Shown: positions 1-64,000 of the stretch, in pieces
Layout of the letters: each line of letters begins with the position of its first letter
Position numbering within the stretch: the first letter of the stretch is position 1
DNA from: Acidimicrobium ferrooxidans
GTDB taxonomy: Bacteria; Actinomycetota; Geothermincolia; Fen-727; Anoxymicrobiaceae
Assembly: GCA_020723485.1 (NCBI GenBank)
Contig: DYIU01000001.1
Span: forward strand, 1,003,779-1,067,778
DNA: 64,000 nt
Direction of reading: 5' to 3'
The notes under the pieces: model-generated
Seen by the model: the letters and a program-made list of their open reading frames with translations, nothing else
Database searches by the model: none
Told to the model about the DNA's origin: nothing
Translations under genes and position numbers: made by a program

Positions 1-645
1 TTCCCCCACAACCCGACAGGCTTTCTTCCCGAACGGACGGAGTTCGAGGAGATGGTCGGGATCGCCCGGGGGTGCGGGGCCCACCTCTTCTCAGACGAGA
101 TGTACAGGCTGCTCGAGCTCGACCCGGCGGCGCGCCCGCCGGCGGCCTGCGACCTCTACGACAGGGGCATCAGCCTCTTCGGGATGTCGAAGTCGTTCGG
201 GATGGCGGGTGTGCGGATAGGTTGGCTGGCGGCCAGGGACCAGGCTCTCTACCGCAGGATGGCTGCGTTCAAGGACTACACGACCATCTGCTCCAGCGCC
301 CCGAGCGAGGTGCTCTCGCTCATCGGCCTGCGAGCACGGGATACCATCGTCGGCCGGAACCTCGAGCGGATACGGCGCAACCTGGCGCTGCTGGACTCTT
401 TCTTCGAGCAGAGAGCGGAGCTGTTCGAGTGGGTGAGACCCGCGTGCGGGACCATCGCCTTCCCGAGGCTGCTCAACGGCCCGGATACCCCGGAGCTGTG
501 CAGGGAACTCCTTGAGAGGACCGGCCTTCTACTGCTCGATTCCACCCTTTTCGACTACGGCAGGCGCCACCTCAGGATCGGCTTCGGCAGGGAGGACATG
601 CCTGAAGCCCTGGCTCTCTTCGAGGAGAACCTCGACGGCATCTAG
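1..645 (+). CDS. Class I/II (fold-type I) PLP-dependent aminotransferase, 5'-truncated
   Basis: The frame is open from the first base, so the N-terminus lies outside the window; 214 residues are visible. They carry fold-type I aminotransferase landmarks in order: PHNPTGFLP (the NPTG substrate/cofactor loop, residues 2-10), SDEMY (Asp and Tyr contacting PLP), SKSFGMAGVRIGW with the Schiff-base lysine near residue 64, and HLRIGFGRE with the carboxylate-binding arginine near the C-terminus. The family transfers amino groups between amino and 2-oxo acids in the cytoplasm. The substrate cannot be read from this fragment. The stop TAG shares bases with the stop of the convergent cooS gene: the two genes overlap within CTAG at 642-645. 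Confidence 0.9.
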   Translation, partial: FPHNPTGFLPERTEFEEMVGIARGCGAHLFSDEMYRLLELDPAARPPAACDLYDRGISLFGMSKSFGMAGVRIGWLAARDQALYRRMAAFKDYTTICSSAPSEVLSLIGLRARDTIVGRNLERIRRNLALLDSFFEQRAELFEWVRPACGTIAFPRLLNGPDTPELCRELLERTGLLLLDSTLFDYGRRHLRIGFGREDMPEALALFEENLDGI

Positions 646-2549
646 AGGCCGAGCTTGGTCCGGTTGGCCTCGATGTGGGCGAGCATGTTGTCCGCCGCCT
701 CGGCCGCGTCGGTCTCGATGTGCAGCACGCCGCCCGTCACCCCGGGGAGGTCCGCGGTCAGCAGCTGCACCAGGTCCGGCGCCCCGGTGACGAAGGGCAC
801 CGGGTTGACGTAGGTGTACAGGCCGAACGCCAGCGCGAATATGGCGTCGATTGTCGCTTTCTGCTCCATGTACTCGGGAGCGCAAGCCACGAGCGGGAGG
901 TCCGGGACGGGGACGTCCCCCAGCGCGGCGGATATCGCGGCGATGAGGTCGGCGACACGGCCGGTGTCGGTGCACGTGCCGTAGCTCAGCACCGGCGGCA
1001 CGCCCAGGCTCTCGCAGAGCCCTTTCAAGCCCGGCCCGGCGAGCTCCGCGGCCTCCGGCAGGCACAGGCCGGCGACCTGGAGGGCGCCGTTCCCGCAGCC
1101 CATCGAGAGAACAAGGATGTCTCGCTTGATGAGCTCCTTCGCGACCGCGACGGTATGCACGTCCTGGCCGCTATCCCTGAGCGAAGTGCAGGATACGAGC
1201 CCGGCGACTCCCCTGATGGTGCCGCCCTTGATGGCGTCGAGCAGCGGGTCTAGAGTCCCGCCCAGGGCATCGAGGATGCTCTCGGCGCAGAAGCCTACGA
1301 CGGCCTCGCTCATGGGCAGCCCGGTCACCGGCTCGACCGCCTTGCTCCGGGTCTTGTAGTTCTCGATGGCCATGTCCAGTAGCCGGGCCGCCTGCTCGGC
1401 TGCTTTCTCCGGGATGTAATCGAGCCTGTCGGTGACTCCCTCGAAGGCTACCAGGTCGCTCACCGGAATCAGCTTGACGCTGTACTTCTCGGCGTAGATG
1501 GGGTCTATCGGCATGGAGCAGTTCATGTCGCAGGCGAAAAGGTCGACACACCCGGAGGCGAGGACCGCCTCCTGCATTATCCAGTTGCCGGTGAAGCCGT
1601 AGAACGCGTCGTCCATCTCCCAGCGCTGTATCATCTCCTGCCCGGTCTCTATGTTGGCGATGACCCGAAGGCCCTTCGCGCCCGCGGCCTTAGCTTTCTC
1701 CTGCCACTCGGGAAGGCGCGCGAGCTGTACCATGGCGAAGCCCAGGAACGGCTCGTGCCCGTTGGGAAGGGCGTTGACGTAGTCGCCGTCGAGCACGCCC
1801 AGGTCCACCCGCATCCTGTGGGGACGCGGCAGGCCGTAGAGGATGTCCATTCCGAACTCGTTCACTATCTGGCTCTGGTAGGCCATTGCCACCGACATGC
1901 GCATCGCCTTGAGCGCGAGGCTCTGGTAGAAGCCGTCCACGTTGGTCAGGCACGAGCTGGTGGCGCGCATCATCTCCCCGTAGATCCCCCCCGGGAAGAT
2001 GTCGAGCTTGCGCCAGGTCTCTTTTCGCTCCGGCGGGGCGAGCGCTTCCACCACAGCGCTCGGCTCGTCCGCTTTACGGTTGAAGTCCGCCGTCACGAAA
2101 TCGCAAAGGCGCATCGCGACGTCGCCGTCCGAGCCCGAGACGTCCACGCCCAGCCGGCCCGCGAAATCGCGCAGCTTGCCGGGCTCGCTTATCTCGTACG
2201 GGGTCTTTCCCCCGGCGGTCGCCCGCAGGGTCTTCACCGTCTGCTCGGTATGGTAATGGTACGTCGCCGCGCCCAGCACGTTGCGCAGGAGCATCATCCG
2301 CATCGCCATGCCGTCGGCCTTGATGCCGCACGAGCCGCGCTTGTCCTTTTCGGCGTCGGCCCTGCACGGGCCGTTGGAGCACAGGTCGCAGCGCACCCCG
2401 CCCATGCAGAACGGGCACCGCTTGTCAGGGTCGCCGCCCATTCCCTGGGCCTCGAACCGGTCCCAGAGGTTCGTTATGCCGTCAGGTTTTATCCGCTCGT
2501 TGTAGACCCTTCGCACCGACTCGTGGTAAGAGATTCTCTCCTGCTCCAT
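642..2549 (-). CDS. cooS: Ni-dependent carbon monoxide dehydrogenase catalytic subunit (CooS family), altered C-cluster site
   Basis: CooS-family enzymes interconvert CO and CO2 at a Ni-Fe-S C-cluster and pass electrons through B- and D-clusters. I start it at ATG 2549 (MEQERIS) because GGAGG lies just upstream; a frame to 2603 is open but has no such site. Numbering from this start, CPFC at residues 45-48 fits the CX2C type of D-cluster, and Cys54, 57, 62 and 74 fit the B-cluster. Of the C-cluster ligands, His265 (NGHEP), Cys344 (DMNC), Cys454 (VSCTS), Cys485 (MGCGNG) and Cys526 (YGTC) are present. The segment that normally reads CCTGNE reads IETGQE, so Glu301 replaces the ligand equivalent to Cys295 of Carboxydothermus CODH-II. 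A 5-residue insertion follows. No cooC, cooF or ACS gene is nearby. CO oxidation should not be assumed. Confidence 0.9.
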   Translation of the reverse strand: MEQERISYHESVRRVYNERIKPDGITNLWDRFEAQGMGGDPDKRCPFCMGGVRCDLCSNGPCRADAEKDKRGSCGIKADGMAMRMMLLRNVLGAATYHYHTEQTVKTLRATAGGKTPYEISEPGKLRDFAGRLGVDVSGSDGDVAMRLCDFVTADFNRKADEPSAVVEALAPPERKETWRKLDIFPGGIYGEMMRATSSCLTNVDGFYQSLALKAMRMSVAMAYQSQIVNEFGMDILYGLPRPHRMRVDLGVLDGDYVNALPNGHEPFLGFAMVQLARLPEWQEKAKAAGAKGLRVIANIETGQEMIQRWEMDDAFYGFTGNWIMQEAVLASGCVDLFACDMNCSMPIDPIYAEKYSVKLIPVSDLVAFEGVTDRLDYIPEKAAEQAARLLDMAIENYKTRSKAVEPVTGLPMSEAVVGFCAESILDALGGTLDPLLDAIKGGTIRGVAGLVSCTSLRDSGQDVHTVAVAKELIKRDILVLSMGCGNGALQVAGLCLPEAAELAGPGLKGLCESLGVPPVLSYGTCTDTGRVADLIAAISAALGDVPVPDLPLVACAPEYMEQKATIDAIFALAFGLYTYVNPVPFVTGAPDLVQLLTADLPGVTGGVLHIETDAAEAADNMLAHIEANRTKLGL

Positions 2550-2660
2550 GTGACCCTCCAGGTTTTCAGGCTGTGACTTACTCGCGAAGATTAACGTTCC
2601 CATCTGGTTCGCATAAGAGATTGATTACCCACGTTCACTTTCGTTCCTGCATCAGTGCGA

Positions 2661-2753
2661 AAAAAACGCGCCGCCCTGGAACTCCCCGGCACCACCCTTT
2701 CGGCGTATAGGATTATCCCTCATTAAGCCGAATCTCAGCCCCAGGAGGGCGGC
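2661..2753 (-). promoter_or_regulatory. Structured leader with terminator-like end upstream of cooS
   Basis: Read on the minus strand, GCCGCCCTCCTGG (2753-2741) pairs with CCAGGGCGGC (2679-2670). An inner stem ATTCGGC/GCCGAA sits between them, and a run of seven T follows directly at 2666-2660. This is the layout of an intrinsic terminator with a large structured loop, 110 bases before the cooS start. No minus-strand gene lies close upstream whose transcript it would end, so an attenuator or riboswitch-like leader is the simplest reading. I could not match it to a known class by eye. Confidence 0.5.
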
Positions 2754-2775
2754 AGCTATCAAGCGGTTCCCGGAG

Positions 2776-2820
2776 CCTTCCCGATGACACGATTGGAAGC
2801 GAATACTCCAAGCGGGAAGG
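2776..2820 (+). promoter_or_regulatory. Inverted repeat enclosing the ribosome binding site of the signal peptidase gene
   Basis: CCTTCCCG at 2776-2783 is the exact complement of CGGGAAGG at 2813-2820. The right arm contains GGGAAGG, the only Shine-Dalgarno-like sequence before the GTG at 2831. Folding would hide the ribosome binding site. The 29-base loop is long, so stability is uncertain. Confidence 0.35.
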
Positions 2821-2830
2821 CAGAGAACAG

Positions 2831-3400
2831 GTGGACGGGAAGCACGGGCTCAGGGCGGCGTGGTCGGTGCCCATCAGGCTGCTGGCGGCCTTGCTGGTGT
2901 TGGCGGGCGCCGGGCTCTGCCAGCTGATCATCCTGCAGGGAGTATTCGAGCCGTTCCACGTAGTCCACAGCGGCTCCATGGCTCCCGGCATCGCGACCGG
3001 CGACGCGGTCGTCGTGAGAGAGGCCGACGCAGGCAAGCTCAAGGTCGGCGAGGTGATAGTCTTCAGGGACTGGGATAACAAGGAGAACCTGGTGGTCCAC
3101 AGGGTCGTGGGCATCGAGGACATGGGCTACACCAGGTACTTCAGCACCAAGGGCGATGCCAACCCCGAGCCTGACCCCGTGAGGATAACGCCGGGCTCCA
3201 TCGTGGGGGTCTGCTGGGCGAGGGTCCCCAGGTTCGGCTACCTCATGGAGGACCTGGTCTCGCCGATGGGGTTCGTCTTCTTCGTCCTGGTCCCAGTTGT
3301 CGGCGGCTTCTGCCTCGCGCTGGCGCACGACCTGGCGGAGCGCGCCGTGCTCAGGCGCCACCGCAGGCGCCGCTTCCATCCGATGCCAACTGCCGCGTAG
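2831..3400 (+). CDS. Signal peptidase I, S26B (ER/archaeal, SipW-like) type
   Basis: This 189-residue membrane protease removes signal peptides from exported proteins. It begins with GTG and has a membrane segment at about residues 15-38, then HSGSMAP with the nucleophile Ser49. VVHRVVGI supplies His90 where ordinary bacterial enzymes have lysine, and KGDANPEPDP supplies Asp109. Ser-His-Asp is the S26B arrangement of archaea, the ER and Bacillus SipW. A second membrane segment lies at about residues 143-167, followed by a basic tail RRHRRRR. No obvious dedicated substrate such as a TasA- or pilin-like protein is adjacent, so it may act generally. Start choice is moderate; the ribosome site lies in a possible hairpin. 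Confidence 0.88.
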   Translation: MDGKHGLRAAWSVPIRLLAALLVLAGAGLCQLIILQGVFEPFHVVHSGSMAPGIATGDAVVVREADAGKLKVGEVIVFRDWDNKENLVVHRVVGIEDMGYTRYFSTKGDANPEPDPVRITPGSIVGVCWARVPRFGYLMEDLVSPMGFVFFVLVPVVGGFCLALAHDLAERAVLRRHRRRRFHPMPTAA

Positions 3401-3496
3401 CATCGAGACCCGCCCCCCGACTTGCGATAGACTTCCATGTTGGACGCTTCATTCGATGCAGTGTGCGCGAGTGCCATACCGGAAGGGGATGAGACC

Positions 3497-4273
3497 ATGG
3501 ACTATGAGACCCTCCTATATGAGACCGAAGGCGAGATAGGAGTCCTCACCTATAACCGGCCAAGGATTGTGAACGCCATCAACGTGAGGATGCTCGACGA
3601 GCTGAACATGTTCTGGCTGGAGCGCCAGAGGGATTATGCCGCGCGGGTCATCGTGGTACGCGGCGCGGGCGATAAAGGCTTCTGCTCCGGTCTTGACATG
3701 AAGGCGGTCGCGACCGAGTTCATGCCCGAGGGCGGCGCGACCGCGGCGACCACGTTCGAGGGGCAGAACCTGTTCTCTAACGTCATCAGGCTGATGCGCT
3801 CCTGCCCGCAGCCGGTGATCGCGGCCGTGCACGGGCCGGCGATGGGGGCGGGGCTGTCGATGGCGCTGGCCTCCGATGTGCGCCTGGCCAGCGAGGACGC
3901 CTTCTTCTGCGCCCAGTACATCAACATCGGGACCGGCGGCGCCGACATGGGTTCGAGCTTCTTCCTGCCGAAGATAGTGGGGTGGGGCCGCGCCGCGGAG
4001 ATGTGCATGACAGGCTCGAGGGTGCCGGCGGACGAGGCCTACCGCATGGGTCTGGTCAACCACCTGTACACCCGGGAGGACCTGTTCCCGGCCGCGGTGG
4101 CGATGGCCCGCGAGATGTGCTCCAAGAACGACCTGGGCCTGCGACTGACGAAGGACGCCTTCAACGCGGCGCTCAACGGCTCGTCGCTCGAGGACGCGAA
4201 CCGCATGGAGGACCGCAACCAGGCGCTCATCATCGCGGACGGCATCACAAAGGGCATGACCGACCTGGGCTAG
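3497..4273 (+). CDS. Enoyl-CoA hydratase/isomerase (crotonase) family protein
   Basis: Crotonase-fold proteins hydrate or isomerise enoyl-CoA thioesters. The start ATG 3497 has GGAAGGGG eight bases upstream; the longer frame from 3437 lacks a site. The 258-residue protein has the CoA-binding AGDKGFCSGLDM segment and the oxyanion-hole region HGPAMGAGLSMALASD. The usual second catalytic glutamate region (PGAGGT in hydratases) reads GTGGADMGSS. That pattern resembles isomerase-like members that use aspartate more than classical hydratases, so the exact reaction is open. Other acyl-CoA genes in the window (acyl-CoA dehydrogenases, SCP2 protein) fit a fatty-acyl or isoprenoid-acyl role. Confidence 0.9.
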   Translation: MDYETLLYETEGEIGVLTYNRPRIVNAINVRMLDELNMFWLERQRDYAARVIVVRGAGDKGFCSGLDMKAVATEFMPEGGATAATTFEGQNLFSNVIRLMRSCPQPVIAAVHGPAMGAGLSMALASDVRLASEDAFFCAQYINIGTGGADMGSSFFLPKIVGWGRAAEMCMTGSRVPADEAYRMGLVNHLYTREDLFPAAVAMAREMCSKNDLGLRLTKDAFNAALNGSSLEDANRMEDRNQALIIADGITKGMTDLG

Positions 4274-4293
4274 CTCCCTGGAATAGCGGTACT

Positions 4294-5196
4294 CTACCAG
4301 AGGTTCCGGTTGTAGTCGTACTTGCCTATTGCCTCTATCTCTCTCAGGTCACCACCGATGACCGCCGAGCCTTTGACCGTGACCAGGAGCTGGTGGTAGT
4401 CGATGTCCAGGTAAGGGATCACTGGTGGGATGCGCATGCGTGTCAGGTGGTGGTAGACGGGCGTGACCTCAAGGTCGAGCGCGGATGACCTCGCCGTCCA
4501 GGGTGCCATCGGTTCGGCCGCGTCGAAGCTGAACTGGGACGGAGAGGGCAGGTAGAAGCCCTTTCCGTCCGTCCAGAAGTAATCGTAATGGTGGTGGACC
4601 CCCGCGTCGTAAAAGCACGAAAGAACGACGCCCGCCATATTGTCCGACCAGAAGTGCAGCCAGTTGGCCGTCGAATGCCGGGGCTGTATGCCCCAGTTAT
4701 GCTCGCAGTAACCGTACCCGTCGAACGGGGTCTCCCGCCCCTCGACCTCCAGCCTCCCCGACGTCCTGTTGTTGATGAACTGGAAGACGTAGTAGTCGAG
4801 TCTCCTGGTCTCGATGCGGTTGAGGTGCACGTCGGCCAGGGCCTTCTGAGTAAGCTCGCAGGAAATCGAAGGGGTCTGCGCCTCGACCTTCCACCCGTCC
4901 TCCCTGCTGCCCTCGAAGACCACCCGGCCCCACCTGCCTTCAGCCCTCACGCTGACCCGGTCCCCGGGGAGCGCCACCACCTTCCCGAACCTCTCCTCGG
5001 TGGTCCTCGTCCCGTTGCCGAAGTCGATGAACGTCATGGAGACGTAGGAGGAGGGGATTGCGAGCATCGCCAGGAAGACGGAGTAGAGCTGCCTCTCCGG
5101 GTCCATCCCCTCGAAGTACCACCACTGTTTCCTCCGGAGGAAGGCCATCGCTCCCCGGCGGCGGGTGGACGTCTCTACGTACCCCTCGTTTCGCAT
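4294..5196 (-). CDS. CrtC/AttH-like lipocalin-fold protein
   Basis: This 300-residue soluble protein has the signature DGYGYCEHNWG at about residues 166-176. It resembles the GxGxxDHxWG motif of the CrtC (hydroxyneurosporene synthase)/AttH family, a two-lipocalin-domain fold that binds large hydrophobic ligands. Family members hydrate carotenoids or act in natural-product pathways, but many are uncharacterised. GGAAGG lies about nine bases before ATG 5196. It is convergent with the enoyl-CoA hydratase, with only 20 bases between. Two more proteins of loosely similar kind occur at 13577 and 40248, and two phytoene-desaturase-like genes lie in the window. A role with isoprenoid or other lipids is an inference. 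Confidence 0.6.
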   Translation of the reverse strand: MRNEGYVETSTRRRGAMAFLRRKQWWYFEGMDPERQLYSVFLAMLAIPSSYVSMTFIDFGNGTRTTEERFGKVVALPGDRVSVRAEGRWGRVVFEGSREDGWKVEAQTPSISCELTQKALADVHLNRIETRRLDYYVFQFINNRTSGRLEVEGRETPFDGYGYCEHNWGIQPRHSTANWLHFWSDNMAGVVLSCFYDAGVHHHYDYFWTDGKGFYLPSPSQFSFDAAEPMAPWTARSSALDLEVTPVYHHLTRMRIPPVIPYLDIDYHQLLVTVKGSAVIGGDLREIEAIGKYDYNRNLW

Positions 5197-5271
5197 CGTT
5201 CACATCCTTCCGCTCCGCGGCTTCAGGGCTTGAATCGGGGTCAGGCCTCAGTTTAAGCCTCGACGGCGGCT

Positions 5272-6096
5272 TCAGGGCATCATGTCAGCGGGCGCACCGA
5301 ACTGCCCCTCCGTCCACGAGGGCGCGGCCTTCAAGACCCAGTTGCCGTTCTCGTAGTGGAACAGGAACGAGACGGGCTGGCTGCCCTCGGTGGGCGCGAT
5401 GAGCGTGGCCGCGCCGGTCGCCCAGGTCGGGTCGCTCGCGCTCAGCTTCTGGATGCCTATCTTGTAGTCGGCCGGGTTGTGGCCCTGCTGGGTGAGCCAG
5501 TTCCGCATCAGGTTGTTCATCTGGACCGAGCCCTGCTCTATCATCTTCTGAGCCTGGGCGGCGGCCTGCTGCTGCGCGGCGGTGGTCGCGGCGGCGAGCG
5601 AGGCGGCGGAGGCCTGCTGGGCCGCCAGGTTGGCCCAGTAGATAGGGCCGTCAGAGGGGTTGTACCAGTCGGGGATGGTCTTTGCGGCGTCCTTTTTCGC
5701 CTCGGCGTTTGCCAGGGACTGCTTGGCCTGGGTCAGGTCTGAGCCCGCGGTCGCCGTCGAGATGGCACCCTCGGCGGTACCCTTGCTCACGTTGTAGGTA
5801 GACTCGGCGACGTTGAACGCGTCCTGGATATCGGCGTTTATCTCTGTCTTCGCCTCTGTGGCGAGGATCAGGGCCTCGACCGAATCGGAATCGACCTTGC
5901 CCTCCGCCTCGCCGATCTTCTTCTTCTCGTTGTCGGGCACCTGCACCCCCTTGGCGGTCGCGTCGGCCAGGGCCGCCTTCGCCTCGGAGATCTGCTTGGT
6001 CGCCTGGTCCGAGACGCTCGAGTCGCCGCCGCAACCGGCAACGAGGAGCGAACCAAGTGCTAGGATCAACAGGATGAGCGCAATCCGCTTGGACAT
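5272..6096 (-). CDS. Lipoprotein with alanine-rich helical region, function unknown
   Basis: The start ATG 6096 is preceded by GGGAGG; the frame continues to 6159 without support. The 274-residue product begins MSKRIALILLILALG with a lipobox LVAGC near residue 22, so it should be a membrane-anchored lipoprotein. Residues of about 30-190 are rich in Ala, Lys, Glu and Gln with long helical stretches (AAQQQAAAQAQKM), suggesting a coiled coil. The C-terminal part (NWVLKAAPSW) looks like a small globular domain. I do not recognise the family. An isolated minus-strand gene with its own leader. Confidence 0.72.
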   Translation of the reverse strand: MSKRIALILLILALGSLLVAGCGGDSSVSDQATKQISEAKAALADATAKGVQVPDNEKKKIGEAEGKVDSDSVEALILATEAKTEINADIQDAFNVAESTYNVSKGTAEGAISTATAGSDLTQAKQSLANAEAKKDAAKTIPDWYNPSDGPIYWANLAAQQASAASLAAATTAAQQQAAAQAQKMIEQGSVQMNNLMRNWLTQQGHNPADYKIGIQKLSASDPTWATGAATLIAPTEGSQPVSFLFHYENGNWVLKAAPSWTEGQFGAPADMMP

Positions 6097-6251
6097 GTGG
6101 ACCTCCCTTTCCCGGCCGTGGCCGGCCTTGCTGCGGACCCGACAGTACCATCCGACCATATCATTTTACCAACGGCGTGACGGATAATATACGCATGAGG
6201 CCTTCGAGAGGCGGTTTCGCGGTCTGAGTGTCCGTGGCGAGAGGAGGGGCC

Positions 6252-6611
6252 GTGGCGCAGTGGCTCGATTTCAAGGGGAAGATAGTCGATGCCGGTCATG
6301 CCCGGTCGAGGAAGGCGCACCAGTTCTTCTACCTGGTACAGGACTTGAGGACCTCGATACAGTACCCGGTGTTCGTAACAGTCGAGCGGAAGCGCGGACG
6401 CGGCGCCGGCGAGCCCAAAGAGGAAACCTTCGAGGTCGGCGACACCGTCCGCGTGGCCGGGAAGATGCAGCCGGTCATAGGCATTCCGCTGGCGGGCATG
6501 AAGATGATACAGCAGTCCGACGTCCAGAACACGGGACCGTCCTCACGGCCTTTCTCCAACGCCGTTGCACTTATCCCGGAAGAAATGGAAAGAGTCGAGG
6601 GACCTCTCTAG
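6252..6611 (+). CDS. Small conserved-looking protein, function unknown
   Basis: The product is about 119 residues from GTG 6252 (VAQWLDFKGK); GGAGGGG lies just upstream, with rather short spacing. GTG at 6228 or 6234 are alternatives. Short alternating hydrophobic segments (FFYLVQDL, YPVFVTVERK, GDTVRVAGKMQP) suggest a beta-barrel such as an OB fold, but no diagnostic motif is visible. It is the last gene before the promoter of the double-cubane reductase. Confidence 0.5.
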   Translation: MAQWLDFKGKIVDAGHARSRKAHQFFYLVQDLRTSIQYPVFVTVERKRGRGAGEPKEETFEVGDTVRVAGKMQPVIGIPLAGMKMIQQSDVQNTGPSSRPFSNAVALIPEEMERVEGPL

Positions 6612-6634
6612 GCGCCGCGGCTTAGTCATATCTA

Positions 6635-6664
6635 TTGCTTATCGATTCGATAATCTGCTATTAT
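6635..6664 (+). promoter_or_regulatory. Sigma-70-like promoter for the double-cubane reductase gene
   Basis: TTGCTT at 6635-6640 and TATTAT at 6659-6664 are separated by 18 bases, in an AT-rich patch unlike the flanking coding DNA. Transcription would start near 6671, leaving a leader of about 30 bases before the gene. Confidence 0.5.
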
Positions 6665-6702
6665 CCTCCCCGATTGTTCATTCCTGAAAGGAGTTCATGA
6701 GG

Positions 6703-7980
6703 ATGGAGGATTACAGGCAGATGTGGGCGGACATCGGGGTAGACCTGAAAGCGCATGACGGCCTGCTGGAGGTGCTCCCACCGCTTTTCGGCGATGTGAT
6801 AGTGAACCAGCCCAACCGGCCCGCCAGGATGGCTTACTTTGACGCCTTCTTCGGGGAGATCCATGGAAGGCGCATCTGGGAGCTGGTCCAGCAGCAAAAG
6901 AGCGGCAGGAAGGTGGTCGGGGCATTCTGCACCTATGTCCCGGAAGAGATCGTCACGGCGCTCGGCTCCAGCTGCGTCGGGCTCTGCGGAGGGGCCGAGG
7001 TCGCCTTCGAGGCGGCCGAGCAGTATCTCCCGCACAACACGTGCGCCCTAATAAAGTCCTCCCTCGGCTTCAAGCTGGGAAAGGTCTGCCCGTACTTCGA
7101 GGCGAGCGACCTCGTGATAGGCGAGACCACGTGCGACGGCAAGAAGAAATACTACGAGATACTGGGGGAGATGGCCGACGTCTACGTGATGCAGCTCCCC
7201 CAGATGAAGCAGGAGGCCGACCGGGAGATGTGGCGTGGGGAGGTCCGCAGGTTCACCGCGAAGATGGAGGAGCTTACAGGTGAGAAACTCGAGCTCGACA
7301 GGCTTAAGGAAGCGGTGAAGGTATCGAACGATAAGCGGAAGGCGATGCAGCGGTTGGCGGAAGTAAGGAAGGCGGCCCCACCCGTCATCTCCGGCAAGGA
7401 CGCGCTCTTTATCAACCAGATAGCGTTCTTGGACGAGCCACGGAGGTTCGCGAACAAGGTGAACGAGCTCTGCGACGAGCTCGAGAAGCGGGCTGCGGCC
7501 GGCGAGGGGGTAGCCGAGGCCTCGGCGCCGCGCATCCTCCTTTCGGGGTGCCCCATGGCCATCCCCAACTGGAAGGTCCCGCACATCGTCGAGTCAGCCG
7601 GAGGGGCGATCGTCATGGAGGAGCTTTGCACCGGGAGCCGTTACTACAGCCACCTGGTGGACGAAGCGGCGGCTGACCTGGATAAGATGCTCGACAACAT
7701 CGCGGACAGCTACCTGGACATCGACTGCGCGGTCTTCACGCCGAACGACGAGCGCGCGGAGAACATAGTCCGCATGGCCAAGGAGTACTCCGTCGACGGT
7801 GTCATGTACTACTCCCTGCTCTTCTGCTCGCCGTACAGCGTGGAGGCGTACAAGGTCAGGAAGGCGGTCGAAGGGGCCGGGGTCCCGCTCCTGTACGTCG
7901 AGACGGACTACAGCCAGGGAGACGCCCAGCAGATAGCCACGCGGGTCGAGGCTTTCCTCGAGATGCTCTCCAGTAAGTAG
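6703..7980 (+). CDS. Double-cubane-cluster-type anaerobic reductase (2-hydroxyacyl-CoA dehydratase/HgdB superfamily, YjiM-like)
   Basis: The 425-residue protein matches the YjiM branch of the HgdB/BcrB superfamily: CTYVPEEIV, LPHNTCALIKSS, PYFEASDLVIGETTCDGKK, LSGCPMAIPN and the C-terminal ETDYSQGD followed by TRVEAFLEML. Ten cysteines sit mostly in these blocks. Characterised relatives (from Carboxydothermus) carry an [8Fe-9S] double cubane and reduce small substrates, with electrons pushed by an ATP-hydrolysing activator. No activator ATPase gene is visible in the window. ATG 6703 is nine bases from AAAGGAG; ATG 6697 is also possible. It has its own promoter and is transcribed alone. The natural substrate is unknown. 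Confidence 0.88.
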   Translation: MEDYRQMWADIGVDLKAHDGLLEVLPPLFGDVIVNQPNRPARMAYFDAFFGEIHGRRIWELVQQQKSGRKVVGAFCTYVPEEIVTALGSSCVGLCGGAEVAFEAAEQYLPHNTCALIKSSLGFKLGKVCPYFEASDLVIGETTCDGKKKYYEILGEMADVYVMQLPQMKQEADREMWRGEVRRFTAKMEELTGEKLELDRLKEAVKVSNDKRKAMQRLAEVRKAAPPVISGKDALFINQIAFLDEPRRFANKVNELCDELEKRAAAGEGVAEASAPRILLSGCPMAIPNWKVPHIVESAGGAIVMEELCTGSRYYSHLVDEAAADLDKMLDNIADSYLDIDCAVFTPNDERAENIVRMAKEYSVDGVMYYSLLFCSPYSVEAYKVRKAVEGAGVPLLYVETDYSQGDAQQIATRVEAFLEMLSSK

Positions 7981-7984
7981 GACT

Positions 7985-9283
7985 CTATGCCGGCACTGGC
8001 AGCTCGCCGTTCTGGCGCCCGGTCTCTTTCAGGAAGAAAGCGACCACAAGGGCGATAACGAACAGGACCACCAGCGCTATCATGGACCAGTAGAACGGCG
8101 TATCGCCGATGCCCTTCATCGACTCCATGAGGAAGGTCACCGCGACGCCGCCCGCGTTCCCTAACAATAGGAGTATCGAGGTCGCAGTGCCGGTCAGCGC
8201 GTGTCCGGTGGTCTCTTCTGCCATGGTCAGCACCAGCGGGTAGGCGGCGAATAGGAAGAATCCCATGAACACTACCACGACATACACCTGCGGAGTGCTG
8301 TTCAGCTGGGCCATCAGGAAGATGGTCGGTATAGCGACGGCGGCGGCGAGCAGCAGGAAAGGCTTGCGCTTCATGAAGTGGTCTGAAAGCGAAGGTATGA
8401 CGACGCAGCCGACCACTCCCGCTATCACCATGACCGCGCCGATGTAACCCGCCGTGTCCTGCGATATCCCCTTCGGCTTCAGGATGCGGTCTATCAGCTG
8501 GAGTATCCCCACGAACGCGCCGTTGCCGATGAAGAGTATCACGCAGAGGAGTCGGAAGTCGTACAGCCCGAAGATCTTGCGGAAGCTCTTGAAGTCGATC
8601 GCCGCGCTCTCGCTCTGGAGCTCGGCCTCCGTACGTTTGGGGGGTTTGGGCGGGGCAGCCTTCCCGAAGATGCCGAACACGACCGCGCCGGCCGCGGCGG
8701 CGATGCTGTAAAAGAGCACCAGCCAGCGGACCGCGCCCAGATTGTCGCCGAACCCGTCCAGTAGAGCGGGCGTCAGGGCAAGCGCGACGATCATCCCCAG
8801 GAACAGCGCCAGCGTCGCAAGCCCGGTGGCGAGCGCCGATTCCTCGGTCGGGAACCACGCGGCGACCATCTTGGTGATGCTGTTCAGCACAAACGGCTGC
8901 CCGACGGCGATGCCTATCATGCCGATGAGGACAAGCGGGTAATTACCCGCGAAGAGCCTGAGGAACGAGAACCCGGCCGTCAGTACCGCCCCCAGCATCA
9001 CCGCGTACCGGAACCCCTTTCGGTCGATTATTATGCCCGCCGGGATCGACACCGGGATGTAGATGAGCGGGAACATCACAGCTAGGAGGGTAATGCTGGA
9101 CTCGCTCTGGCCCATGAGCTCGGCGATACCTGTCAGCTTCGCGGTCGAGGTGGTTATCGAGGCGTAGTTCAGCCACATCAACTGTGTAAGAGCCCCGACG
9201 AGCATGAAGGCCGCCAGCACGACCCAGCGGTAACGGTACAGGCCGTAGGTCTCCTCGGGTGCTCCAGTGGATTCCGCTTCCAT
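7985..9283 (-). CDS. Major facilitator superfamily transporter (FLVCR-like)
   Basis: This 432-residue protein has about 12 membrane segments, split by a cytoplasmic loop near residues 195-230 (KAAPPKPPKRTE). MFS signatures appear as DRKGFRYAVM after segment 2 and DHFMKRKP in the second half. The pattern resembles FLVCR-type members that move small organic molecules, but the substrate cannot be inferred. GGGAGG lies before ATG 9283; the frame runs open to 9415 without support. It is convergent with the double-cubane reductase gene, four bases apart. Confidence 0.88.
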   Translation of the reverse strand: MEAESTGAPEETYGLYRYRWVVLAAFMLVGALTQLMWLNYASITTSTAKLTGIAELMGQSESSITLLAVMFPLIYIPVSIPAGIIIDRKGFRYAVMLGAVLTAGFSFLRLFAGNYPLVLIGMIGIAVGQPFVLNSITKMVAAWFPTEESALATGLATLALFLGMIVALALTPALLDGFGDNLGAVRWLVLFYSIAAAAGAVVFGIFGKAAPPKPPKRTEAELQSESAAIDFKSFRKIFGLYDFRLLCVILFIGNGAFVGILQLIDRILKPKGISQDTAGYIGAVMVIAGVVGCVVIPSLSDHFMKRKPFLLLAAAVAIPTIFLMAQLNSTPQVYVVVVFMGFFLFAAYPLVLTMAEETTGHALTGTATSILLLLGNAGGVAVTFLMESMKGIGDTPFYWSMIALVVLFVIALVVAFFLKETGRQNGELPVPA

Positions 9284-9460
9284 GCCGCGCCTCCCTGCCC
9301 AGGCCCCGGTCGCGCCGGGGCGACGCCACGGACTCATGTCTGCGGGTAAATCATATTTCACCGGCTCCGGGCGGGGCAACAGGCGAGGTTCTGATCGATT
9401 CTCCTCGATATGCATTGCGTCCTGTTATATAGTTATCGCGACTCGATTCATGGGGGGTAA

Positions 9461-10219
9461 ATGCGCCTGAGAAAAGTCCTCCGGACGGCAGTCCTCCTTC
9501 TGCTGTCGCTGTCGCTGCTAGCGGCCGGATGTGGCGCCGGGACGGACCTGGCCTACTCTACCGAACCGGACGCTCCGGTCATCGTCTACAGCAGTTACAA
9601 GGCGATAGCTCCAATCTACAACCCCGGCGTGCCCGAGGACGTGATCTACGGCGACGGGACCCTCATCAGGAAACGCGACCCTTACGTACTGCTCACAGGC
9701 AAGCTCAGCCAGGCCGAGGTGCAGGGCATCCTGGAGGAGCTCGACGAGGAGGGCTTCTTCGGTCTTGAAGAGAGCTATACGAACAAGGAGCCCCTGGCGG
9801 GGGGCACGACCGAGAAGATTACGGTCTACCTTGAGAGCGGGGCGCACACGGTTTCGGTGGAAGGTGGGACGGGGCCTCCGGGCTGGGGCGACATCGTCGC
9901 CTCGGTCGCTGAAGCGCAGCCCCCGGACATGCAGGAGTACGTCCCGTCCTCTCTGACCCTCTTCGCGCGCGAAGCCGGGCAGGTCCCCGAAGGCGCTCGG
10001 GTGGACCCGTGGCCCGGCGACCCGGCCGACCTCGCGCAGGCGGCCTCCTCGCAGAAAGGCCTGGTGCTGGAGGGGGATGAGGCCGCGACCGCGTGGAAAG
10101 CAGTCCAGGAGGAGTTCGTCGCGAGCGGCGGCGGCGACTCGTACTGGAGCGCGGGCGGCAAGGTCTATACTTACGTCTACGCGACACCGATACTACCTGG
10201 GGTAGAGGAAGGGGATTGA
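9461..10219 (+). CDS. Secreted lipoprotein, function unknown
   Basis: The 252-residue product starts with a basic, hydrophobic signal and a lipobox LLAAGCGAG with the lipid-bearing cysteine near residue 24. The mature part has short beta-like stretches (PVIVYSSYKAI, TEKITVYLESG, HTVSVEGG) and acidic helices (QAEVQGILEELDEEGFFG), consistent with an extracytoplasmic globular domain. I do not recognise the family. A TATA-rich patch (TTATATAGTTAT, about 9424-9435) could be its promoter. A small membrane protein gene follows after 63 bases, perhaps in the same transcript. Confidence 0.75.
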   Translation: MRLRKVLRTAVLLLLSLSLLAAGCGAGTDLAYSTEPDAPVIVYSSYKAIAPIYNPGVPEDVIYGDGTLIRKRDPYVLLTGKLSQAEVQGILEELDEEGFFGLEESYTNKEPLAGGTTEKITVYLESGAHTVSVEGGTGPPGWGDIVASVAEAQPPDMQEYVPSSLTLFAREAGQVPEGARVDPWPGDPADLAQAASSQKGLVLEGDEAATAWKAVQEEFVASGGGDSYWSAGGKVYTYVYATPILPGVEEGD

Positions 10220-10282
10220 GGAAACACGGCGTATTGGCCTTAACTATAGATCCACGGGCACTGGGTGATAAAAGGAGGTAGC

Positions 10283-10690
10283 GTGGAAGCTAATCTGGTG
10301 GCACAGGTAACGTACACCTATGAGGTCAGCGGTGGGGTCCCGGGCTGGTTGATAGCCCTGCTCGTCGTGTTCTGGCTGGCTACCTACATCTTCTCGGCGT
10401 TCTGCCTGATGAAGATGGCCGACAGGCTGGGGGTTGAGAACGGCTGGTTCGCGTTCATACCGTTCCTGAACCTCTGGCTGCTCACGCAGATGGGCAACAG
10501 GGAGACGAGCTGGTTCATCATCATGCTGATATTCTCGTTCTGCTGCAGCATCGTCACCTTCGTCATGATAATACTCATCATGATGGACGTGGCCGAGGCG
10601 CTCGGGTTCGAGAACTGGTGGGGGATCCTGCTCATCATCCCGATCTTCAACTTCTACGTGCTGTACAAGCTGGCTTTCACCGAGCCGTAG
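10283..10690 (+). CDS. Small integral membrane protein (DUF5684-like), function unknown
   Basis: GTG 10283 follows AAAGGAGG by about five bases, which decides the start over GTG 10265. The 135-residue protein has four hydrophobic segments at roughly residues 20-40, 58-72, 77-100 and 108-128. Its charged turns include MKMADRLGVENGW and DVAEALGFENWWG. The repeated GxENxW pattern is typical of small uncharacterised bacterial membrane proteins of the DUF5684 kind. A hairpin at 10717-10742 closes the unit. Confidence 0.65.
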   Translation: MEANLVAQVTYTYEVSGGVPGWLIALLVVFWLATYIFSAFCLMKMADRLGVENGWFAFIPFLNLWLLTQMGNRETSWFIIMLIFSFCCSIVTFVMIILIMMDVAEALGFENWWGILLIIPIFNFYVLYKLAFTEP

Positions 10691-10716
10691 GACCCGGCTC
10701 CCGCGAGGTTTGACTC

Positions 10717-10742
10717 GAGGCGCGCCTCTTTCGGCGCGCCTC
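10717..10742 (+). terminator. Strong GC hairpin, probable terminator
   Basis: GAGGCGCGCC (10717-10726) and GGCGCGCCTC (10733-10742) form a perfect 10-bp stem with a 6-base loop just after the membrane protein gene. No T-run follows, so it may act as a weak terminator or transcript-end stabiliser. Confidence 0.55.
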
Positions 10743-10795
10743 CTGTCAAGATGAAGGAAGTTCGATCGCCCGTACCGTGAAAGGGGTCGTTTCCT

Positions 10796-13543
10796 CTGGA
10801 ATCATTCACCACTCTTCTTTCCGAAACAGGTCTTCACGAGCTGAGGCAGGTAGGGGGAAAAGCGGCCAATCTCGGTCATCTCAGCAGCGCCGGATTCCCG
10901 GTCCCTCCCGGGTTCTGCGTGCTCGCCGGCGCTTTCGAGGCGTTTCTCCATCAGGCTGGCCTGGACAGGCGCATTCGGGACATCATCGAGACGATTGATT
11001 TCGCCGACCTGGAGGCGGTCGAGAACGAATCGGCCCGGATCAGGGAGCTCATCATTGAAAACCCGGTGCCGGGGCGGATCGAAATAGAGATAGCCTCGGC
11101 GTACGCGACGTTGACCCGAACGGCCGGCGAGAGCGGACTGGTGGCGGTACGCTCATCCGTCGGAACGACGGATCTTGCTTCTACATCGTTCCCGGGACAG
11201 ATGAGCACTTACCACAATGTCAGGGGCGAAGCGGAGCTGATGAATAGGGTCAAGGCGTGTTGGGCTTCGGTCTTCAGTTACGCGGCGATGGTAAATCGAC
11301 ACGTCCGGGGGATTGCCTATTCAGATGTCTTCATAGCCCCCCTCGTCCAGCTGATGATACCGGCAGATTCCGCGGGCGTGATCTTCACCGCGAACCCGCT
11401 CAACGGCCGCCCGGACCAGATGGTCATCAATTCCTGTTTCGGCCTGGGTGAGGGCGTAGTCTCCGGGGAGCTCAGTTGTGACCATTTCGTAGTGAACCGG
11501 GACTCGCTCGAGATCCTGGAGGAGGAGATCGGAGAAAAGGAGTTCAGGATAGAGCTCGACTCGCGGGAAGGGCATGGAAACAGGAGGGTCCCCCTCCCGG
11601 AGGAGGAGGGCCGCTCGCAGTCGCTGTCCGGTGACCAGATAGCGGAGCTCGTGCGCATCGCGCACAGAGTCGAGGAGCTTTACGGCTTGCCCCAGGACAT
11701 CGAGTGGGCGTTCTGGGGCGGGGAGCTTTTCATACTGCAATCGAGGAGAATAACCGTGCCTCGCGCGAGTGAGCAGGCCGGGGAGGCGCTCCCCGTTGAG
11801 TGGGTGTCTGAGTTCGACTCCACGGTGGACCCCGAATACCCCGAGTACACACTCGCCAACATCAGCGAGGTGATGCCGGGCGTCCTCACCCCTCTTTCCA
11901 TAACCTCGGGCATCGGGTATCTCGACTGGGGGTTCGTCGAGACCAACTCCTCCTTCGGGCTCATGAGGGGCATCAGGCCCAAGAGTGAGTACACGTTCCT
12001 CGGTGTGTTCTACGGTCGCGCACACCTGAACGCCTCGGTGCTTAAAGCGATCACCTCGAGACTGCCGGGTGCCACCGCCCAGGAATTCGAGCGATTGACG
12101 CCCGAAGAGGAAGAGATGCGCAGGGCTGAGAAGTTCCGCCTTACCCCCGAATCCCTGCTGATCCTGGCAGGGGCCATTTGCAGCCTGACCTCCAAGATGA
12201 TGAATACCCCCAGGCGTGCCGCGGCCGCCAGGCGCAGTCTCGAGGAGAAATCGGCAGAGCTGGAGCGGTACGATTTCGAGAAGATACCGTACGGCGAACT
12301 CCTCGAGTACATGCGGGGGAGCCGCGAGGAGAGCGTGCGCATCTTTCCCCTGCACATTACCTCCTCGCAGCTCGCGGTGGTGTTCTTCGACTCGCTGCGC
12401 AAGACGACGGTCCGCTGGCTGGACGACAAGGAGGGGATACTCGCCTCCCGCCTGGTCACCGGTCTCCACAACCTTGAAAGCGCGCTGCCGAGCACGCACA
12501 TCTGGGACCTCTCGCGCATGGTGAAGCGCTCTCCGCAACTCGAGTGCATCTTCAGGGAGAACGAGCCCGGAGAGATACTCGAGGTCCTGCGGGCTGACGT
12601 GTCTCCGCAGGCGAAGGAGTTCCTCGCCTCCCTGGACGCGTTTCTGGAGAAATTCGGTTTCCGGAGCGTTTTCGAGGCGGAGATGATGCTGCCGAGCTGG
12701 AGCGAGGATCCGAGCTATGTGTTCGCAATGGTCAGGAACTACCTGGACACCGACGACGATGCAAATCCCGGCAATCTCGCCCTCCGGCAGGAGCGGGAGC
12801 GACAGGACGCCCTGGGCGAGGCAATGGGCCGGTTGAGCGCGACGCGCCGCCTGTTCCTCAGGTCTATCGTAAGGCGGGCACAGAAGTACATAGGTCTTAG
12901 GGAGTACACCAAAGCGATACTGACGGAAGGCATTGCGGAGGTTAAGAGGCAGACGCACACCATTAGCAGGAGGCTCGCCGCAGACGGTTTCATCTCGGAG
13001 CCGAGCGACATATTCTTCCTGGCCAGGGAGGAGCTCGAGGCGATCCTGGGCGGCGTTGGTGATGACATCCCGGTTGAGGAGCTGGTCGCCCGGCGCAGGC
13101 GCGAGCACGAGCGCAACCAGACGGTGGCGCTTCCCGAGTTCTCCACCGGCCGCCCGCGGCCGCTTTCCCCCGGGGAGCTGGAGCTCGAGCTGGAGGGGGA
13201 CTTCGAGGTGCTGCGCGGTCTCTCGGTGAGTCCCGGGAAGGTCACCGGCAAGGCGCGTGTGATTACCGACCCGCGCCGTAACGCGGAGATAAAGCCGGGG
13301 GAGATACTGGTGGCTCCAGTGACCGACGCCGCGTGGACACCGCTCTTCGTGACCGCCGGGGCGATCGTAGTGGACGTCGGGGGGCCTCTGTCCCACGGCT
13401 CCATCGTCGCCAGGGAGTACGGGATACCGGGAGTCCTGAGCGTGAGTCTCGCAACCAGGCTCATCAAGACCGGCCAGGTCATCACCGTTGACGGGGACCA
13501 CGGCAGAGTCTATCTCCATCCACACGAAGACGAGTCGCCGTAA
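10796..13543 (+). CDS. PEP-synthase/rifampin-phosphotransferase-like dikinase, apparent CTG start
   Basis: Family members split ATP, carry phosphate on a swivelling histidine domain and phosphorylate pyruvate or another acceptor. Coding clearly extends upstream of the first standard start (GTG 10919): the frame back to a stop at 10778-10780 encodes VGGKAANLGHL and GFPVPPGFCVL, the hallmark N-terminus of the ATP-grasp domain. No ATG, GTG or TTG exists there. CTG 10796 is nine bases after AAGGGG and gives 915 residues. The N-terminal half holds the ATP-binding domain (AVRSSVGTTD, FGLGEGVVSGE, DIEWAF). The C-terminus has the mobile domain with VGGPLSHGS, catalytic His near 867. The middle region (EYPEYTLANISEVMPG) and length fit rifampin-phosphotransferase-like proteins better than true PEP synthase. 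The acceptor is unknown. First gene of a three-gene operon. Confidence 0.85.
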   Translation: MESFTTLLSETGLHELRQVGGKAANLGHLSSAGFPVPPGFCVLAGAFEAFLHQAGLDRRIRDIIETIDFADLEAVENESARIRELIIENPVPGRIEIEIASAYATLTRTAGESGLVAVRSSVGTTDLASTSFPGQMSTYHNVRGEAELMNRVKACWASVFSYAAMVNRHVRGIAYSDVFIAPLVQLMIPADSAGVIFTANPLNGRPDQMVINSCFGLGEGVVSGELSCDHFVVNRDSLEILEEEIGEKEFRIELDSREGHGNRRVPLPEEEGRSQSLSGDQIAELVRIAHRVEELYGLPQDIEWAFWGGELFILQSRRITVPRASEQAGEALPVEWVSEFDSTVDPEYPEYTLANISEVMPGVLTPLSITSGIGYLDWGFVETNSSFGLMRGIRPKSEYTFLGVFYGRAHLNASVLKAITSRLPGATAQEFERLTPEEEEMRRAEKFRLTPESLLILAGAICSLTSKMMNTPRRAAAARRSLEEKSAELERYDFEKIPYGELLEYMRGSREESVRIFPLHITSSQLAVVFFDSLRKTTVRWLDDKEGILASRLVTGLHNLESALPSTHIWDLSRMVKRSPQLECIFRENEPGEILEVLRADVSPQAKEFLASLDAFLEKFGFRSVFEAEMMLPSWSEDPSYVFAMVRNYLDTDDDANPGNLALRQERERQDALGEAMGRLSATRRLFLRSIVRRAQKYIGLREYTKAILTEGIAEVKRQTHTISRRLAADGFISEPSDIFFLAREELEAILGGVGDDIPVEELVARRRREHERNQTVALPEFSTGRPRPLSPGELELELEGDFEVLRGLSVSPGKVTGKARVITDPRRNAEIKPGEILVAPVTDAAWTPLFVTAGAIVVDVGGPLSHGSIVAREYGIPGVLSVSLATRLIKTGQVITVDGDHGRVYLHPHEDESP

Positions 13544-13576
13544 ACAGGGCCGAACCGGCGGAAGTGAGGTTCTCTG

Positions 13577-14674
13577 ATGGATAGCGCGAAGGACCGGAGA
13601 CGCGGTTTTTCCGATAAGGCGAAGGTCGCGGCCTTAAGCTCCGCCCTGGCCGTCCACAAGAAGCTGAAGAATGCCGGCGCTCCACCCGGCCCCGAGGCCG
13701 AGTTCCTGCATGCTCCCTCGAGCGAGTTCCACTGGAACGAGAGCTACTACTTCAATTTCATCGACCCCGCAAGAAGGGTGGGCGGCTGGACCAGGCTGGG
13801 TATCCTCCCCAACCAGGAAAGCGACATCGGGGCCCTGATGCTTTACGCGGGCGGCAGCCGTATCCTGGTAGTCGGCCGCGGGGGAAGGGCTGTCGTCCAG
13901 GGGCAGAGATTCGAGATGGAGAAACTCGAATACCACTGTATGGAACCGTTGAAGAGGTGGCGCCTCAGCTTCGAGGGCCAGATGGCCGACATCGACGACT
14001 CGAGGAAGCTCCCGGAGGTCAGCCCCGATAATGTGAAGCTCGAAGACGTCAGGCTCGACCTCGACTTCGAGGGGATGTCTCCCTGCTTCGACTTCAAGAA
14101 CACCCACCCCGCGGCCGTGGCCGAGATGATAGTGGACGCCGGGACGCGGTTTGCCGACCTGCGGGAAGTCGCCAACGTCTCCGGCGCGCATTACGAGCAG
14201 GCGATGCGGATAAGCGGGACCGTCACTATCGGGGAAGAGGAGATCCCGTTTGACGGGAGCGGCCAGAGGGACCACTCCTGGGGAGTGCGGGACTGGTCCG
14301 CGCCGCGCCTGTGGACCTGGCTTACCTGCCAGTTCCCCGGCGGGCTCGCATTCAACCTGAGCCGGGTCGCCATCGCCAGTGTGGACGTCTTCTTCGGCTA
14401 CGTTTCGAGGGGTGGTGTGAACTATCCCTTGAGGAGGGTGGCGCTCGAGACGGAGTTCGAGAGCGACGGCGTAACTCAGAAGAGGCTCCGATTCAAGATC
14501 GAGGACACGGGGGGCAAGACCTTGGAGATCACCGGCGATGCCCTCACGATCGCACCGTTGAGGCTTGACGCGCAGGGGCACAAGACACTCATCAACGAGG
14601 CACTCACCGAGTACCACTTCGAGGGTGAGACCGGCTTTGGCATATCCGAGTACCTTCACCAGGTGGGCGGTTGA
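13577..14674 (+). CDS. CrtC/AttH-like (DUF7064/7065-type) protein
   Basis: The 365-residue protein has the block SGQRDHSWGVRDW at about residues 228-240, the DHxWG signature of proteins related to CrtC/AttH and of DUF7064/7065 proteins in actinobacteria. The N-terminal region contains WNESYYFNFID and VGGWTRLGI. Such proteins likely have two lipocalin-like barrels that bind hydrophobic molecules; no reaction is established for this type. It follows the dikinase gene by 33 bases and precedes the FAD oxidoreductase by 27, with a good site before the next start, so the three are probably co-transcribed and act on one substrate. Confidence 0.68.
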   Translation: MDSAKDRRRGFSDKAKVAALSSALAVHKKLKNAGAPPGPEAEFLHAPSSEFHWNESYYFNFIDPARRVGGWTRLGILPNQESDIGALMLYAGGSRILVVGRGGRAVVQGQRFEMEKLEYHCMEPLKRWRLSFEGQMADIDDSRKLPEVSPDNVKLEDVRLDLDFEGMSPCFDFKNTHPAAVAEMIVDAGTRFADLREVANVSGAHYEQAMRISGTVTIGEEEIPFDGSGQRDHSWGVRDWSAPRLWTWLTCQFPGGLAFNLSRVAIASVDVFFGYVSRGGVNYPLRRVALETEFESDGVTQKRLRFKIEDTGGKTLEITGDALTIAPLRLDAQGHKTLINEALTEYHFEGETGFGISEYLHQVGG

Positions 14675-14701
14675 GCGCGTGACCGCGGAGAGGAGTGCGT
14701 T

Positions 14702-15970
14702 ATGGATTACGACGTCATAGTGACAGGAGGGGGTCCGGCGGGGATCGCCGCGGCGCGCGCAGCGGCGGAATCAGGCGCGAGAGTCCTGCTGGTGGAGAGA
14801 TGCGGCTTTCTGGGCGGAAGCCCTACCGCCTCCCTTGTCGGCACCATAGGCGGTCTGTACTCCAGGAACGGGGACGCCATCGATTACACGGTGGGCGGCC
14901 TGGCCAGGGAATGTGCGGAAACGCTCAAGGAGAGGGGCCAGGCGTACGGTCCCATTCCCTGGGAGCTGACGGCGCTTCTCCCCCACATCCCGTGGGGGTA
15001 TAAGCAGCTCTGCGATGAGTGGGTGGCCGCCGCCGAAACCCTGGACCTACTTTTACACACCTGCCTCATCGAAGCGTCGGTGGAGAGCGGGCGGATAACC
15101 GTGCTGCGCCTGCAGACCAGGGCGGGGGAGAAGCCCATATCGGCGCCCGTATACATCGACGCGAGCGGTGACGGCGACCTCGCCTATCTTTCCGGAGCCG
15201 TCATGGAAGGGTCCCCGGTGCAGTTTCCCTCCATGAACTTCTATATGCAGAACGTGAATATCGGTGAGGCACTGACGGCCGGCCTTGCGACCCTCCAGAC
15301 CCTCATCAAGGAGGCCATCGACACGGGTGAATACGACCTACCCCGGGGAGGGGGAGCGGTGATTCCCACCATGCGGCCCGGTGAGGTCATCGTGGCCATG
15401 GGGCGTATCGCCCTTGATGGCCGGCCCGTCGACTGCACCGACCCCGAGCAGCTTACCTATGCCGAGCTCGAGGGGCGCAGGCAGGCCGTCCTGCTGGCTG
15501 ATTTCCTGCGCTCGAAGATGCCGGGGTTCTCCGAGGCTTACCTCGCGGATACGCCCTGCCGGGTCGGGATACGAGCCACGCGGAGGCTCGTGGGTCGATA
15601 TGTCCTGACCGGCGAGGATGTGCTGGGTGCCGCCGAATTCCCGGACGGGATATGCCGTTCCGCCTGGCCGGTGGAACTGCACGCCGAGGGCAAGGGAACG
15701 ACACTGGAATTCCCTCCGCCGGGAAAAACCTACACCGTGCCGCTCGGAGCCATGTTGCCCGTGGAGGTGGAGAACCTCCTGGTTGCGGGTCGCTGCCTCT
15801 CGGCCACCTTGGAAGGCCAGGCCTCGGCCCGGGTCTCAGGCACCTGCATGGCCATGGGCGAAGCAGCCGGGATCGCCGCCGAAATGGCTTCGAAGAAGGG
15901 CGGCACGACCGCGGAGGTGGATGTGAGCGTCCTTCGAACCCGCCTCGAAGAGAGGGGGGCGGTGCTCTGA
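14702..15970 (+). CDS. FAD-dependent oxidoreductase (FAD_oxidored family)
   Basis: The 422-residue protein opens with the dinucleotide-binding motif GGGPAGIAAARAA, followed by VLLVERCGFLGG and a glycine-rich YTVGGLA loop. A second FAD contact appears near the C-terminus: LLVAGRCLSATLEGQA and GTCMAMGEAAGIAA. This order is typical of FAD_oxidored (PF12831-type) flavoproteins. Their substrates vary and are mostly unknown. GAGAGGAG precedes ATG 14702. Third gene of the operon with the dikinase and the CrtC-like protein; a repeat element follows its end. Confidence 0.85.
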   Translation: MDYDVIVTGGGPAGIAAARAAAESGARVLLVERCGFLGGSPTASLVGTIGGLYSRNGDAIDYTVGGLARECAETLKERGQAYGPIPWELTALLPHIPWGYKQLCDEWVAAAETLDLLLHTCLIEASVESGRITVLRLQTRAGEKPISAPVYIDASGDGDLAYLSGAVMEGSPVQFPSMNFYMQNVNIGEALTAGLATLQTLIKEAIDTGEYDLPRGGGAVIPTMRPGEVIVAMGRIALDGRPVDCTDPEQLTYAELEGRRQAVLLADFLRSKMPGFSEAYLADTPCRVGIRATRRLVGRYVLTGEDVLGAAEFPDGICRSAWPVELHAEGKGTTLEFPPPGKTYTVPLGAMLPVEVENLLVAGRCLSATLEGQASARVSGTCMAMGEAAGIAAEMASKKGGTTAEVDVSVLRTRLEERGAVL

Positions 15971-16064
15971 GCGAATGATGGTCGCGTTCACCATATCGGC
16001 CGGCAGGCAAGGTTCTGCCGACCCGGGCTTTTTACGACACCTGTGCTCAATGAGACTCATGAAA

Positions 16065-16093
16065 CGCAACAAGTGACCTGACCCCTTGTTGCG
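16065..16093. repeat. REP-like palindrome, GGGGTCAGGTCA family (copy 1)
   Basis: CGCAACAAG (16065-16073) and CTTGTTGCG (16085-16093) form a perfect 9-bp stem around TGACCTGACCC. It sits between the FAD oxidoreductase and the small lipoprotein gene and is the most symmetrical short copy of a family seen seven times here. Confidence 0.8.
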
Positions 16094-16094
16094 C

Positions 16095-16334
16095 TCAGAG
16101 GCCGAGGGAGGAGTCGCTCAGGTTCGAGTCGCTGAAGTCGCCCGGGCTTACCGAGTTCACCTGAGAGTCGAGCTCGTTCACGTACTTGTCGATGGTCGCG
16201 CTGCCGGTACCGCCGGAGGAGTCCTGCCCGCCCGAGCCGCCGCAGGATATCGACAGCAGGCACACAAGCGCGAGAAGCATGACCAGCGTGACGAGCGCCG
16301 CGGCTTTCTTCCAGTCGGTCTTCAATATCTTCAC
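16095..16334 (-). CDS. Small lipoprotein, function unknown
   Basis: The product is about 79 residues from GTG 16334 (GTG 16337 also possible); AGGAAG lies just upstream and overlaps the end region of the previous gene. The sequence has Lys-rich VKILKTDWKK, a hydrophobic stretch and the lipobox LLSISC near residue 31. A Gly/Ser-rich linker and an Asp/Ser-rich tail (GDFSDSNLSDSSLGL) follow. It should be a surface lipoprotein. It sits eight bases downstream of the 16343 gene and is likely translated from the same message. Confidence 0.6.
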   Translation of the reverse strand: MKILKTDWKKAAALVTLVMLLALVCLLSISCGGSGGQDSSGGTGSATIDKYVNELDSQVNSVSPGDFSDSNLSDSSLGL

Positions 16335-16342
16335 CACGCTTC

Positions 16343-16897
16343 CTAGGTCCCGCTCGAGGCAGGGGAGGATGACGGATTCTGGTCCTTCAGGGCCTGCAGG
16401 TCCGGCCTTATCACCGTCTGGTAGTAGTGCCTTATGTCGAGCGCGTCCTGGCGGACGGTCACGAGCTGCGCCCGGGCCTGCTGGATGGCGGCAGCGAACT
16501 GTCCCTGCGACTCGTACGGCGCGTACTGTTCCGCGGTCCTCAGGAGGTTTATGAGGGTCGCGTAGTCCTGCGCGAACTTCACGAACATACCGTCCCATGC
16601 CTGCAGGTCGGCCGTAAGCCTCGTGACGTCGTAGCCCTTCTCGGCGAGCTCGGTGATGGCCTCCTTCAGCCGGGCCTTGGCCGCGTTGTACGCGGCGACG
16701 TGACGCTCCTTGTTGTTGTCGAACCTGGCGATGACGAGCTCTATCCGCTCGGTTATCCTGGCTGCCCTCGCGTCCTTCTGTTCCTGGCGCTCCTCCGGGG
16801 CGCTCCTCTTCGGCGCTGTCTGGGCCAGACACGCCGGGCAGGCCGCCAAAGCCGCCATCAGGAGCGCCGCTGTCACAACGATGAGGTGCTTATTCAT
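16343..16897 (-). CDS. Exported helical protein, function unknown
   Basis: ATG 16897 has GGAGGGAG directly upstream; the frame reads on to 16936 without support. The 184-residue product has a signal sequence ending in LAACPACLAQT, which could be a lipobox at LAAC or a type I cleavage after AQ. The rest is almost entirely helical, with charged heptad-like stretches (RITERIELVIARFDNN, AKARLKEAITELAEK, QGQFAAAIQQARAQL), then a Ser-rich tail. This suggests a periplasmic coiled-coil protein. Coupled to the small lipoprotein gene downstream. Confidence 0.68.
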   Translation of the reverse strand: MNKHLIVVTAALLMAALAACPACLAQTAPKRSAPEERQEQKDARAARITERIELVIARFDNNKERHVAAYNAAKARLKEAITELAEKGYDVTRLTADLQAWDGMFVKFAQDYATLINLLRTAEQYAPYESQGQFAAAIQQARAQLVTVRQDALDIRHYYQTVIRPDLQALKDQNPSSSPASSGT

Positions 16898-17041
16898 CTC
16901 TCCCTCCAGTGCCGGTACCGCGCGCCGGTGCGTCATACCAGTACTAACGTTGGAGGCGGCGCGGTTGTTGTCACGTTGACTTGAGGTGCCGGTTGGTGTA
17001 TTCCCTTCTTATTCAACGGCGCGGAAAGGGTGTGGTGCGGC

Positions 17042-18532
17042 ATGGCGGCAGGAGTACCCACTACGGCGGAAGTGCGCGAACGGCTGTTCGTTGATTTCCC
17101 GATGCTCCAGGAGATAGCCCGAAGGCGTCCTCTCTACGTTGAGAAGCTGGCCCGGGTGGTCCGGGACTGCGCGGAGTACAACGAGCGCTACGTGCTCCCC
17201 CGGGCTCTCGAGATAGACCGGGTCGCGGAGAAGGACCACGAGTACTTCGCCTGGGACCTCGTCGAAGCCGGTCTTAAGTACAACTTCCTCTCCCTCATCA
17301 TCCCCACCCTGGTCGGCGGCGTCGGGGGCCTGGCGGTGCTGTTCTCCCTGGCGATGGAGGAGATGTGCTCGGCGTGCCCCGGAGTGGCAAATATCTTCGG
17401 CGCGCACGCGCTGGGCATAGCCCCGCTCCTGGTCGCGGGCTCCCTGCAGCACTGGCTCACGTTCCTGCGCGAGGTGACCGAGAAGGAAAAGCAGGGCAAG
17501 CCGGTGATAATGGCGCTCGCGATAACCGAACCGTCAGCCGGCACCGACGTCGAGGAGCCCTTCTTCCTCTCCAGGGCGCGCCTCTCCATGAGCGCGAAGA
17601 AGGTGTCCGGCGGTTACGTCCTGAACGGCCGCAAGTGCTTCATCTCGAACGGTTCGGTGGCCAAGTATACGTGGGTCACAGCGGCCGTGGAACGCTCGCG
17701 GCCCTGCGAGAGCTGGACCGGCTTCCTGGTAGATTCCGACATGGAGGGGTTCTCGGTCGCCCGGGTCGAGGAGAAGATGGGACAGCGCGCCTGCCCCGCA
17801 GCGGAGCTGGCGTTCGAGGACTGCTTCGTGCCCGACGAGAACGTGGTGGGGTTCGAGGGTGAAGGGATGCAGCCCGGCACCCTGCTCACGCTCGCGGCTT
17901 CCCGGGCCCCGGTTGGCGCGATCGCCACCGGCATAGCCAGGGGCGCGTACCAGTGGTTCTCGCGGTGGGCCGACACCGCCCGGAACGGAAGGAAGCCCGC
18001 CTCGGACCAGAGGGTGCAGATGGCCATGGCGGACATGAAGACCCGCATCCAGCTCTCCAGGTGGGCTTACCTGAACGCGGCGTTGTCTTTCGACAACTCC
18101 CTGGGCAAGGTGATGACCGGCCCGCTGCTGAAGTCGATGGAGGTGCTCCCGGGTCAGGTCCTGTACTCCGAGGTGGTCCGGCGGGTCTTCGGCAGCTCGT
18201 TCGGCAAGCGGTTCGTCAACGCTCTCATCGCCGCCTACACGAGCTCGGACGCCGTCACCAGGGCGATGGCGAACGCGTCGATGGCAAAATTCGTCGGCGG
18301 GGACACGGCGATGTACGTGACCTCGCTCGCGCTGGAACACATGGGCACGGACCAGTGCGAGGAGCGGGCGTGGATAGAAAAGGCGTTCCGGGACGCGAAG
18401 CTCACGCAGATATACGAGGGTACGAACCAGCTCAACCGGCTGACACTGTACATGAGCGCCATTGAGGGGAGCCTCAAGGTCGAGCTCGCCAGGGTCCTGG
18501 GACCGGCGGGCTGCGGGAAGGGGGTGGCCTGA
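17042..18532 (+). CDS. Acyl-CoA dehydrogenase, catalytic partner of a likely heteromer
   Basis: The 496-residue flavoprotein would introduce a trans double bond into an acyl-CoA. Family blocks include ALAITEPSAGTD (FAD/substrate loop), NGRKCFISNG, and the C-terminal IYEGTNQLNR, whose Glu aligns with the catalytic base. It is longer than typical acyl-CoA dehydrogenases (about 380), with extra N-terminal sequence. ATG 17042 is chosen over GTG 17030 by position relative to GGAAAGGG; this is not certain. The next gene starts on the base after this stop and encodes a degenerate relative, so the two probably form one complex, as known for steroid-degrading FadE pairs. Confidence 0.9.
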   Translation: MAAGVPTTAEVRERLFVDFPMLQEIARRRPLYVEKLARVVRDCAEYNERYVLPRALEIDRVAEKDHEYFAWDLVEAGLKYNFLSLIIPTLVGGVGGLAVLFSLAMEEMCSACPGVANIFGAHALGIAPLLVAGSLQHWLTFLREVTEKEKQGKPVIMALAITEPSAGTDVEEPFFLSRARLSMSAKKVSGGYVLNGRKCFISNGSVAKYTWVTAAVERSRPCESWTGFLVDSDMEGFSVARVEEKMGQRACPAAELAFEDCFVPDENVVGFEGEGMQPGTLLTLAASRAPVGAIATGIARGAYQWFSRWADTARNGRKPASDQRVQMAMADMKTRIQLSRWAYLNAALSFDNSLGKVMTGPLLKSMEVLPGQVLYSEVVRRVFGSSFGKRFVNALIAAYTSSDAVTRAMANASMAKFVGGDTAMYVTSLALEHMGTDQCEERAWIEKAFRDAKLTQIYEGTNQLNRLTLYMSAIEGSLKVELARVLGPAGCGKGVA

Positions 18533-19576
18533 ATGGAGCTCACACGGGACCTCCTCCTCGGAGAGGAACAGAGGATGCTCGTCGAGTCGGTCTCGGGTTT
18601 CCGGGCCGATGTGCTGGACGATATCGCGAGGGACATAGACGAGGAGCCGACATCCGGCAAGGTTGCTGACGCGTTCGAGCGGGCAGCGAGGGTCGGGCTG
18701 GCCGCCTCGTTGCTCAGCGATGGAGCGGGGGGCCAGGAGATGGACGTCTACTCGTTCTGCCTGGCGCTCACCGAGGTGTCGCGGGGCTCGGCGGGATTCG
18801 CCGCGCTCCTTCTGTCGCACAACCTTGCCCTGTATGCGCTCGAGATGGCGGGCGCGTGGAAGGAGTCAGAGGAGCTGACCGGCGGCAGTTCGTGGGCGGC
18901 GCTGGCGTGGCCGTTCATCGCGGGAGGCGGCGGCGGGCTGGCGCCATTCGTCCCGGGGGGTGGAGGTGCGCGGAGGCTGGTCTTCCTCGCCCCGGGTGGA
19001 GAGGACATCTTCAGCGTTTCTCCCGCGGACGAGGGAGTGGCCCTCAGCGAGTTGGGGTTCCCGATGGGATTCAGGTGCTCGCGGCCGGCCGGCGTGGAAT
19101 ACTCGCGGGTGGGGGCAGCCGCCGCGGGGACGCTGGGCCTTGAGGCCGCCCGCCAGGTGGAGGGCATGCTGCTGCTGGGCGTGGCCTCCATCGCACTGGG
19201 TATTTCCAGGCAGGCCTGCGAGAAGGCCTACGAGTACGCGAGGGAGCGCTACCAGGGATGCGACCAGGTGATCGGCCACCAGCAGGTAAGGCTGATGCTC
19301 GCGCGGATGATCGCGGGCACGGAGGCGGGCGACGCGCTGGTTCGACAGGCCGCTGGGGGCGACGGCTCCTTCAGGCTGGCGTCGTGCCGGGTGGCGAAGG
19401 TGGTCGCCTGCGACGCGGCGATGTCGGCGTCGCTCGACGGGGTGCAGGTGCACGGGGGCTACGGCTACATGAGGGACTACGGCATGGAGAGGCTGATGCG
19501 CGACGCGAAGTACTGCCAGGCGTACCCCTGGGCGAGGCCCAACGAGCTCCTGGCCGTGCTCACAGACCTGGAGTGA
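18533..19576 (+). CDS. Acyl-CoA dehydrogenase-like protein, apparently non-catalytic subunit
   Basis: This 347-residue protein retains the acyl-CoA dehydrogenase C-terminal helical domain: GISRQACEKAYEYARER, IGHQQVRLMLARM and VQVHGGYGYMRDYGMERLMRDAKY. The normal catalytic-base segment (YEGTSEIQR-like) is replaced by CQAYPWARPNE, so the base is missing. The middle beta domain is short and glycine-rich (FIAGGGGGLAPFVPGGGGA), unlike a full FAD-binding domain. ATG 18533 directly abuts the stop of the catalytic gene. The best reading is the partner chain of a heteromeric acyl-CoA dehydrogenase. A degraded independent enzyme is less likely because the frame and FAD-side helices are well kept. Confidence 0.82.
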   Translation: MELTRDLLLGEEQRMLVESVSGFRADVLDDIARDIDEEPTSGKVADAFERAARVGLAASLLSDGAGGQEMDVYSFCLALTEVSRGSAGFAALLLSHNLALYALEMAGAWKESEELTGGSSWAALAWPFIAGGGGGLAPFVPGGGGARRLVFLAPGGEDIFSVSPADEGVALSELGFPMGFRCSRPAGVEYSRVGAAAAGTLGLEAARQVEGMLLLGVASIALGISRQACEKAYEYARERYQGCDQVIGHQQVRLMLARMIAGTEAGDALVRQAAGGDGSFRLASCRVAKVVACDAAMSASLDGVQVHGGYGYMRDYGMERLMRDAKYCQAYPWARPNELLAVLTDLE

Positions 19577-19583
19577 ACGCCCT

Positions 19584-20510
19584 GTGAGAAATGTGCGTGC
19601 ATACATCTTCAAAGCGGGAGCAAAGGTAGCCGAGCTCGTCGGCAGGCTCCTGCTCTTCAACTGGTTCCCGCCGCCGGTCGGGGACGTCATAAAGGACGTC
19701 CGGTACGGTCCCGAGAGCCGCAAGCAGTCGCTCGATGTGTTCGTACCGCAGGGCCGCGGGCCGTTCCCGGTTCTGGTCTACATCCACGGGGGCGGCTTCC
19801 ACGTGATGGACAAGAGGAGCTACAGGCGTCTGTCCAGGTACTTCGCAAGCAGGGGGTATGTCGTATTCAACATCAACTACCGCATGGCTCCACGGTACGG
19901 GTTCCCGGTCGGCCTGCAGGACGTGGCCCTGGCCGTGAGGTGGGCTCACGACCACGCGCGTCTCTGCTTCGGCGACCCGGAAAAGGTCTTCATCGGCGGA
20001 GACAGCGCGGGCGCCTACTTCTCGAGCATCTACGGCGCCGCCGTCGCCTCGCAGAGCCTTATGAACCCGCTGGGGATAGAGGAGGGCATCCCGGCTGAGC
20101 ACCTCCGCGGCCTGGTCCTCTTCTACGGGGCATACGACATGGAGACCGTGCTCGACACCAGCTTTCCCAGCATCGAGCTGATGTCGAAGGGGTTCTTCGG
20201 ATACGAACCCCAGGTCTACGAGGCGCGGGCCCGCATCGCGTCCCCGCAGAGGCACGTGACCGCGGGCTACCCGCCCGCCTTCCTCGCATCCGGCGAGCGC
20301 GACGGCCTGCACACGCAGTCGGTCGCGTTCGACCGGGCTCTCTCGGAGGAGGGGGTGCCTCACCGGACGCTCTTCTTCCTGAAGAAGGAGCATCCACTGG
20401 CATACCTGTGGCACGGCTTCATCAGCGTGCCGCACTTCAAGTGCTCGAGGATCGCCCGGCGCGAGGCGTGCGCCTTCATGGACGAGCGCACATCGATGCC
20501 GAGGGCCTGA
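19584..20510 (+). CDS. Alpha/beta hydrolase, hormone-sensitive-lipase-type esterase
   Basis: The 308-residue protein has the HSL-family oxyanion motif HGGG and the nucleophile elbow GGDSAGAYF. Likely Asp (SGERDGL) and His (LWHGF) complete a triad. It would hydrolyse short carboxyl esters. The start is GTG 19584, seven bases after the acyl-CoA dehydrogenase pair. The first 30 residues are mildly hydrophobic (AELVGRLLLFNWF) and may peripherally bind membrane. The position suggests it frees or trims an acyl substrate for the adjacent dehydrogenase. Confidence 0.87.
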   Translation: MRNVRAYIFKAGAKVAELVGRLLLFNWFPPPVGDVIKDVRYGPESRKQSLDVFVPQGRGPFPVLVYIHGGGFHVMDKRSYRRLSRYFASRGYVVFNINYRMAPRYGFPVGLQDVALAVRWAHDHARLCFGDPEKVFIGGDSAGAYFSSIYGAAVASQSLMNPLGIEEGIPAEHLRGLVLFYGAYDMETVLDTSFPSIELMSKGFFGYEPQVYEARARIASPQRHVTAGYPPAFLASGERDGLHTQSVAFDRALSEEGVPHRTLFFLKKEHPLAYLWHGFISVPHFKCSRIARREACAFMDERTSMPRA

Positions 20511-20553
20511 GCCGGCCGCAGGCGCTTCTTGAGGAAAATCACCCGTTTGTCCG

Positions 20554-20600
20554 TTGACCGCTCTCCGTGGAGGGTGTATGGTACTGACATGTCAGTACCA
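20554..20600 (+). promoter_or_regulatory. Promoter and perfect palindromic operator of the tetR-family gene
   Basis: TTGACC (20554-20559) and TATGGT (20577-20582) are 17 bases apart. A perfect 22-bp palindrome, half TGGTACTGACA, spans 20579-20600, covering the -10 box and predicted start site. This is the expected layout for autorepression by the TetR-type protein encoded 20 bases downstream. The half-site TACTGAC recurs at 34028-34034 before an acyl-CoA dehydrogenase gene. Confidence 0.75.
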
Positions 20601-20620
20601 CCTGGCAGGAGGTGCCTCCG

Positions 20621-21286
20621 ATGAAGATGGATCCGGCCGAAAGGGAAAAGCAGGTCCTAGATATAGCGGCTGAGGTGTTCGCGGAGAAGGGGTACAGGGC
20701 CGCGAACGTGACGGACATTGTGACACGCGCTGGGATTGGCCGCGGGACCTTCTACCTCTATTTCAAATCCAAGCAGGACGTCTTCCTGGCGGTCATAGAG
20801 AAGTATTTCGGAGACCTGGTCGAGATACTCGGAGAGAACAAGGCCAGGCTCGACGAGACCATCCGTGGCGGCGGAAGGGCGCTCGCGACACTGCGTGAGA
20901 ACATGCTAAGGATACTGCAGTACCATCGTGACAATCCCGAGGTGACATCTGTCATCTACCGGGAGGCGATGGGGAACGACGAGCATTTCTCGTCGCGAGT
21001 CAGGGAGCTCACCGACATCGCCAACCATCAGCTGCTCGAGGAATTCCGCGTCATGCAGGACGCCGGCATGCTCAGGGATTACGACCTCGACCTGGTCATT
21101 ACGGTCATCATGGGCTCCGTGTTCAACCTGATAATGGAGCGTATCGTCGGCTGCACGGAGGTGGAGCTCGAGGCTCTCGTGGACCAGCTAATCAGCTACC
21201 ACGCGCGGGCGCTCGTCAGGGAGGATTCCGAGCTCGCGTTCATCCTGGACCTGACGTCGAGCGCGATGGAGAAGTCGAAGCCCTAG
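20621..21286 (+). CDS. TetR/AcrR-family transcriptional regulator
   Basis: The start ATG 20621 is eight bases after AGGAGG, which decides against GTG 20612. The 221-residue protein has an N-terminal TetR DNA-binding domain: QVLDIAAEVFAEKGYRAANV, then TDIVTRAGIGRGTFYLYFKSK. A helical ligand-binding domain follows (about residues 65-220). Regulators of this shape often respond to acyl-CoA. It lies downstream of acyl-CoA dehydrogenase and esterase genes, and a perfect palindrome overlaps its promoter, so autoregulation and control of acyl-CoA genes are likely inferences. Confidence 0.92.
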   Translation: MKMDPAEREKQVLDIAAEVFAEKGYRAANVTDIVTRAGIGRGTFYLYFKSKQDVFLAVIEKYFGDLVEILGENKARLDETIRGGGRALATLRENMLRILQYHRDNPEVTSVIYREAMGNDEHFSSRVRELTDIANHQLLEEFRVMQDAGMLRDYDLDLVITVIMGSVFNLIMERIVGCTEVELEALVDQLISYHARALVREDSELAFILDLTSSAMEKSKP

Positions 21287-21321
21287 CCGGGCGGGCCACC
21301 CCGCCGGAAAAGGAGGAAGAG

Positions 21322-21609
21322 ATGGATGAGAAGGCGAGTGAGAAGACGGGCTACGCGGCGTGGCACAAGGCGGTCCTGGCAGGCTGCCTCGTGATAGCGC
21401 TCGTGGGCACGGTCGGCGTAATAGGGGGGATGGTCCAGATGTCGTCGACCATCCAGGATTATGGCGGGAGCGTGGGAGCACCGTTCGTGATCGCTTTCGT
21501 GCTGCTCCTTCTCTCACTGTGGCTCTTCGCCGGGTCGGGGGCCCTGCTGGTCTATATCGCGAGGACCGCGAGAGACATCAGGCAGGCGCTGGCGGCGGAC
21601 GCCGGCTAG
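21322..21609 (+). CDS. Small two-helix membrane protein, function unknown
   Basis: The 95-residue protein has a charged N-terminus (MDEKASEKTG) and two hydrophobic segments at about residues 16-38 and 52-80, with a short loop of QMSSTIQDYGGS between. The site AAAAGGAGGA precedes ATG 21322. No family is recognised. It lies 35 bases after the tetR gene and 27 before the large phosphoesterase gene, so it may link these in one transcript. Confidence 0.62.
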   Translation: MDEKASEKTGYAAWHKAVLAGCLVIALVGTVGVIGGMVQMSSTIQDYGGSVGAPFVIAFVLLLLSLWLFAGSGALLVYIARTARDIRQALAADAG

Positions 21610-21636
21610 GACACCTCCCGAGGAAGAGGAGTCAAA

Positions 21637-24495
21637 ATGAAACGCTCACTGAGCATGAGGAGGCGCGTGAGGGCCCGCGCCTGCGTCGCGGCGCTCTGCG
21701 CCCTTGCGGCGTGCGCGGTCGTGCTCCCGGGGGTCTCCGCCTCGCAGGCGGCCGGCACGCCGGCCGACGGGGGGGCCACGTTCGACCTGTTCAGCATGTA
21801 CCCCGAGCAGGTGCTCTCGCCGGCGGCGGGAACGACGAAGACGTTCATGCCGCTGGAGACGCGGAACATCACCAGCCGCGGGGCCGGGCAGGTGGCGTTG
21901 GCCGCTGACTGCGAGTCGGATGAGTTCTCCGTGGACGTCGACCCGGACCGGGTCGTCCCACCGAAAGAGAGCGGCGCGGCGAAATCGCGCGTCAACGTAT
22001 CCTGTGGCAAGGGCACGCCCGCGGGCACCGTGGGCTGGATAAAGGTCACCGGCAGACGCGGTTCCGAGAGCCACAGGATATGGCTCAAGGTCACCGCGCT
22101 CGACTCGCGGCCGTTCATCGAGATATCCAGGGGAGAGCCTTTCGAGGGGAAGGGATACAAGGACCCGGCCCTCAAGGTCTACACGGGAGAGCCCCTGAAG
22201 TGGGACATCCTGGTCAGGAACGACGGGGGCTGCGACGACACCTTCGAGCTCGGACATGAATCCGAGGTCCCGTGCAAGGTCACCTTCCGGAAGCTGAACG
22301 GCAAGGTGGTCGAGAGCGTCAAGGTAGAGGGCAAGACAAGAAACCTGTTGTACGCGAAGCCGGTGGAGCTCACGGCAGAGGTCGAGCCCGAGGGTGAGCT
22401 TCCCGAGAAGGCCCCTGTTGACGTCAAGCTCGTCCTTGGTCCCGGGAAGCAGACCTCGGAGACCGCCGGGGTCACGGTCCGGTTGATGGACCCGGGGCTC
22501 CTCTACTGCGCGAACGACCTGGCCGGCCCGCGCCCGCACGCCCACCAGTCGATGCCGGGAGAGGCCACGTCATTTGTGTTCCACGTGTCCAACACCGGCG
22601 GAAAGCCCGGCGCCGTGAAGCTCTCGCTGTCTGGCGACACCCTCAGATGGCGCGCCCGCCTGCGCACCACCGAAGTGAAATCACTCGACCCGGGGGAGAC
22701 GACCGGGGCCGTCCTGGCGATGACTGCGCCGAGGGACGGGCTGCCGGGCGAGAGGGCCGAGTTCACCGTGACCGCCGAGAGTGCGGGGGAGCGCGAAGAG
22801 GTAAGGGTGGCCGCGGGAGTTACGGACATGCGCAACGTCTACTTCTGGGCCGTCGATTCGATGGACCCGGAGTACCTCGAACTCGACAGGGCGGGGACCG
22901 GGAAAGGCTCCGACGGAGACTGGCTGCTTCCCAACATCCGCAAGTTCATGGCCGACGCGACCAGCTACAGGGACGCGAAGGTCTACCTCCCGTCCGCCAC
23001 CGACATGAACCATACAAACGCTCTGGCGGGGACCTACACGGGCACGCAGGGCGTGTACATGGTCGGCGGCACCTTCAAGGGGTTCACCGAGCACGACGAG
23101 GTGCTCTCCGGGAACAACTCGGTCGCCAACATGCGCTACGGGCCTGACGGCGCGCCGGTCCAGCGCATATACGAGGTAGCGAAGGAGCAGACGGGAGGTA
23201 ATGCGCTCACCGGGTTCTGGACCAACAAGAACTGGCTGGCGGAGCTGGAGGGAGAGAGGGCAGTGGACATAGTGGGCCACAGCGAGCGCTGGCCTCTGTT
23301 CTTCGAGCCGCCGTACCGGTACGGCGCCGCGGGTGACCCGGAGGCGGACAAGAACCCGCAGGACCCGCTCTCCGACTCGCTTCAGGCGTGCTTCCAGAGC
23401 CATGATCCCAGCGCGGTCATCATCCCCACGATACTGGGGCAGTTCGACCTGTTCTACGGGCTCAAGCTGCTCAACATGCCGATCGCGAAGGTGTTCGGCA
23501 AGACGCCGGGGATGCACTCGGAGGACCAGTACATCTACGAGTCGTTCGCCAGGTCGCTCGCGGAGGAGGACCCCGACATCTCTTACGTGAACGTGGCGGA
23601 CCTGGACAACACCGGGCACTTCACAGGGGCCTCGTGGATGCTGGACGAATGGAATGAGAGCAAGCGCGGCACCGCCTCCGACGAGAACGAGTACAGCCCC
23701 TACATCAGGCGAGACGAAGCGCTCGACATCATGCGTGAGGTCGACGTCCTGTTCGGCCGCTTCGTCGAGACGCTCGAGGCAAGGGGCCTGTACGACAACA
23801 GCGTCATCGTCTTCCTGAGCGACCACGGGATGGAGAACATGAAGGACCAGAAGAACGGGTACGAGGTCATAGACCTCCGGGAGATGCTGCGCGAGGAAGG
23901 CCTCCTCAGGTTCGAGGACTACAACGAGGTCGGAGGCACCGAGATAAACATGATATTCTGCGACGACCCGGCGAAGACCGCCAGGATACAGCAGATACTC
24001 GAGGCCTATACTATAGACGACCCGGAGCTCGGGAAGGTGCATCCGCTGACCGTCATCAACAGGCAGGAGATGAAGGACGGAAAGCAGTTCGGCGAGAACG
24101 GGCGCGTGATCCCTGGGGAGCTCTACAGCGAGTACTGGATAAACAACCCGGACCCGAACGGCCAGATATGGCCGGACCTGTTCGTCTTCCCGCTGTACAA
24201 CTACCAGGTGGTGGCGCACGGCGACGCCCTCAAGAGCGGTATAAACAACGTCGCCTTCAACATGGGCATCAACATTCCGGACTCGGTGCTGTTCGGCTTT
24301 CCCGGGGCGCACGGGGGCCTGCAGACGGAGCCCATCCCGCTGGTGTTCAAGGCGCCGTCGGGCACGGCGGCCTACGGACCGGGTGAGAGCTACGGTGGGG
24401 AGGTCAGGATCGGCGACATCGCCCCTACCGTCTACAGCCTGATGGGCTGGCCCGCGCCCGCGTGCGTGGACGGGACGCTACTGCCGGCGCCCTGA
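21637..24495 (+). CDS. Large secreted alkaline-phosphatase-superfamily phosphodiesterase with N-terminal Ig-like domains
   Basis: The 952-residue protein has a basic signal peptide (MKRSLSMRRRVRARA) with cleavage near residue 38. About residues 45-400 look like repeated beta-sandwich domains: FMPLETRNITSRGAG, LKWDILVRNDGG and SFVFHVSNTGGKPG each start an Ig/CARDB-like unit. The C-terminal 550 residues form a type I phosphodiesterase/nucleotide-pyrophosphatase domain. Metal or active residues are visible in AVDSMDP, PSATDMNHTNALAG (likely Thr nucleophile), DLDNTGHFTG, LSDHGMENM and GFPGAHGGLQ. It should act outside the membrane on phosphoesters; the substrate is unknown. No LPXTG or C-terminal anchor is seen. 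Confidence 0.88.
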   Translation: MKRSLSMRRRVRARACVAALCALAACAVVLPGVSASQAAGTPADGGATFDLFSMYPEQVLSPAAGTTKTFMPLETRNITSRGAGQVALAADCESDEFSVDVDPDRVVPPKESGAAKSRVNVSCGKGTPAGTVGWIKVTGRRGSESHRIWLKVTALDSRPFIEISRGEPFEGKGYKDPALKVYTGEPLKWDILVRNDGGCDDTFELGHESEVPCKVTFRKLNGKVVESVKVEGKTRNLLYAKPVELTAEVEPEGELPEKAPVDVKLVLGPGKQTSETAGVTVRLMDPGLLYCANDLAGPRPHAHQSMPGEATSFVFHVSNTGGKPGAVKLSLSGDTLRWRARLRTTEVKSLDPGETTGAVLAMTAPRDGLPGERAEFTVTAESAGEREEVRVAAGVTDMRNVYFWAVDSMDPEYLELDRAGTGKGSDGDWLLPNIRKFMADATSYRDAKVYLPSATDMNHTNALAGTYTGTQGVYMVGGTFKGFTEHDEVLSGNNSVANMRYGPDGAPVQRIYEVAKEQTGGNALTGFWTNKNWLAELEGERAVDIVGHSERWPLFFEPPYRYGAAGDPEADKNPQDPLSDSLQACFQSHDPSAVIIPTILGQFDLFYGLKLLNMPIAKVFGKTPGMHSEDQYIYESFARSLAEEDPDISYVNVADLDNTGHFTGASWMLDEWNESKRGTASDENEYSPYIRRDEALDIMREVDVLFGRFVETLEARGLYDNSVIVFLSDHGMENMKDQKNGYEVIDLREMLREEGLLRFEDYNEVGGTEINMIFCDDPAKTARIQQILEAYTIDDPELGKVHPLTVINRQEMKDGKQFGENGRVIPGELYSEYWINNPDPNGQIWPDLFVFPLYNYQVVAHGDALKSGINNVAFNMGINIPDSVLFGFPGAHGGLQTEPIPLVFKAPSGTAAYGPGESYGGEVRIGDIAPTVYSLMGWPAPACVDGTLLPAP

Positions 24496-24591
24496 TGCAA
24501 CAAAGGGGTCAGGTCACTTTGTTGCATTTTAACCTGAATGCCTGGGATGACCCCGGGAATGCAACAAAGTGACCTGACCCCGATTTTGCAT
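24495..24591. repeat. Inverted pair of REP-like palindromes, GGGGTCAGGTCA family (copies 2 and 3)
   Basis: Copy 2 (24495-24527) has the perfect 11-bp arms ATGCAACAAAG and CTTTGTTGCAT around GGGTCAGGTCA. Copy 3 (24559-24591) carries the same sequence in the opposite orientation with a less perfect right arm. About 31 bases separate them. The first base overlaps the stop of the phosphodiesterase gene. The head-to-head pair resembles a BIME. Confidence 0.85.
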
Positions 24592-24607
24592 GCGGTAGAC
24601 TAGGGGC

Positions 24608-25651
24608 ATGAGAAAAGTCTTCAACCGGTACGTGCTGGCCGTGGTGCTGGGCGTGTTGCTGCTCGCCACCGGCGTCAAGGTCCATGCGTCGCTTGCCGCA
24701 CCTCTTCCCAGGGACCGCAACCACCGGAACCTGGCGAGGATAGACCGGGCCTCCCGGGAATTCTCGTTCGCGGTGTTCGGTGACAATCAGAACAACCGGG
24801 AGGTGTTCGACGGGCTGGTCGAGCGACTCAACCGGGAAGACATCGATTTCGCGCTCGCGAACGGCGACACGGTCTTCGACGGGCAGACAGAGAAATACAG
24901 GGCTTTTCTCGACCAGGCGGACCGGCTCGAAAAGCCGCTCGTCACGGCCATCGGGAACCACGAAGCGTACTCAAACGGCCGGGGCCTGTACCATGACGCG
25001 TTCGGGCCGTTCGACTACTCTTTCCGGGTAGGCGACAGCTTCTTCATCGTGTTCGACAACACCCTCGAGGGCGGACCGGGACCGGGGCAGATGGCGTGGC
25101 TTCGCTCCGAGCTCGAGAAGAGCGAGGGATTCGAGCACCTGTTCGTCTTCATGCACGTCCCTCTCTACGACACACGTGAGACCGGCTTCGGTCTCGAGCA
25201 CGGCATGAAGAGCAGGGCCGCCGCGAGGAGGCTCAACAGGCTGCTCGACCGGTACGACGTCACGATGCTCTTCACTTCTCATATCCACCAGTACGACCGC
25301 GGAACGTGGGGAAAGACCCCATACATCATCACCGGCGGGGCGGGTGGAGAGCTGGCGGGGACCGACCCCGACCACAACTTCTTCCACTTCATCAGGGTGG
25401 ACGTTTCGCCCGGCGGAGCGGCCTTCGAAGTGGTCAGGCTGAACACTCCGAGCGCCAACATACTGAGGAGGCTCGTGCACGGCACCTGGATGCACGCATA
25501 CTGCTTCATGGTGGGGAGCTACTTCTTCCTGCTTGTCCTGGCGGGTTTCTACGTCATAGTATTCGCGCTGTACCACCGTGAACGCGGGTGGGGCGGACGC
25601 CACAGTAAGGAGAGCGGTTCAGCCGAGGAGGATCCTGATGAGGAAGGTTGA
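24608..25651 (+). CDS. Membrane-anchored calcineurin-like metallophosphoesterase
   Basis: The 347-residue protein has an N-terminal membrane or signal segment (YVLAVVLGVLLLATGV) and a C-terminal one (YFFLLVLAGFYVIVFALY), so the catalytic domain probably lies outside the cytoplasm. Metallophosphoesterase motifs appear in order: FGDNQNN, LANGDTV, IGNHEAYS, FMHVPLYD and SHIHQYDRG. They bind two metal ions and hydrolyse phosphoesters. Its 3' end overlaps the next gene by 14 bases. It follows a secreted phosphodiesterase across a repeat pair, so both may serve extracellular phosphate release. Confidence 0.9.
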   Translation: MRKVFNRYVLAVVLGVLLLATGVKVHASLAAPLPRDRNHRNLARIDRASREFSFAVFGDNQNNREVFDGLVERLNREDIDFALANGDTVFDGQTEKYRAFLDQADRLEKPLVTAIGNHEAYSNGRGLYHDAFGPFDYSFRVGDSFFIVFDNTLEGGPGPGQMAWLRSELEKSEGFEHLFVFMHVPLYDTRETGFGLEHGMKSRAAARRLNRLLDRYDVTMLFTSHIHQYDRGTWGKTPYIITGGAGGELAGTDPDHNFFHFIRVDVSPGGAAFEVVRLNTPSANILRRLVHGTWMHAYCFMVGSYFFLLVLAGFYVIVFALYHRERGWGGRHSKESGSAEEDPDEEG

Positions 25652-26519
25652 CTCTGAGTTCTGGAGCGGGGGCTTGAGGTGCGCGGGGACGCTCTACCTC
25701 CCCGAAAGAGAGAAGCCTCCCGTGGTCGTGATGGCGCACGGCTTCGGGGCCGAGAGGTGTTTCAGGCTGCCCGCGTTCGCCGAACGTTTCGTCGAGAGGG
25801 GACTGGCCGCATACCTCTTCGACTACAGGAACTTCGGCGACAGCCCGGGCGAGCCCAGGAACCTGGTCGACCCGCGCCGGCACGTGGCCGACTGGGGGGC
25901 CGCCATCGACCACGTCCGCGGGCTCGGCGAGGTCGACGCCGGCCGCATGGGGCTCTGGGGCTCCTCGTACAGCGGCGGCCACGCCCTTGTCGCGGCGGCG
26001 AAGTTCAAGCCGGTCTCCGCGGTGGTATCGCAGGTACCGTTCGTGGACGGAGTGGCCACGGCACTGGGGTTCAAGCCCAGGTTCGTGGCCCAGGCGATCG
26101 TTCACGCGACGCTCGACCTCTTCGCTATGGCGACAGGCAGGCCGCCGCACACTGTTCCGATAGTGGGGGACCCGGACGAGTTCGCCATGATGAACACGCC
26201 GGATGCCAGACCGGGCTACCTGGCCATCGTCCCGGAGGGATGCGCCTGGAAGAACGAATGCCCGGCGCGGGCCGCACTGACGCTCCTGTTCTACCGGCCG
26301 ACCGCGTACGCGAAGAGGGTGGACTGCCCGGCGCTGGTGGTCCTGGCCGAGAACGACTCGCTCATCAGCCCGGCATCGGTCCGGAAGGCCGCCGCGAAGC
26401 TCGTGAACGGCAGGATCGAGCCGTACCCGGTGGGCCACTTCGACGTCTACGTAGGCGAGTGGTTCGAAAAAGTGTCCGAGCTCGAGAGCGAGTTCCTCGT
26501 AAGGCAACTGCTGGGATAG
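25638..26519 (+). CDS. Alpha/beta hydrolase (dienelactone-hydrolase/peptidase S9-like)
   Basis: ATG 25638 follows GAGGAGG by about seven bases and lies inside the end of the phosphoesterase gene. The 293-residue cytoplasmic protein has MAHGFGAER (oxyanion region), LWGSSYSGGHAL with nucleophile Ser near residue 117, AENDSLI with the likely Asp, and VGHFDVY with the His. Substrates in this superfamily range widely and none is indicated here. A bidirectional hairpin at 26526-26547 follows. Confidence 0.85.
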   Translation: MRKVDSEFWSGGLRCAGTLYLPEREKPPVVVMAHGFGAERCFRLPAFAERFVERGLAAYLFDYRNFGDSPGEPRNLVDPRRHVADWGAAIDHVRGLGEVDAGRMGLWGSSYSGGHALVAAAKFKPVSAVVSQVPFVDGVATALGFKPRFVAQAIVHATLDLFAMATGRPPHTVPIVGDPDEFAMMNTPDARPGYLAIVPEGCAWKNECPARAALTLLFYRPTAYAKRVDCPALVVLAENDSLISPASVRKAAAKLVNGRIEPYPVGHFDVYVGEWFEKVSELESEFLVRQLLG

Positions 26520-26525
26520 ATAAGA

Positions 26526-26547
26526 GCCGGGGCTCGAGAGCCCCGGC
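26526..26547. terminator. Bidirectional hairpin between convergent genes
   Basis: GCCGGGGCTC (26526-26535) pairs with GAGCCCCGGC (26538-26547). It lies between the convergent hydrolase and M24 peptidase genes. No long T-run flanks either side. Confidence 0.6.
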
Positions 26548-26569
26548 CCATGTCTGATGTTTGAGGCTC

Positions 26570-27790
26570 CTACTCGATCTCTTCGATGGCGAGCGGGTAT
26601 TTCGAGGTCAGCTCGCAGCCGTCCTTGGTGATGACTATGGGGTTCTCGTAGCGGAACCCGACATCGTCCTCCTTCGCCGCGTACTGCATGGCCAGTATGA
26701 CCATCTCGTTTTCCTGGTAGACGTGGTCCGGGTCGGTCCAGTAGGGAATGGGAACGTCCATGCTCGCCCCCACGCGCCACTCGTCACCGAACAGCCCGAT
26801 GCCGTGCTCGACCCCGGGAAGTATGAAGTCCGAGCAGTTCCGGTCCTCGGCGAACTTGCCGAGCTCGGTGATGAGCCCGCCCGGCGTCGCCCCGGCCTTG
26901 TAGCTGTCGGCCACGAACTGAACGCACGCCACGAAGTTGTCCGCGTGCCAGCGCTGCCGCTCGGTCGCCGGCGCCAGCAGGTAGTTGTGCGAGTGGTCCC
27001 CAAGGGCCAGCATGAACAGCGCGTGCAGGTCGAACATGAGCGCCTCGCCGGCGGCGAACTCCTTCACCGTCGGAGGCGTGCAGGCGCCGAGCCCGGTGCG
27101 CCAGCCGCTCGATATCTCGTTGAGGCCGGCGAAGTTCCACTCGGAGACGCTTCCCTCCCGGCGCATGGCGAGCGCGGCGATACCGCCGAGCTCCGTCTCG
27201 GTCATTCCCTTGTAGCCGCCGTTCTCGATGGCGGCCCGCGCGGCCTTCTGCCCTTCGTCGACGATGCGACCCGCCTCGCGGAAGCGATTGATGGTGCCCT
27301 CGTCCTTGAGCAGGGAAGCGTGGTCGACAATGTCGTGCGCGTTCACGAACTCGAGGTCCGGGAGCGCGGCGGCGAACTGCTGGTACTCGTAGTGGGTCAT
27401 CCAGCCTTCCGCGGTGTAGGTGGCCATCCCGGTCTCGTATCCGAGCCTGCCCTTCCGGATGCCCAGCTCATCCTCGATGAAGAAAGAGATGGACTCGATC
27501 TGGTCGGCCCCGCCGGCGCCGAAGTACGCCCGGACGTGGTCTTCGTCCATCCAGGTCTCGCTCAAGAGGCGGTCGGCGTCGATGACGAACGTGAATATGG
27601 TGGGCAGGCCCTCGGCAGGGATTACCATGTAGGAGCGCCAGGGCACGAATGCGTCCGTGATGAAGCTCATGGTCCGGATGCGCGAGCCCAGGTATACGTC
27701 GATGCCCCGCTCCTGCATGCCCGCCTGGATATCCTTGATCCTCTTCGGTATGTCTACGGCGAACCTCTTGTCTTCGGTGTCAGCTCTCAT
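26570..27790 (-). CDS. M24-family metallopeptidase (creatinase/Xaa-Pro peptidase-like)
   Basis: The 406-residue protein shows the two-domain plan of M24 proteins: an N-terminal creatinase-type domain (RIKDIQAGMQERGIDVYLGS) and a C-terminal pita-bread domain. Candidate metal ligands are in MFDLHALFMLALGDHSHN, PGVEHGIGLFGDE and FRYENPIVIT. The first ligand region differs from the usual DxGxxxxGYxxD spacing, so it could be a peptidase, a creatinase-like hydrolase or inactive. GGGGAGG precedes ATG 27790. The minus-strand genes from here to 33972 are closely spaced. Confidence 0.82.
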   Translation of the reverse strand: MRADTEDKRFAVDIPKRIKDIQAGMQERGIDVYLGSRIRTMSFITDAFVPWRSYMVIPAEGLPTIFTFVIDADRLLSETWMDEDHVRAYFGAGGADQIESISFFIEDELGIRKGRLGYETGMATYTAEGWMTHYEYQQFAAALPDLEFVNAHDIVDHASLLKDEGTINRFREAGRIVDEGQKAARAAIENGGYKGMTETELGGIAALAMRREGSVSEWNFAGLNEISSGWRTGLGACTPPTVKEFAAGEALMFDLHALFMLALGDHSHNYLLAPATERQRWHADNFVACVQFVADSYKAGATPGGLITELGKFAEDRNCSDFILPGVEHGIGLFGDEWRVGASMDVPIPYWTDPDHVYQENEMVILAMQYAAKEDDVGFRYENPIVITKDGCELTSKYPLAIEEIE

Positions 27791-27806
27791 GTCGGTCCTC
27801 CCCGGA

Positions 27807-28205
27807 TCAGTAGTTGGTCGGGATGGTGGCGAGCACCCTGTTGAGCTTGTCGACCAGCGGCGCCAGCCGCATGGCCTTCGCCATGTTGCCGCGGAGCGTG
27901 AGCTTGCGCGACGTCAGCGCCCTCACGGCTCCCAGCTCCGCCCTGGTGATCTTCGCGAACGTCTCGTAGTCGGCGATTATCTTGAACTCGGCCTTGGGGG
28001 GCTCGCCCGTCCCGGTCTCGAAGCCGGTCACCTTGCCGTCGGTGAACTCGACGAAGAAGTACATGTCCTGACCGTCCGGGCAGTTCCTGTAGATGTTGGT
28101 CATGGAGCTGGTCACGTTGTGCAGTTTCTCGGGGGTAAGGGCTTCCTCGGCGCGCCTGCGGCCTTCCTCGGCCCACTCGGGGCTCAGATACTTGAAATTG
28201 GCCAT
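27807..28205 (-). CDS. SCP2 sterol-transfer-domain protein
   Basis: This 132-residue protein matches the SCP2 lipid-binding fold: MYFFVEFTDGKVTGFETG, AEFKIIADYETFAKI and a C-terminal LRGNMAKAMRLAPLVDKLN helix. SCP2 domains bind fatty acyl chains or sterols, often passing them to acyl-CoA enzymes. The tandem ATGs at 28208 and 28205 follow AAAGGAGG; the second has better spacing. Located between the M24 peptidase and an ABC exporter, and near acyl-CoA dehydrogenase and KorAB genes on the same strand. Confidence 0.8.
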   Translation of the reverse strand: MANFKYLSPEWAEEGRRRAEEALTPEKLHNVTSSMTNIYRNCPDGQDMYFFVEFTDGKVTGFETGTGEPPKAEFKIIADYETFAKITRAELGAVRALTSRKLTLRGNMAKAMRLAPLVDKLNRVLATIPTNY

Positions 28206-28297
28206 CATGGCCTCCTTTCGTCACTCCTGACAATTATACGGGTCTGCCCGGTCCCACATACGGCTTTTCCAGGTAAAAAAGGTGAGCCCGGACGAGC

Positions 28298-29023
28298 TCA
28301 TATTGTCTCGCCGTCATCGCAGTGCAGGTCGGCTGCGGCCTGGGCCAGGTCCGACTCGACCTGGCCGTCGCGCAGTGTTATGACGCGGCTGGTGTAAGCG
28401 GCCACCATCGGGTCATGGGTCACGATCGCGAATGTCTGGTTCAGCGTGTCGTTGAGCTTGCGCATCACCTCGATGATGCGGCAGGTGTTGACGGTATCGA
28501 GCTCCCCGGTGGGCTCGTCGGCGAGCACGAGGGCCGGGCCCGTCACCAGGGCGCGGGCTATCGCCACGCGCTGGCGCTCACCCCCGGAGAGCTGGGAGGG
28601 GCGGTTCCTCGCCCTCTTGCTGAGGCCGACCAGCTCAAGCGCCTCAGCCGCTCGCCGCTCGCGCTCGCGGGTACCCACCTTCAGATAGCGCAGAGGGAGC
28701 TGGACATTCTCACTGGCGTTCAGCACAGGCAGGAGGTTGAACTCCTGGAAGACGAAACCTATCTTCTCGCGCCTGATGCGGGTAAGCTCCTTCTCGCTCA
28801 GTCCCTGTGTATCCCTGCCGTCGATGAGGACGTGGCCCTCGGTCGGAACGTCGAGCCCCCCGACGAGGTTCAGCAGGGTGGACTTGCCTGAGCCCGAGGG
28901 CCCAACGATGGCCAGGAACTCGCCCTTCTCTATCTCGAGGTCGATGCCGTTGACGGCCCGCACCTCCTCGGTCTCGCCCTCGGCGTAGACCTTCGAGAGC
29001 CCCTTGAGGACGATGTTGCTCAT
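28298..29023 (-). CDS. ABC transporter ATP-binding protein (MacB/LolD type)
   Basis: The 241-residue ATPase has Walker A GPSGSGKST (about residues 41-49), Q-loop FVFQEFNLLP, signature QLSGGERQRVAIARAL, Walker B LVLADEPTG and switch His in IVTHDP. The LolD/MacB-type motif LLNLVGGLDVPTEG is also present. It powers the permease encoded immediately upstream: only two bases separate the permease stop from this ATG. Confidence 0.95.
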   Translation of the reverse strand: MSNIVLKGLSKVYAEGETEEVRAVNGIDLEIEKGEFLAIVGPSGSGKSTLLNLVGGLDVPTEGHVLIDGRDTQGLSEKELTRIRREKIGFVFQEFNLLPVLNASENVQLPLRYLKVGTRERERRAAEALELVGLSKRARNRPSQLSGGERQRVAIARALVTGPALVLADEPTGELDTVNTCRIIEVMRKLNDTLNQTFAIVTHDPMVAAYTSRVITLRDGQVESDLAQAAADLHCDDGETI

Positions 29024-29025
29024 GT

Positions 29026-30183
29026 CTAGTCCTCCCTCAGCGATTCGACCGGCTTGAGCCTTGCGGCCCGGAGCGCCGGGAAGATGCCTGCGAGTGTCCC
29101 GAGTATGGTGGCGAAGATGACCGGTCCGATGACAACGGTCAGGCTCACTGTGAAAACGGTGACATTGCTGGAGCTGGTCGCGTTGTTCAGGAAGAAGATA
29201 GCCAGCACTCCCAGGCCCATCCCGATGAGCCCTCCAAGGAAGCCTATCATCGCCGACTCGAGAAGATATTCGCCCAAAATGGTATTAGTCTCGGCGCCTA
29301 TCGCTCTCTTCAAGCCTATCTCCCGCGTGCGCTCCGAAACCGACATCACCATGGTGTTGATGATGGAGAGTCCGCCCACGATCAGGGCAATGAACGCGAT
29401 GCCGAACAGTATGGCGTTGAATATGAGGCTGAACTGGGAAATCTGTTTCTCCGCCTCGGACGGGGATATCACCCTGACCCCGGAGACCTGTGATTCGATG
29501 TCCTTCGCCAGCGCTTCTGGGTCGGTGCCCAGCTCCCATGTCACGTAGACGTTGCTCGCAATCGGCTCCGTCTGCTTGATAAACGGGTTCGCTGCATAGA
29601 AGAGCGACAGCGCGTCCTCGTAGGCGACAAAGGCGAAAGTATCCGGCGCCGACAGTGTCGGCTGCAGGATACCGATTACTTCGAACTCCTGTCCGCGCAG
29701 GCTCACGGTACCCCCAACCTTACCATTGAGCTTCTCGGCGAGAGTAGAGCCCAGCAGGACCACTCCCTTGTCTCCAGACTGCAGGCTGCGCCCCTCATCG
29801 ACGTTGAGCTGTTTCAGGAGATCCTGGGCGCCCGCCGTCTCCAGCCCGACGATAAGGTCCGGCGCCCCGAACGAGAAATTCTGGCTGTCCTTGACGAACA
29901 ACCCGATGCCGGCAACCGCCTCCTTCACCCCCGGCACCCTCTGGATCTCGTCAACCTTGTCGAGTGTGAAGAACATATTCTCGCCGCCGAAGAGGCTGCC
30001 TCCTGACGGCACCACGGAGATGGAGTTCGTGAACCAGCTCTTCGCGCCGTTGACCTGCTGGGTCAGTCGAGCGGACAGCCCACCCAGCACCGTAAGGGCG
30101 AATATGCCGACGACAATGCCGAAGACGGTCAGGAACGTGCGCGCCTTGCGCCGCCACATGTTTCTCAAGATGACTTTGACCAT
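29026..30183 (-). CDS. MacB-type ABC transporter permease
   Basis: The 385-residue protein has the MacB plan: one N-terminal membrane helix (TFLTVFGIVVGIFALTVLG), a large extracytoplasmic domain (about residues 40-255) and three C-terminal helices. The conserved SERTREIGLKRAIGA segment contacts the ATPase. This family works by mechanotransmission, exporting or extracting substrates from outside the membrane, and includes lipoprotein and peptide systems. With the ATPase gene it forms a two-gene unit. No periplasmic adaptor gene is seen, as usual for monoderm bacteria. Confidence 0.92.
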   Translation of the reverse strand: MVKVILRNMWRRKARTFLTVFGIVVGIFALTVLGGLSARLTQQVNGAKSWFTNSISVVPSGGSLFGGENMFFTLDKVDEIQRVPGVKEAVAGIGLFVKDSQNFSFGAPDLIVGLETAGAQDLLKQLNVDEGRSLQSGDKGVVLLGSTLAEKLNGKVGGTVSLRGQEFEVIGILQPTLSAPDTFAFVAYEDALSLFYAANPFIKQTEPIASNVYVTWELGTDPEALAKDIESQVSGVRVISPSEAEKQISQFSLIFNAILFGIAFIALIVGGLSIINTMVMSVSERTREIGLKRAIGAETNTILGEYLLESAMIGFLGGLIGMGLGVLAIFFLNNATSSSNVTVFTVSLTVVIGPVIFATILGTLAGIFPALRAARLKPVESLRED

Positions 30184-30225
30184 ATGCGTACCTCACGAGG
30201 GTCGAACGGCTTTGCCGGCATTCGC

Positions 30226-31077
30226 CTAGTAGAGCTCTTCCAGCGTCCGGGTCAGTCTATCAGGTTCAAGCGGTAGCCTGACAAGGGGTGCGCCCGCCAG
30301 AACGGGCAACCTGTCCTCGTACGTCGGCCGCTCCTGGCGGTACAGCACACCGGTGGGGATGCGTTCGCCGAACTCGAGGGCGCGCTCGTAGGCGGCGGAG
30401 CGGTCGCCGGGGTCGTAGTCGCTCTCGAGATGATAGACCCTATCCCTGTACCACTCGAAGGTGTTGAGCCTGTTGAAGGAGACGCAGGGCTGCAGGATGT
30501 CGACGAGCGAGAAGCCTTTGTGCCCGAACGCCGCGACCATCAGGCCGGCGAGCTGCTCGACGTCCCCGGAGAACCCTCGCGCCACGAAGCTGCACCCCAT
30601 CGCTATCGCCACCGCGACGGGGTTGAGCTCGTCCGCCAGCACACCCGCGGGCTGGGTCGGCGTCTTCATGCCAGGGACGCTCGTCGGCGAAGCCTGGCCC
30701 TTGGTGAGACCGTAGACCTGGTTGTCGTGTACGAACAGCTTCACGTCGATGTTGCGCCTCATGGCGTGCAGCCAGTGGTTGCCGCCCTCCCCGTAGCAGT
30801 CACCGTCGCCGGCGAACGCCGCGACCGGCATCTCGTGGTTGGCGAGCCTGATGCCGGTGGCAACGGGCAGGGTGCGGCCGTGGAGGCCGTTGAACGTGTT
30901 GCACCTGGTGTAGTGGGGGAACTTGCCCGACTGCCCGATGCCCGAGACGGCGATCAACCGGTGCGGCTCCAGCCCGAGCTCGACCATCGCTCTCCTGAAG
31001 GCTGTGAGTATCCCGAAGTTCCCGCACCCCGGGCACCACGCCGGCTTCTGACCTCGCCACTCATCAGAGGTAGACAT
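30226..31077 (-). CDS. korB: 2-oxoacid:ferredoxin oxidoreductase, beta (TPP-binding) subunit
   Basis: Starting at ATG 31077, the 283-residue protein has the cluster/TPP region WCPGCGNFGILTAFRRA and the TPP motif FAGDGDCYGEGGNHW with the paired VYGLTKGQASPTS. These match the 2-oxoglutarate:ferredoxin oxidoreductase beta subunit more than pyruvate enzymes. Its start lies 14 bases inside the end of the alpha gene, a translational coupling. It decarboxylates 2-oxoacids to acyl-CoA while reducing ferredoxin. Confidence 0.92.
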   Translation of the reverse strand: MSTSDEWRGQKPAWCPGCGNFGILTAFRRAMVELGLEPHRLIAVSGIGQSGKFPHYTRCNTFNGLHGRTLPVATGIRLANHEMPVAAFAGDGDCYGEGGNHWLHAMRRNIDVKLFVHDNQVYGLTKGQASPTSVPGMKTPTQPAGVLADELNPVAVAIAMGCSFVARGFSGDVEQLAGLMVAAFGHKGFSLVDILQPCVSFNRLNTFEWYRDRVYHLESDYDPGDRSAAYERALEFGERIPTGVLYRQERPTYEDRLPVLAGAPLVRLPLEPDRLTRTLEELY

Positions 31078-32776
31078 CGAGCTCCTCCAGCAGGCCCTCG
31101 AGCGTGAAGGGCCTTCCGTCATACCTGCTTATCCTGTCCTTGAAGTCGAAGCCGGTCTCAGCGCGCGCGAGCCACGCGAACCTGCCCGACACGTTGCTCT
31201 CGATGCATATCGCGTGCTTCGAGGAGCGGATGACGTCCATGAAATCCGAGGCGCTCTCGTCGGGGAACGGGTACAGTTCGCTGAAGTGCAGCATCGCGAT
31301 ATCCCGGCTGGCGGAGAGCGCGTCGACCGCCTCTTTCATGACGCCGTAGTTGGAACCCCAGCCCACCAGGGTGATCTCGGGCGCCGGGCTGCCGTAGTGC
31401 AGGGGCGGCTCTATCTCGCCCCTGATCAGAGGCATCTTCTTCAGGAATCTCTTGTCGACCATCCGGGCCCTGGTTGCCGCGTCTTCTATCAGGTGCCCGT
31501 CCTCGTCGTGTTCGTCGGAGTCGGTCACGACCACGTGAGGGGCGTCGCCCGGCACCGCGAGCGGGGAGACCCCGGTCTCGGTGAACGCGTGGCGCCTGTA
31601 GGTGGGGAGCGCCTTGAACGCGTCCCCGCGGACCCTGTAGTCAGTGTATTCGAATGCCGAGAGGTCGACGCCGTCCAGGGACCAGGTCGAGTCGGCGTAG
31701 TGCTGGTCGGTGAGGATTATCACCGGGACCTGGTATTTCTCGGTGAGGTCGAACGCCCTGTTGACCGCCCTGAACGCCTGCTCGGGCGTGCCCGGCGCCA
31801 GGACGACGCGGGGAAACTCACCGTGGCCGGCGAAGAGCGCGTATAGCAGGTCGGCCTGCTCTGTCCTTGTGGGGAGGCCCGTCGCCGGCCCGGGCCGCTG
31901 GGCGAGGACGATGACCACAGGCGTCTCGGTCATGCCGGCCAGGGAAACACCTTCCACCATCAGGGCGAACCCGCCGCCGGAAGTCCCGGTCATCGACCGC
32001 ACCCCGGCGAAGGAGGCACCCAGGGCCATGTTGATGGCGGCTATCTCGTCCTCGGCCTGCTCGACCACCAGCCCGTGGCGCTCGGCGTGGCCGGCCAGGA
32101 ACGTCAGGATGCCCGTGGAAGGCGTCATAGGGTAGGCCGAGTAGAACCTGCACCCCGAGGCGATGGCGGCGAGGCCCAGTGCCTGGTTCCCCTCGATGAC
32201 CATCTTCCGGCCGGACCCCTCCGGCACCGAGAAGGAGCACCTCGGGCAGTTGTTCGAGCCGAAATCATGCCCGGCCCTTGCTGCTTTCACGTTCCCTTCG
32301 ACAGCCTCGGGGTGGCGGCTCAGGGTGTCCGTGAGCACGGCCTCCAGGAGGGAGACGTCCATGCCCAGCATCCCGAGCACCGCGCCGGAGGCGACTGTGT
32401 TCGCCATCACCTCGGCGCCCCCGCTATCGACCGCCAGCCGCTTGAACGGGACACCGGTGAACCGTGGGTCCCCGTACTCCGTCCCGGAAGCTGTGGGATC
32501 GTAGAGGGCGCTCCCTATGTCGGAGAGCTCCCCTCCGTGGAGGGGGATGGACTCCCCGTCGAGGCCGACAAGGACATCGACGGGCTCACGCGGCGCCAAA
32601 ACCGGTCTGTCGGAGAAGCGTATCTGGAAGAAGTTGTGGCCGCCCCTGACACGGGATTCGTAATCCTGGAAAGAGAACAGGTGGAGGCCCGACCTCGAGA
32701 ACACCTTCGAGAGGGATTCCCCGATGGTCGCGATGCCCTGCCCCGCGGCCCCGCCGATCTTGATCGTGTAGTCCAT
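31064..32776 (-). CDS. korA: 2-oxoacid:ferredoxin oxidoreductase, fused gamma-alpha subunit
   Basis: The 570-residue chain fuses the gamma domain (residues 1 to about 190: GGAAGQGIATIG, FQDYESRVRGGHNF) to the alpha domain. The alpha domain begins EGNQALGLAAIASGCRFYSAYPMTPSTG and continues through MTGTSGGGFALM. It ends with the transketolase-C-like region VGWGSNYGVMKEAVD. This fused form is typical of KorA-type enzymes in actinobacteria and archaea. It pairs with the beta gene that overlaps its 3' end. No separate delta ferredoxin gene is visible. Exact 2-oxoacid preference is not decided by sequence alone. Confidence 0.93.
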   Translation of the reverse strand: MDYTIKIGGAAGQGIATIGESLSKVFSRSGLHLFSFQDYESRVRGGHNFFQIRFSDRPVLAPREPVDVLVGLDGESIPLHGGELSDIGSALYDPTASGTEYGDPRFTGVPFKRLAVDSGGAEVMANTVASGAVLGMLGMDVSLLEAVLTDTLSRHPEAVEGNVKAARAGHDFGSNNCPRCSFSVPEGSGRKMVIEGNQALGLAAIASGCRFYSAYPMTPSTGILTFLAGHAERHGLVVEQAEDEIAAINMALGASFAGVRSMTGTSGGGFALMVEGVSLAGMTETPVVIVLAQRPGPATGLPTRTEQADLLYALFAGHGEFPRVVLAPGTPEQAFRAVNRAFDLTEKYQVPVIILTDQHYADSTWSLDGVDLSAFEYTDYRVRGDAFKALPTYRRHAFTETGVSPLAVPGDAPHVVVTDSDEHDEDGHLIEDAATRARMVDKRFLKKMPLIRGEIEPPLHYGSPAPEITLVGWGSNYGVMKEAVDALSASRDIAMLHFSELYPFPDESASDFMDVIRSSKHAICIESNVSGRFAWLARAETGFDFKDRISRYDGRPFTLEGLLEELDVYL

Positions 32777-32823
32777 TTTTGCCCCGGCGGACTAGTTCAA
32801 GAACGCGCGGGGTTATCCTTCAA

Positions 32824-33972
32824 TCAGAGGCCGAGGGTGTTCACTATTATCTCGCGCATTATCTCGTCGGTGCCGCCGCCGACGCGGGCGATACGGATGT
32901 CGCGCCAGGCGCGCTGGACGGGATACTCCATCATATAGCCATAGCCGCCCATCAGCTGCATCGCCTCGTCGGCCGCGTCGAAGGCGACCCGCGTGGCCAT
33001 GAGCTTGGCCATCGATATCTCCTTGACCGGGTACTCGCCGCGGTCATAGCGCCACGCGGTCTGGTAGGTCAGGGCCTGGACCGCCTCGAGCTGGGTGTAG
33101 AGGTCGGCGAGCCGGTGCGCGACGGCCTGGTTCTTTATGACAGGCTTGCCGAACTGCACGCGCTCCTTCGCGTACGCTATGGCGGTGTCCAGCACGTCGC
33201 GCGCGGTGGCCACGCACGCCGCCGCGACGCAGAGGCGCTCCGCCTGCAGCTCCCACATTATGTTGTAGAAACCGCGGCCTTCTTCGCCCAGGAGGGCGTC
33301 CTCGCCTATGAGCATGTCCTCGAAGAATATCTCCGCGGTATCGGAGGCCCACTGCCCCACCTTGTCCAGCTTCCGCGACACCACGTATCCGGGGGTGTCG
33401 GTGTCGACCAGAAAGATGCTCATGCCCTTGTAGCCGCTGCGCTTCTCCGTGCGGGCGAGCAGGGTCATGAAATCGGCGCGGTACCCGTTCGTGATGAATA
33501 TCTTGTTGCCGTTCACCTTCCAGCCGCCGTCCACTTTCTCGGCGAACGTGCTTACCTGGGAGACGTCGGACCCCGCTCCGGGCTCGGTGATGCCGAGACA
33601 GGCGATCTTCTCTCCCTTGATAGCGGGCACCAGGTACTTCTGCCTCTGCTCCTCCGTTCCGAAGGCGAGGATGGGCGGGGTCGCCATGCCGACCTGGACC
33701 GCCACGCCGGTGTTCACGCCGTACGTCTGGCAGCGCGCGAGCTCCTCCAGGAGCACGATGTTCGTGAAGTAGTCGCCGCCTCCGCCCCCGTACTCCTCGG
33801 GGAAGTGCAGGCCCAGGAACCCGAGCTCGCCCATGCGCTCGAAGACCGAGCGGGGGACGAGCCCCTCGGTCTCCCATTCCTCGGCGTGAGGATCGAGCTC
33901 CTTCTGCACGTACTCGCGGATGCTCTGCCTGAGGAGGTCGTGCTCCTCGGTGAAGAAGAGGTTGTCTGCCAT
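32824..33972 (-). CDS. Acyl-CoA dehydrogenase
   Basis: The 382-residue protein has standard blocks: CLGITEPGAGSDVS, NGNKIFITNGYRADF, GGYGYMMEYPVQRAWRDIR and the C-terminal RVGGGTDEIMREI. The C-terminal Glu used by medium-chain enzymes is Gly here (GGGTDEI), so the base is probably the Glu in LQAERL, as in isovaleryl- and long-chain-type enzymes. The protein is complete. An imperfect palindrome at 34026-34045 lies 54 bases upstream and shares a half-site with the tetR operator at 20579. Confidence 0.93.
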   Translation of the reverse strand: MADNLFFTEEHDLLRQSIREYVQKELDPHAEEWETEGLVPRSVFERMGELGFLGLHFPEEYGGGGGDYFTNIVLLEELARCQTYGVNTGVAVQVGMATPPILAFGTEEQRQKYLVPAIKGEKIACLGITEPGAGSDVSQVSTFAEKVDGGWKVNGNKIFITNGYRADFMTLLARTEKRSGYKGMSIFLVDTDTPGYVVSRKLDKVGQWASDTAEIFFEDMLIGEDALLGEEGRGFYNIMWELQAERLCVAAACVATARDVLDTAIAYAKERVQFGKPVIKNQAVAHRLADLYTQLEAVQALTYQTAWRYDRGEYPVKEISMAKLMATRVAFDAADEAMQLMGGYGYMMEYPVQRAWRDIRIARVGGGTDEIMREIIVNTLGL

Positions 33973-34025
33973 CTTTTCCTCCTGAGAACCGTCGTGACCG
34001 GTCTTCCCGCCCCGGTCCGCGTTTG

Positions 34026-34045
34026 TTTACTGACCGTTAAGTAAA
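34026..34045 (-). promoter_or_regulatory. Candidate TetR-type operator upstream of the acyl-CoA dehydrogenase gene
   Basis: TTTACT (34026-34031) and AGTAAA (34040-34045) are complementary arms around GACCGTTA. The left half TACTGAC equals the half-site in the perfect palindrome before the tetR gene, which suggests the same regulator. The right half is degenerate. Confidence 0.45.
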
Positions 34046-34200
34046 TTGGCTAAGGAGATTCTATCACGCGGGAAACAGAGGTTGGCAAGCCCTCTGTTCC
34101 CGCGGCATCCAGGCACGTACATTTGAACTGAGGTAAGAAGCCATAAGCCCGGGATTGTACTAGTATTGGTATCCACAGACACCGACGGGGGGCGAGGCTC

Positions 34201-35700
34201 ATGAGCGACTACGACGTCATCGTTATCGGGGCCGGGTGCGGCGGGGTCACCGCCGGCGCGCTGCTCGCCGGGCAGGGACGCTCGGTTCTCGTTCTCGAAC
34301 AGAGCGACCTGCTTGGTGGCTGCTGCTCCACCTTCGAAAAGGACGGCTACCACTTCGATGTAGGAGCCACACTGCTCGAGTTCCCCCTCCCCGTCGACGC
34401 GGTCTTCCAGAGGCTCGGCACCACGTTCGCGGACGAGGTCGACCTGATAGATGTCGACCCGGTCTACAACGTGGTGTTCGATGACGGCTCGCGGATGTTG
34501 TTCCCCCAGTCCCCGGACGGCACGGGCGAGGTAATATCGCAGCTCTCCGCCAAAGACGGCAGGAACTGGCCGCGCTTCGCCGCCATGTTCGAGGATTTCC
34601 TTGACAAGGCGCTCTCCGGCTTCTTCATGAAGCCCGCCGGGACCATGGGCGACATGGTACGCATGATGGTGGAGACCCCCGGTCTGCTCAAGTTCGGTCC
34701 GCTCTTCGTGAAGAGCTACAAGGACGTCATCGAGAAGTACTTCAAGAACAACAAGGTGCAGCAGTCGATGGCTTACCAGTCGTTCTACAGCGGCCTGCCG
34801 CCCGGCCTGGCGCCGGCGCTCCTCTCGTTCCTCGCTTACTCCGAGCACCAGGGGCTCTTCTACCCGCGCGGCGGGATGATATCCGTGCCCGCCGCGATCG
34901 CGAGGTGCGGGGAGAAAGAGGGAATGAAGGTCGAACTGAAGAAGCGGGTCGACCGGGTGCTTGTCTCGGGAGGCAGGGCGCGCGGGGTGAGGCTCTCGGA
35001 CGGCACCGAGATAACCTCGGACGTAGTCGTGTCGGACATCAACGCCAGGGCGCTGTACCTGGACCTGGTGGGCGAGGAGCACCTGCACCCGCTCGCCCGC
35101 GCTGGCATCAAGAGCTACACGCTATCGGTATCGGCGCCGGTGATCTACGCCGGGGTCGACTACGAGCCCCCGCTGGGCGCGCACCACACGCTGGTGACGG
35201 TGCCTATGGAGGACCTCGACGATTACTGGTTCAACCAGTACCAGAAAGGCCTGCTCCCGGAGAAGCTGTTCGGCCTGATATGCTGCGGGACCGTGTCCGA
35301 CCCCGCGCTCGCCCCGGAGGGCCACCACGTCCTCAACATCATCCTGGGCGGGCCGTACAGGTTGAGCGGGAGCGACTGGGACACGGAGAGAAAGGCCCTG
35401 GGTGAGCGGGTGATCGAGCAGCTCTCGAAGAACGTCATCCCGGGACTCTCGGAACACGTGAAGACCATCGAGGTCGCGACGCCGCTCGATTTCGAGAGGC
35501 GGCTGCTCATGCCGGAGGGCGCCTTCCTGGCCCTGGAGATGAACCTGCTGTCCCTCACGGCCTTCAGGCCTTCGGCGAGGTCGCGTAGCGTGAAGGGCCT
35601 CTACCTGGCCGGCGCTTCCACCCACCCGGGCGGTGGGGTCCCGACGACCATCTCCACGGGGATGATTGCCGCGGACCTGATCGACAGGTACGAGGGCTGA
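34201..35700 (+). CDS. Phytoene desaturase/retinol saturase-like FAD oxidoreductase (paralogue 1)
   Basis: The 499-residue flavoprotein starts MSDYDVIVIGAGCGGVTAGA, the FAD-binding fold, and ends with GLYLAGASTHPGGGVPTTIS, the CrtI-family C-terminal FAD contact. Such proteins saturate, desaturate or isomerise isoprenoid or polyene chains. No crtB or other carotenoid gene is seen, so the substrate may be another polyprenyl lipid. A close paralogue lies at 48530-50023 with the same opening and closing motifs. It is separated from the divergent acyl-CoA dehydrogenase gene by 228 bases. Confidence 0.87.
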   Translation: MSDYDVIVIGAGCGGVTAGALLAGQGRSVLVLEQSDLLGGCCSTFEKDGYHFDVGATLLEFPLPVDAVFQRLGTTFADEVDLIDVDPVYNVVFDDGSRMLFPQSPDGTGEVISQLSAKDGRNWPRFAAMFEDFLDKALSGFFMKPAGTMGDMVRMMVETPGLLKFGPLFVKSYKDVIEKYFKNNKVQQSMAYQSFYSGLPPGLAPALLSFLAYSEHQGLFYPRGGMISVPAAIARCGEKEGMKVELKKRVDRVLVSGGRARGVRLSDGTEITSDVVVSDINARALYLDLVGEEHLHPLARAGIKSYTLSVSAPVIYAGVDYEPPLGAHHTLVTVPMEDLDDYWFNQYQKGLLPEKLFGLICCGTVSDPALAPEGHHVLNIILGGPYRLSGSDWDTERKALGERVIEQLSKNVIPGLSEHVKTIEVATPLDFERRLLMPEGAFLALEMNLLSLTAFRPSARSRSVKGLYLAGASTHPGGGVPTTISTGMIAADLIDRYEG

Positions 35701-35722
35701 GCTTCCGCGCCGCGCCTGAGGT

Positions 35723-36013
35723 TCAGCCGCCCAGGTGCTCCTTGAGGCGCTTGAACTCCTCTTCGGATATCTCGCCGGCCGCGTACCTGCGCTTCGCGAT
35801 GTCCAGCGGCGACTCGGCGGGCGGTTTCCCAAGCGGATGCTCCTGTCGTCCCTGCGTCCCGCGCAGCAGGACATAGACCAGGACCACCAGCAGCACCGCG
35901 CCGCCGACCATCATCAGCGTCATCCACACCCACGCCCAGCCGCTCGTGTCCCAGTCCATGTGGCGCCCTATCTGGGCGAGAAGCACAGCCGCGCCAGGGA
36001 ACATGTTCAACAT
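35723..36013 (-). CDS. Small membrane protein with SHOCT domain
   Basis: ATG 36013 has GGAGG about six bases upstream; the frame reads to 36106 without support. The 96-residue protein has a membrane segment WVWMTLMMVGGAVLLVVLVYVL (positions about 25-46, shown in the translated sequence) and a C-terminal SHOCT motif, LDIAKRRYAAGEISEEEFKR. SHOCT domains are short oligomerisation modules common at the end of membrane proteins. Divergent from the HMA fusion gene and CopB, a context in which such proteins are often found, suggesting a link to copper stress. Confidence 0.78.
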   Translation of the reverse strand: MLNMFPGAAVLLAQIGRHMDWDTSGWAWVWMTLMMVGGAVLLVVLVYVLLRGTQGRQEHPLGKPPAESPLDIAKRRYAAGEISEEEFKRLKEHLGG

Positions 36014-36100
36014 CACACACCTCCGTCCAGGGATTCTTGTCTTCGAGAGTTCGCGTTCTACGTGGAGCCGTTCATTCCTCCACCCGGTGATAAGCTCGAA

Positions 36101-36165
36101 ATGCAATTAAACGACCTGACCCCGATTTTGCGAAATGCAACAAACGACCTGACCCCCGGTTTGCG
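36101..36165. repeat. Tandem direct REP-like elements, GGGGTCAGGTCA family (copies 4 and 5)
   Basis: Copy 4 (36101-36132) and copy 5 (36135-36165) both read CGACCTGACCCC flanked by ATGCAA on the left and TTTGCG on the right, in the same direction. Arms are less complementary than in other copies, so these look older or decayed. Confidence 0.75.
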
Positions 36166-36189
36166 CGGCGGAGAACCGGCGGCCGGGAA

Positions 36190-36229
36190 TTGACGTCTAT
36201 CAAGGAAATACTCCATCAATACGATAGAC
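36190..36229 (+). promoter_or_regulatory. Candidate operator/promoter upstream of the copper module
   Basis: GTCTATC (36195-36201) and GATAGAC (36223-36229) are exact complements 21 bases apart. TTGACG at 36190-36195 could be a -35 box. No clean -10 at standard spacing is visible. The site lies 33 bases before the TTG start of the HMA fusion gene. Confidence 0.35.
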
Positions 36230-36261
36230 TTTCTTAGAAGCTCGAACAGCTGGAGGCTGCT

Positions 36262-37719
36262 TTGGCGGACAGGCAGGAGACAGGTGAGCACAGGTACTTC
36301 ATAGAAGGCATGCACTGCGCCGCCTGCGAGGTCATCATCGAGAAGAAGCTGATAGGGCTCGAGGGCGTCCGCTCGGTCGAAGCTTCCACCCATGACTCGT
36401 CAGTCCTCATGGAGTACTCGGGCGAGGCCCCGTCGATAGACCTGCTGAACCGGCTATTCGAAAGCGACGGCTACACCTTTTCCCTGAGCCCCTCCGTCGC
36501 TGAGAGCCGTGGCTCGCGCACAGCCGCCCTGGCCGGGATAGCCGCGGCCGCCGTCGTATCGATCGCACTGGTCGTGGTCCTCCAGAAGGCCGGCCTCGCG
36601 AAGCTCGTGACGGTGGACTCGAGCTCGTCCCTTCCAGCTTTTCTGCTGCTCGGACTGGTGGCGGGCTTCTCAAGCTGCGCGGCGCTGGTCGGCGGCCTGG
36701 TGCTGTCCATGTCGAAGCAGTGGGGCGAGCTGCACTCGCCGGAAGACCCCCTGAAAAAGAGGATGGAGCCCCACCTGCTCTTCAACGCGGGCCGGCTTCT
36801 CTCATTCGCTTGCCTGGGGGCGGTGCTGGCTCTCGTCGGCGGGGCCATAAGGTTGACGCCGACCCTCTCCGCGATGCTTGTGGTGGCGGTGTCCATCCTG
36901 ATGATAGCGCTCGCGCTGCAGATGCTGGGGGTCAGGTACTTCAACCGTTTCCAGCTCGCGGCGCCGAAGTCCCTGACGAGGTTCGTGGCGGACGAGAAGC
37001 GGTTCAAGGGGCGATACATGCCGTTCGCCCTCGGGGCCATGACGTTTATTCTGCCATGCGGCTTCACCATCACCGCGGAGGGATTCGCACTGCTGTCCGG
37101 CGAGCCGCTGCAGGGCGCGCTAATCATGCTCTTCTTCGCCCTGGGGACACTCCCGATGCTGCTCGTCATCGCTTTCTCGAGCGTCAAGTTCCTGGAGAAG
37201 CCGCGCACCGCGGACATCTTCCTCAAGGTAGCGGGTGTGCTGGTGCTCTTCTTCGCCATCTTCAACATAAACAACCAGCTGGTCGTGCTGGACGCTCCCA
37301 ACCTGGGGGACCTCTTCTCGCCTGCCAGGGTCGCCTCCAGCGGCGCCGGCAGCGCCGAGGTCGAGCTGCCGCCGGTCGTCGGGGGTAAGCAGGTCATAAA
37401 GATGGAAGCATCCGCCTCCGGCTACTCGCCCGACGCTTTCACGGTCAAGGCGGGCGTTCCCGTCCGATGGGAGATCGAGGACACGGGGACCTCCGGCTGC
37501 ACGAACGCGGTCATATCGAAGGACCTGTTCGAGGGAGAGGTCTCACTTACCCCGGGCAAGACCAGCGTGGTGGAGTTCACCCCCGAGAAGCCCGGGCGTT
37601 TCCGTTTCAGCTGCTGGATGGGGATGGTGACAGGCGAGATCACGGTCGTCGACTCGAGCGACCCCTCCAAGCCGGTTGAAAGCAAGCCCGCCACGAAGCC
37701 CGGCTCGGGAGGCTGCTGA
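36262..37719 (+). CDS. HMA - DsbD/SafE-like membrane domain - cupredoxin fusion protein, copper handling
   Basis: TTG 36262 follows GGAGG by about six bases. The 485-residue protein starts with a heavy-metal-associated domain (GMHCAAC, Cys19 and Cys22). Then come about six to eight membrane helices of the DsbD/sulfite-exporter type, with paired cysteines in GFSSCAALVGG and LPCGFTITAEG. A cupredoxin-like domain follows (ASGYSPDAFTVKAGVPVRW, SGCTNAVIS, RFSCWMGMVTGE), and the chain ends GSGGC. The parts suggest copper capture in the cytoplasm and transfer to or sensing at the outer face, possibly with thiol redox. This is inferred from domain logic. Upstream of copB in the same direction. Confidence 0.85.
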   Translation: MADRQETGEHRYFIEGMHCAACEVIIEKKLIGLEGVRSVEASTHDSSVLMEYSGEAPSIDLLNRLFESDGYTFSLSPSVAESRGSRTAALAGIAAAAVVSIALVVVLQKAGLAKLVTVDSSSSLPAFLLLGLVAGFSSCAALVGGLVLSMSKQWGELHSPEDPLKKRMEPHLLFNAGRLLSFACLGAVLALVGGAIRLTPTLSAMLVVAVSILMIALALQMLGVRYFNRFQLAAPKSLTRFVADEKRFKGRYMPFALGAMTFILPCGFTITAEGFALLSGEPLQGALIMLFFALGTLPMLLVIAFSSVKFLEKPRTADIFLKVAGVLVLFFAIFNINNQLVVLDAPNLGDLFSPARVASSGAGSAEVELPPVVGGKQVIKMEASASGYSPDAFTVKAGVPVRWEIEDTGTSGCTNAVISKDLFEGEVSLTPGKTSVVEFTPEKPGRFRFSCWMGMVTGEITVVDSSDPSKPVESKPATKPGSGGC

Positions 37720-37836
37720 GGCTGACACCCCGGCCCGGTCGGGCCGCCCGCGTGACACAAGCCCCGCTGCTCCTTGCTCCGCTTCGCAGGAATACTCCCG
37801 ACGCTGCAGAAGCTGGATTCCAGGGGAGGAATGCAG

Positions 37837-39990
37837 ATGGACATGGGTGAGCACAAAGGAATGCACGGGGAGCACGAGGGGATGGACCACGAGCCTCCCG
37901 GTCCACCCGGCACCGGGGAAGCTCATGCCAAGCATGAAGCCGGTCAGGAGCATCCCGCGGCCGGCGGACCGCGCGAGGCGCACGTGAAAGGCGGGGGCGG
38001 AGAGCACGCGGGGCACGCCGGGACGCCCGGTCGTCACGCCGGCCACTCTATCGCGATGTTCAGGAACCGGTTCTGGGTGTGCCTGGCCGTCACCGCGCCG
38101 ATACTGCTCCTGTCGCCGTCCGTCCAGAGCGTTCTGAACGTAGACAAGGCTCTCGCATTCAGCGGCGACACCTACGTCCTGTTCGCACTCTCGTCATTTG
38201 TCTTCTTCTACGGCGGCTGGCCGTTCTTCAAGGGGGTGGTGAACGAGGCGCGGCGCAGGGCGCCCGGGATGATGACCCTGGTCTCACTCGCCATCACGGT
38301 CGCTTACGCCTACAGCACCGCGGTCGTCTTTGACCTCACCGGCTCCATCGACATGGTCCTCTTCTGGGAGCTCGCAACCCTCATCGACATTATGCTGCTC
38401 GGTCACTGGCTGGAGATGCGCTCGGTGATGGGCGCCTCGGGCGCGCTGGAGAAGCTCGCGCAGCTGCTTCCCGGGACCGCGCACCTCGTGAGGGAAGGGG
38501 AGGGGGCCCGCGACGTCCCGGTTGAGGAGCTCGAGCCCGGTGACGTTGTGCTGGTCAAGCCGGGCGAAAAGGTGCCGGTGGATGGAACCGTTCTGACGGG
38601 GGAGACCAGCGTAGACGAGTCCATGCTCACCGGTGAATCGAACCCCGTCTTCAAGGGAAAGGGCGCCCAGGTGATCGGCGGCTCCGTCAACGCTGAGGGA
38701 GCCATCGAGGTCGCCATAGACCGGACCGGGGCGGAGACCTACCTCTCGCAGGTCATCGACATGGTCCGGCGAGCGCAGGAGAGCCGCTCGCGCGCGCAGG
38801 ACCTGGCCGACCGGGCCGCCCTGTGGCTGACGGTGATCGCAATAGCCGCGGGGACCGCGACGCTCGTCTTCTGGCTCGCATTGGGCAAGACGTTCGAGTA
38901 CTCGATAGAGAGGACGGTCTCCGTCATGGTCATCGCGTGCCCGCACGCCCTCGGCCTGGCCGTCCCGCTGGTCATCGCCGTCTCGACCGCCCTGGCGGCA
39001 GGGAGCGGCGTCCTGGTCAGGGAGCGAATGGGCTTCGAGACCGCCCGACTGATAGACACGGTGGTCTTCGACAAGACCGGTACCCTTACCGAGGGCCGGT
39101 TCGGCGTCACCGATGTGGTCGCTTTCGAAGGGGCAGGGACGGCCGACGAGGTCCTTGTCACGGCGGCGGCGGTGGAGGCCAGCAGCGAGCACCCGATTGC
39201 GCGCGGCATCGTCTCCGAGGCGCAGTCGCGAGGGCTCGAACCCGCGAAGGCCCAGGGGTTCAGTGCCATCCCCGGCCGTGGGGCCGTGGCGAGCGTTGAC
39301 GGCCGGGAGGTCATGGTGGTGAGCCCCGGCTATCTCGAGGAGAAGGGCATCGCGGCGGAAGACCCGCGCCCCGCCCGGCTCGAAGCGGAGGGGAAGACCG
39401 TGGTTGTCGTCCTGGTGGACGGCCGACCGGCCGGTGCGGTGGCCGTCTCCGACGTCGTCCGGCCGGAGTCCAGGGAGGCCATAGCAAGGCTCAGGGAGTT
39501 GGGCGTCGAGTCCATGATGCTGACAGGCGACAACGAACGCGTCGCCTCACGCGTCGCGGGCGAGCTGGGACTGGACGACTACTTCGCCGAGGTGCTCCCG
39601 CACCAGAAGGCCGAGACGATCCGGGGCGTGAAAGGCCGGGGCAAAGTCGTAGCCATGGTGGGGGATGGGGTGAACGACGCCCCGGCGCTTGTTGAGGCCG
39701 ACATAGGCATCGCCATCGGGGCCGGCACCGAGGTCGCGGTCGAGTCTGCGGACATAGTACTGGTCAGGAACGACCCTCGCGACATCGTCGGAGTGCTCGG
39801 GCTCTCGAGGTCGACGTACCGGAAAATGGTGCAGAACCTGGTCTGGGCGACCGGCTACAACGCGTTCGCGATCCCCGCGGCAGCCGGGGTCCTCGCGCCG
39901 CTCGGGATAGTGCTGAGCCCCGCTCTCGGGGCGGTCTTCATGTCTCTTTCCACGATAATAGTCGCCATCAACGCCAGGCTGTTAAAATAG
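37837..39990 (+). CDS. copB: CopB-type copper-translocating P1B ATPase
   Basis: ATG 37837 has GGAGGA six bases upstream; ATG 37831 and the longer frame from 37774 fit less well. The 717-residue pump has a His/Met-rich N-terminus of about 70 residues ([19 protein letters not shown]) in place of HMA domains. ATPase motifs follow: LTGESNP, CPHALGL in the sixth helix, DKTGTLTEG with the phosphorylated Asp, SSEHPIARG and [11 protein letters not shown]. The CPH signature marks the CopB subgroup, which exports Cu and sometimes Ag. Together with the HMA fusion gene it forms a copper-resistance unit. No copper-sensing regulator gene is visible here. Confidence 0.93.
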
Positions 39991-40247
39991 CAGCGGGAAA
40001 TACGCGGCTCCCCGGACGTGGTGTAATGCATTTCCGGACTGGTACCTCGCGGAGGGGTCTACCGCCTGGGGCTTTGGACTCACGGTATGTACGGTCTCGT
40101 CGGGGGGACCTGCACGATCGGGGGATTCTCGGACTAAGGGGTGCTCTCGCTGCCTTCTCGGAGGAGGCACGGAAGTCGGGGAGAAAACCCCTCGAGAGGG
40201 TTTCCACCTGCAGACAATATTCGCGCGAGGCTGAAGAGGTGATTGAG

Positions 40248-41123
40248 ATGCGATGGAACAGACTGCTTGTGATACCCGCGGCCGCCGCGGCCGCGGTCCC
40301 CCTCTGGTCCAACCGGCGGTTCTTCACCAGCAAGGCCATGCTGCTGGCGGCGCACGCCCTGCCGAACTCGGCCAGGAAGCACGGCCTCGAGGTGAGCATC
40401 CCGATCCCGAAGGGAAGCGGCTGGATCAGGCCCACCCTGCACGTCGACATAGGGGACGCGCTCTCCGAGGTGCTCGGATACCGCATGGAGGCCACGGCGT
40501 TCTCGCACTACGGCGGGTTCAATCTGAGCAAGGTCCACTCGGACTTCGTGAACCCCGACTCCGAGTACTACCAGGCCTGGGTCGGCGCTTACTACGTCTT
40601 TGACGGTGAGGAGAGAAAGCACTACGGCTTCGACGATGACGGGGACCTGGTGACCGCCGAGGCACTTGACCTGGTAGAGGCCGACCAGCGCATGGCGCTC
40701 GGCGACTTCGCGTGCCCGAACTGGTTTCCCGACGGGCGGCGGTTGAGGTTGAACGGCCAGATGACCACCGCGACCATCGAGAGGAGCGACGGGCTGTGGT
40801 GGAGGGCGGACGGTAAGGTCGATACGTGGTCCGGCTACCACCGGGGGAAGTTCCCCGAGGGCAAACTGCCGCACTACTGGGGCTCAGGGGTGGTCCCGAA
40901 GGACGCGCCACACCCCGTTGAAAACTACCACCCGCTGACCCTACTCGGGGCCGTCTTCCTCAGATACAGGCCCGAGTGGGCGGCGACCTGCGGTATGTTC
41001 TACGTTATCCCGGAGTATGTCGACAACAACGGAGAGCTGGTGACGAAGGGCCTGGGCCTGAAGAACGAGTGCGAGTCAATCCTGGCGGACGTGACGTTCA
41101 GGGAGGGCCGCCCACCGTGGTGA
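40248..41123 (+). CDS. Protein with N-terminal signal-like segment, possibly lipocalin/CrtC-related; function unknown
   Basis: ATG 40248 has GAGG about eight bases upstream. The 291-residue product begins MRWNRLLVIPAAAAAAVPLW, a weak signal or anchor. The rest is rich in aromatic and acidic residues in beta-like patterns (EATAFSHYGGFNLS, YYQAWVGAYYVFDG, GLWWRADGKVDTW, HYWGSGVVP). This is reminiscent of lipid-binding beta-barrel proteins, but the DHxWG signature is absent. I cannot assign a family. The 257 bases before it hold no feature I can support. Confidence 0.65.
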   Translation: MRWNRLLVIPAAAAAAVPLWSNRRFFTSKAMLLAAHALPNSARKHGLEVSIPIPKGSGWIRPTLHVDIGDALSEVLGYRMEATAFSHYGGFNLSKVHSDFVNPDSEYYQAWVGAYYVFDGEERKHYGFDDDGDLVTAEALDLVEADQRMALGDFACPNWFPDGRRLRLNGQMTTATIERSDGLWWRADGKVDTWSGYHRGKFPEGKLPHYWGSGVVPKDAPHPVENYHPLTLLGAVFLRYRPEWAATCGMFYVIPEYVDNNGELVTKGLGLKNECESILADVTFREGRPPW

Positions 41124-41168
41124 GCGGCCCGTTCCCACTGCCCAGCCCCGGTCCCGCCGGGGTGCTCC

Positions 41169-41636
41169 TCAGGCGCCGCCGGAGTCCGTCAGCAGCCTGG
41201 CGGGTTTCCCCGCCTGGTACTTGACGGTCCCGCTCCGGCGCCACTCGCCTTTCGAATAGAGCGAATACCTCATCCTGTCCCTGGAGATCGGCGCGAACGA
41301 GCAGAATGACTGCTCCCCCAGCCTGTACAGGTATATGGAGCTTATCTGGTCTTTCGAGAGGGTCTTGAAGTCAGGCATGGCCTGTCCACTGTAGACCACC
41401 CACCTTATGCCGGGGTAGTCCTCGTTGAGCCGTGGCACGTCCAGTCGATACGGGTTCTCCATGAGGGCAAGACTAAGGGCCTGCTCCGCCTCGCTCCAGT
41501 TGCTCTGTGCCGCGACTGTCCGGGCTTTTGACACGGCTCGCGAGGCCATCGGCACGGCGACTGCGCAGATAGCGGCAACGATGATGATGACGATCAGGAA
41601 CTCTGCCAGCCGCCTGAACCATGACTTGATCTCCAC
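41169..41636 (-). CDS. Divergent pilin-like (pseudopilin) single-pass protein
   Basis: The start GTG 41636 is about five bases after GGAAGGAG. The 155-residue protein reads FRRLAEFLIVIIIVAAICAV early on, which mirrors the type IV pilin N-terminal helix: a Glu followed by about 20 hydrophobic residues, a Pro (AVPMASRA), then a small C-terminal domain. The canonical Gly before the cleavage site is not present (Arg-Arg instead), so it may not be processed. No pilus assembly genes are near, so it could be a stand-alone membrane protein that merely resembles pilins. Confidence 0.65.
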   Translation of the reverse strand: MEIKSWFRRLAEFLIVIIIVAAICAVAVPMASRAVSKARTVAAQSNWSEAEQALSLALMENPYRLDVPRLNEDYPGIRWVVYSGQAMPDFKTLSKDQISSIYLYRLGEQSFCSFAPISRDRMRYSLYSKGEWRRSGTVKYQAGKPARLLTDSGGA

Positions 41637-41912
41637 ACGCACCTCCTTCCACTCCGGGCGGAGTTTCGACTCCGCGACAGCCGTTTACGCTCAAGTAGTC
41701 GGCTGCCGGGCGGGGCCGGCGATGGAGCGGCCCGTTCAATAGGGGAATGCTGCCACCCGTATGGGGGATTTCCTCATGGTTCGAGCCGGTGAGCCGACCA
41801 TCACCCGTTTGCGTGCTCCGGCCGCGAGGCAGCGTGAGCATGCGGCATTCGTACGAGATGCCAGCGGCCTGTGCTAGAATCGCGGCACCGAAAAAGGCAA
41901 ACGGGGTCGGAC

Positions 41913-42866
41913 ATGAGGCTGTTCATCACGGGGGCGTCGGGATACCTGGGCGGGCTCGTCTGCAGGGCTCTCGAGGACGACCCGTCAGTCGACGAGATCG
42001 TGGGCATCGACGTGGCGCCGCCGCAGGACGCTACGGCGAAGCTCGTCTTTCACCGGCGGGACGTCCGGGAACCCGGCATAAGAGAGCTGATGGCCGGTTG
42101 CGACGCGTGCCTGCACATGGCGTTCGTCCTTGACGAGATAAAGGACAAGGAGAAGACCCACGACATAAACATCAACGGGTCCAGGAACGTGTTCCACTCC
42201 TGCCTGGATGCCGGGGTCGGCTGGATAATCCAGCTCTCGTCCATGGCCGCCTTCGGCCCGCATCCGGACAATCCCGTGCCGCTCACCGAGGAGCACTACC
42301 CGCGTGGGGCGCCGGACGTCTACTACTGCTACGGCAAGGCGGAACTCGAGCACTACCTGAGCTGGCTCTCAGCCAGGCACTCCGGGTTGGACGTGACGGT
42401 CCTGCGCCCCACCGTCATCCTGGGGGAGAACATAGACAACACGGTGTCCTGGCTCTTCCAGGGCAGGGTGGCGATGCGGATAAAGGGGCACGACTCGCTT
42501 GCCCAGTACGTCCACGAGGACGATTTCGCGAGCGCCGTGCGGGTTATCCTGCGCGAGAGGGGGCTCGGTGCCTACCACGTGACCAACGACGACAGCATGA
42601 GCGTCTCCGAGATGTTCCACAGGGCGGGCATCTTCGCGCCGGCGGCCCCGAAGAAGTTGCTCGAATTGTTCGCGGACATCGGTTTCGCCCTGGGTGCCGC
42701 GCCGGTCTCGAGTCACTGGATACGCATGTTCTCCGAGTCGATGGTGGGCTCGAGCGATAAGCTCAAGGCGCTCGGATGGCGGCCCACCTGGACGACGAGG
42801 GACCTGTTCGAGGAGTACATCGTCAAGCCGCGAAAGGCCGCGCGGAAACCAGGTAACTCACAATAA
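41913..42866 (+). CDS. NAD-dependent epimerase/dehydratase (extended SDR)
   Basis: The 317-residue protein has the Rossmann motif TGASGYLGGLV and the catalytic YxxxK in YYCYGKAELE, with the Ser region IIQLSSMAAFG before it. These identify an extended short-chain dehydrogenase acting on nucleotide sugars or similar alcohols and ketones. ATG 41913 is supported by a GGGG-rich site. A TAGAAT -10 box at 41875-41880 fits a short leader. The substrate is not evident from neighbours. Confidence 0.88.
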   Translation: MRLFITGASGYLGGLVCRALEDDPSVDEIVGIDVAPPQDATAKLVFHRRDVREPGIRELMAGCDACLHMAFVLDEIKDKEKTHDININGSRNVFHSCLDAGVGWIIQLSSMAAFGPHPDNPVPLTEEHYPRGAPDVYYCYGKAELEHYLSWLSARHSGLDVTVLRPTVILGENIDNTVSWLFQGRVAMRIKGHDSLAQYVHEDDFASAVRVILRERGLGAYHVTNDDSMSVSEMFHRAGIFAPAAPKKLLELFADIGFALGAAPVSSHWIRMFSESMVGSSDKLKALGWRPTWTTRDLFEEYIVKPRKAARKPGNSQ

Positions 42867-42900
42867 CGGTCGGAGCCGGGGCGTTTCGCCCTGACCGGGG

Positions 42901-43260
42901 GTGACAGCGGTGATCACGACAGAGCGCGTGTACGGAAGCCCGCGGGGCGGGGGAGGGTTCAGGATACTGGTCGACAGGATGTGGCCGAGGGGCATGAAGA
43001 AAGAGGATGTTCGAGCCGACCTGTGGGCGAAGGAAGCGGCCCCAAGCAACGAGCTGCGGAAGTGGTACGGCCACGACCCGGCAAAGTGGTCCGAGTTCAG
43101 GAAGAGGTATTTCAAGGAGCTGGACAGGCACCAGGATGCTGTCCGCCCGATCGAGGACAGGGTGAGGTCCGGCGACGTGGTGCTGCTCTTCGGGTCGAAG
43201 GAAGAGAAATACAACAACGCGACCGCTCTCAAGGAGTACCTGGAAAAGCGGTTAGGGTAG
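42901..43260 (+). CDS. DUF488 family protein
   Basis: The 119-residue protein matches the DUF488 family: VYGSPRGGGGFRILVDRMWPRG, ELRKWYGHDPAKWSEF and VRSGDVVLLFGSKEEKYNNA. The motif RILVDRxWPRG is diagnostic. The family is common in bacteria and its function is unsettled. The start is GTG 42901; GTG 42910 is an alternative. It follows the epimerase gene by 34 bases and may be co-transcribed. Confidence 0.87.
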   Translation: MTAVITTERVYGSPRGGGGFRILVDRMWPRGMKKEDVRADLWAKEAAPSNELRKWYGHDPAKWSEFRKRYFKELDRHQDAVRPIEDRVRSGDVVLLFGSKEEKYNNATALKEYLEKRLG

Positions 43261-43345
43261 GAACCCCCGTCACCGCCCAGGACTCGTGGCGCTCCTGCCG
43301 TATTCCAACCAGTCTGCGCTGGAATCGATATTCGGAACAGAGGTA

Positions 43346-43633
43346 TCAGTAACGGTACGCCGAGCCACCCCCGCCGCCGCCGAAGTCGGACCTGCGGGGC
43401 CGCGCCTCGTTGACCTTGACAGCCCGACCATCGAGGTCTTTGCCGTCCAGGCCAGCAATAGCCGCCTTGGCCTCATCGTCGTTTGGCATCTCAACGAAAC
43501 CGAAGCCCCTTGACCGGTTCGTATTACGGTCGATGATGACCTCGGCCGAATTGACCGCACCGAACTGCTCGAAGGCGGCCTGCAGCCCGTCGTTGTCAGT
43601 CGAGTAGCTCAGATTGCCGACGTATATCTTCAC
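43346..43633 (-). CDS. RRM-type RNA-binding protein
   Basis: The 95-residue protein is a single RNA-recognition motif with RNP2 KIYVGNLSY at the N-terminus and RNP1 SRGFGFVEM near residue 42, then a glycine-rich tail (FGGGGGGSAYRY). This is the cyanobacterial Rbp-like form found in many bacteria, where it binds RNA and is often cold-induced. The GTG 43633 start follows a GGGGAGG site. A terminator-like hairpin with a T-run lies in its leader, and a TATAAT box sits at 43728-43733 on the same strand. Confidence 0.92.
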   Translation of the reverse strand: MKIYVGNLSYSTDNDGLQAAFEQFGAVNSAEVIIDRNTNRSRGFGFVEMPNDDEAKAAIAGLDGKDLDGRAVKVNEARPRRSDFGGGGGGSAYRY

Positions 43634-43653
43634 TCGTTTGCACCTCCCCCCCT

Positions 43654-43685
43654 AAAAAAGAACCCGAGGATACGGTCTCCTCGGG
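43654..43685 (-). terminator. Terminator-like hairpin in the leader of the RRM gene (possible attenuator)
   Basis: On the minus strand CCCGAGGA pairs with TCCTCGGG (8 bp, 7-base loop; 43685-43663), followed by TTCTTTTTT at 43662-43654, and then the ribosome site of the RRM gene. A TATAAT box lies at 43733-43728. No other minus-strand gene lies between them, so the structure would control the RRM gene. Confidence 0.6.
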
Positions 43686-43836
43686 ACAAGTCCAAAACCT
43701 TTCTCGAACGCCGATCACACTCGAAAAATTATAGCAGATAGAAAACTGTCAAGATACAAGGAGCCCCTCCTGGTGATTCGGGCATTATCGGTCGGCGGGT
43801 GTAAGATATATGTGGAGCTCGCGAGAGGAGGTGGCG

Positions 43837-44412
43837 ATGCCCAGGCCCAGGTCGCCTGAGGAGATGAGGAAGGCAATCGCGAAGAACCTGCCGTCCAAGA
43901 CGGGCAGGAGCTTCGAGGAATGGGTGCGGCTTGCAAGGGCCGAGGGGCCCGATGGCCGCCGGGGGAAGGAAGCCTGGCTCAAGAGCGAGCACGGCCTCGG
44001 TGGGGCGACGGCTATGTTCATTGCCAGTGAAGCGGAAAGGCCGAAGGGTTACAGGGCCCCCACCCGAAAGCAGCTCCTGGACGCGCAGTACTCGGGTCCA
44101 AAGGTCGCGCTAAAGCCGATTTACGACAGGCTGGCGAGGGCGGTGGAAGCGCTCGGACAGGACGCCGTCGTGGACCCGCGCAAGACCTACGTTTCGCTCA
44201 ACCGCACAAAACAATTCGGGATAATCCAGGCGCGGACCAGGACAAGGGTGGACCTCGGGCTGGTCCTCCCCGGGGTAAAGCCGACGAAGCGGCTGCTGGA
44301 GGCCGGCTCGTTCGGTTCAGAGCGTACAACGCACAGGGTGGAGCTCAAGAGCCCGGAAGACATCGACGACCAGGTCAGGAAATGGCTCAAGAAAGCCTAC
44401 GACAACGCATGA
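43837..44412 (+). CDS. DUF4287/DUF5655-domain protein
   Basis: ATG 43837 follows GAGAGGAGG by about seven bases. The 191-residue protein has an N-terminal DUF4287-like region (TGRSFEEWVRLARAEGPDGR followed by KSEHGLGGATAMF) and a C-terminal DUF5655-like region (YVSLNRTKQFGIIQARTRTR with DLGLVLPG). Both domains are widespread and uncharacterised; the second resembles a small nuclease- or nucleotide-binding-like fold. The nearest neighbours are an RRM protein and the unknown 44421 gene. Confidence 0.8.
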   Translation: MPRPRSPEEMRKAIAKNLPSKTGRSFEEWVRLARAEGPDGRRGKEAWLKSEHGLGGATAMFIASEAERPKGYRAPTRKQLLDAQYSGPKVALKPIYDRLARAVEALGQDAVVDPRKTYVSLNRTKQFGIIQARTRTRVDLGLVLPGVKPTKRLLEAGSFGSERTTHRVELKSPEDIDDQVRKWLKKAYDNA

Positions 44413-44420
44413 CCCCGGGA

Positions 44421-45278
44421 TTAAAGCGAGGTCTCGACGTCGCGATAGTGGATGAGCTCGCTGTACCCTAGCCCCGAGAACCCGCCCTTGGAGGTCCTCG
44501 CATCGCGGGTCCAGCTCGTAATGACCTTCAGCCCCATCCTCCCCGCGAGCACCCAGGCGTAAGCCATCGCGTTGGTCTGTCCGTCGACCAGTATCGCACC
44601 GTACCCCTGCTCGGAGATGTCGAGCAGGCGGTCGCGGACCTCCTCGAGGACGTCAGCTTCTCCCCACTCGTCCGCGCCGGGCTCTACGAACGGGGCGAGC
44701 GGCTCCGGGGAGATGTCGAACCCGAGCGTCCGCCACTCGCTCTGCAGGCCCGACTGGTCCTCGAGCGTGAAGTTCGCGAGCCTCAGTATCTGGCGCCATA
44801 CGCGCGCCCCTTCGGAGGACAGGTGGACGAGGAAGGTGCCGTCGAATCCGTAATCGCCCGGCGCGCCGTGGCCCGGCTCGACCACGTCGGAGTCGGAGGC
44901 CGTGGGTTCGATATCCAGAAGCGACTCGCCTGGGAGCTCTCGCCCCTCCACCGCGTCGCATATCTCCTCCGGCCAGTCGTCGGGTTGCACCTCTTCCCAC
45001 TCTCCGTGGACCACCGCGGTCTTCCTCCCGCGCTTCTCCTTGACCCTGACCACCAGCTGGGGATGCGCCCTGGGGCCGACGGTCGAGGCCCTTTCGGTCC
45101 AACTCTCGTAGCGGTCGACCACGAACTCCTCGTCCGCGCCGCGGTCATAGGCGACGATGACGTATCCTCCCTGCTCGGGGTCCACCTTGATCTCGAGGAT
45201 GTCGACCATGGGGTTCTCGTCCTCGATCTGCCTTGCGAGCCTCTCGGCGTCTTCCTTGAATAGACCTTCCGGTGACAT
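44421..45278 (-). CDS. Acidic protein of unknown function near the end-joining genes
   Basis: ATG 45278 follows GGGAGG; the frame reads to 45515 without support. The 285-residue protein is strongly acidic. It has a beta-rich N-terminal half (VDILEIKVDPEQGGYVIVAY), a central GFDGTFLVHLSSEGARVWRQ segment and a C-terminal Rossmann-like part. In the latter, YGAILVDGQTNAMAYAWVLA followed by GLKVITSW resembles a nucleotide-binding beta-alpha-beta unit. I do not recognise the family. It is divergent from the ligase-Ku-polymerase genes, 240 bases away. Confidence 0.68.
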   Translation of the reverse strand: MSPEGLFKEDAERLARQIEDENPMVDILEIKVDPEQGGYVIVAYDRGADEEFVVDRYESWTERASTVGPRAHPQLVVRVKEKRGRKTAVVHGEWEEVQPDDWPEEICDAVEGRELPGESLLDIEPTASDSDVVEPGHGAPGDYGFDGTFLVHLSSEGARVWRQILRLANFTLEDQSGLQSEWRTLGFDISPEPLAPFVEPGADEWGEADVLEEVRDRLLDISEQGYGAILVDGQTNAMAYAWVLAGRMGLKVITSWTRDARTSKGGFSGLGYSELIHYRDVETSL

Positions 45279-45476
45279 TGCGCCTCCCGTGATTCCCACC
45301 ATGACCGGTTCGAAAGGCGCGCCCGCGCGTTGAGCACGCCTGCGAAGAACCGGACCACCTTGGGTCAACATTCGGTGCCGCGGGCTGAAACCCTGCGCGC
45401 CGGTCAGAGCGTCGCGGCGCCGGGCCGCACTCGCGGCTCCACGGTCCAAGGGTCTTCCCACTACCTGTAGAATAGC

Positions 45477-45501
45477 ACTAGGCGGTGCCGCAATGCCTAG
45501 T
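45477..45501 (+). promoter_or_regulatory. Inverted repeat in the leader of the end-joining operon
   Basis: ACTAGGC (45477-45483) and GCCTAGT (45495-45501) are exact complements around an 11-base loop. A TAGAAT -10 box lies just before, at 45468-45473, so the repeat would sit at the start of the transcript, 18 bases before the TTG start. Confidence 0.4.
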
Positions 45502-45518
45502 ATGAAAGGGTCCACGAG

Positions 45519-46538
45519 TTGGAACGCCCGTCATCCAGGGGGGCCGGAAAGCACGAGCCCATGCCCCGTCACGTGACTCCCATGCTCGCGACGCTCTCGA
45601 CAATGCCGGACAGGCAGGACGACTTTGCCTTCGAGTACAAGTGGGACGGCATTAGGGCCGTGTTCTACTCAGGCCCGGAGGGATGGCGACTCGAGACCCG
45701 CAACCTCAAGGACGTGACGGTCGCCTTCCCCGAGCTGGGACCGCTGCATGCCCGGCTTGGGGACGCGGGTGCCGTCCTGGACGGGGAGGTGGTGGCCCTG
45801 GACCGCGGGGGCGAGCCGAGCTTCAGCCTTCTCCAGCACCGCCTCGGAGTCGTAGATGGCGGCTCGGCGGAGAGGCTGTCCAGGGATATCCCTGTAACCT
45901 ACATGATATTCGACCTGCTGTACCGGGACGGGCGCGGCCTGATGGAGCTACCGTATGAGGAGCGCAGGCGCTTTCTCGAGGGCGAGGGCCTGGCAGGCTC
46001 CAGGTGGCAGACGCCTCCCTCGAACGTCGGCGAAGGTGAGGCGATGTTTGAGGCTGCGCGGTCCAACCATCTCGAAGGGGTGGTCGCGAAGCGGCTGGGG
46101 AGCCCGTACAGGCCCGGGGAGCGGACGCGCGACTGGCTCAAGGTCAAGCTCGTCAAGCGCCAGGAGTTCGTGCTGGGTGGCTGGGTCCCTCTCTCGACGG
46201 GAGCCCGCGGGCTCGGTGCCATCCTGGTCGGCTACTACGAGGACGCCCCGGGAGTCAGTAGAGGGCGGCCGCGCCTGGTGTACGCCGGCAAGGTGGGGAC
46301 CGGCTTCAACGACGCGGAGCGGGCGCGCCTGGAGGAAATGCTCGAGCGCATCCGCAGGCAAGACAGCCCATTCAGCGAAATAGAGGCGGTGAAGGGGGCG
46401 TTCTTCACCGAGCCGGAGCTCGTCGCCGAGGTCGAATTCCGGGGCTGGACCGGCACTCACAGGCTCAGGCAGCCTTCCTACAAGGGCCTGAGGCCGGACA
46501 AGGACGCCTCAGAGGTCGTGCTGGAGGAGGAAGCGTGA
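45519..46538 (+). CDS. ATP-dependent DNA ligase (LigD ligase-domain type)
   Basis: The 339-residue protein has the nucleotidyltransferase motif EYKWDGIRA with the adenylated Lys41, LDGEVVALD, IFDLLYRDGR, EGVVAKRLGSPYRPGERT and WLKVKLVKRQEF. An OB-fold domain follows (LGGWVPLSTGARGLGAILVG). The order matches the ligase module of bacterial LigD. It seals breaks in non-homologous end joining. The TTG 45519 start has AAAGGG eight bases upstream; ATG 45561 is an alternative. It is the first of three genes ligase-ku-polymerase; no phosphoesterase domain is fused. Confidence 0.92.
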   Translation: MERPSSRGAGKHEPMPRHVTPMLATLSTMPDRQDDFAFEYKWDGIRAVFYSGPEGWRLETRNLKDVTVAFPELGPLHARLGDAGAVLDGEVVALDRGGEPSFSLLQHRLGVVDGGSAERLSRDIPVTYMIFDLLYRDGRGLMELPYEERRRFLEGEGLAGSRWQTPPSNVGEGEAMFEAARSNHLEGVVAKRLGSPYRPGERTRDWLKVKLVKRQEFVLGGWVPLSTGARGLGAILVGYYEDAPGVSRGRPRLVYAGKVGTGFNDAERARLEEMLERIRRQDSPFSEIEAVKGAFFTEPELVAEVEFRGWTGTHRLRQPSYKGLRPDKDASEVVLEEEA

Positions 46539-46574
46539 GGCCGCGGGGCCGTGGTTGAAAGGAGCGTGTTCGCG

Positions 46575-47369
46575 ATGCCCAGGGCGTTGTGGAGCGGGGC
46601 GATAACTTTCGGGCTGGTGAGCATACCGGTAAAGATGTACGGGGCGGTTCGGGATATGGGGGTACACTTCCATAGGCTCCACGCCGCTGACGGGGTGCGC
46701 ATCCACCAGAAGATGGTATGCCCGGCGGACGACGAGGAAGTGCAATTCGAGGAAATAGTCAGGGGCTATGAAGTCGGACCTGACGAGTACGTGATCGTTC
46801 ACGAGGAGGAGCTGGAGGCTCTTGCCCCGAAGGCCAGTCGCATCATCGAGATCCTGGATTTCGTCGACCTGGTGGAGATCGACCCGATCTACTACGAGCA
46901 TCCGTACTTCCTCATCCCGGACGAGCAGGCAGCCAGGCCATATAGCCTTCTGGTCAAGGCGATGACCGACTCGCGGAAGGTGGGCATCGGCAAGTTCGTC
47001 ATGAGAAACAAGGAGTACCTGGCCGCGCTGAGGCCGCTTGATGGAGTCGTGTGCCTCGAGACCATGCACTTCGCGGACGAGGTCGTGGAGGCCGGCGAGG
47101 TGGCTGACCTTCCCGAGCAGCCTGAGCCCTCCGAGCGGGAGCTGTCCATGGCGAAGCAGTTGATCGACACGCTTGCTTCCAGTTTCGAGCCCCAGAAGTA
47201 CCACGATGAGTACCGTGAGGCGGTGATGGAACTCGTCGAGACCAAGGCGGAGGGCCAGGAATTCGTAGCCCCGCAGCCCGAGGAAGAACCCGGCAAGGTG
47301 ATAGACCTGATGAGCGCCCTGGAGCAGAGCCTCACCCGTGCGAAGGAACGCAAGGAGAAGACCGGATGA
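46575..47369 (+). CDS. ku: Ku DNA end-binding protein
   Basis: The 264-residue protein begins MPRALWSGAITFGLVSIPVK, the standard opening of bacterial Ku. It continues with the beta-barrel ring region (FVDLVEIDPIYYEHPYFL) and the C-terminal LASSFEPQKYHDEYREAV arm. It binds DNA ends and recruits the ligase. ATG 46575 is preferred over GTG 46551 because the family starts here; AAGGAG lies eleven bases upstream. The stop overlaps the polymerase start by 4 bases (ATGA). Confidence 0.96.
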   Translation: MPRALWSGAITFGLVSIPVKMYGAVRDMGVHFHRLHAADGVRIHQKMVCPADDEEVQFEEIVRGYEVGPDEYVIVHEEELEALAPKASRIIEILDFVDLVEIDPIYYEHPYFLIPDEQAARPYSLLVKAMTDSRKVGIGKFVMRNKEYLAALRPLDGVVCLETMHFADEVVEAGEVADLPEQPEPSERELSMAKQLIDTLASSFEPQKYHDEYREAVMELVETKAEGQEFVAPQPEEEPGKVIDLMSALEQSLTRAKERKEKTG

Positions 47370-48280
47370 GCAAGAAGGTGCAGACCGAGGTCGAAGGTCA
47401 CAGGCTCCAGCTCTCCAACCTCGACAAGGTGCTGTACCCCGAGACCGGGTTCACAAAGGCTGAGGTTATCGATTATTACACGCGTATCGCTCCCGTGATG
47501 CTGCCGCACATAGAGGGACGCCCCGTGACCCTGAAACGCTACCCGGATGGAGTCGATGGGGAGTTCTTCTTCGAGAAGCAGTGCCCGGCGTACCACCCGG
47601 ACTGGATGGATACCGCGACTGTGGAGAGCCGCAACGAACGAGGGGAAGTGAGCTACTGCCTCGTTGACAGCGTCGCCGACCTGGTCTGGCTTGCCAACCT
47701 GGCCGCGCTCGAGCTGCACACCCTCCTCGCCCGGTCCGAGGACATCGCTCGGCCCACCTTCATCGCGTTCGACCTGGACCCGGGCCCGCCGGCTGATATC
47801 CTCGATTCGGCATGGGCGGCGATGCGGCTCGGCGAGGTCCTGGAGGAGGCGGGCCTCGAGAGCTTCTGCAAGGTCTCCGGGGGAAAGGGCTTGCACGTCT
47901 ACGTGCCCCTGAACGTCGAGGTCGGGTTCGACGCCACCAAGCGGTTCGCCCACGCGGTGGCGCGCCTGCTCGAGAAGCGCTACCCGGAGCGGATAACCTC
48001 GGTGATGCGCAAGGCCCTGCGGAAGGACAAGGTCTTCATCGACTGGAGCCAGAACGACCCGCACAAGACGACGGTCTGCGCCTATTCGCTCCGGGCCAGG
48101 GAGCGCCCGTTCGTCTCAGCGCCTGTTACCTGGGACGAGCTGGAGGACGCCCGCAAGGGCAAGCGCGCCGGGGCCCTCAAGTTCGAGGCGTGGGAGGCGC
48201 TCGACCGCGCCCGGGATAACGGGGATCTCTTCGCCGGTGTCCTTACGTTGAAGCAGGAACTACCTGAGCTGGAAGAGTGA
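47366..48280 (+). CDS. LigD-type polymerase/primase domain protein
   Basis: The 304-residue protein is the AEP/PrimPol-fold polymerase of the LigD family. Visible landmarks are NLDKVLYPETGFTKAEVIDY, AFDLDPGP with the two metal Asp, KVSGGKGLHVYVPL with the catalytic His, and VFIDWSQN with the third Asp. It fills gaps at ends during end joining, often with ribonucleotides. It is a separate chain here rather than fused to the ligase. The start overlaps ku by 4 bases, indicating coupled translation. Confidence 0.94.
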   Translation: MSKKVQTEVEGHRLQLSNLDKVLYPETGFTKAEVIDYYTRIAPVMLPHIEGRPVTLKRYPDGVDGEFFFEKQCPAYHPDWMDTATVESRNERGEVSYCLVDSVADLVWLANLAALELHTLLARSEDIARPTFIAFDLDPGPPADILDSAWAAMRLGEVLEEAGLESFCKVSGGKGLHVYVPLNVEVGFDATKRFAHAVARLLEKRYPERITSVMRKALRKDKVFIDWSQNDPHKTTVCAYSLRARERPFVSAPVTWDELEDARKGKRAGALKFEAWEALDRARDNGDLFAGVLTLKQELPELEE

Positions 48281-48302
48281 GCCGGCCTCGCTTCTCTCCG
48301 TC

Positions 48303-48464
48303 CCCGCAGGTTTGAATCACAACAGTGGTCAGTAATTAACAATTAAATACACAATGTCTCAATATCAACAGCTCAAGCCGGAAACTCGCAGTAAAGCTGT
48401 GGGTGGTGATTAATATTGTTGTTAGGTGAATCTATTGTAAACTGTTGTGATTCAAACCTGCGGG
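48303..48464. mobile_element. MITE-like element with 24-bp perfect terminal inverted repeats
   Basis: The left end 48303-48326 (starting CCCGCAGGTTTGAATC) is the exact reverse complement of the right end 48441-48464 over 24 bases. The 114 bases between are strikingly AT-rich (for example AGTAATTAACAATTAAATAC) in a GC-rich genome and contain no gene. The whole could fold into one long hairpin. No transposase is near, and no second copy is visible in the window. No clear target duplication can be read. Confidence 0.7.
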
Positions 48465-48496
48465 ACGCTCGGCCTCGCGTCGCTTGTGAGCAAAAA

Positions 48497-48527
48497 CGCA
48501 ACACAGTGACCTGACCCCGATGTTGCA
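48497..48527. repeat. REP-like palindrome, GGGGTCAGGTCA family (copy 6)
   Basis: CGCAACACAG and TGTTGCA flank TGACCTGACCCC, with a partly mismatched stem. The element ends three bases before the stop of the phytoene-desaturase-like gene at 48530. Confidence 0.75.
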
Positions 48528-48529
48528 GG

Positions 48530-50023
48530 TCAGCGCTCGTGCCGGTCGATGAGCTCCGCCGCGATAAGCCCCGACCCGATCACAACCGGCACTCCGCCTC
48601 CCGGGTGCGTGGAGTTCCCGGTCAGGTACAGGCCGTCGATGAACTTCGACTTCGCGGAAGGCCTGAAGACCGCCGAGGAGCCCAGGTCGAGCTCGAATGA
48701 ATATATCGCTCCCTCCGGCAGGAGCAGCCGCTCCTCGAAATCATACGGTGTGAGGATGTCCGCCGTCACTATGTGGTCGGAGAGCCCGGGCACCAGCCTG
48801 TCCAGCCAGGCGATGGTCTTGTCCATGACCGGCTGCCGCTCCCGGTTCCAGTCGCTGCCCTGCAGGCGGTAGGGTCCCTCCATGATGAAACCAAGCGAGT
48901 GCTTGCCCTCAGGCGCCAGCGACGGGTCGGAGCGGCTCGACCAGCAGATGAGCCCGTGCTTCTCGTCATGGAGGATTCCCCGGTCCCGCTCGAAGTTCTC
49001 GCGGTTCATGGTCTCGACCGAGGTCGCTAGCGCGGTGAAGTGCGTGTCCAGCGGCGGCTCATAATCAAGGCCGAGGTTGAGGACGCAGTCCGAGCCGGAG
49101 AGCTTGTACGAGTTCAGTCCGAACCGTGCGAGACGCGGGACGTGCTCCTCGCCGATCATGTCCAGGTAGAGCGTGCGGCAGTTGATGTTGGAGACAAGGA
49201 CGTCGCAGGTCACCTGTTCCCCGCTCGACAGCGTCACCCCCCCGACGCGTCGCCCGCGGACCGTCACCTTCTGCACCCTGGCGTCGAGCCGCAGTTCCAT
49301 GCCGTAGCGCTTCCCGCACCTCTGGAGCCCCTGCGGGATGGCAATCATCCCGCCCTCCGGGTAGTAGGTGCCGAGGTGCTCGGCGTAGGCCAGCATGCCG
49401 AATATGGCGGGGGTGAGCACCGGGGGGAGGTTGAAGTAGTTGGACTGGTAGGCGATGGTCTGCTGTATCCGGGGGTGCGAGAAGTACTTCTTGACGACGT
49501 CCTCATAGTTCCCGGCGAAGAGCGGCAGGTACTTGAGGATGCGCGGCCTGGCGGAGAACATCTTGAGGAAGTCCCCGAGCGTGTTGGCCGGGCTGGTGAA
49601 GAACGTGTCTATCACCATGTCGTAGAACTCAGAGAAGTACTTCGTGAACGCCTTCCAGCTCGCGGCGTCTTCCGGGGAGATCCTTTCGATGACCTCGGCG
49701 GTCGCCTCGATGGACTGCGGGTAGGTGATACGCGAGCCATCCTCCAGGATGTACGTGAAGATGGGGTCGCTGGCGACAAGGGGCACCTCTTCCTGGAACG
49801 TGGTGCCGAGCATCCTGAAGACGGCCTCGATAGGCTGTATGACCTCGACGATGGCGGCGCCCACGTCAAAGGTGAAGCCGTCCTTCTCGTAGGACGAGCA
49901 GGAGCCCCCGATCCGGCCGCTCTGCTCGAGCACCAGCACGCTGCGCCCCTGCGCCGCAAGGAGGGCCCCCGCGGTAAGCCCTCCGCACCCGGCGCCGATG
50001 ACGATAACGTCGTAGTCCGACAT
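48530..50023 (-). CDS. Phytoene desaturase/retinol saturase-like FAD oxidoreductase (paralogue 2)
   Basis: ATG 50023 (MSDYDVIVIGAGCGG) is nine bases after AAGGAG and matches the start of the paralogue at 34201; ATG 50029 is also possible. The 497-residue protein has the N-terminal FAD fold, LEQSGRIGGSCSSYEKDGFTF and the C-terminal GLYLTGNSTHPGGGVPVVIG. Similarity to the 34201 protein is visible along the length (for example PLFAGNYEDVVKKYFSHPRI against PLFVKSYKDVIEKYFKNNKV). The likely role is redox change on an isoprenoid-like chain. A repeat and the MITE-like element sit at its 3' side. Confidence 0.87.
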   Translation of the reverse strand: MSDYDVIVIGAGCGGLTAGALLAAQGRSVLVLEQSGRIGGSCSSYEKDGFTFDVGAAIVEVIQPIEAVFRMLGTTFQEEVPLVASDPIFTYILEDGSRITYPQSIEATAEVIERISPEDAASWKAFTKYFSEFYDMVIDTFFTSPANTLGDFLKMFSARPRILKYLPLFAGNYEDVVKKYFSHPRIQQTIAYQSNYFNLPPVLTPAIFGMLAYAEHLGTYYPEGGMIAIPQGLQRCGKRYGMELRLDARVQKVTVRGRRVGGVTLSSGEQVTCDVLVSNINCRTLYLDMIGEEHVPRLARFGLNSYKLSGSDCVLNLGLDYEPPLDTHFTALATSVETMNRENFERDRGILHDEKHGLICWSSRSDPSLAPEGKHSLGFIMEGPYRLQGSDWNRERQPVMDKTIAWLDRLVPGLSDHIVTADILTPYDFEERLLLPEGAIYSFELDLGSSAVFRPSAKSKFIDGLYLTGNSTHPGGGVPVVIGSGLIAAELIDRHER

Positions 50024-50094
50024 GACCATCAACTCCTTCGTGAATCCTCTGGATGCCAGTGTACTGCGGAGCGGGAACCTTCTACGAGTCGAAT

Positions 50095-51828
50095 TTACGA
50101 ACGGTCCCTGGCCCTCAGGACCTTCCGCAGGGAGCGGTAGGTGAGGGTGTTGAGCATGTCGCCCTTCTCGAGCCACCCGCGCCTGGCCTGGTTGAGGCCG
50201 TAGCGCATGTAGTCGAGCTCGGAGACGCTGTGCGCGTCCGTGGCGACGTAGACCTTCACGCCGTGGTCCCTGGCCGACCTGCAGGCGAGGTCGTCGATGT
50301 CGAGGCGCCGCGGGGCGGCGTTGAGCTCGAGCGCCACGTCGAACCGCGCGGCCGCCGCAATTACGTCGTCCATGTTCACCTGGTAGGGCGGGCGCTTGTT
50401 TATCTTCCGCCCGGTCGGGTGGGCCAGGGCGTCCACGAACGGGTTGCCGAGGGCCTTCACGATGCGCCTGGTCATCTGCGCGCGGGTCTGGTTGGTGTTG
50501 TAGTGCACGGACGCTATGACGAAGTCCGCCCGGGCCAGGACCTCGTCGGATATGTCGAGGGCGCCGTTCTCCAGGATGTCCACCTCCACCCCCTTCAAGA
50601 GGTGGAACTCATCGAGCCCCTCGTTCAGCCGGTCTATCGCTCTCCAGCTGTCTAAGAGTCCCCGGTCGTCCAGGCCTTTGACCATCGCCACCCGCTTTGT
50701 GTGGTTGGTCACCGCCGCGTACAGGTACCCCCTGCGGCGCGCATCGGCCGCCATGGCCTCGAGGCTGTCGCGGCCGTCGGTGAGGTCGGTGTGCATGTGA
50801 AGGTCGCCCCGTATGTCTTTCGCGGACACGAGCCTTGGCAGGCCGCCCTCGAAGGCGGCCCTTATCTCGCCCCGGTTCTCGCGCAGCTCGGGCGGTATCC
50901 ACGGAAGTCCGAGGGCCTCGTACACTTCCTCCTCGGTCCGCCCGGCCAGCTTCTTCTCGTCGCGGAACACCCCGTATTCGTTGAGCTTCAGCCCCTTGCG
51001 CAGCGCCATGCTCCGCAGGGCGACGCTGTGAGCCTGGGAGCCGGTGAAGTACTGCAGCGCGGCGCCGAAAGAATCAGCTGCGACGGCGCGGAGGTCCACC
51101 TGCAGGTCGTCCCCGATGACGACGGCGCTCCGCGTCGGCCCCTTTGCGATTACCCGCGTTACTCCCGGGAAGGACACGAATCTCTCGGAGGCCGCCCCGG
51201 CGTCGTCGCACACTACGAGCACGTCGAGGTCGCCGACGGTCTCCTTGAGGCGGCGGTAGCTTCCCGCGGCCTCCATCGCGGATATCCCGGGCACCGCATC
51301 CATGTGCTCCATTATGGCGCGGACGCGCTCCTCGGCATCGGCCCACATCATCCGGTTGCCGAGCCCCTTGACCGCGTAGATGCCCTCCAGGATGTTGGCC
51401 TCGGTCCTAGGGCCGAAGCCCTTGACCTCCTTGACCCTGCCGGCCCTGGCGGCTTCCCCGAGGCTCTCGAGGTCCTTCACGCCGAGCTCGAGGAAAAGCG
51501 CGTGCGCCTTGCGCGGGCCCAGGCCAGCCACCTTCATCACGTCCATCAGCCCGGTGGGGTACTCGCGCTCGAGGTCCCGGCGCAGCGCCAGGTCGCCGGT
51601 GTTCACTATCTCGCGTATCTTGCCCGCGAGGTCCTTCCCGATGCCGGGGAGGTCCTCGAGCTTCTGTTCGGGGTCGGCCTCGATGCCGGCAGCCGAGCGG
51701 GAGAGGTCGCGGATGACCCGCGAAGCGTTTCGGTACGCACGCACCCTGAAGAAGCTCTCGCCGCTTATCTCCAGGAGGTCCGCCACCTCGTCGAAGATGG
51801 CGGCGATGTCGGAATTCTCGACAACCAT
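50095..51828 (-). CDS. polX: DNA polymerase X family protein with PHP domain (PolX)
   Basis: The 577-residue protein has the PolX plan. Helix-hairpin-helix motifs come first (LEDLPGIGKDLAGKIREI, VAGLGPRKAHAL, VKGFGPRTEANIL). The nucleotidyltransferase core follows with GDLDVLVVCDD and VDLRAVAADSFGAALQYFTG. The C-terminal PHP phosphoesterase domain holds DLHMHTDLTDG, AVTNHTKR, ASVHYNTN, ALAHPTGR and ATDAHS, which supply metal ligands. PolX fills short gaps and its PHP domain gives a 3'-exonuclease or AP activity. Nearness to the Ku/LigD genes, 1.8 kb away on the opposite strand, fits a repair role. Confidence 0.94.
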   Translation of the reverse strand: MVVENSDIAAIFDEVADLLEISGESFFRVRAYRNASRVIRDLSRSAAGIEADPEQKLEDLPGIGKDLAGKIREIVNTGDLALRRDLEREYPTGLMDVMKVAGLGPRKAHALFLELGVKDLESLGEAARAGRVKEVKGFGPRTEANILEGIYAVKGLGNRMMWADAEERVRAIMEHMDAVPGISAMEAAGSYRRLKETVGDLDVLVVCDDAGAASERFVSFPGVTRVIAKGPTRSAVVIGDDLQVDLRAVAADSFGAALQYFTGSQAHSVALRSMALRKGLKLNEYGVFRDEKKLAGRTEEEVYEALGLPWIPPELRENRGEIRAAFEGGLPRLVSAKDIRGDLHMHTDLTDGRDSLEAMAADARRRGYLYAAVTNHTKRVAMVKGLDDRGLLDSWRAIDRLNEGLDEFHLLKGVEVDILENGALDISDEVLARADFVIASVHYNTNQTRAQMTRRIVKALGNPFVDALAHPTGRKINKRPPYQVNMDDVIAAAARFDVALELNAAPRRLDIDDLACRSARDHGVKVYVATDAHSVSELDYMRYGLNQARRGWLEKGDMLNTLTYRSLRKVLRARDRS

Positions 51829-51861
51829 GGGACACCTCGGGTCGGGGTCGGGCCTACCTGC

Positions 51862-52779
51862 TTAATTCCCCTTGGCGTCCCCGGTACCTTCGAGGAGGTA
51901 GGGCGTTCCCTCGAACACGCCGGTCAGGGACGTGACCTCGTAGCCGCGCTTCTGTATCTCGGGGATGGCCCGGGCCAGCACCTCGTAGGTGTTGTGACCG
52001 CCCCAGTGGGCGAGGATTATCGCCCCGTTCTGGAGGCCGGAGAGGATGGCGTTCACCTGGCTGTCGACCGTGACCCCGGCAGCGGTGTCATTATCGGAGA
52101 CGGTCCAGTTGACGACCCAGTAGCCCTCGCGCGCAGCGATGTCGAGGGCGGGCTGGTCGTAAGCCCCGCCGCTGAACCGGACGTAAGGGTATACCTGGTG
52201 TGTAATGTCCGTAATAGCTTCCTGCGGCTTCCATAACTCCATCATGTAGGTCGCCTCGTCCTTGCCGCGCATCACGTAGTGGTCCCAGGTGTGGCTGCAG
52301 ACCTCGCCGCCGCCTTCCTTTATCGCCTTTACGAACTCGGGGTTCGACTCGACGACGCCGCGGCCGCCTATGAGAAACGTGGTGTACTTTACCTTCCATT
52401 CCTTCAGGAGGTCCAGGATGCGCATGTCCGCGTTCCAGCCGTCGTCGAGCGTCAGCGCCACGCGCTTGAGGTCCGGGTTGCCCCGCGTGATGACCGGGGC
52501 GGGGTCGTGCGCTGGCAGCACGCCCGCGACGTCTTCCCTGTATGTCACGACCGCGCCGTCGACGACGCGGCCCTCGTCGGGGATCTTGTACCTGGCGACC
52601 AGCTTTGTCCCTATGTCCTCGAACATGTTGTAGCCCGAGGCCGGGTCGGAGTCCTCACCGCCGCTTCCGCACCCGTACACGAACGCCAGGATTATCAGCA
52701 GGAGGACTAGAATGACCCCTGCCGCGAATATCGCCCTGTTCCTCGCCACCCGACGGCGGCGCTCCTCGCTGCGTGCCAT
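51862..52779 (-). CDS. Polysaccharide deacetylase family protein, membrane-anchored
   Basis: The start is set at ATG 52779 (MARSEERRRR), but further ATGs to 52815 exist and no clear ribosome site is seen. The 305-residue protein has a basic N-terminus and a membrane segment (AIFAAGVILVLLLIILAFVY), then GCGSGG that could be a lipobox. The NodB-type deacetylase domain has ALTLDDGWNADM (catalytic/metal Asp pair), CSHTWDHYVM (the two metal His) and VRFSGGAYDQPA. It likely removes acetyl groups from cell-surface glycans. An inverted repeat overlaps the start codon. Confidence 0.87.
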   Translation of the reverse strand: MARSEERRRRVARNRAIFAAGVILVLLLIILAFVYGCGSGGEDSDPASGYNMFEDIGTKLVARYKIPDEGRVVDGAVVTYREDVAGVLPAHDPAPVITRGNPDLKRVALTLDDGWNADMRILDLLKEWKVKYTTFLIGGRGVVESNPEFVKAIKEGGGEVCSHTWDHYVMRGKDEATYMMELWKPQEAITDITHQVYPYVRFSGGAYDQPALDIAAREGYWVVNWTVSDNDTAAGVTVDSQVNAILSGLQNGAIILAHWGGHNTYEVLARAIPEIQKRGYEVTSLTGVFEGTPYLLEGTGDAKGN

Positions 52780-52797
52780 GTGTATCATCATACACAT
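52778..52797. promoter_or_regulatory. Short inverted repeat over the start of the deacetylase gene
   Basis: ATGTGTAT (52778-52785) and ATACACAT (52790-52797) are exact complements around CATC. The repeat covers the start codon in the divergent region between the deacetylase gene and the 52930 gene and could be an operator or a translational hairpin. Confidence 0.35.
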
Positions 52798-52929
52798 AAC
52801 GGGGGACATCGGCATGACGGATGTCGTGAGCCCCGCGGGGCGCCTTACACACCCGTTTTGCTATGCTAGAGCGACGAGGAATTGTGCCCGACATCCGACG
52901 GGCCCCAGGGAATCCGAAGGGACGTGAAG

Positions 52930-53361
52930 ATGGCTCTGACAGACGACATAAAGGGAATGGCGGCTTCCGTGGGAGCCGAGCTCAAGGAGAAGAAGGGCAT
53001 CTGCACGTTCAGGCTGACCGTCGCCGAACGAAAGGCGTTCATGTCGAAGAAAAAGCTCGAGTACGTCGCCAGGTTCAGGGTCGACGACCAGGCCCGCGAG
53101 CTCAGGTTCACCGAGATGCTCAAGGAGACCGGCTCCGGGGTTTCTGGGGGTGACGAAGCGTCCCCGGGCTTCGGCTTCAAGACGGAGACCTACAGGACCG
53201 GGGCCGGGCCTCGCGAGGGCACCATCACCGAGCAGTCCGACTACTTCGGCAAGCAGTACACCTACAGCTACGACTGGAGCGCGATACGTTCCTGGATGGA
53301 GCAGGCCGCAGCGGCGGCGGGCTACACGTTCAGCTACTCCATAACGGGCAGAGACATCTAG
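52930..53361 (+). CDS. Small protein of unknown function
   Basis: ATG 52930 is preceded by GAAGGGA; the frame extends to 52882 without support. The 143-residue protein has a charged N-terminus (ALTDDIKGMAASVGAELKEK), a KKLEYVARFRVDDQARELRF strand-rich region and a Tyr/Ser-rich C-terminal half ending TFSYSITGRDI. No family is recognised. Its TAG stop is in the same frame as the methyltransferase that follows 15 bases later, so the two are likely co-transcribed. Confidence 0.65.
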   Translation: MALTDDIKGMAASVGAELKEKKGICTFRLTVAERKAFMSKKKLEYVARFRVDDQARELRFTEMLKETGSGVSGGDEASPGFGFKTETYRTGAGPREGTITEQSDYFGKQYTYSYDWSAIRSWMEQAAAAAGYTFSYSITGRDI

Positions 53362-53376
53362 AAGGAGGGCGCCGAC

Positions 53377-54165
53377 ATCGATACTTTCGACAGGGTCTCG
53401 GGGGAATACGGCGAGAAATCACTGGTCCAGCACAACGCCGCGCGCAAGCTGTTCGACCTCCTCGATGTAGGCGGTAACGAATCCATACTCGATGTGGCAT
53501 GCGGGCCGGGCCATATCACGCGGTGGCTCGCGGAGGCGACGGGTGGAAGGGTGGTCGGCACCGACATATCGCAGGGGATGGTGGAGGAGGCCAGGGCGCT
53601 CTATCCCGGCATCGAGTTCAGGCGCCTGGCCGCCGAGGAGCTCGACTACGACGCCGAGTTCGACGTCGTCTTCTGCAACTCGGCCCTCCAGTGGTTCTCC
53701 GACGCCGTAAGGGCGGTGCGCGCGATGAGGAGCGCGTTGACGAGCGGCGGCAGGCTGGGGGTGGCATGCCCGGCGACCTACGAGTTCGCGCCGTTCTTCG
53801 GAACGGTGATCATGGCCGCGATACGCCGCCCCGAACTGGCTCGCGTGTTCGCCCACTGGCGCAGCCCCTGGTTCCAGCTTGCCTCCGTCGAAGAGTACCG
53901 GACGTTCTTCGAGGAGTGCGGATTCAAGACCGGCCTCGTACGCCTGGACCACGAGGTCGACAGCCTGACCGTGGATGCGGCGTTCGACCTCTACCGCACC
54001 GGCGCCGCGCAGGGCTTCGCAAACAAGGCGTTCTACGAGGTCGAGGTGGACGAAGAGTACGTCGCTGCTTTCAACAGCGCCGTACGCGAAGAGATGGAGA
54101 ACGCCGCGGCCGGAGGCGTGGTCGAGGTTGACTTCAACCGCCTCTACTACGTCGGCCGCGCATAG
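53377..54165 (+). CDS. Class I SAM-dependent methyltransferase, apparent ATC start
   Basis: The standard start in frame (GTG 53494) would cut into motif I. Upstream codons in frame encode DTFDRVSGEYGEKSLVQHNA and ESILDVACGPG, the usual N-terminus and SAM-binding motif I. The frame runs back to the TAG of the previous gene (53359-53361) with no ATG, GTG or TTG. AAGGAGGG (53362-53369) is seven bases before an ATC at 53377, the ideal spacing, giving 262 residues. Later motifs are VVGTDISQGM and DVVFCNSALQWF. It methylates an unknown small molecule or lipid. A sequencing error or read-through fusion are the alternatives. Confidence 0.85.
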   Translation: MDTFDRVSGEYGEKSLVQHNAARKLFDLLDVGGNESILDVACGPGHITRWLAEATGGRVVGTDISQGMVEEARALYPGIEFRRLAAEELDYDAEFDVVFCNSALQWFSDAVRAVRAMRSALTSGGRLGVACPATYEFAPFFGTVIMAAIRRPELARVFAHWRSPWFQLASVEEYRTFFEECGFKTGLVRLDHEVDSLTVDAAFDLYRTGAAQGFANKAFYEVEVDEEYVAAFNSAVREEMENAAAGGVVEVDFNRLYYVGRA

Positions 54166-54231
54166 AACGATGCAGGCTTTGCCGGTCAGCGGTAGAAGCT
54201 AGCGACAGTATTCACAACCGGAGGGATTCAA

Positions 54232-54870
54232 TTGGACTGGGAAGCGGGCTTGAGCGCCGCGGTGGCGCAGGGAGACGAGATAAAGGCCGAGGAGCTGGCC
54301 CGGGAGGCGCTCGACGCCGGGGCTCCTCCGAGGGAAGTGCTCGAGAAGGGCGCGGTGGCCGGCATCGACGAGGCCGGGCGCCTCTGGCAGGAGGGAGAAT
54401 ACTTCCTGCCGGACGTCATACTTGCCACGGAGGCCTTCAACGTGGTCATGGGCATCGTCGAGCCTCTCCTCGCGGGGGAGGACGGCGCGAGGAAAGGCAG
54501 GGTGGTCCTGGGCTCGGTGGAGGGCGACGCGCACGACCTGGGCAAGAACATCGTGGCCGCGATGCTTCGCGCCTCGCTGTATGAGGTGCTGGACCTCGGC
54601 GTCGACGTGCCGGCCGCCAGCTTCGTGGAGGCGGCGCGGGAGCAGGAGCCCGGCATCATCGGCCTCGGGGCGTACATGACCACCACCATGCGAAACATGG
54701 AAGGAGTCATCACCGCGCTCGAGGAGGCCGGCCTTCGGAGCGGGGTCAAGATCATCATCGGCGGAGCTCCCGTGACCGCGGAGTACGCCGACAGGATAGG
54801 GGCTGACGGGTACGGGGCGGACGCCGTCGAAGCCGTGAGGCTCGCCGGCCGCCTGCTGGGGGTGAGCTAG
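54232..54870 (+). CDS. Corrinoid (B12)-binding methyltransferase protein, MtbC/MttC-like
   Basis: TTG 54232 follows GGAGGG at good spacing. The 212-residue protein has the N-terminal helical cap (EVLEKGAVAGIDEAGRLWQEG) and the B12-binding Rossmann domain with GDAHDLGKNIVAAM, whose His coordinates cobalt. GAYMTTTMRNM and IIGGAPVTAEYADRIGADGY follow. Such proteins carry methyl groups between a substrate methyltransferase and a second acceptor methyltransferase. The next gene (UroD-like) starts directly after this stop. No MtaB/MttB-type substrate methyltransferase is near. Confidence 0.92.
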   Translation: MDWEAGLSAAVAQGDEIKAEELAREALDAGAPPREVLEKGAVAGIDEAGRLWQEGEYFLPDVILATEAFNVVMGIVEPLLAGEDGARKGRVVLGSVEGDAHDLGKNIVAAMLRASLYEVLDLGVDVPAASFVEAAREQEPGIIGLGAYMTTTMRNMEGVITALEEAGLRSGVKIIIGGAPVTAEYADRIGADGYGADAVEAVRLAGRLLGVS

Positions 54871-56109
54871 GTGGGTGTCACCGCGAAGCTGCTGAAGGGC
54901 ACGCTGTACGCCAGGGGCCTGAGGCTCGGCGAGCTCGACGGATACGAGCGCCTCATCGCCGGCATCTACGGCCGGCCGGACCGGGTCCCCATCGTGCTTC
55001 AACCTTACACCTACGCCATGGCCATGCACGGGCTCTCCGCCAGGCGTTTCTTCACCGAGCCGGGGCCGTTCATAAACGCCTCGCGGAACATGGCGGTCTA
55101 CTTCGGTGCCGACTCCTGGTCCCCCGTCTTCGACTTCTACAACATAGAGCTCGACGCACTGGGCCAGAAGCTCATCTGGCGCGAGAACAGCGAACCGGAC
55201 GTCGACACCCGCGAGCCCCTCATCGCCGCCGAGGAGGACCTGAGGAGGTTGAAGCCCCCGGTGCCCGGGAAGAGCGGCCGCATGCCGTACGTCATCGAGG
55301 CTTACAAGCGCTACATGGACGTCATGGGGATACCACCAATGGCTTACGCCTGCTCGCCGTTCACGATGGCCGTGCTCATACGGGGCTACGTGAACTTCCT
55401 GCGGGACATGCGGAGGAACCCTGCTTTCGCCCACAGGTTGCTCGAGTTCCTCAGCATGGAGGTGGTCGTCCCCTGGATAGACAGGATGGTGGAGGCCACC
55501 AACACGGCCATTGTGGTGATGTCCGACGCGTGGGCGTCGGCCCCGAACATGACGGTCCAGATGGTCAGGGAGTTCTGCCTGCCCTACGTCGAGAAGGTGA
55601 TACGCGCAACGAACTCCGCGATGCGGACCGTCATGGACTCCGGCAGCTGGGGAGAAAAGGACGTAGCCGACCCGAGAGAGATACTCGACATCAAGATGGA
55701 CATGCTCACCCCCGGGAACAGCCTCAAGGCCCTGCGGCCCTTCTTCCTGCTTGTCTGGAACGAGGACTACGAGGCCGTGGGCATCCCCAGGATCCGTGCC
55801 TACGCCGAGGAGAAAGACGTCTGCCTCATGCTCAACATCAGGCCTGACCTCATCGAGGAAGGCCCGGTCGAGAGGATAGTGGAGAACGTGGTGAAGGTCA
55901 TACGCGAGGGTGCGGGAAAGGGGAGGTTCGCGCTCCTCTTGAACCTGGTCCCGGTTGGGACGCCGGTCGAGCACGCGCACGTCGCGGTCGCGGCGCTCAA
56001 GCAGTTCGGGCGGTACCCGGTGGGCGGCCTCGAGCCGCGGGCGTTCAGGATGCCGTCGTTCCGCCCGTTCGACGAGTGGCTGCGCGCCGAAGGCCTCCCC
56101 GTCGACTGA
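54871..56109 (+). CDS. Uroporphyrinogen-decarboxylase-like (MtaA/CmuA superfamily) methyltransferase candidate
   Basis: GTG 54871 abuts the stop of the corrinoid gene. The 412-residue protein shows the UroD fold by length and blocks such as GRPDRVPIVLQPYTYAMAMH, YACSPFTMAVLIRGYVNFLR, YVEKVIRATNSAMRTVMDSG and LDIKMDMLTPGNSLKALRPF. Methyltransferases of this superfamily move methyl groups on corrinoid proteins. The typical zinc-binding His-x-Cys...Cys pattern of MtaA is not obvious, so catalysis may differ. The pairing with a corrinoid protein strongly suggests a methyltransfer role. Confidence 0.8.
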   Translation: MGVTAKLLKGTLYARGLRLGELDGYERLIAGIYGRPDRVPIVLQPYTYAMAMHGLSARRFFTEPGPFINASRNMAVYFGADSWSPVFDFYNIELDALGQKLIWRENSEPDVDTREPLIAAEEDLRRLKPPVPGKSGRMPYVIEAYKRYMDVMGIPPMAYACSPFTMAVLIRGYVNFLRDMRRNPAFAHRLLEFLSMEVVVPWIDRMVEATNTAIVVMSDAWASAPNMTVQMVREFCLPYVEKVIRATNSAMRTVMDSGSWGEKDVADPREILDIKMDMLTPGNSLKALRPFFLLVWNEDYEAVGIPRIRAYAEEKDVCLMLNIRPDLIEEGPVERIVENVVKVIREGAGKGRFALLLNLVPVGTPVEHAHVAVAALKQFGRYPVGGLEPRAFRMPSFRPFDEWLRAEGLPVD

Positions 56110-56165
56110 CCGACGACCGTAGCGCCTGCCTCCGGCCGGCTCCGGATTGTGAGATCAAGGTGGAC

Positions 56166-56981
56166 ATGCGAAGCACCCTGACATTGAACAACGGCGAAGA
56201 GATGCCGTGGCTGGGACTGGGGACCTACCGGCTCGATTCCGGGAGGCAGGCCCGGCGCGCCGTGGGCTGGGCGCTCGAGACCGGCTACAGGCTCTTCGAC
56301 ACCGCGACGCTCTACGCCAACGAGCGGTTCATCGGTGAAGCCCTGGCAGGGAGCGGGGTGCCCCGCGAGGAGCTCTTCATCACCACCAAGCTCTGGAACA
56401 GCGACCACGGCTTCGACTCGACCCTCGCAGCCTGCCGCAGGAGCATGGAGGAACTGGGGGTCGACTACCTGGACCTGTACCTCATACACTGGCCGGTCCC
56501 GGGCCTGCGCGCCGAGTCATGGCGGGCCATGGAGGTCCTTCTCTGTGAAGGACTGTGTCGCTCCGTGGGAGTCAGCAACTACATGGTGGAGCACCTGGAG
56601 GAGCTGCTGGCCGCCTCCAGCGTGGTCCCGGCGGTCAACCAGGTGGAGTTCCACCCGTTCCTCTACCAGCGTGAGCTGCTCGAGTTCTGCGACTCGCGGG
56701 GAATCCACCTGCAGGCGTACAGTCCTCTCGCCCGCACCCGGGGCTTCGGCGATCCCGTCGTCGGCCGGGTAGCGGAGCGTCACGGCAGGACACCCGCCCA
56801 GGTGTACCTGCGGTGGGCGCTGCAGCACGGGGTGAGCGTCATCCCGAAGTCCTCACACCCGGAGAGGATAGCGGAGAACGCCGCCATCTTCGACTACGAG
56901 CTGGGCTCGGAGGACATGCACGAACTCGACTCCCTGGGCTCGGGCACCCATGTCTCGTGGGACCCCACGGGGGAGCCCTGA
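56166..56981 (+). CDS. Aldo/keto reductase
   Basis: The 271-residue protein has the AKR catalytic tetrad: LFDTATLYANE (Asp and Tyr), TTKLWN (Lys) and LIHWPVP (His). SVGVSNYM, VNQVEFHPFL, LQAYSPLAR and VIPKSSHPERIAEN form the NADPH-binding end. It reduces carbonyls with NADPH. ATG 56166 is preceded by AAGGTGG; the frame reads back to 56076 into the previous gene. It sits inside the corrinoid/UroD cluster, 56 bases after the UroD gene, and may process the same substrate. Confidence 0.94.
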   Translation: MRSTLTLNNGEEMPWLGLGTYRLDSGRQARRAVGWALETGYRLFDTATLYANERFIGEALAGSGVPREELFITTKLWNSDHGFDSTLAACRRSMEELGVDYLDLYLIHWPVPGLRAESWRAMEVLLCEGLCRSVGVSNYMVEHLEELLAASSVVPAVNQVEFHPFLYQRELLEFCDSRGIHLQAYSPLARTRGFGDPVVGRVAERHGRTPAQVYLRWALQHGVSVIPKSSHPERIAENAAIFDYELGSEDMHELDSLGSGTHVSWDPTGEP

Positions 56982-57029
56982 GTCTCCTCATACCACAAAC
57001 AGGGTCATTACTTGTAGAATAGCCGCGAC

Positions 57030-57686
57030 ATGAGCGAGAACGGATATCACATAATCGCCTGCGCCACCGTCGCCGAGGAGCTGAAACAGCTGGGCGTGAG
57101 CGAGGAGGACATGACCGTCCTGGAGTTCGGCCTTCACGTCTTCCCGGACCAGCTGAAGGAGCGGCTCCAGGAGGCGGTGGACGCGGTGCCAGGCGACTGC
57201 GACATCCTGCTCGGCTACGGGCTCTGCTCCTATGCCGTGGTAGGGCTGCACTCGGATTCGCACCGGCTCGTAATCCCGAGGATAGACGACTGCATAGCTT
57301 TGTTCCTGGGGTCGAGGGAGGACCACCTGGCCAGGCTCGCCGAGGCGCCGGGGACCTACTACCTTACCAAGGGCTGGGTCGAGGCTCAGTGGGACACGCT
57401 CGAGGAGTACGCGAGGCTGGTCGAGAAATACGGCGAGAAGAGGGCGAAGAAGGTCGCCGAGGTGATGTACAAGAACTACACCCAGGTCGTCCTCATCAAC
57501 ACCGGCAACTACAGGATGGACGACTACCGCGACTTCGCGAGGGCCATGGCCGATTTTCTGGACCTCGAGTACAGGGAGGTCCCAGGTTCGAACCGGATGC
57601 TGGAGAAGATGCTCTCGGGCGACTGGGAGCCCGAGTTCCTGGTGGTGCCGCCCGGCACCCCCGTCGACCTCACCCCCTTCCAGTAA
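57030..57686 (+). CDS. DUF1638 family protein
   Basis: The 218-residue protein matches DUF1638: YHIIACATVAEELK, CDILLGYGLCSYAVVGL, LVIPRIDDCIALFLGS and TYYLTKGW. The Gly-Cys and Asp-Asp-Cys motifs are characteristic. DUF1638 genes are often near corrinoid methyltransferase genes, as here, and the conserved cysteines may bind metal, but no reaction is known. A TAGAAT box at 57015-57020 ends only nine bases before the ATG, so the transcript could be almost leaderless. Confidence 0.85.
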   Translation: MSENGYHIIACATVAEELKQLGVSEEDMTVLEFGLHVFPDQLKERLQEAVDAVPGDCDILLGYGLCSYAVVGLHSDSHRLVIPRIDDCIALFLGSREDHLARLAEAPGTYYLTKGWVEAQWDTLEEYARLVEKYGEKRAKKVAEVMYKNYTQVVLINTGNYRMDDYRDFARAMADFLDLEYREVPGSNRMLEKMLSGDWEPEFLVVPPGTPVDLTPFQ

Positions 57687-57800
57687 TAAGTTGGGGTCAC
57701 GTCTGATCTTATGACTCGGACTCAACGTGACAGGACCAGACGGCTCACATTGTGTTCTCCCGCAGCGGTCATAAAATCAGACGTGACCCCAGCTTATGAC
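57686..57800. repeat. Inverted pair of a second REP-like element, GGGGTCACGTCTGAT core
   Basis: Copy 1 (57686-57715) reads ATAAGTTGGGGTCACGTC onward and ends CTTATGAC. Copy 2 (57768-57800) is nearly its reverse complement, so the two face each other across 52 bases. Each copy is itself a TCATAA/TTATGA palindrome. Copy 2 supplies the TAA stop (57794-57796) and last codon of the minus-strand corrinoid gene. Confidence 0.8.
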
Positions 57801-58417
57801 AACTCGCGGGCTACTATCGCGGCCTCGAAGGCGTTTGGAGCATATCCGCTCGCGCCTATCTCGTCCGCGAACTCCTGCGCCACCGGCGCACCTCCGACCA
57901 TCACCACCGCTGCCGGGTCCACGGCGCGCACGGCCTCGATGACCTCGCGCATATGCAGCATTGTCGAGCTCAGCAGCGCGGAAAGCCCCAGGATCCTGGG
58001 CTGATGTTCCCTGTAGGCTTCTACGAACTTCTCCGTCTTAAGGTCTTCCCCGATGTCGACGACGTCGAACCCGGCCCCCTCGAGGCACATCCTCACCAGG
58101 TTCTTGCCGATGGAGTGGATGTCCCCGGCCACGGTCCCCAGCACGACCTTTCCCCCGCCGCTGTCATCACCGGCCATCCTGGGCTTCAGGGCTTCCATGC
58201 CGGCCTCCATGGCGTACGCGGCGACTATGAGCTCAGGTATGTATGCCTCACCGCTTGCAAACCGCGAGCCTATCTCCTCCATGGCGGGCATCATGGCCCC
58301 CTCCAGGAGCACCCTCGGGCCCTGCCCGGTGGACAGCCCCTCCTCGACCAGGCTCCTGACCTTATCCTCGTCCCCCTCGATGACCGAGGCCTTGAGCTTC
58401 GAGAGCAGTTCTTCCAT
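57794..58417 (-). CDS. Corrinoid (B12)-binding methyltransferase protein, second copy
   Basis: The 207-residue protein has the helical cap (LLEGAMMPAMEEIGSRFASG) and the B12 domain with GTVAGDIHSIGKNLVRM (cobalt-binding His), LSALLSSTMLHMREV and VMVGGAPVAQEFADEIGASG. It is a paralogue of the 54232 protein. It follows a UroD-like gene by ten bases on the minus strand, giving a second corrinoid/UroD pair in the opposite gene order. Its stop codon lies inside a repeat element. Confidence 0.92.
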   Translation of the reverse strand: MEELLSKLKASVIEGDEDKVRSLVEEGLSTGQGPRVLLEGAMMPAMEEIGSRFASGEAYIPELIVAAYAMEAGMEALKPRMAGDDSGGGKVVLGTVAGDIHSIGKNLVRMCLEGAGFDVVDIGEDLKTEKFVEAYREHQPRILGLSALLSSTMLHMREVIEAVRAVDPAAVVMVGGAPVAQEFADEIGASGYAPNAFEAAIVARELS

Positions 58418-58427
58418 CGTATCCTCC

Positions 58428-59525
58428 TTATGCCCCGATCGTGATGGGGTAGTCCCCGTACTTCCTCGCCGCTTTCACCATCGCGAGGTAGTTCTCCGGC
58501 TTGACCCCCGGGTGTATCGAGTTCGACGAGCTTATGACGTAGCCCCCGCCGGGCGCCGCCGCGGCAATCGTCTCCTTCACGGACCGCTCCACTTCCTCCT
58601 CGGTGCCGAATGGGAGAAGGTGCATGCAGTCGATGTTGCCCAGTATGCAGAGCCGGTCCCCGTACTTCGCCTTCACCTCGCCGATGTCCATACACTGCGG
58701 CTGGACCGGGTGGAACCCGTCGAACCCGGCCTCCACGATGCCGTCCATTATCGGCCACATGTTGCCGTCGGAATGCTTGAAGATGAGCCTGCCGTGCTCA
58801 TGAACGCGCGCGGTTATCTCCTTGTGGTACGGGAGTATGTACTCGTTGTACTGCGCCGGCGCCATCAGTGTTGTCTGGCTGAAGGCCAGGTCGCCGTCCA
58901 GTCCTATTATGTCCGCGCCGAGCTCCACCGCCATGTCCACTACCTCCAGGATGAAGTCGGTCGCCAGGCGCGCGAGGGCGTGCACGAATCCCGGGTCCTT
59001 GATGTAGTAGAAAAGCAGTTTCTCCATGCTGCCGAGGAAAGTCCAGCTCTCGCGGAACGGCCCCGGCTGAACGAACACCTGCGCTATCTCGTCGCCGAAG
59101 TTGCCCTTGGACGCCATCAGGACCAGGAGCTCCGCCTGCTGGGGGTGATACGGCTCCAGGCTGTCCAGGTCCGCCGGCGAAGAGACGGGGCCGCCGACCG
59201 CGGTCGCCTCACCCTCCTCGCTGACCCGCAGGAGCCTTCCCCATCCGTCTTTCACCAGGTCCTCCCCGGCAGGCTCCGTGTTGAGGAGCGCGAGCGAGGA
59301 CAGCCCGTCGAGCTCGAGCTCTCGGACGATGGTGAAGAGGCAGTTCAAGAGCTTTATCTTCTCTTCCGGTGTCATCTGCTGGGCGAACTTCATCGGGGGA
59401 AGGTCGTCGGTGAAGAAGCTCGCGAGCTTTATTATCGATTCCTCGTTGAACGCCATCTCCCAGACCGGGACCCGGTCAGGCTCGCGCCGCGCGAACGCCT
59501 CGAGCATCCTCTCTCTGCCGTTCAT
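58428..59525 (-). CDS. Uroporphyrinogen-decarboxylase-like methyltransferase, second copy
   Basis: ATG 59525 has AAAGGAG upstream; the longer frame to 59576 reads through a repeat. The 365-residue protein has the UroD/methyltransferase fold: FARREPDRVPVWEMAF, IGLDGDLAFSQTTLM, LIFKHSDGNMWPIMDG, GFHPVQPQCMDIGEVK and CILGNIDCMHLLPFGTEEEV. His in FKHSDGN and the nearby Cys residues could be the zinc ligands of a MtaA-like enzyme. It pairs with the corrinoid gene immediately downstream. The substrate donor is unknown. Confidence 0.85.
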   Translation of the reverse strand: MNGRERMLEAFARREPDRVPVWEMAFNEESIIKLASFFTDDLPPMKFAQQMTPEEKIKLLNCLFTIVRELELDGLSSLALLNTEPAGEDLVKDGWGRLLRVSEEGEATAVGGPVSSPADLDSLEPYHPQQAELLVLMASKGNFGDEIAQVFVQPGPFRESWTFLGSMEKLLFYYIKDPGFVHALARLATDFILEVVDMAVELGADIIGLDGDLAFSQTTLMAPAQYNEYILPYHKEITARVHEHGRLIFKHSDGNMWPIMDGIVEAGFDGFHPVQPQCMDIGEVKAKYGDRLCILGNIDCMHLLPFGTEEEVERSVKETIAAAAPGGGYVISSSNSIHPGVKPENYLAMVKAARKYGDYPITIGA

Positions 59526-59544
59526 CGCCGCTCCTTTCCTCAAA

Positions 59545-59576
59545 CGCAACACGGGGGTCAGGTCACTTTGTTGCAT
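59545..59576. repeat. REP-like palindrome, GGGGTCAGGTCA family (copy 7)
   Basis: CGCAACAC and CTTTGTTGCAT flank GGGGTCAGGTCA. The copy lies 20 bases upstream of the UroD-like gene on its 5' side. Confidence 0.78.
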
Positions 59577-59800
59577 TTCCGTCCGCCCTCGAGACCAACC
59601 GCCTCACGGGCCGCCTCTAGTCTATTACTTCTGGGCCAAGAGGATCTTGCGCTTCCGAGATTCCCGATTTTGCCTTTACCGAATCTTAAGCGTTTGTTAG
59701 GCACGTTTTACCCGGGCGAAACCCGATCAGAACACCCGTTTGTTTCAATGACCTCAGGACAATGGAAAAGAGGACAGGAATCGGACCAAGGAGGGAATGC

Positions 59801-60676
59801 ATGAGATGCGGAAAGAAGACCATCGCGGGGATAGCGCTCGTGGCGGCCGCGGCGTCACTCGTACTGACCGTGGTGCTCGGTGGATGCGGCGGGGGTGGTC
59901 TCTCGGGAACGGTTACCGCGTCCGGGTCGACCACCGTCCAGCCACTGGCCCAGGCGGCCGCTGAGAAATTCATGGAGGAGAACCCGGACGTGACCGTGAC
60001 CGTCCAGGGAGGCGGTTCGAGCACCGGGATAACCCAGGTGAGCGAAGGAGCGGTTGACATTGGTGACTCCTCGCGAGAGCTCAAGCCCGAAGAAGAAGGC
60101 AAGAGCCTAGTGGACAACAAGATCGCCTACGACATCATCGCGATGATAGTCAACCCGGACATATCCGTGTCCAACCTGACCGCCGAGGAGGCCAAGAAGA
60201 TATTCATCGGCGAGATCGCCAACTGGAGCGAGGTCGGCGGGCCTGACGAAGAGATAGTCGTGGTCATCCGCGACGAAGCCTCCGGCACGCGCGAGATGTT
60301 CGACGAGAAGGTGCTCGGCAGCAAGAAAGACGCGCCGGTGAAGCCGGTGTCGGGCGCCCAGGAAGCCGGCAGCAACGGCATCATGAGGGAGAAGGTCGCT
60401 TCCACCCCGAACGCAATCGGCTATGTCTCTTATGGGTATCTCGACAAGTCGGTCAAGGCGCTCGAACTGGACAGCGTCAAGCCGACCCTCGAGAACGCCC
60501 TCAACGAGTCTTACCCGCTCGGGAGGTACCTGCACATGTTCACCAAGGGCGAGCCTGAAGGGGCGAACAAGGCGTACATAGACTACGTACTCTCCGACAC
60601 TTTCCAGACTGACGTAGTCTCGAAGGAGTACATCCCTATTGCCGAGACGGAGGAGTCCGGCTCACAGACCGAATAG
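59801..60676 (+). CDS. pstS: Phosphate ABC transporter substrate-binding lipoprotein
   Basis: ATG 59801 follows AAGGAGGG at about six bases; the longer frame from 59762 is unsupported. The 291-residue protein has a lipobox VVLGGC near residue 28 and PstS ligand segments SGSTTVQPLAQ, GGGSSTGITQVSEGAVDIGD, FIGEIANWSEVGG and IRDEASGTREMF. It captures phosphate outside the membrane for PstCA. The sequence GTTTGTT occurs twice upstream (59692, 59738) and might be part of a phosphate-control site, but this is weak. Confidence 0.95.
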   Translation: MRCGKKTIAGIALVAAAASLVLTVVLGGCGGGGLSGTVTASGSTTVQPLAQAAAEKFMEENPDVTVTVQGGGSSTGITQVSEGAVDIGDSSRELKPEEEGKSLVDNKIAYDIIAMIVNPDISVSNLTAEEAKKIFIGEIANWSEVGGPDEEIVVVIRDEASGTREMFDEKVLGSKKDAPVKPVSGAQEAGSNGIMREKVASTPNAIGYVSYGYLDKSVKALELDSVKPTLENALNESYPLGRYLHMFTKGEPEGANKAYIDYVLSDTFQTDVVSKEYIPIAETEESGSQTE

Positions 60677-60761
60677 CACCGGCCCCATGTCAGAGTAGGG
60701 GCGGACTCCATTCCGGACCCCGCCCCGCTCACCCCTCAATTTCGCTGGAGGTACGGGGGAT

Positions 60762-61613
60762 TTGATCGACAGGGAGTGGGTAGTAAAGAGAGTGCTCTGG
60801 GTCCTGGCCATGGTCGTAGTGGTCGGGATACTCCTCATTGTGGGCTACGTCACCCAGGCGGCCCTGCCCGCCATCACCAAGGTCGGCCCGTTCAACCTGC
60901 TTGGGACCAACTGGGACCCTTCGTCCGGCCACTACGGTATCACCATCTTCATAGTAGGCACTCTTCTGACCACCCTCGGGGGCCTTCTCATCGGAGCTCC
61001 TCTGGGCCTGGTGACGGCGGTGTTCCTCACAGAGATAGCTCCCAAGCGGGCCGCGTCGGTAGTAACGAGGGGTGTCGAGCTCCTGGCGGGCATTCCATCG
61101 ATAGTACTGGGATGGTTGGGACTCATCCTGCTGCTCCCGTGGATACGGAAGCTGACTGGGACTCAAGGGACCGGGATCCTGGCGGCGTCGATAATCCTCG
61201 GGATAATGATAATGCCGACCATCACCACTATAGCCAAAGACGCTCTCGAGGCCGTTCCATCCGACTACCGCCTCGGATCGCTCGGGCTCGGGGCAACGCG
61301 CTGGCAGACGATCTGGCGCGTGACGGTACCCGCCGCGCGGGGCGGGTTGCTCGTCGCCGTTGTGCTCGGTATGGGGCGTGCCGTAGGGGAGACCATGGCT
61401 GTGGCCCTGGTCATAGGGCCGGCGACCGCTTTCCCGAAGTCCCTTACCACGCCGACTCATACCCTGACCACAAAGATACTCATGGAGATGGGCGAGTCCG
61501 CCGGAGTACAGCGCTCCGCGCTGTTCTTCATGGCGCTGGCGTTGCTGCTCATAGCGGTATTGCTCATATCCCTGGTCAGGATCGCTTCACGAAAGAAGGC
61601 GTACGCAAGATGA
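60762..61613 (+). CDS. pstC: Phosphate ABC transporter permease PstC
   Basis: The 283-residue protein starts at TTG 60762 and has six membrane helices. The EAA loop is LGATRWQTIWRVTVPAARGG, and the flanking GRAVGETMAVALVIG fits PstC. It forms the channel with PstA. A long alternative frame runs through the whole gene into pstA but is a shadow. The stop overlaps the pstA start by 4 bases. Confidence 0.94.
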   Translation: MIDREWVVKRVLWVLAMVVVVGILLIVGYVTQAALPAITKVGPFNLLGTNWDPSSGHYGITIFIVGTLLTTLGGLLIGAPLGLVTAVFLTEIAPKRAASVVTRGVELLAGIPSIVLGWLGLILLLPWIRKLTGTQGTGILAASIILGIMIMPTITTIAKDALEAVPSDYRLGSLGLGATRWQTIWRVTVPAARGGLLVAVVLGMGRAVGETMAVALVIGPATAFPKSLTTPTHTLTTKILMEMGESAGVQRSALFFMALALLLIAVLLISLVRIASRKKAYAR

Positions 61614-62554
61614 ACGGCAGCGCACAGGCTGAATCGACTTCCAGGATCCTGGTCGCGGGCTCCGAGACTCTGAGGAGGCGCGAGGACAGGGCCAGGCGTA
61701 CCGACAGGGTGGGGACCATGGCCGTGTGGGCGACCGCCATGGTGGGCCTCGGCCTGCTGGGTCTCATAGTGGCGGCGATTTGTTACTACGGGCTCCTGAC
61801 TGCCCTGGACCCGAGCTTTGTATTCGGCATGCCTGAGACGATGGATGCGGGGGGTGGGATTTTCCCGATGGTCTTTTCTTCGTTCTACCTAGCGGTGCTG
61901 ACCTCGATAATGGTGCTTCCCGTAGGAGTCGGCGCGGCGATATACATGTCGGAGTACGCGCGCGAGGGGTTCATGACGCGGACCGTACGCTTCGGGGCCG
62001 ACGTCCTCACGACCATACCGTCCATCGTGTTCGGCATCTTCGGCCTGGTGTTCTTCGTCACGTTCATGGGGCTCGGGTACTCTCTTCTCGCCGGGGCGCT
62101 TCTGATGACATTGCTCAACCTGCCAACGGTCATGAGGACCGCAGAGGAATCCATACGGGCGGTGCCCCACTCCTACAGGGAGGCCTCGATGGGCCTGGGG
62201 GCGACCCGCTGGTACACCGTGCGGAAGGTCATCCTTCCGAGCGCGATGCCCGGCATCACGACGGGCGCGATACTGACTCTTGGAAGGATAGTGGGGGAGA
62301 GCGCGGCGATAGTCTACACGGTCGGGATATTCTCGAGCAGGGTCCCGTGGTCGCCCTTGAAGCCCGCTGCTCCCATGGCGGGCAACATCTGGTACCTCTT
62401 CACCGAGGGAGGGGCGCTCATCCCCGACTGGCTGAAGATAGCGAGTGGGCAGGCGGCTTTCCTGCTGCTGGTGGTGCTCGCGTTCAACATGCTCGCGAGG
62501 TTTATAGCCTGGATCTACAAACGGAAGACCAGGACGGAGGCCAGGTTCTGTTGA
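61610..62554 (+). CDS. pstA: Phosphate ABC transporter permease PstA
   Basis: The 314-residue protein begins at ATG 61610, overlapping pstC. It has six membrane helices, the loop LGATRWYTVRKVILPSAMPG and the PstA pattern GRIVGESAAIVYTVG. A soluble N-terminal extension of about 40 residues is charged (RRREDRARRTDR). No pstB ATPase or phoU gene follows; the next gene is a response regulator, so the ATPase must be encoded elsewhere. Confidence 0.94.
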   Translation: MNGSAQAESTSRILVAGSETLRRREDRARRTDRVGTMAVWATAMVGLGLLGLIVAAICYYGLLTALDPSFVFGMPETMDAGGGIFPMVFSSFYLAVLTSIMVLPVGVGAAIYMSEYAREGFMTRTVRFGADVLTTIPSIVFGIFGLVFFVTFMGLGYSLLAGALLMTLLNLPTVMRTAEESIRAVPHSYREASMGLGATRWYTVRKVILPSAMPGITTGAILTLGRIVGESAAIVYTVGIFSSRVPWSPLKPAAPMAGNIWYLFTEGGALIPDWLKIASGQAAFLLLVVLAFNMLARFIAWIYKRKTRTEARFC

Positions 62555-62602
62555 GATGTCCCGTGGTAATCTTGTCTTGTAGGAAAGGACGGAGGTCGCG
62601 CC

Positions 62603-63295
62603 GTGACCAGAATCCTCGTCATCGAAGATGAGAAGCCGATGGCCGAGTCGATCAAGTACAGCCTCGAAAAAGAGGGTTACGAGACTGGCCTCGCGTTCGA
62701 TGGCCCGAGCGGCTGGCGGATGTTCGAGGAGGAGCACTTCGACCTCCTCATACTTGATCTTATGCTTCCCGGATTGGATGGCCTTGAGATATGCAAGAAG
62801 GTAAGGCAGGCCGGCGAAGTGCCGGTCATAATGCTAACGGCGAAGGACTCCGAACTGGACAAGGTGCTGGGGCTCGAACTGGGCGCGGATGATTACCTCA
62901 CCAAGCCTTTCGGCATGAGGGAACTGCTGGCGCGCACTAGGGCGGTGCTCCGGAGGACGTCCCGGGTCCCCACGGAGGCGCAGTCTCCCCGAGTCCTCGA
63001 AGGGGGCGACGTCTCTATAGACACGGGGCGCCACGAGGTGACGGTCCGCGGAGAGGTGGTGGAGGTCCCGCTCATCGAGTACCGCCTGCTGCAGCTGTTC
63101 CTCAAGAATCCCGGCAGGGTGCTGACACGTGAGCACCTCACCAACGTCGGCTGGGAAGGCGAGTTCTACAGCCAGGGCAAGGCCCTCGACGTTCATATCC
63201 GACGACTGAGGGAGAAGGTCGAGGAGGACCCCGCCAGCCCGCGGCGCGTAATCACGGTCAGAGGAGTCGGTTATCGCTTTGAGCCCCGGACCTGA
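62603..63295 (+). CDS. OmpR/PhoB-family response regulator
   Basis: The 230-residue protein has a receiver domain with Asp-rich ILVIEDEKPM, phospho-acceptor Asp52 in LLILDLMLPG and the conserved Lys in YLTKPFGM. A winged-helix DNA-binding domain follows (RLLQLFLKNPGRVLTREHL, VHIRRLREKVEEDP, GVGYRFEPR). It likely controls the phosphate genes just upstream, as PhoB does, though no sensor kinase gene is present in the window. The start is GTG 62603 after GGACGGAGG. Its end overlaps the arsenate reductase gene by 17 bases. Confidence 0.94.
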   Translation: MTRILVIEDEKPMAESIKYSLEKEGYETGLAFDGPSGWRMFEEEHFDLLILDLMLPGLDGLEICKKVRQAGEVPVIMLTAKDSELDKVLGLELGADDYLTKPFGMRELLARTRAVLRRTSRVPTEAQSPRVLEGGDVSIDTGRHEVTVRGEVVEVPLIEYRLLQLFLKNPGRVLTREHLTNVGWEGEFYSQGKALDVHIRRLREKVEEDPASPRRVITVRGVGYRFEPRT

Positions 63296-63719
63296 AGCAG
63301 AAGCCCCGAGAAAAAGCGTCCTGTTCCTGTGTGTCGAGAACGCGTGCCGCTCGCAGATGGCTGAGGGCTTCCTGAGGGAGATGGCCCCGGAGTCCTTCGA
63401 GGCGGCGAGCGCAGGGGCGGAAGCCGGTTCATTGAACCCGATGGCAATGTCGGTGATGGCAGAAACAGGGATTGACATCTCTGCCCAGCGGAGTAAGCCC
63501 GTCACGGAGTTCGAGGGCCGGAAGTTCGACTACGTGATAACGGTCTGCGGTGGAGACACCTGCCCCTCCTTCACCGGCACCGCGGTCCACAGGGAGACCT
63601 GGGACGTCGGAGACCCCGCGGCCGTTGAGGGTGACAAGGAGCGCATCGTTGAGGCCTTTCGAAGAGCACGTGACGAGATTCGCGAGCGAGTGTCCCGCTT
63701 CATCGAGCGGCAAACCTGA
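63279..63719 (+). CDS. arsC: Arsenate reductase, thioredoxin-coupled low-molecular-weight phosphatase type
   Basis: The 146-residue protein has the P-loop LCVENACRSQMAEG, with Cys18 and Arg24 in the Cx5R phosphatase signature, and the second redox pair Cys90/Cys95 in ITVCGGDTCPSF. WDVGDPAAVEGD supplies the catalytic Asp. Cys in these three places marks thioredoxin-dependent ArsC rather than a plain tyrosine phosphatase. TTG 63279 is the only usable start and lies inside the response regulator gene. It reduces arsenate entering through phosphate transporters, which fits its place after pstSCA. Confidence 0.88.
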   Translation: MSPGPEAEAPRKSVLFLCVENACRSQMAEGFLREMAPESFEAASAGAEAGSLNPMAMSVMAETGIDISAQRSKPVTEFEGRKFDYVITVCGGDTCPSFTGTAVHRETWDVGDPAAVEGDKERIVEAFRRARDEIRERVSRFIERQT

Positions 63720-63821
63720 CGCCACCAGTACGGGTTCGCACCCGTTGCTATGTCCATTGCTCCGGCCCGAACCCGATTGACACTCCCTATTATTTCGGTG
63801 AGACTGAGGCCGTCTTGGTTA

Positions 63822-63827
63822 TATAAT
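63822..63827 (+). promoter_or_regulatory. -10 box before the third corrinoid gene
   Basis: A perfect TATAAT lies 37 bases before ATG 63865 in an AT-rich stretch. No good -35 is found at 17 bases (TGAGAC at 63799-63804); a TTGACA at 63777 is too distant. Confidence 0.45.
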
Positions 63828-63864
63828 GAATCCGGTCATTTCGGACCGATACAAGGAGGCACGG

Positions 63865-64000
63865 ATGGGGGACCAACTCGCCAAGGTGAAGACGTCCGTT
63901 TCGGAGCTCGACCTGGACGCGATAGCGCCGTCCGTGCAGGAGGCGCTTGACGCCGGAGAGGAGCCCGCGCTCATCCTCGCCAACATGGCGGACGGCATGG
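63865..64000 (+). CDS. Corrinoid (B12)-binding methyltransferase protein, third copy, 3'-truncated
   Basis: ATG 63865 follows AAGGAGG by five bases. The 45 visible residues (ending ALILANMADGM) match the N-terminal helical cap of MtbC/MttC-like corrinoid proteins: VQEALDAGEEPALILANMAD resembles the cap helices of the two complete copies. The B12 domain lies beyond the window, so the assignment rests on the cap alone. Confidence 0.68.
   Translation, partial: MGDQLAKVKTSVSELDLDAIAPSVQEALDAGEEPALILANMADGM

Follow-up and report, generated by a model that had tools for sequence, protein, structure and literature searches.

Does a CooS-family protein in which a cysteine ligand of the C-cluster has given way to glutamate still act as a CO dehydrogenase (CODH)? 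This question is raised by a complete CooS-family gene in the 64,000-nucleotide stretch of DNA analysed here (the window), whose open reading frame (642-2603, minus strand) comprises 653 aa and whose product scores 703 bits against the NCBIfam model TIGR01702 for the anaerobic CODH catalytic subunit (cut-off 478). Since orthologues of the protein begin at residue 18-19 of this frame, the ATG with its codon ending at 2549 is more likely to be the start than the upstream ATG, which would lengthen the protein by 18 aa, to 2603. The glutamate thereby becomes residue 301, matching the numbering in the first-pass annotation of this DNA. The features relevant to the question are given below, with their counterparts in CooS-V of Carboxydothermus hydrogenoformans (PDB 7b7q, 7b7t, 7b95, 7b97 and 7b9a, all one sequence; PMC9311411):

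645..2549, minus strand: CODH-like protein of the CooS-V type (structural group D-1); 635 aa when counted from the likely start, with the stop codon at 642-644
2406..2417, minus strand: Cys45-X2-Cys48, type III motif of the bridging (D) cluster (alignment; PMC9311411, PMC6344411)
2328..2390, minus strand: B-cluster cysteines C54, C57, C62 and C74 (alignment)
1755..1757, minus strand: His265 (CooS-V His259), cluster ligand (alignment)
1647-1649, minus strand: codon of Glu301, at the Cys295 position; the CooS-V counterpart Glu295 is a cluster ligand (PMC9311411)
1635..1652, minus strand: IETGQE in place of CCTGNE (alignment; Glu in 89 of 89 subgroup rows)
1548..1550, minus strand: Cys334, in 88 of 89 subgroup rows; CooS-V and most canonical CODHs have Ala here
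1518..1523, minus strand: Asn343-Cys344 (CooS-V Asn337-Cys338; alignment)
1188..1190, minus strand: Cys454 (CooS-V Cys449; alignment)
1095..1097, minus strand: Cys485 (CooS-V Cys480; alignment)
972..974, minus strand: Cys526 (CooS-V Cys521, the persulfide cysteine; alignment)
864..866, minus strand: Glu562 (CooS-V Glu556, equivalent to Glu494 of the hybrid cluster protein, HCP); canonical CODHs have Ser or another residue here

The window protein was aligned with 88 close relatives (together the subgroup), a more divergent member from the window's class (L023), CooS-V, the CODH of Thermococcus sp. AM4 (6t7j) and ten canonical CODHs from the window's phylum, among them the host's own second copy. 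The alignment confirms the exchange of Cys295 for glutamate that the first-pass annotation had read from the sequence. The protein contains the segment ...RVIANIETGQEMIQRWEMDDAFYGFTGNW... and also ...ACDMNCSM; Ile300-Glu301 align with the Cys-Cys of CCTGNE, and an insert of five residues follows before the DMNC cysteine, as annotated. No other cysteine takes the Cys295 position in the alignment, Cys334 and Cys340 being aligned elsewhere. The full C-cluster ligand set of one His and five Cys is thus incomplete by this one position, while H265, C344, C454, C485 and C526 are present. The cysteines of the D-cluster (C45, C48) and the B-cluster (C54, C57, C62, C74) are likewise kept, again as had been stated. 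Conservation of Glu301 in all 89 subgroup sequences and in CooS-V rules out a sequencing error, a lone mutant or chance. CooS-V also has the five-residue insert, which is therefore no novelty of the window protein.

The first-pass annotation had further pointed to CODH-V, and this lead proved right by sequence as well as by fold. Among solved structures, CooS-V is the best match of the window protein (7b7q; 672 bits, E 6.9e-201, 51% identity), the next CODH reaching 366 bits. Likewise, an AlphaFold model of the protein (pLDDT 87.9, pTM 0.91) has 7b9a/7b7q as its top structural match (TM 0.95, rmsd 1.7, 50% identity), followed by canonical CODHs with TM values of 0.91-0.93 and 29-34% identity. 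All eight active-site residues of CooS-V (H259, E295, N337, C338, C449, C480, C521 and E556) recur unchanged in the window protein, which thus carries the complete ligand set of this relative, Glu included; the corresponding H265, E301, N343, C344, C454, C485, C526 and E562 are kept in 89 of 89 subgroup rows. The canonical set, in contrast, has Cys in place of E301, Gln in place of N343 and in most cases Ser in place of E562. In addition, Tyr97 stands opposite the acid-base His of 11/11 canonical CODHs, whereas Lys564 is kept. The bridging-cluster motif C45-X2-C48-X5-C54 corresponds to the C-X2-C-X5-C spacing (Gly to Cys41) that the type III D-cluster of structural group D-1 shows, so that the signature of this group is complete: besides this D-cluster type, Glu stands in for Cys1 and Tyr for the acid-base His, and Lys is retained. 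In a quick tree with long branches, whose canonical side consists of one named CODH and the phylum's own CODHs, a branch with SH-aLRT support of 100 parts the subgroup and CooS-V from the canonical enzymes.

What does this relationship imply for function? CooS-V contains an Fe/S/O hybrid cluster, has no Ni, neither oxidizes CO nor reduces CO2 and reduces hydroxylamine very slowly, with a kcat of 0.13 per s (Jeoung et al. 2022, PMC9311411). Homology, ligand set and predicted fold make us confident that the window protein belongs to the CooS-V type (clade D, group D-1) within the prismane/CODH family, with an HCP-like hybrid cluster, and is not a CO dehydrogenase. By analogy with the solved relative, from which the cluster type and the absence of Ni and CO activity are taken, its cluster is very probably of the iron-sulfur-oxygen kind and CO is very probably not its substrate. 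This agrees with the earlier suggestion of a non-CO-oxidising redox enzyme using a Glu ligand, which the likeness to CooS-V supports (PMC9311411). Mechanistically, the homodimeric CODH scaffold would carry no Ni,Fe C-cluster but an HCP-like [4Fe-3S-nO] hybrid cluster, presumably ligated by His265, Glu301, Cys344, Cys454, Cys485, Cys526 and Glu562. Electrons would enter via a bridging [2Fe-2S] cluster, which is probably what Cys45/Cys48 bind, as in CooS-V, and via two [4Fe-4S] clusters. They would probably come from ferredoxin, although the donor, like the physiological substrate, is a matter of speculation. Most likely the protein would serve either as a reductase working at low potential or as a redox sensor, its target being a small oxidised molecule such as hydroxylamine, another nitrogen oxide or an oxidant. 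Two points speak against this reading: at 51% identity to CooS-V, the sequence leaves room for another substrate, and the subgroup conserves further residues, Cys334 and His465 among them, that CooS-V lacks.

It is conceivable in principle that the protein is a functional Ni,Fe CODH which tolerates Glu for Cys295. The CODH scaffold is whole, the protein retains His265, the acid-base Lys and the remaining C-cluster cysteines, and the score against the CODH family model is far above the cut-off. However, CooS-V has the same ligand set and lacks Ni and CO activity, and the C295E exchange leaves CODH-II deficient in Ni and without activity (PMC9311411). Together with Tyr at the acid-base His and the presence of the HCP-type Glu562, this renders a functional Ni,Fe CODH highly improbable. 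It is less far-fetched, but still rather unlikely, that the protein acts as a redox or gas sensor or as a regulatory protein instead of a fast-turnover enzyme. The CooS-V cluster rearranges with the redox state and turns substrate over very slowly (PMC9311411), a genomic survey ties clade D to regulators (PMC13056359), and Rrf2 and HTH genes adjoin some of the related loci. On the other hand, the protein has neither a signalling domain nor a constant partner, and the immediate neighbours lie on the opposite strand in about 45% of the loci.

We give a similarly low probability to the idea that the protein stands in for HCP where HCP is absent, providing the same defence against nitrosative or oxidative stress. 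HCP was looked for in the host genome and none was found. Among 31 genomes of the window's class, the CooS-V-type gene is present in 21 and HCP in six, and no genome has both (Fisher test, p 3e-4 by genome and 0.008 by genus, kinship beyond genus being ignored). Elsewhere, 39 of 44 carrier genomes have no HCP over the cut-off, a proportion that says little without a matched background. The pattern is clear in the class but is not replicated in Dehalococcoidia, where 15 of 245 genomes carry the gene, 15 carry HCP and two carry both, i.e. the two are statistically independent (p 0.23); replacement of HCP is therefore kept only as a rival idea. Moreover, Methanolobus, Methanococcoides and Desulfacinum possess HCP along with a CooS-V-type gene, and clade D is the CODH clade that most often co-occurs with HCP in a published survey (PMC13056359). 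Biochemistry also speaks against it, as CooS-V turns hydroxylamine over about 100-fold less efficiently than HCPs and works at potentials lower by about 300 mV, and NO reduction was not seen (PMC9311411). A hybrid-cluster redox protein of CooS-V type thus stays the preferred reading.

The surroundings of the gene yield no substrate, because it is solitary in the window: it is convergent with an aminotransferase-like gene (1-645, plus strand) and divergent from a signal-peptidase gene (2831-3400, plus strand), which rules out an operon-based assignment of function there. Farther along, the window contains a DUF2804 protein (PF10974; 4294-5196, minus strand), a 2-hydroxyglutaryl-CoA dehydratase D-component family protein (PF06050, 418 bits; 6697-7980, plus strand) and, adjoining the latter, an MFS-type transporter-like ORF (7985-9415, minus strand). 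Most clade D genes had no constant neighbours in the published survey (PMC13056359). In 24 of 80 related loci (L047, L062, L072, L089 and 20 more), the gene is adjoined by its commonest neighbour, a Fer4 ferredoxin-like protein (~260 aa, 4Fe-4S dicluster domain at the N-terminus), in several cases only 12-60 bases away. This protein is a possible electron partner of the subgroup, and a homologue is encoded elsewhere in the host genome (contig C2). A small cupin protein (13/80) and an Rrf2-family regulator (7/80) are further neighbours. The host's canonical CODH gene adjoins an ACS gene (contig C7, 40963-45097), which makes it probable that the carbonyl branch of the Wood-Ljungdahl pathway is present in the host. 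Such a separate canonical CODH next to ACS would be expected if the CooS-V-type protein is an auxiliary enzyme.

The Cys-to-Glu change is real but already published as a group-wide character. Structural group D-1 was defined by Inoue et al. 2019 (PMC6344411), and exchange and insert, being common to this whole group, are not new to the window protein; Jeoung et al. 2022 describe the exchange as a shared derived character of the CooS-V subclade (PMC9311411). What is added here is the compact subgroup of the window protein, its spread and its extra conserved residues Cys334 and His465. Members of the subgroup are 66-85% identical to the window protein. Cys334 is found in 88 and His465 in all of its 89 rows, neither occurring in CooS-V or L023, and Cys340 in 57. 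The subgroup extends over Actinomycetota, Chloroflexota, Thermodesulfobacteriota and WOR-3 and, among archaea, over Lokiarchaeota and other Asgard groups, Thermoplasmata and methanogens such as Methanolobus, to name those of note. As bacterial phyla are intermixed with archaeal ones on the tree, the data suggest that it moved between bacteria and archaea by transfer, with misbinning as a possible alternative, the records being mostly metagenome bins. One related gene appears to be frameshifted (L021) and another locus carries a second partial copy (L073); both may be assembly faults. That the Cys334/His465 proteins form a functionally distinct CooS-V branch, spread over bacteria and archaea and, in the window's class at any rate, replacing HCP against reactive nitrogen or oxygen species, is a conjecture that we consider less probable still than replacement of HCP as such.

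Databases still name CooS-V-type proteins CO dehydrogenases, and thus genomes like that of the host may be assigned one more CO-oxidising enzyme than they have. A 2026 marine CODH survey leaves such sequences out of the true Ni-CODHs on the grounds set out above for CooS-V and group D-1. The group occurs widely among uncultured anaerobes and archaea and is strongly conserved, and the host lineage, with the gene in some genera and HCP in others, offers a place to test its physiological role.

Taken together, the window protein can be placed among known systems as follows. With canonical Ni,Fe CODHs (CODH-II, R. rubrum CooS, D. vulgaris CODH) it has the scaffold, the B-cluster and five of six C-cluster ligands in common, but differs by Glu at Cys295, Tyr at the acid-base His, Glu562 and Asn343, at about 30-35% identity. 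With HCP it shares Glu, His and Cys cluster ligands, including the equivalent of HCP Glu494, and a weak family score (TIGR01703, 24 bits against a cut-off of 360.8); however, it is built on the longer CODH scaffold with a bridging cluster. CooS-V matches it in the Cys295-to-Glu exchange, the five-residue insert, the CX2C bridging motif, the eight active-site residues, the fold and the presence of a canonical CODH in the same genome, and differs in lacking Cys334, His465 and Cys340, which the window subgroup has, the last only often. From structural group D-1 of CODH clade D (Inoue et al. 2019, PMC6344411), finally, the window protein does not differ in any defining feature.
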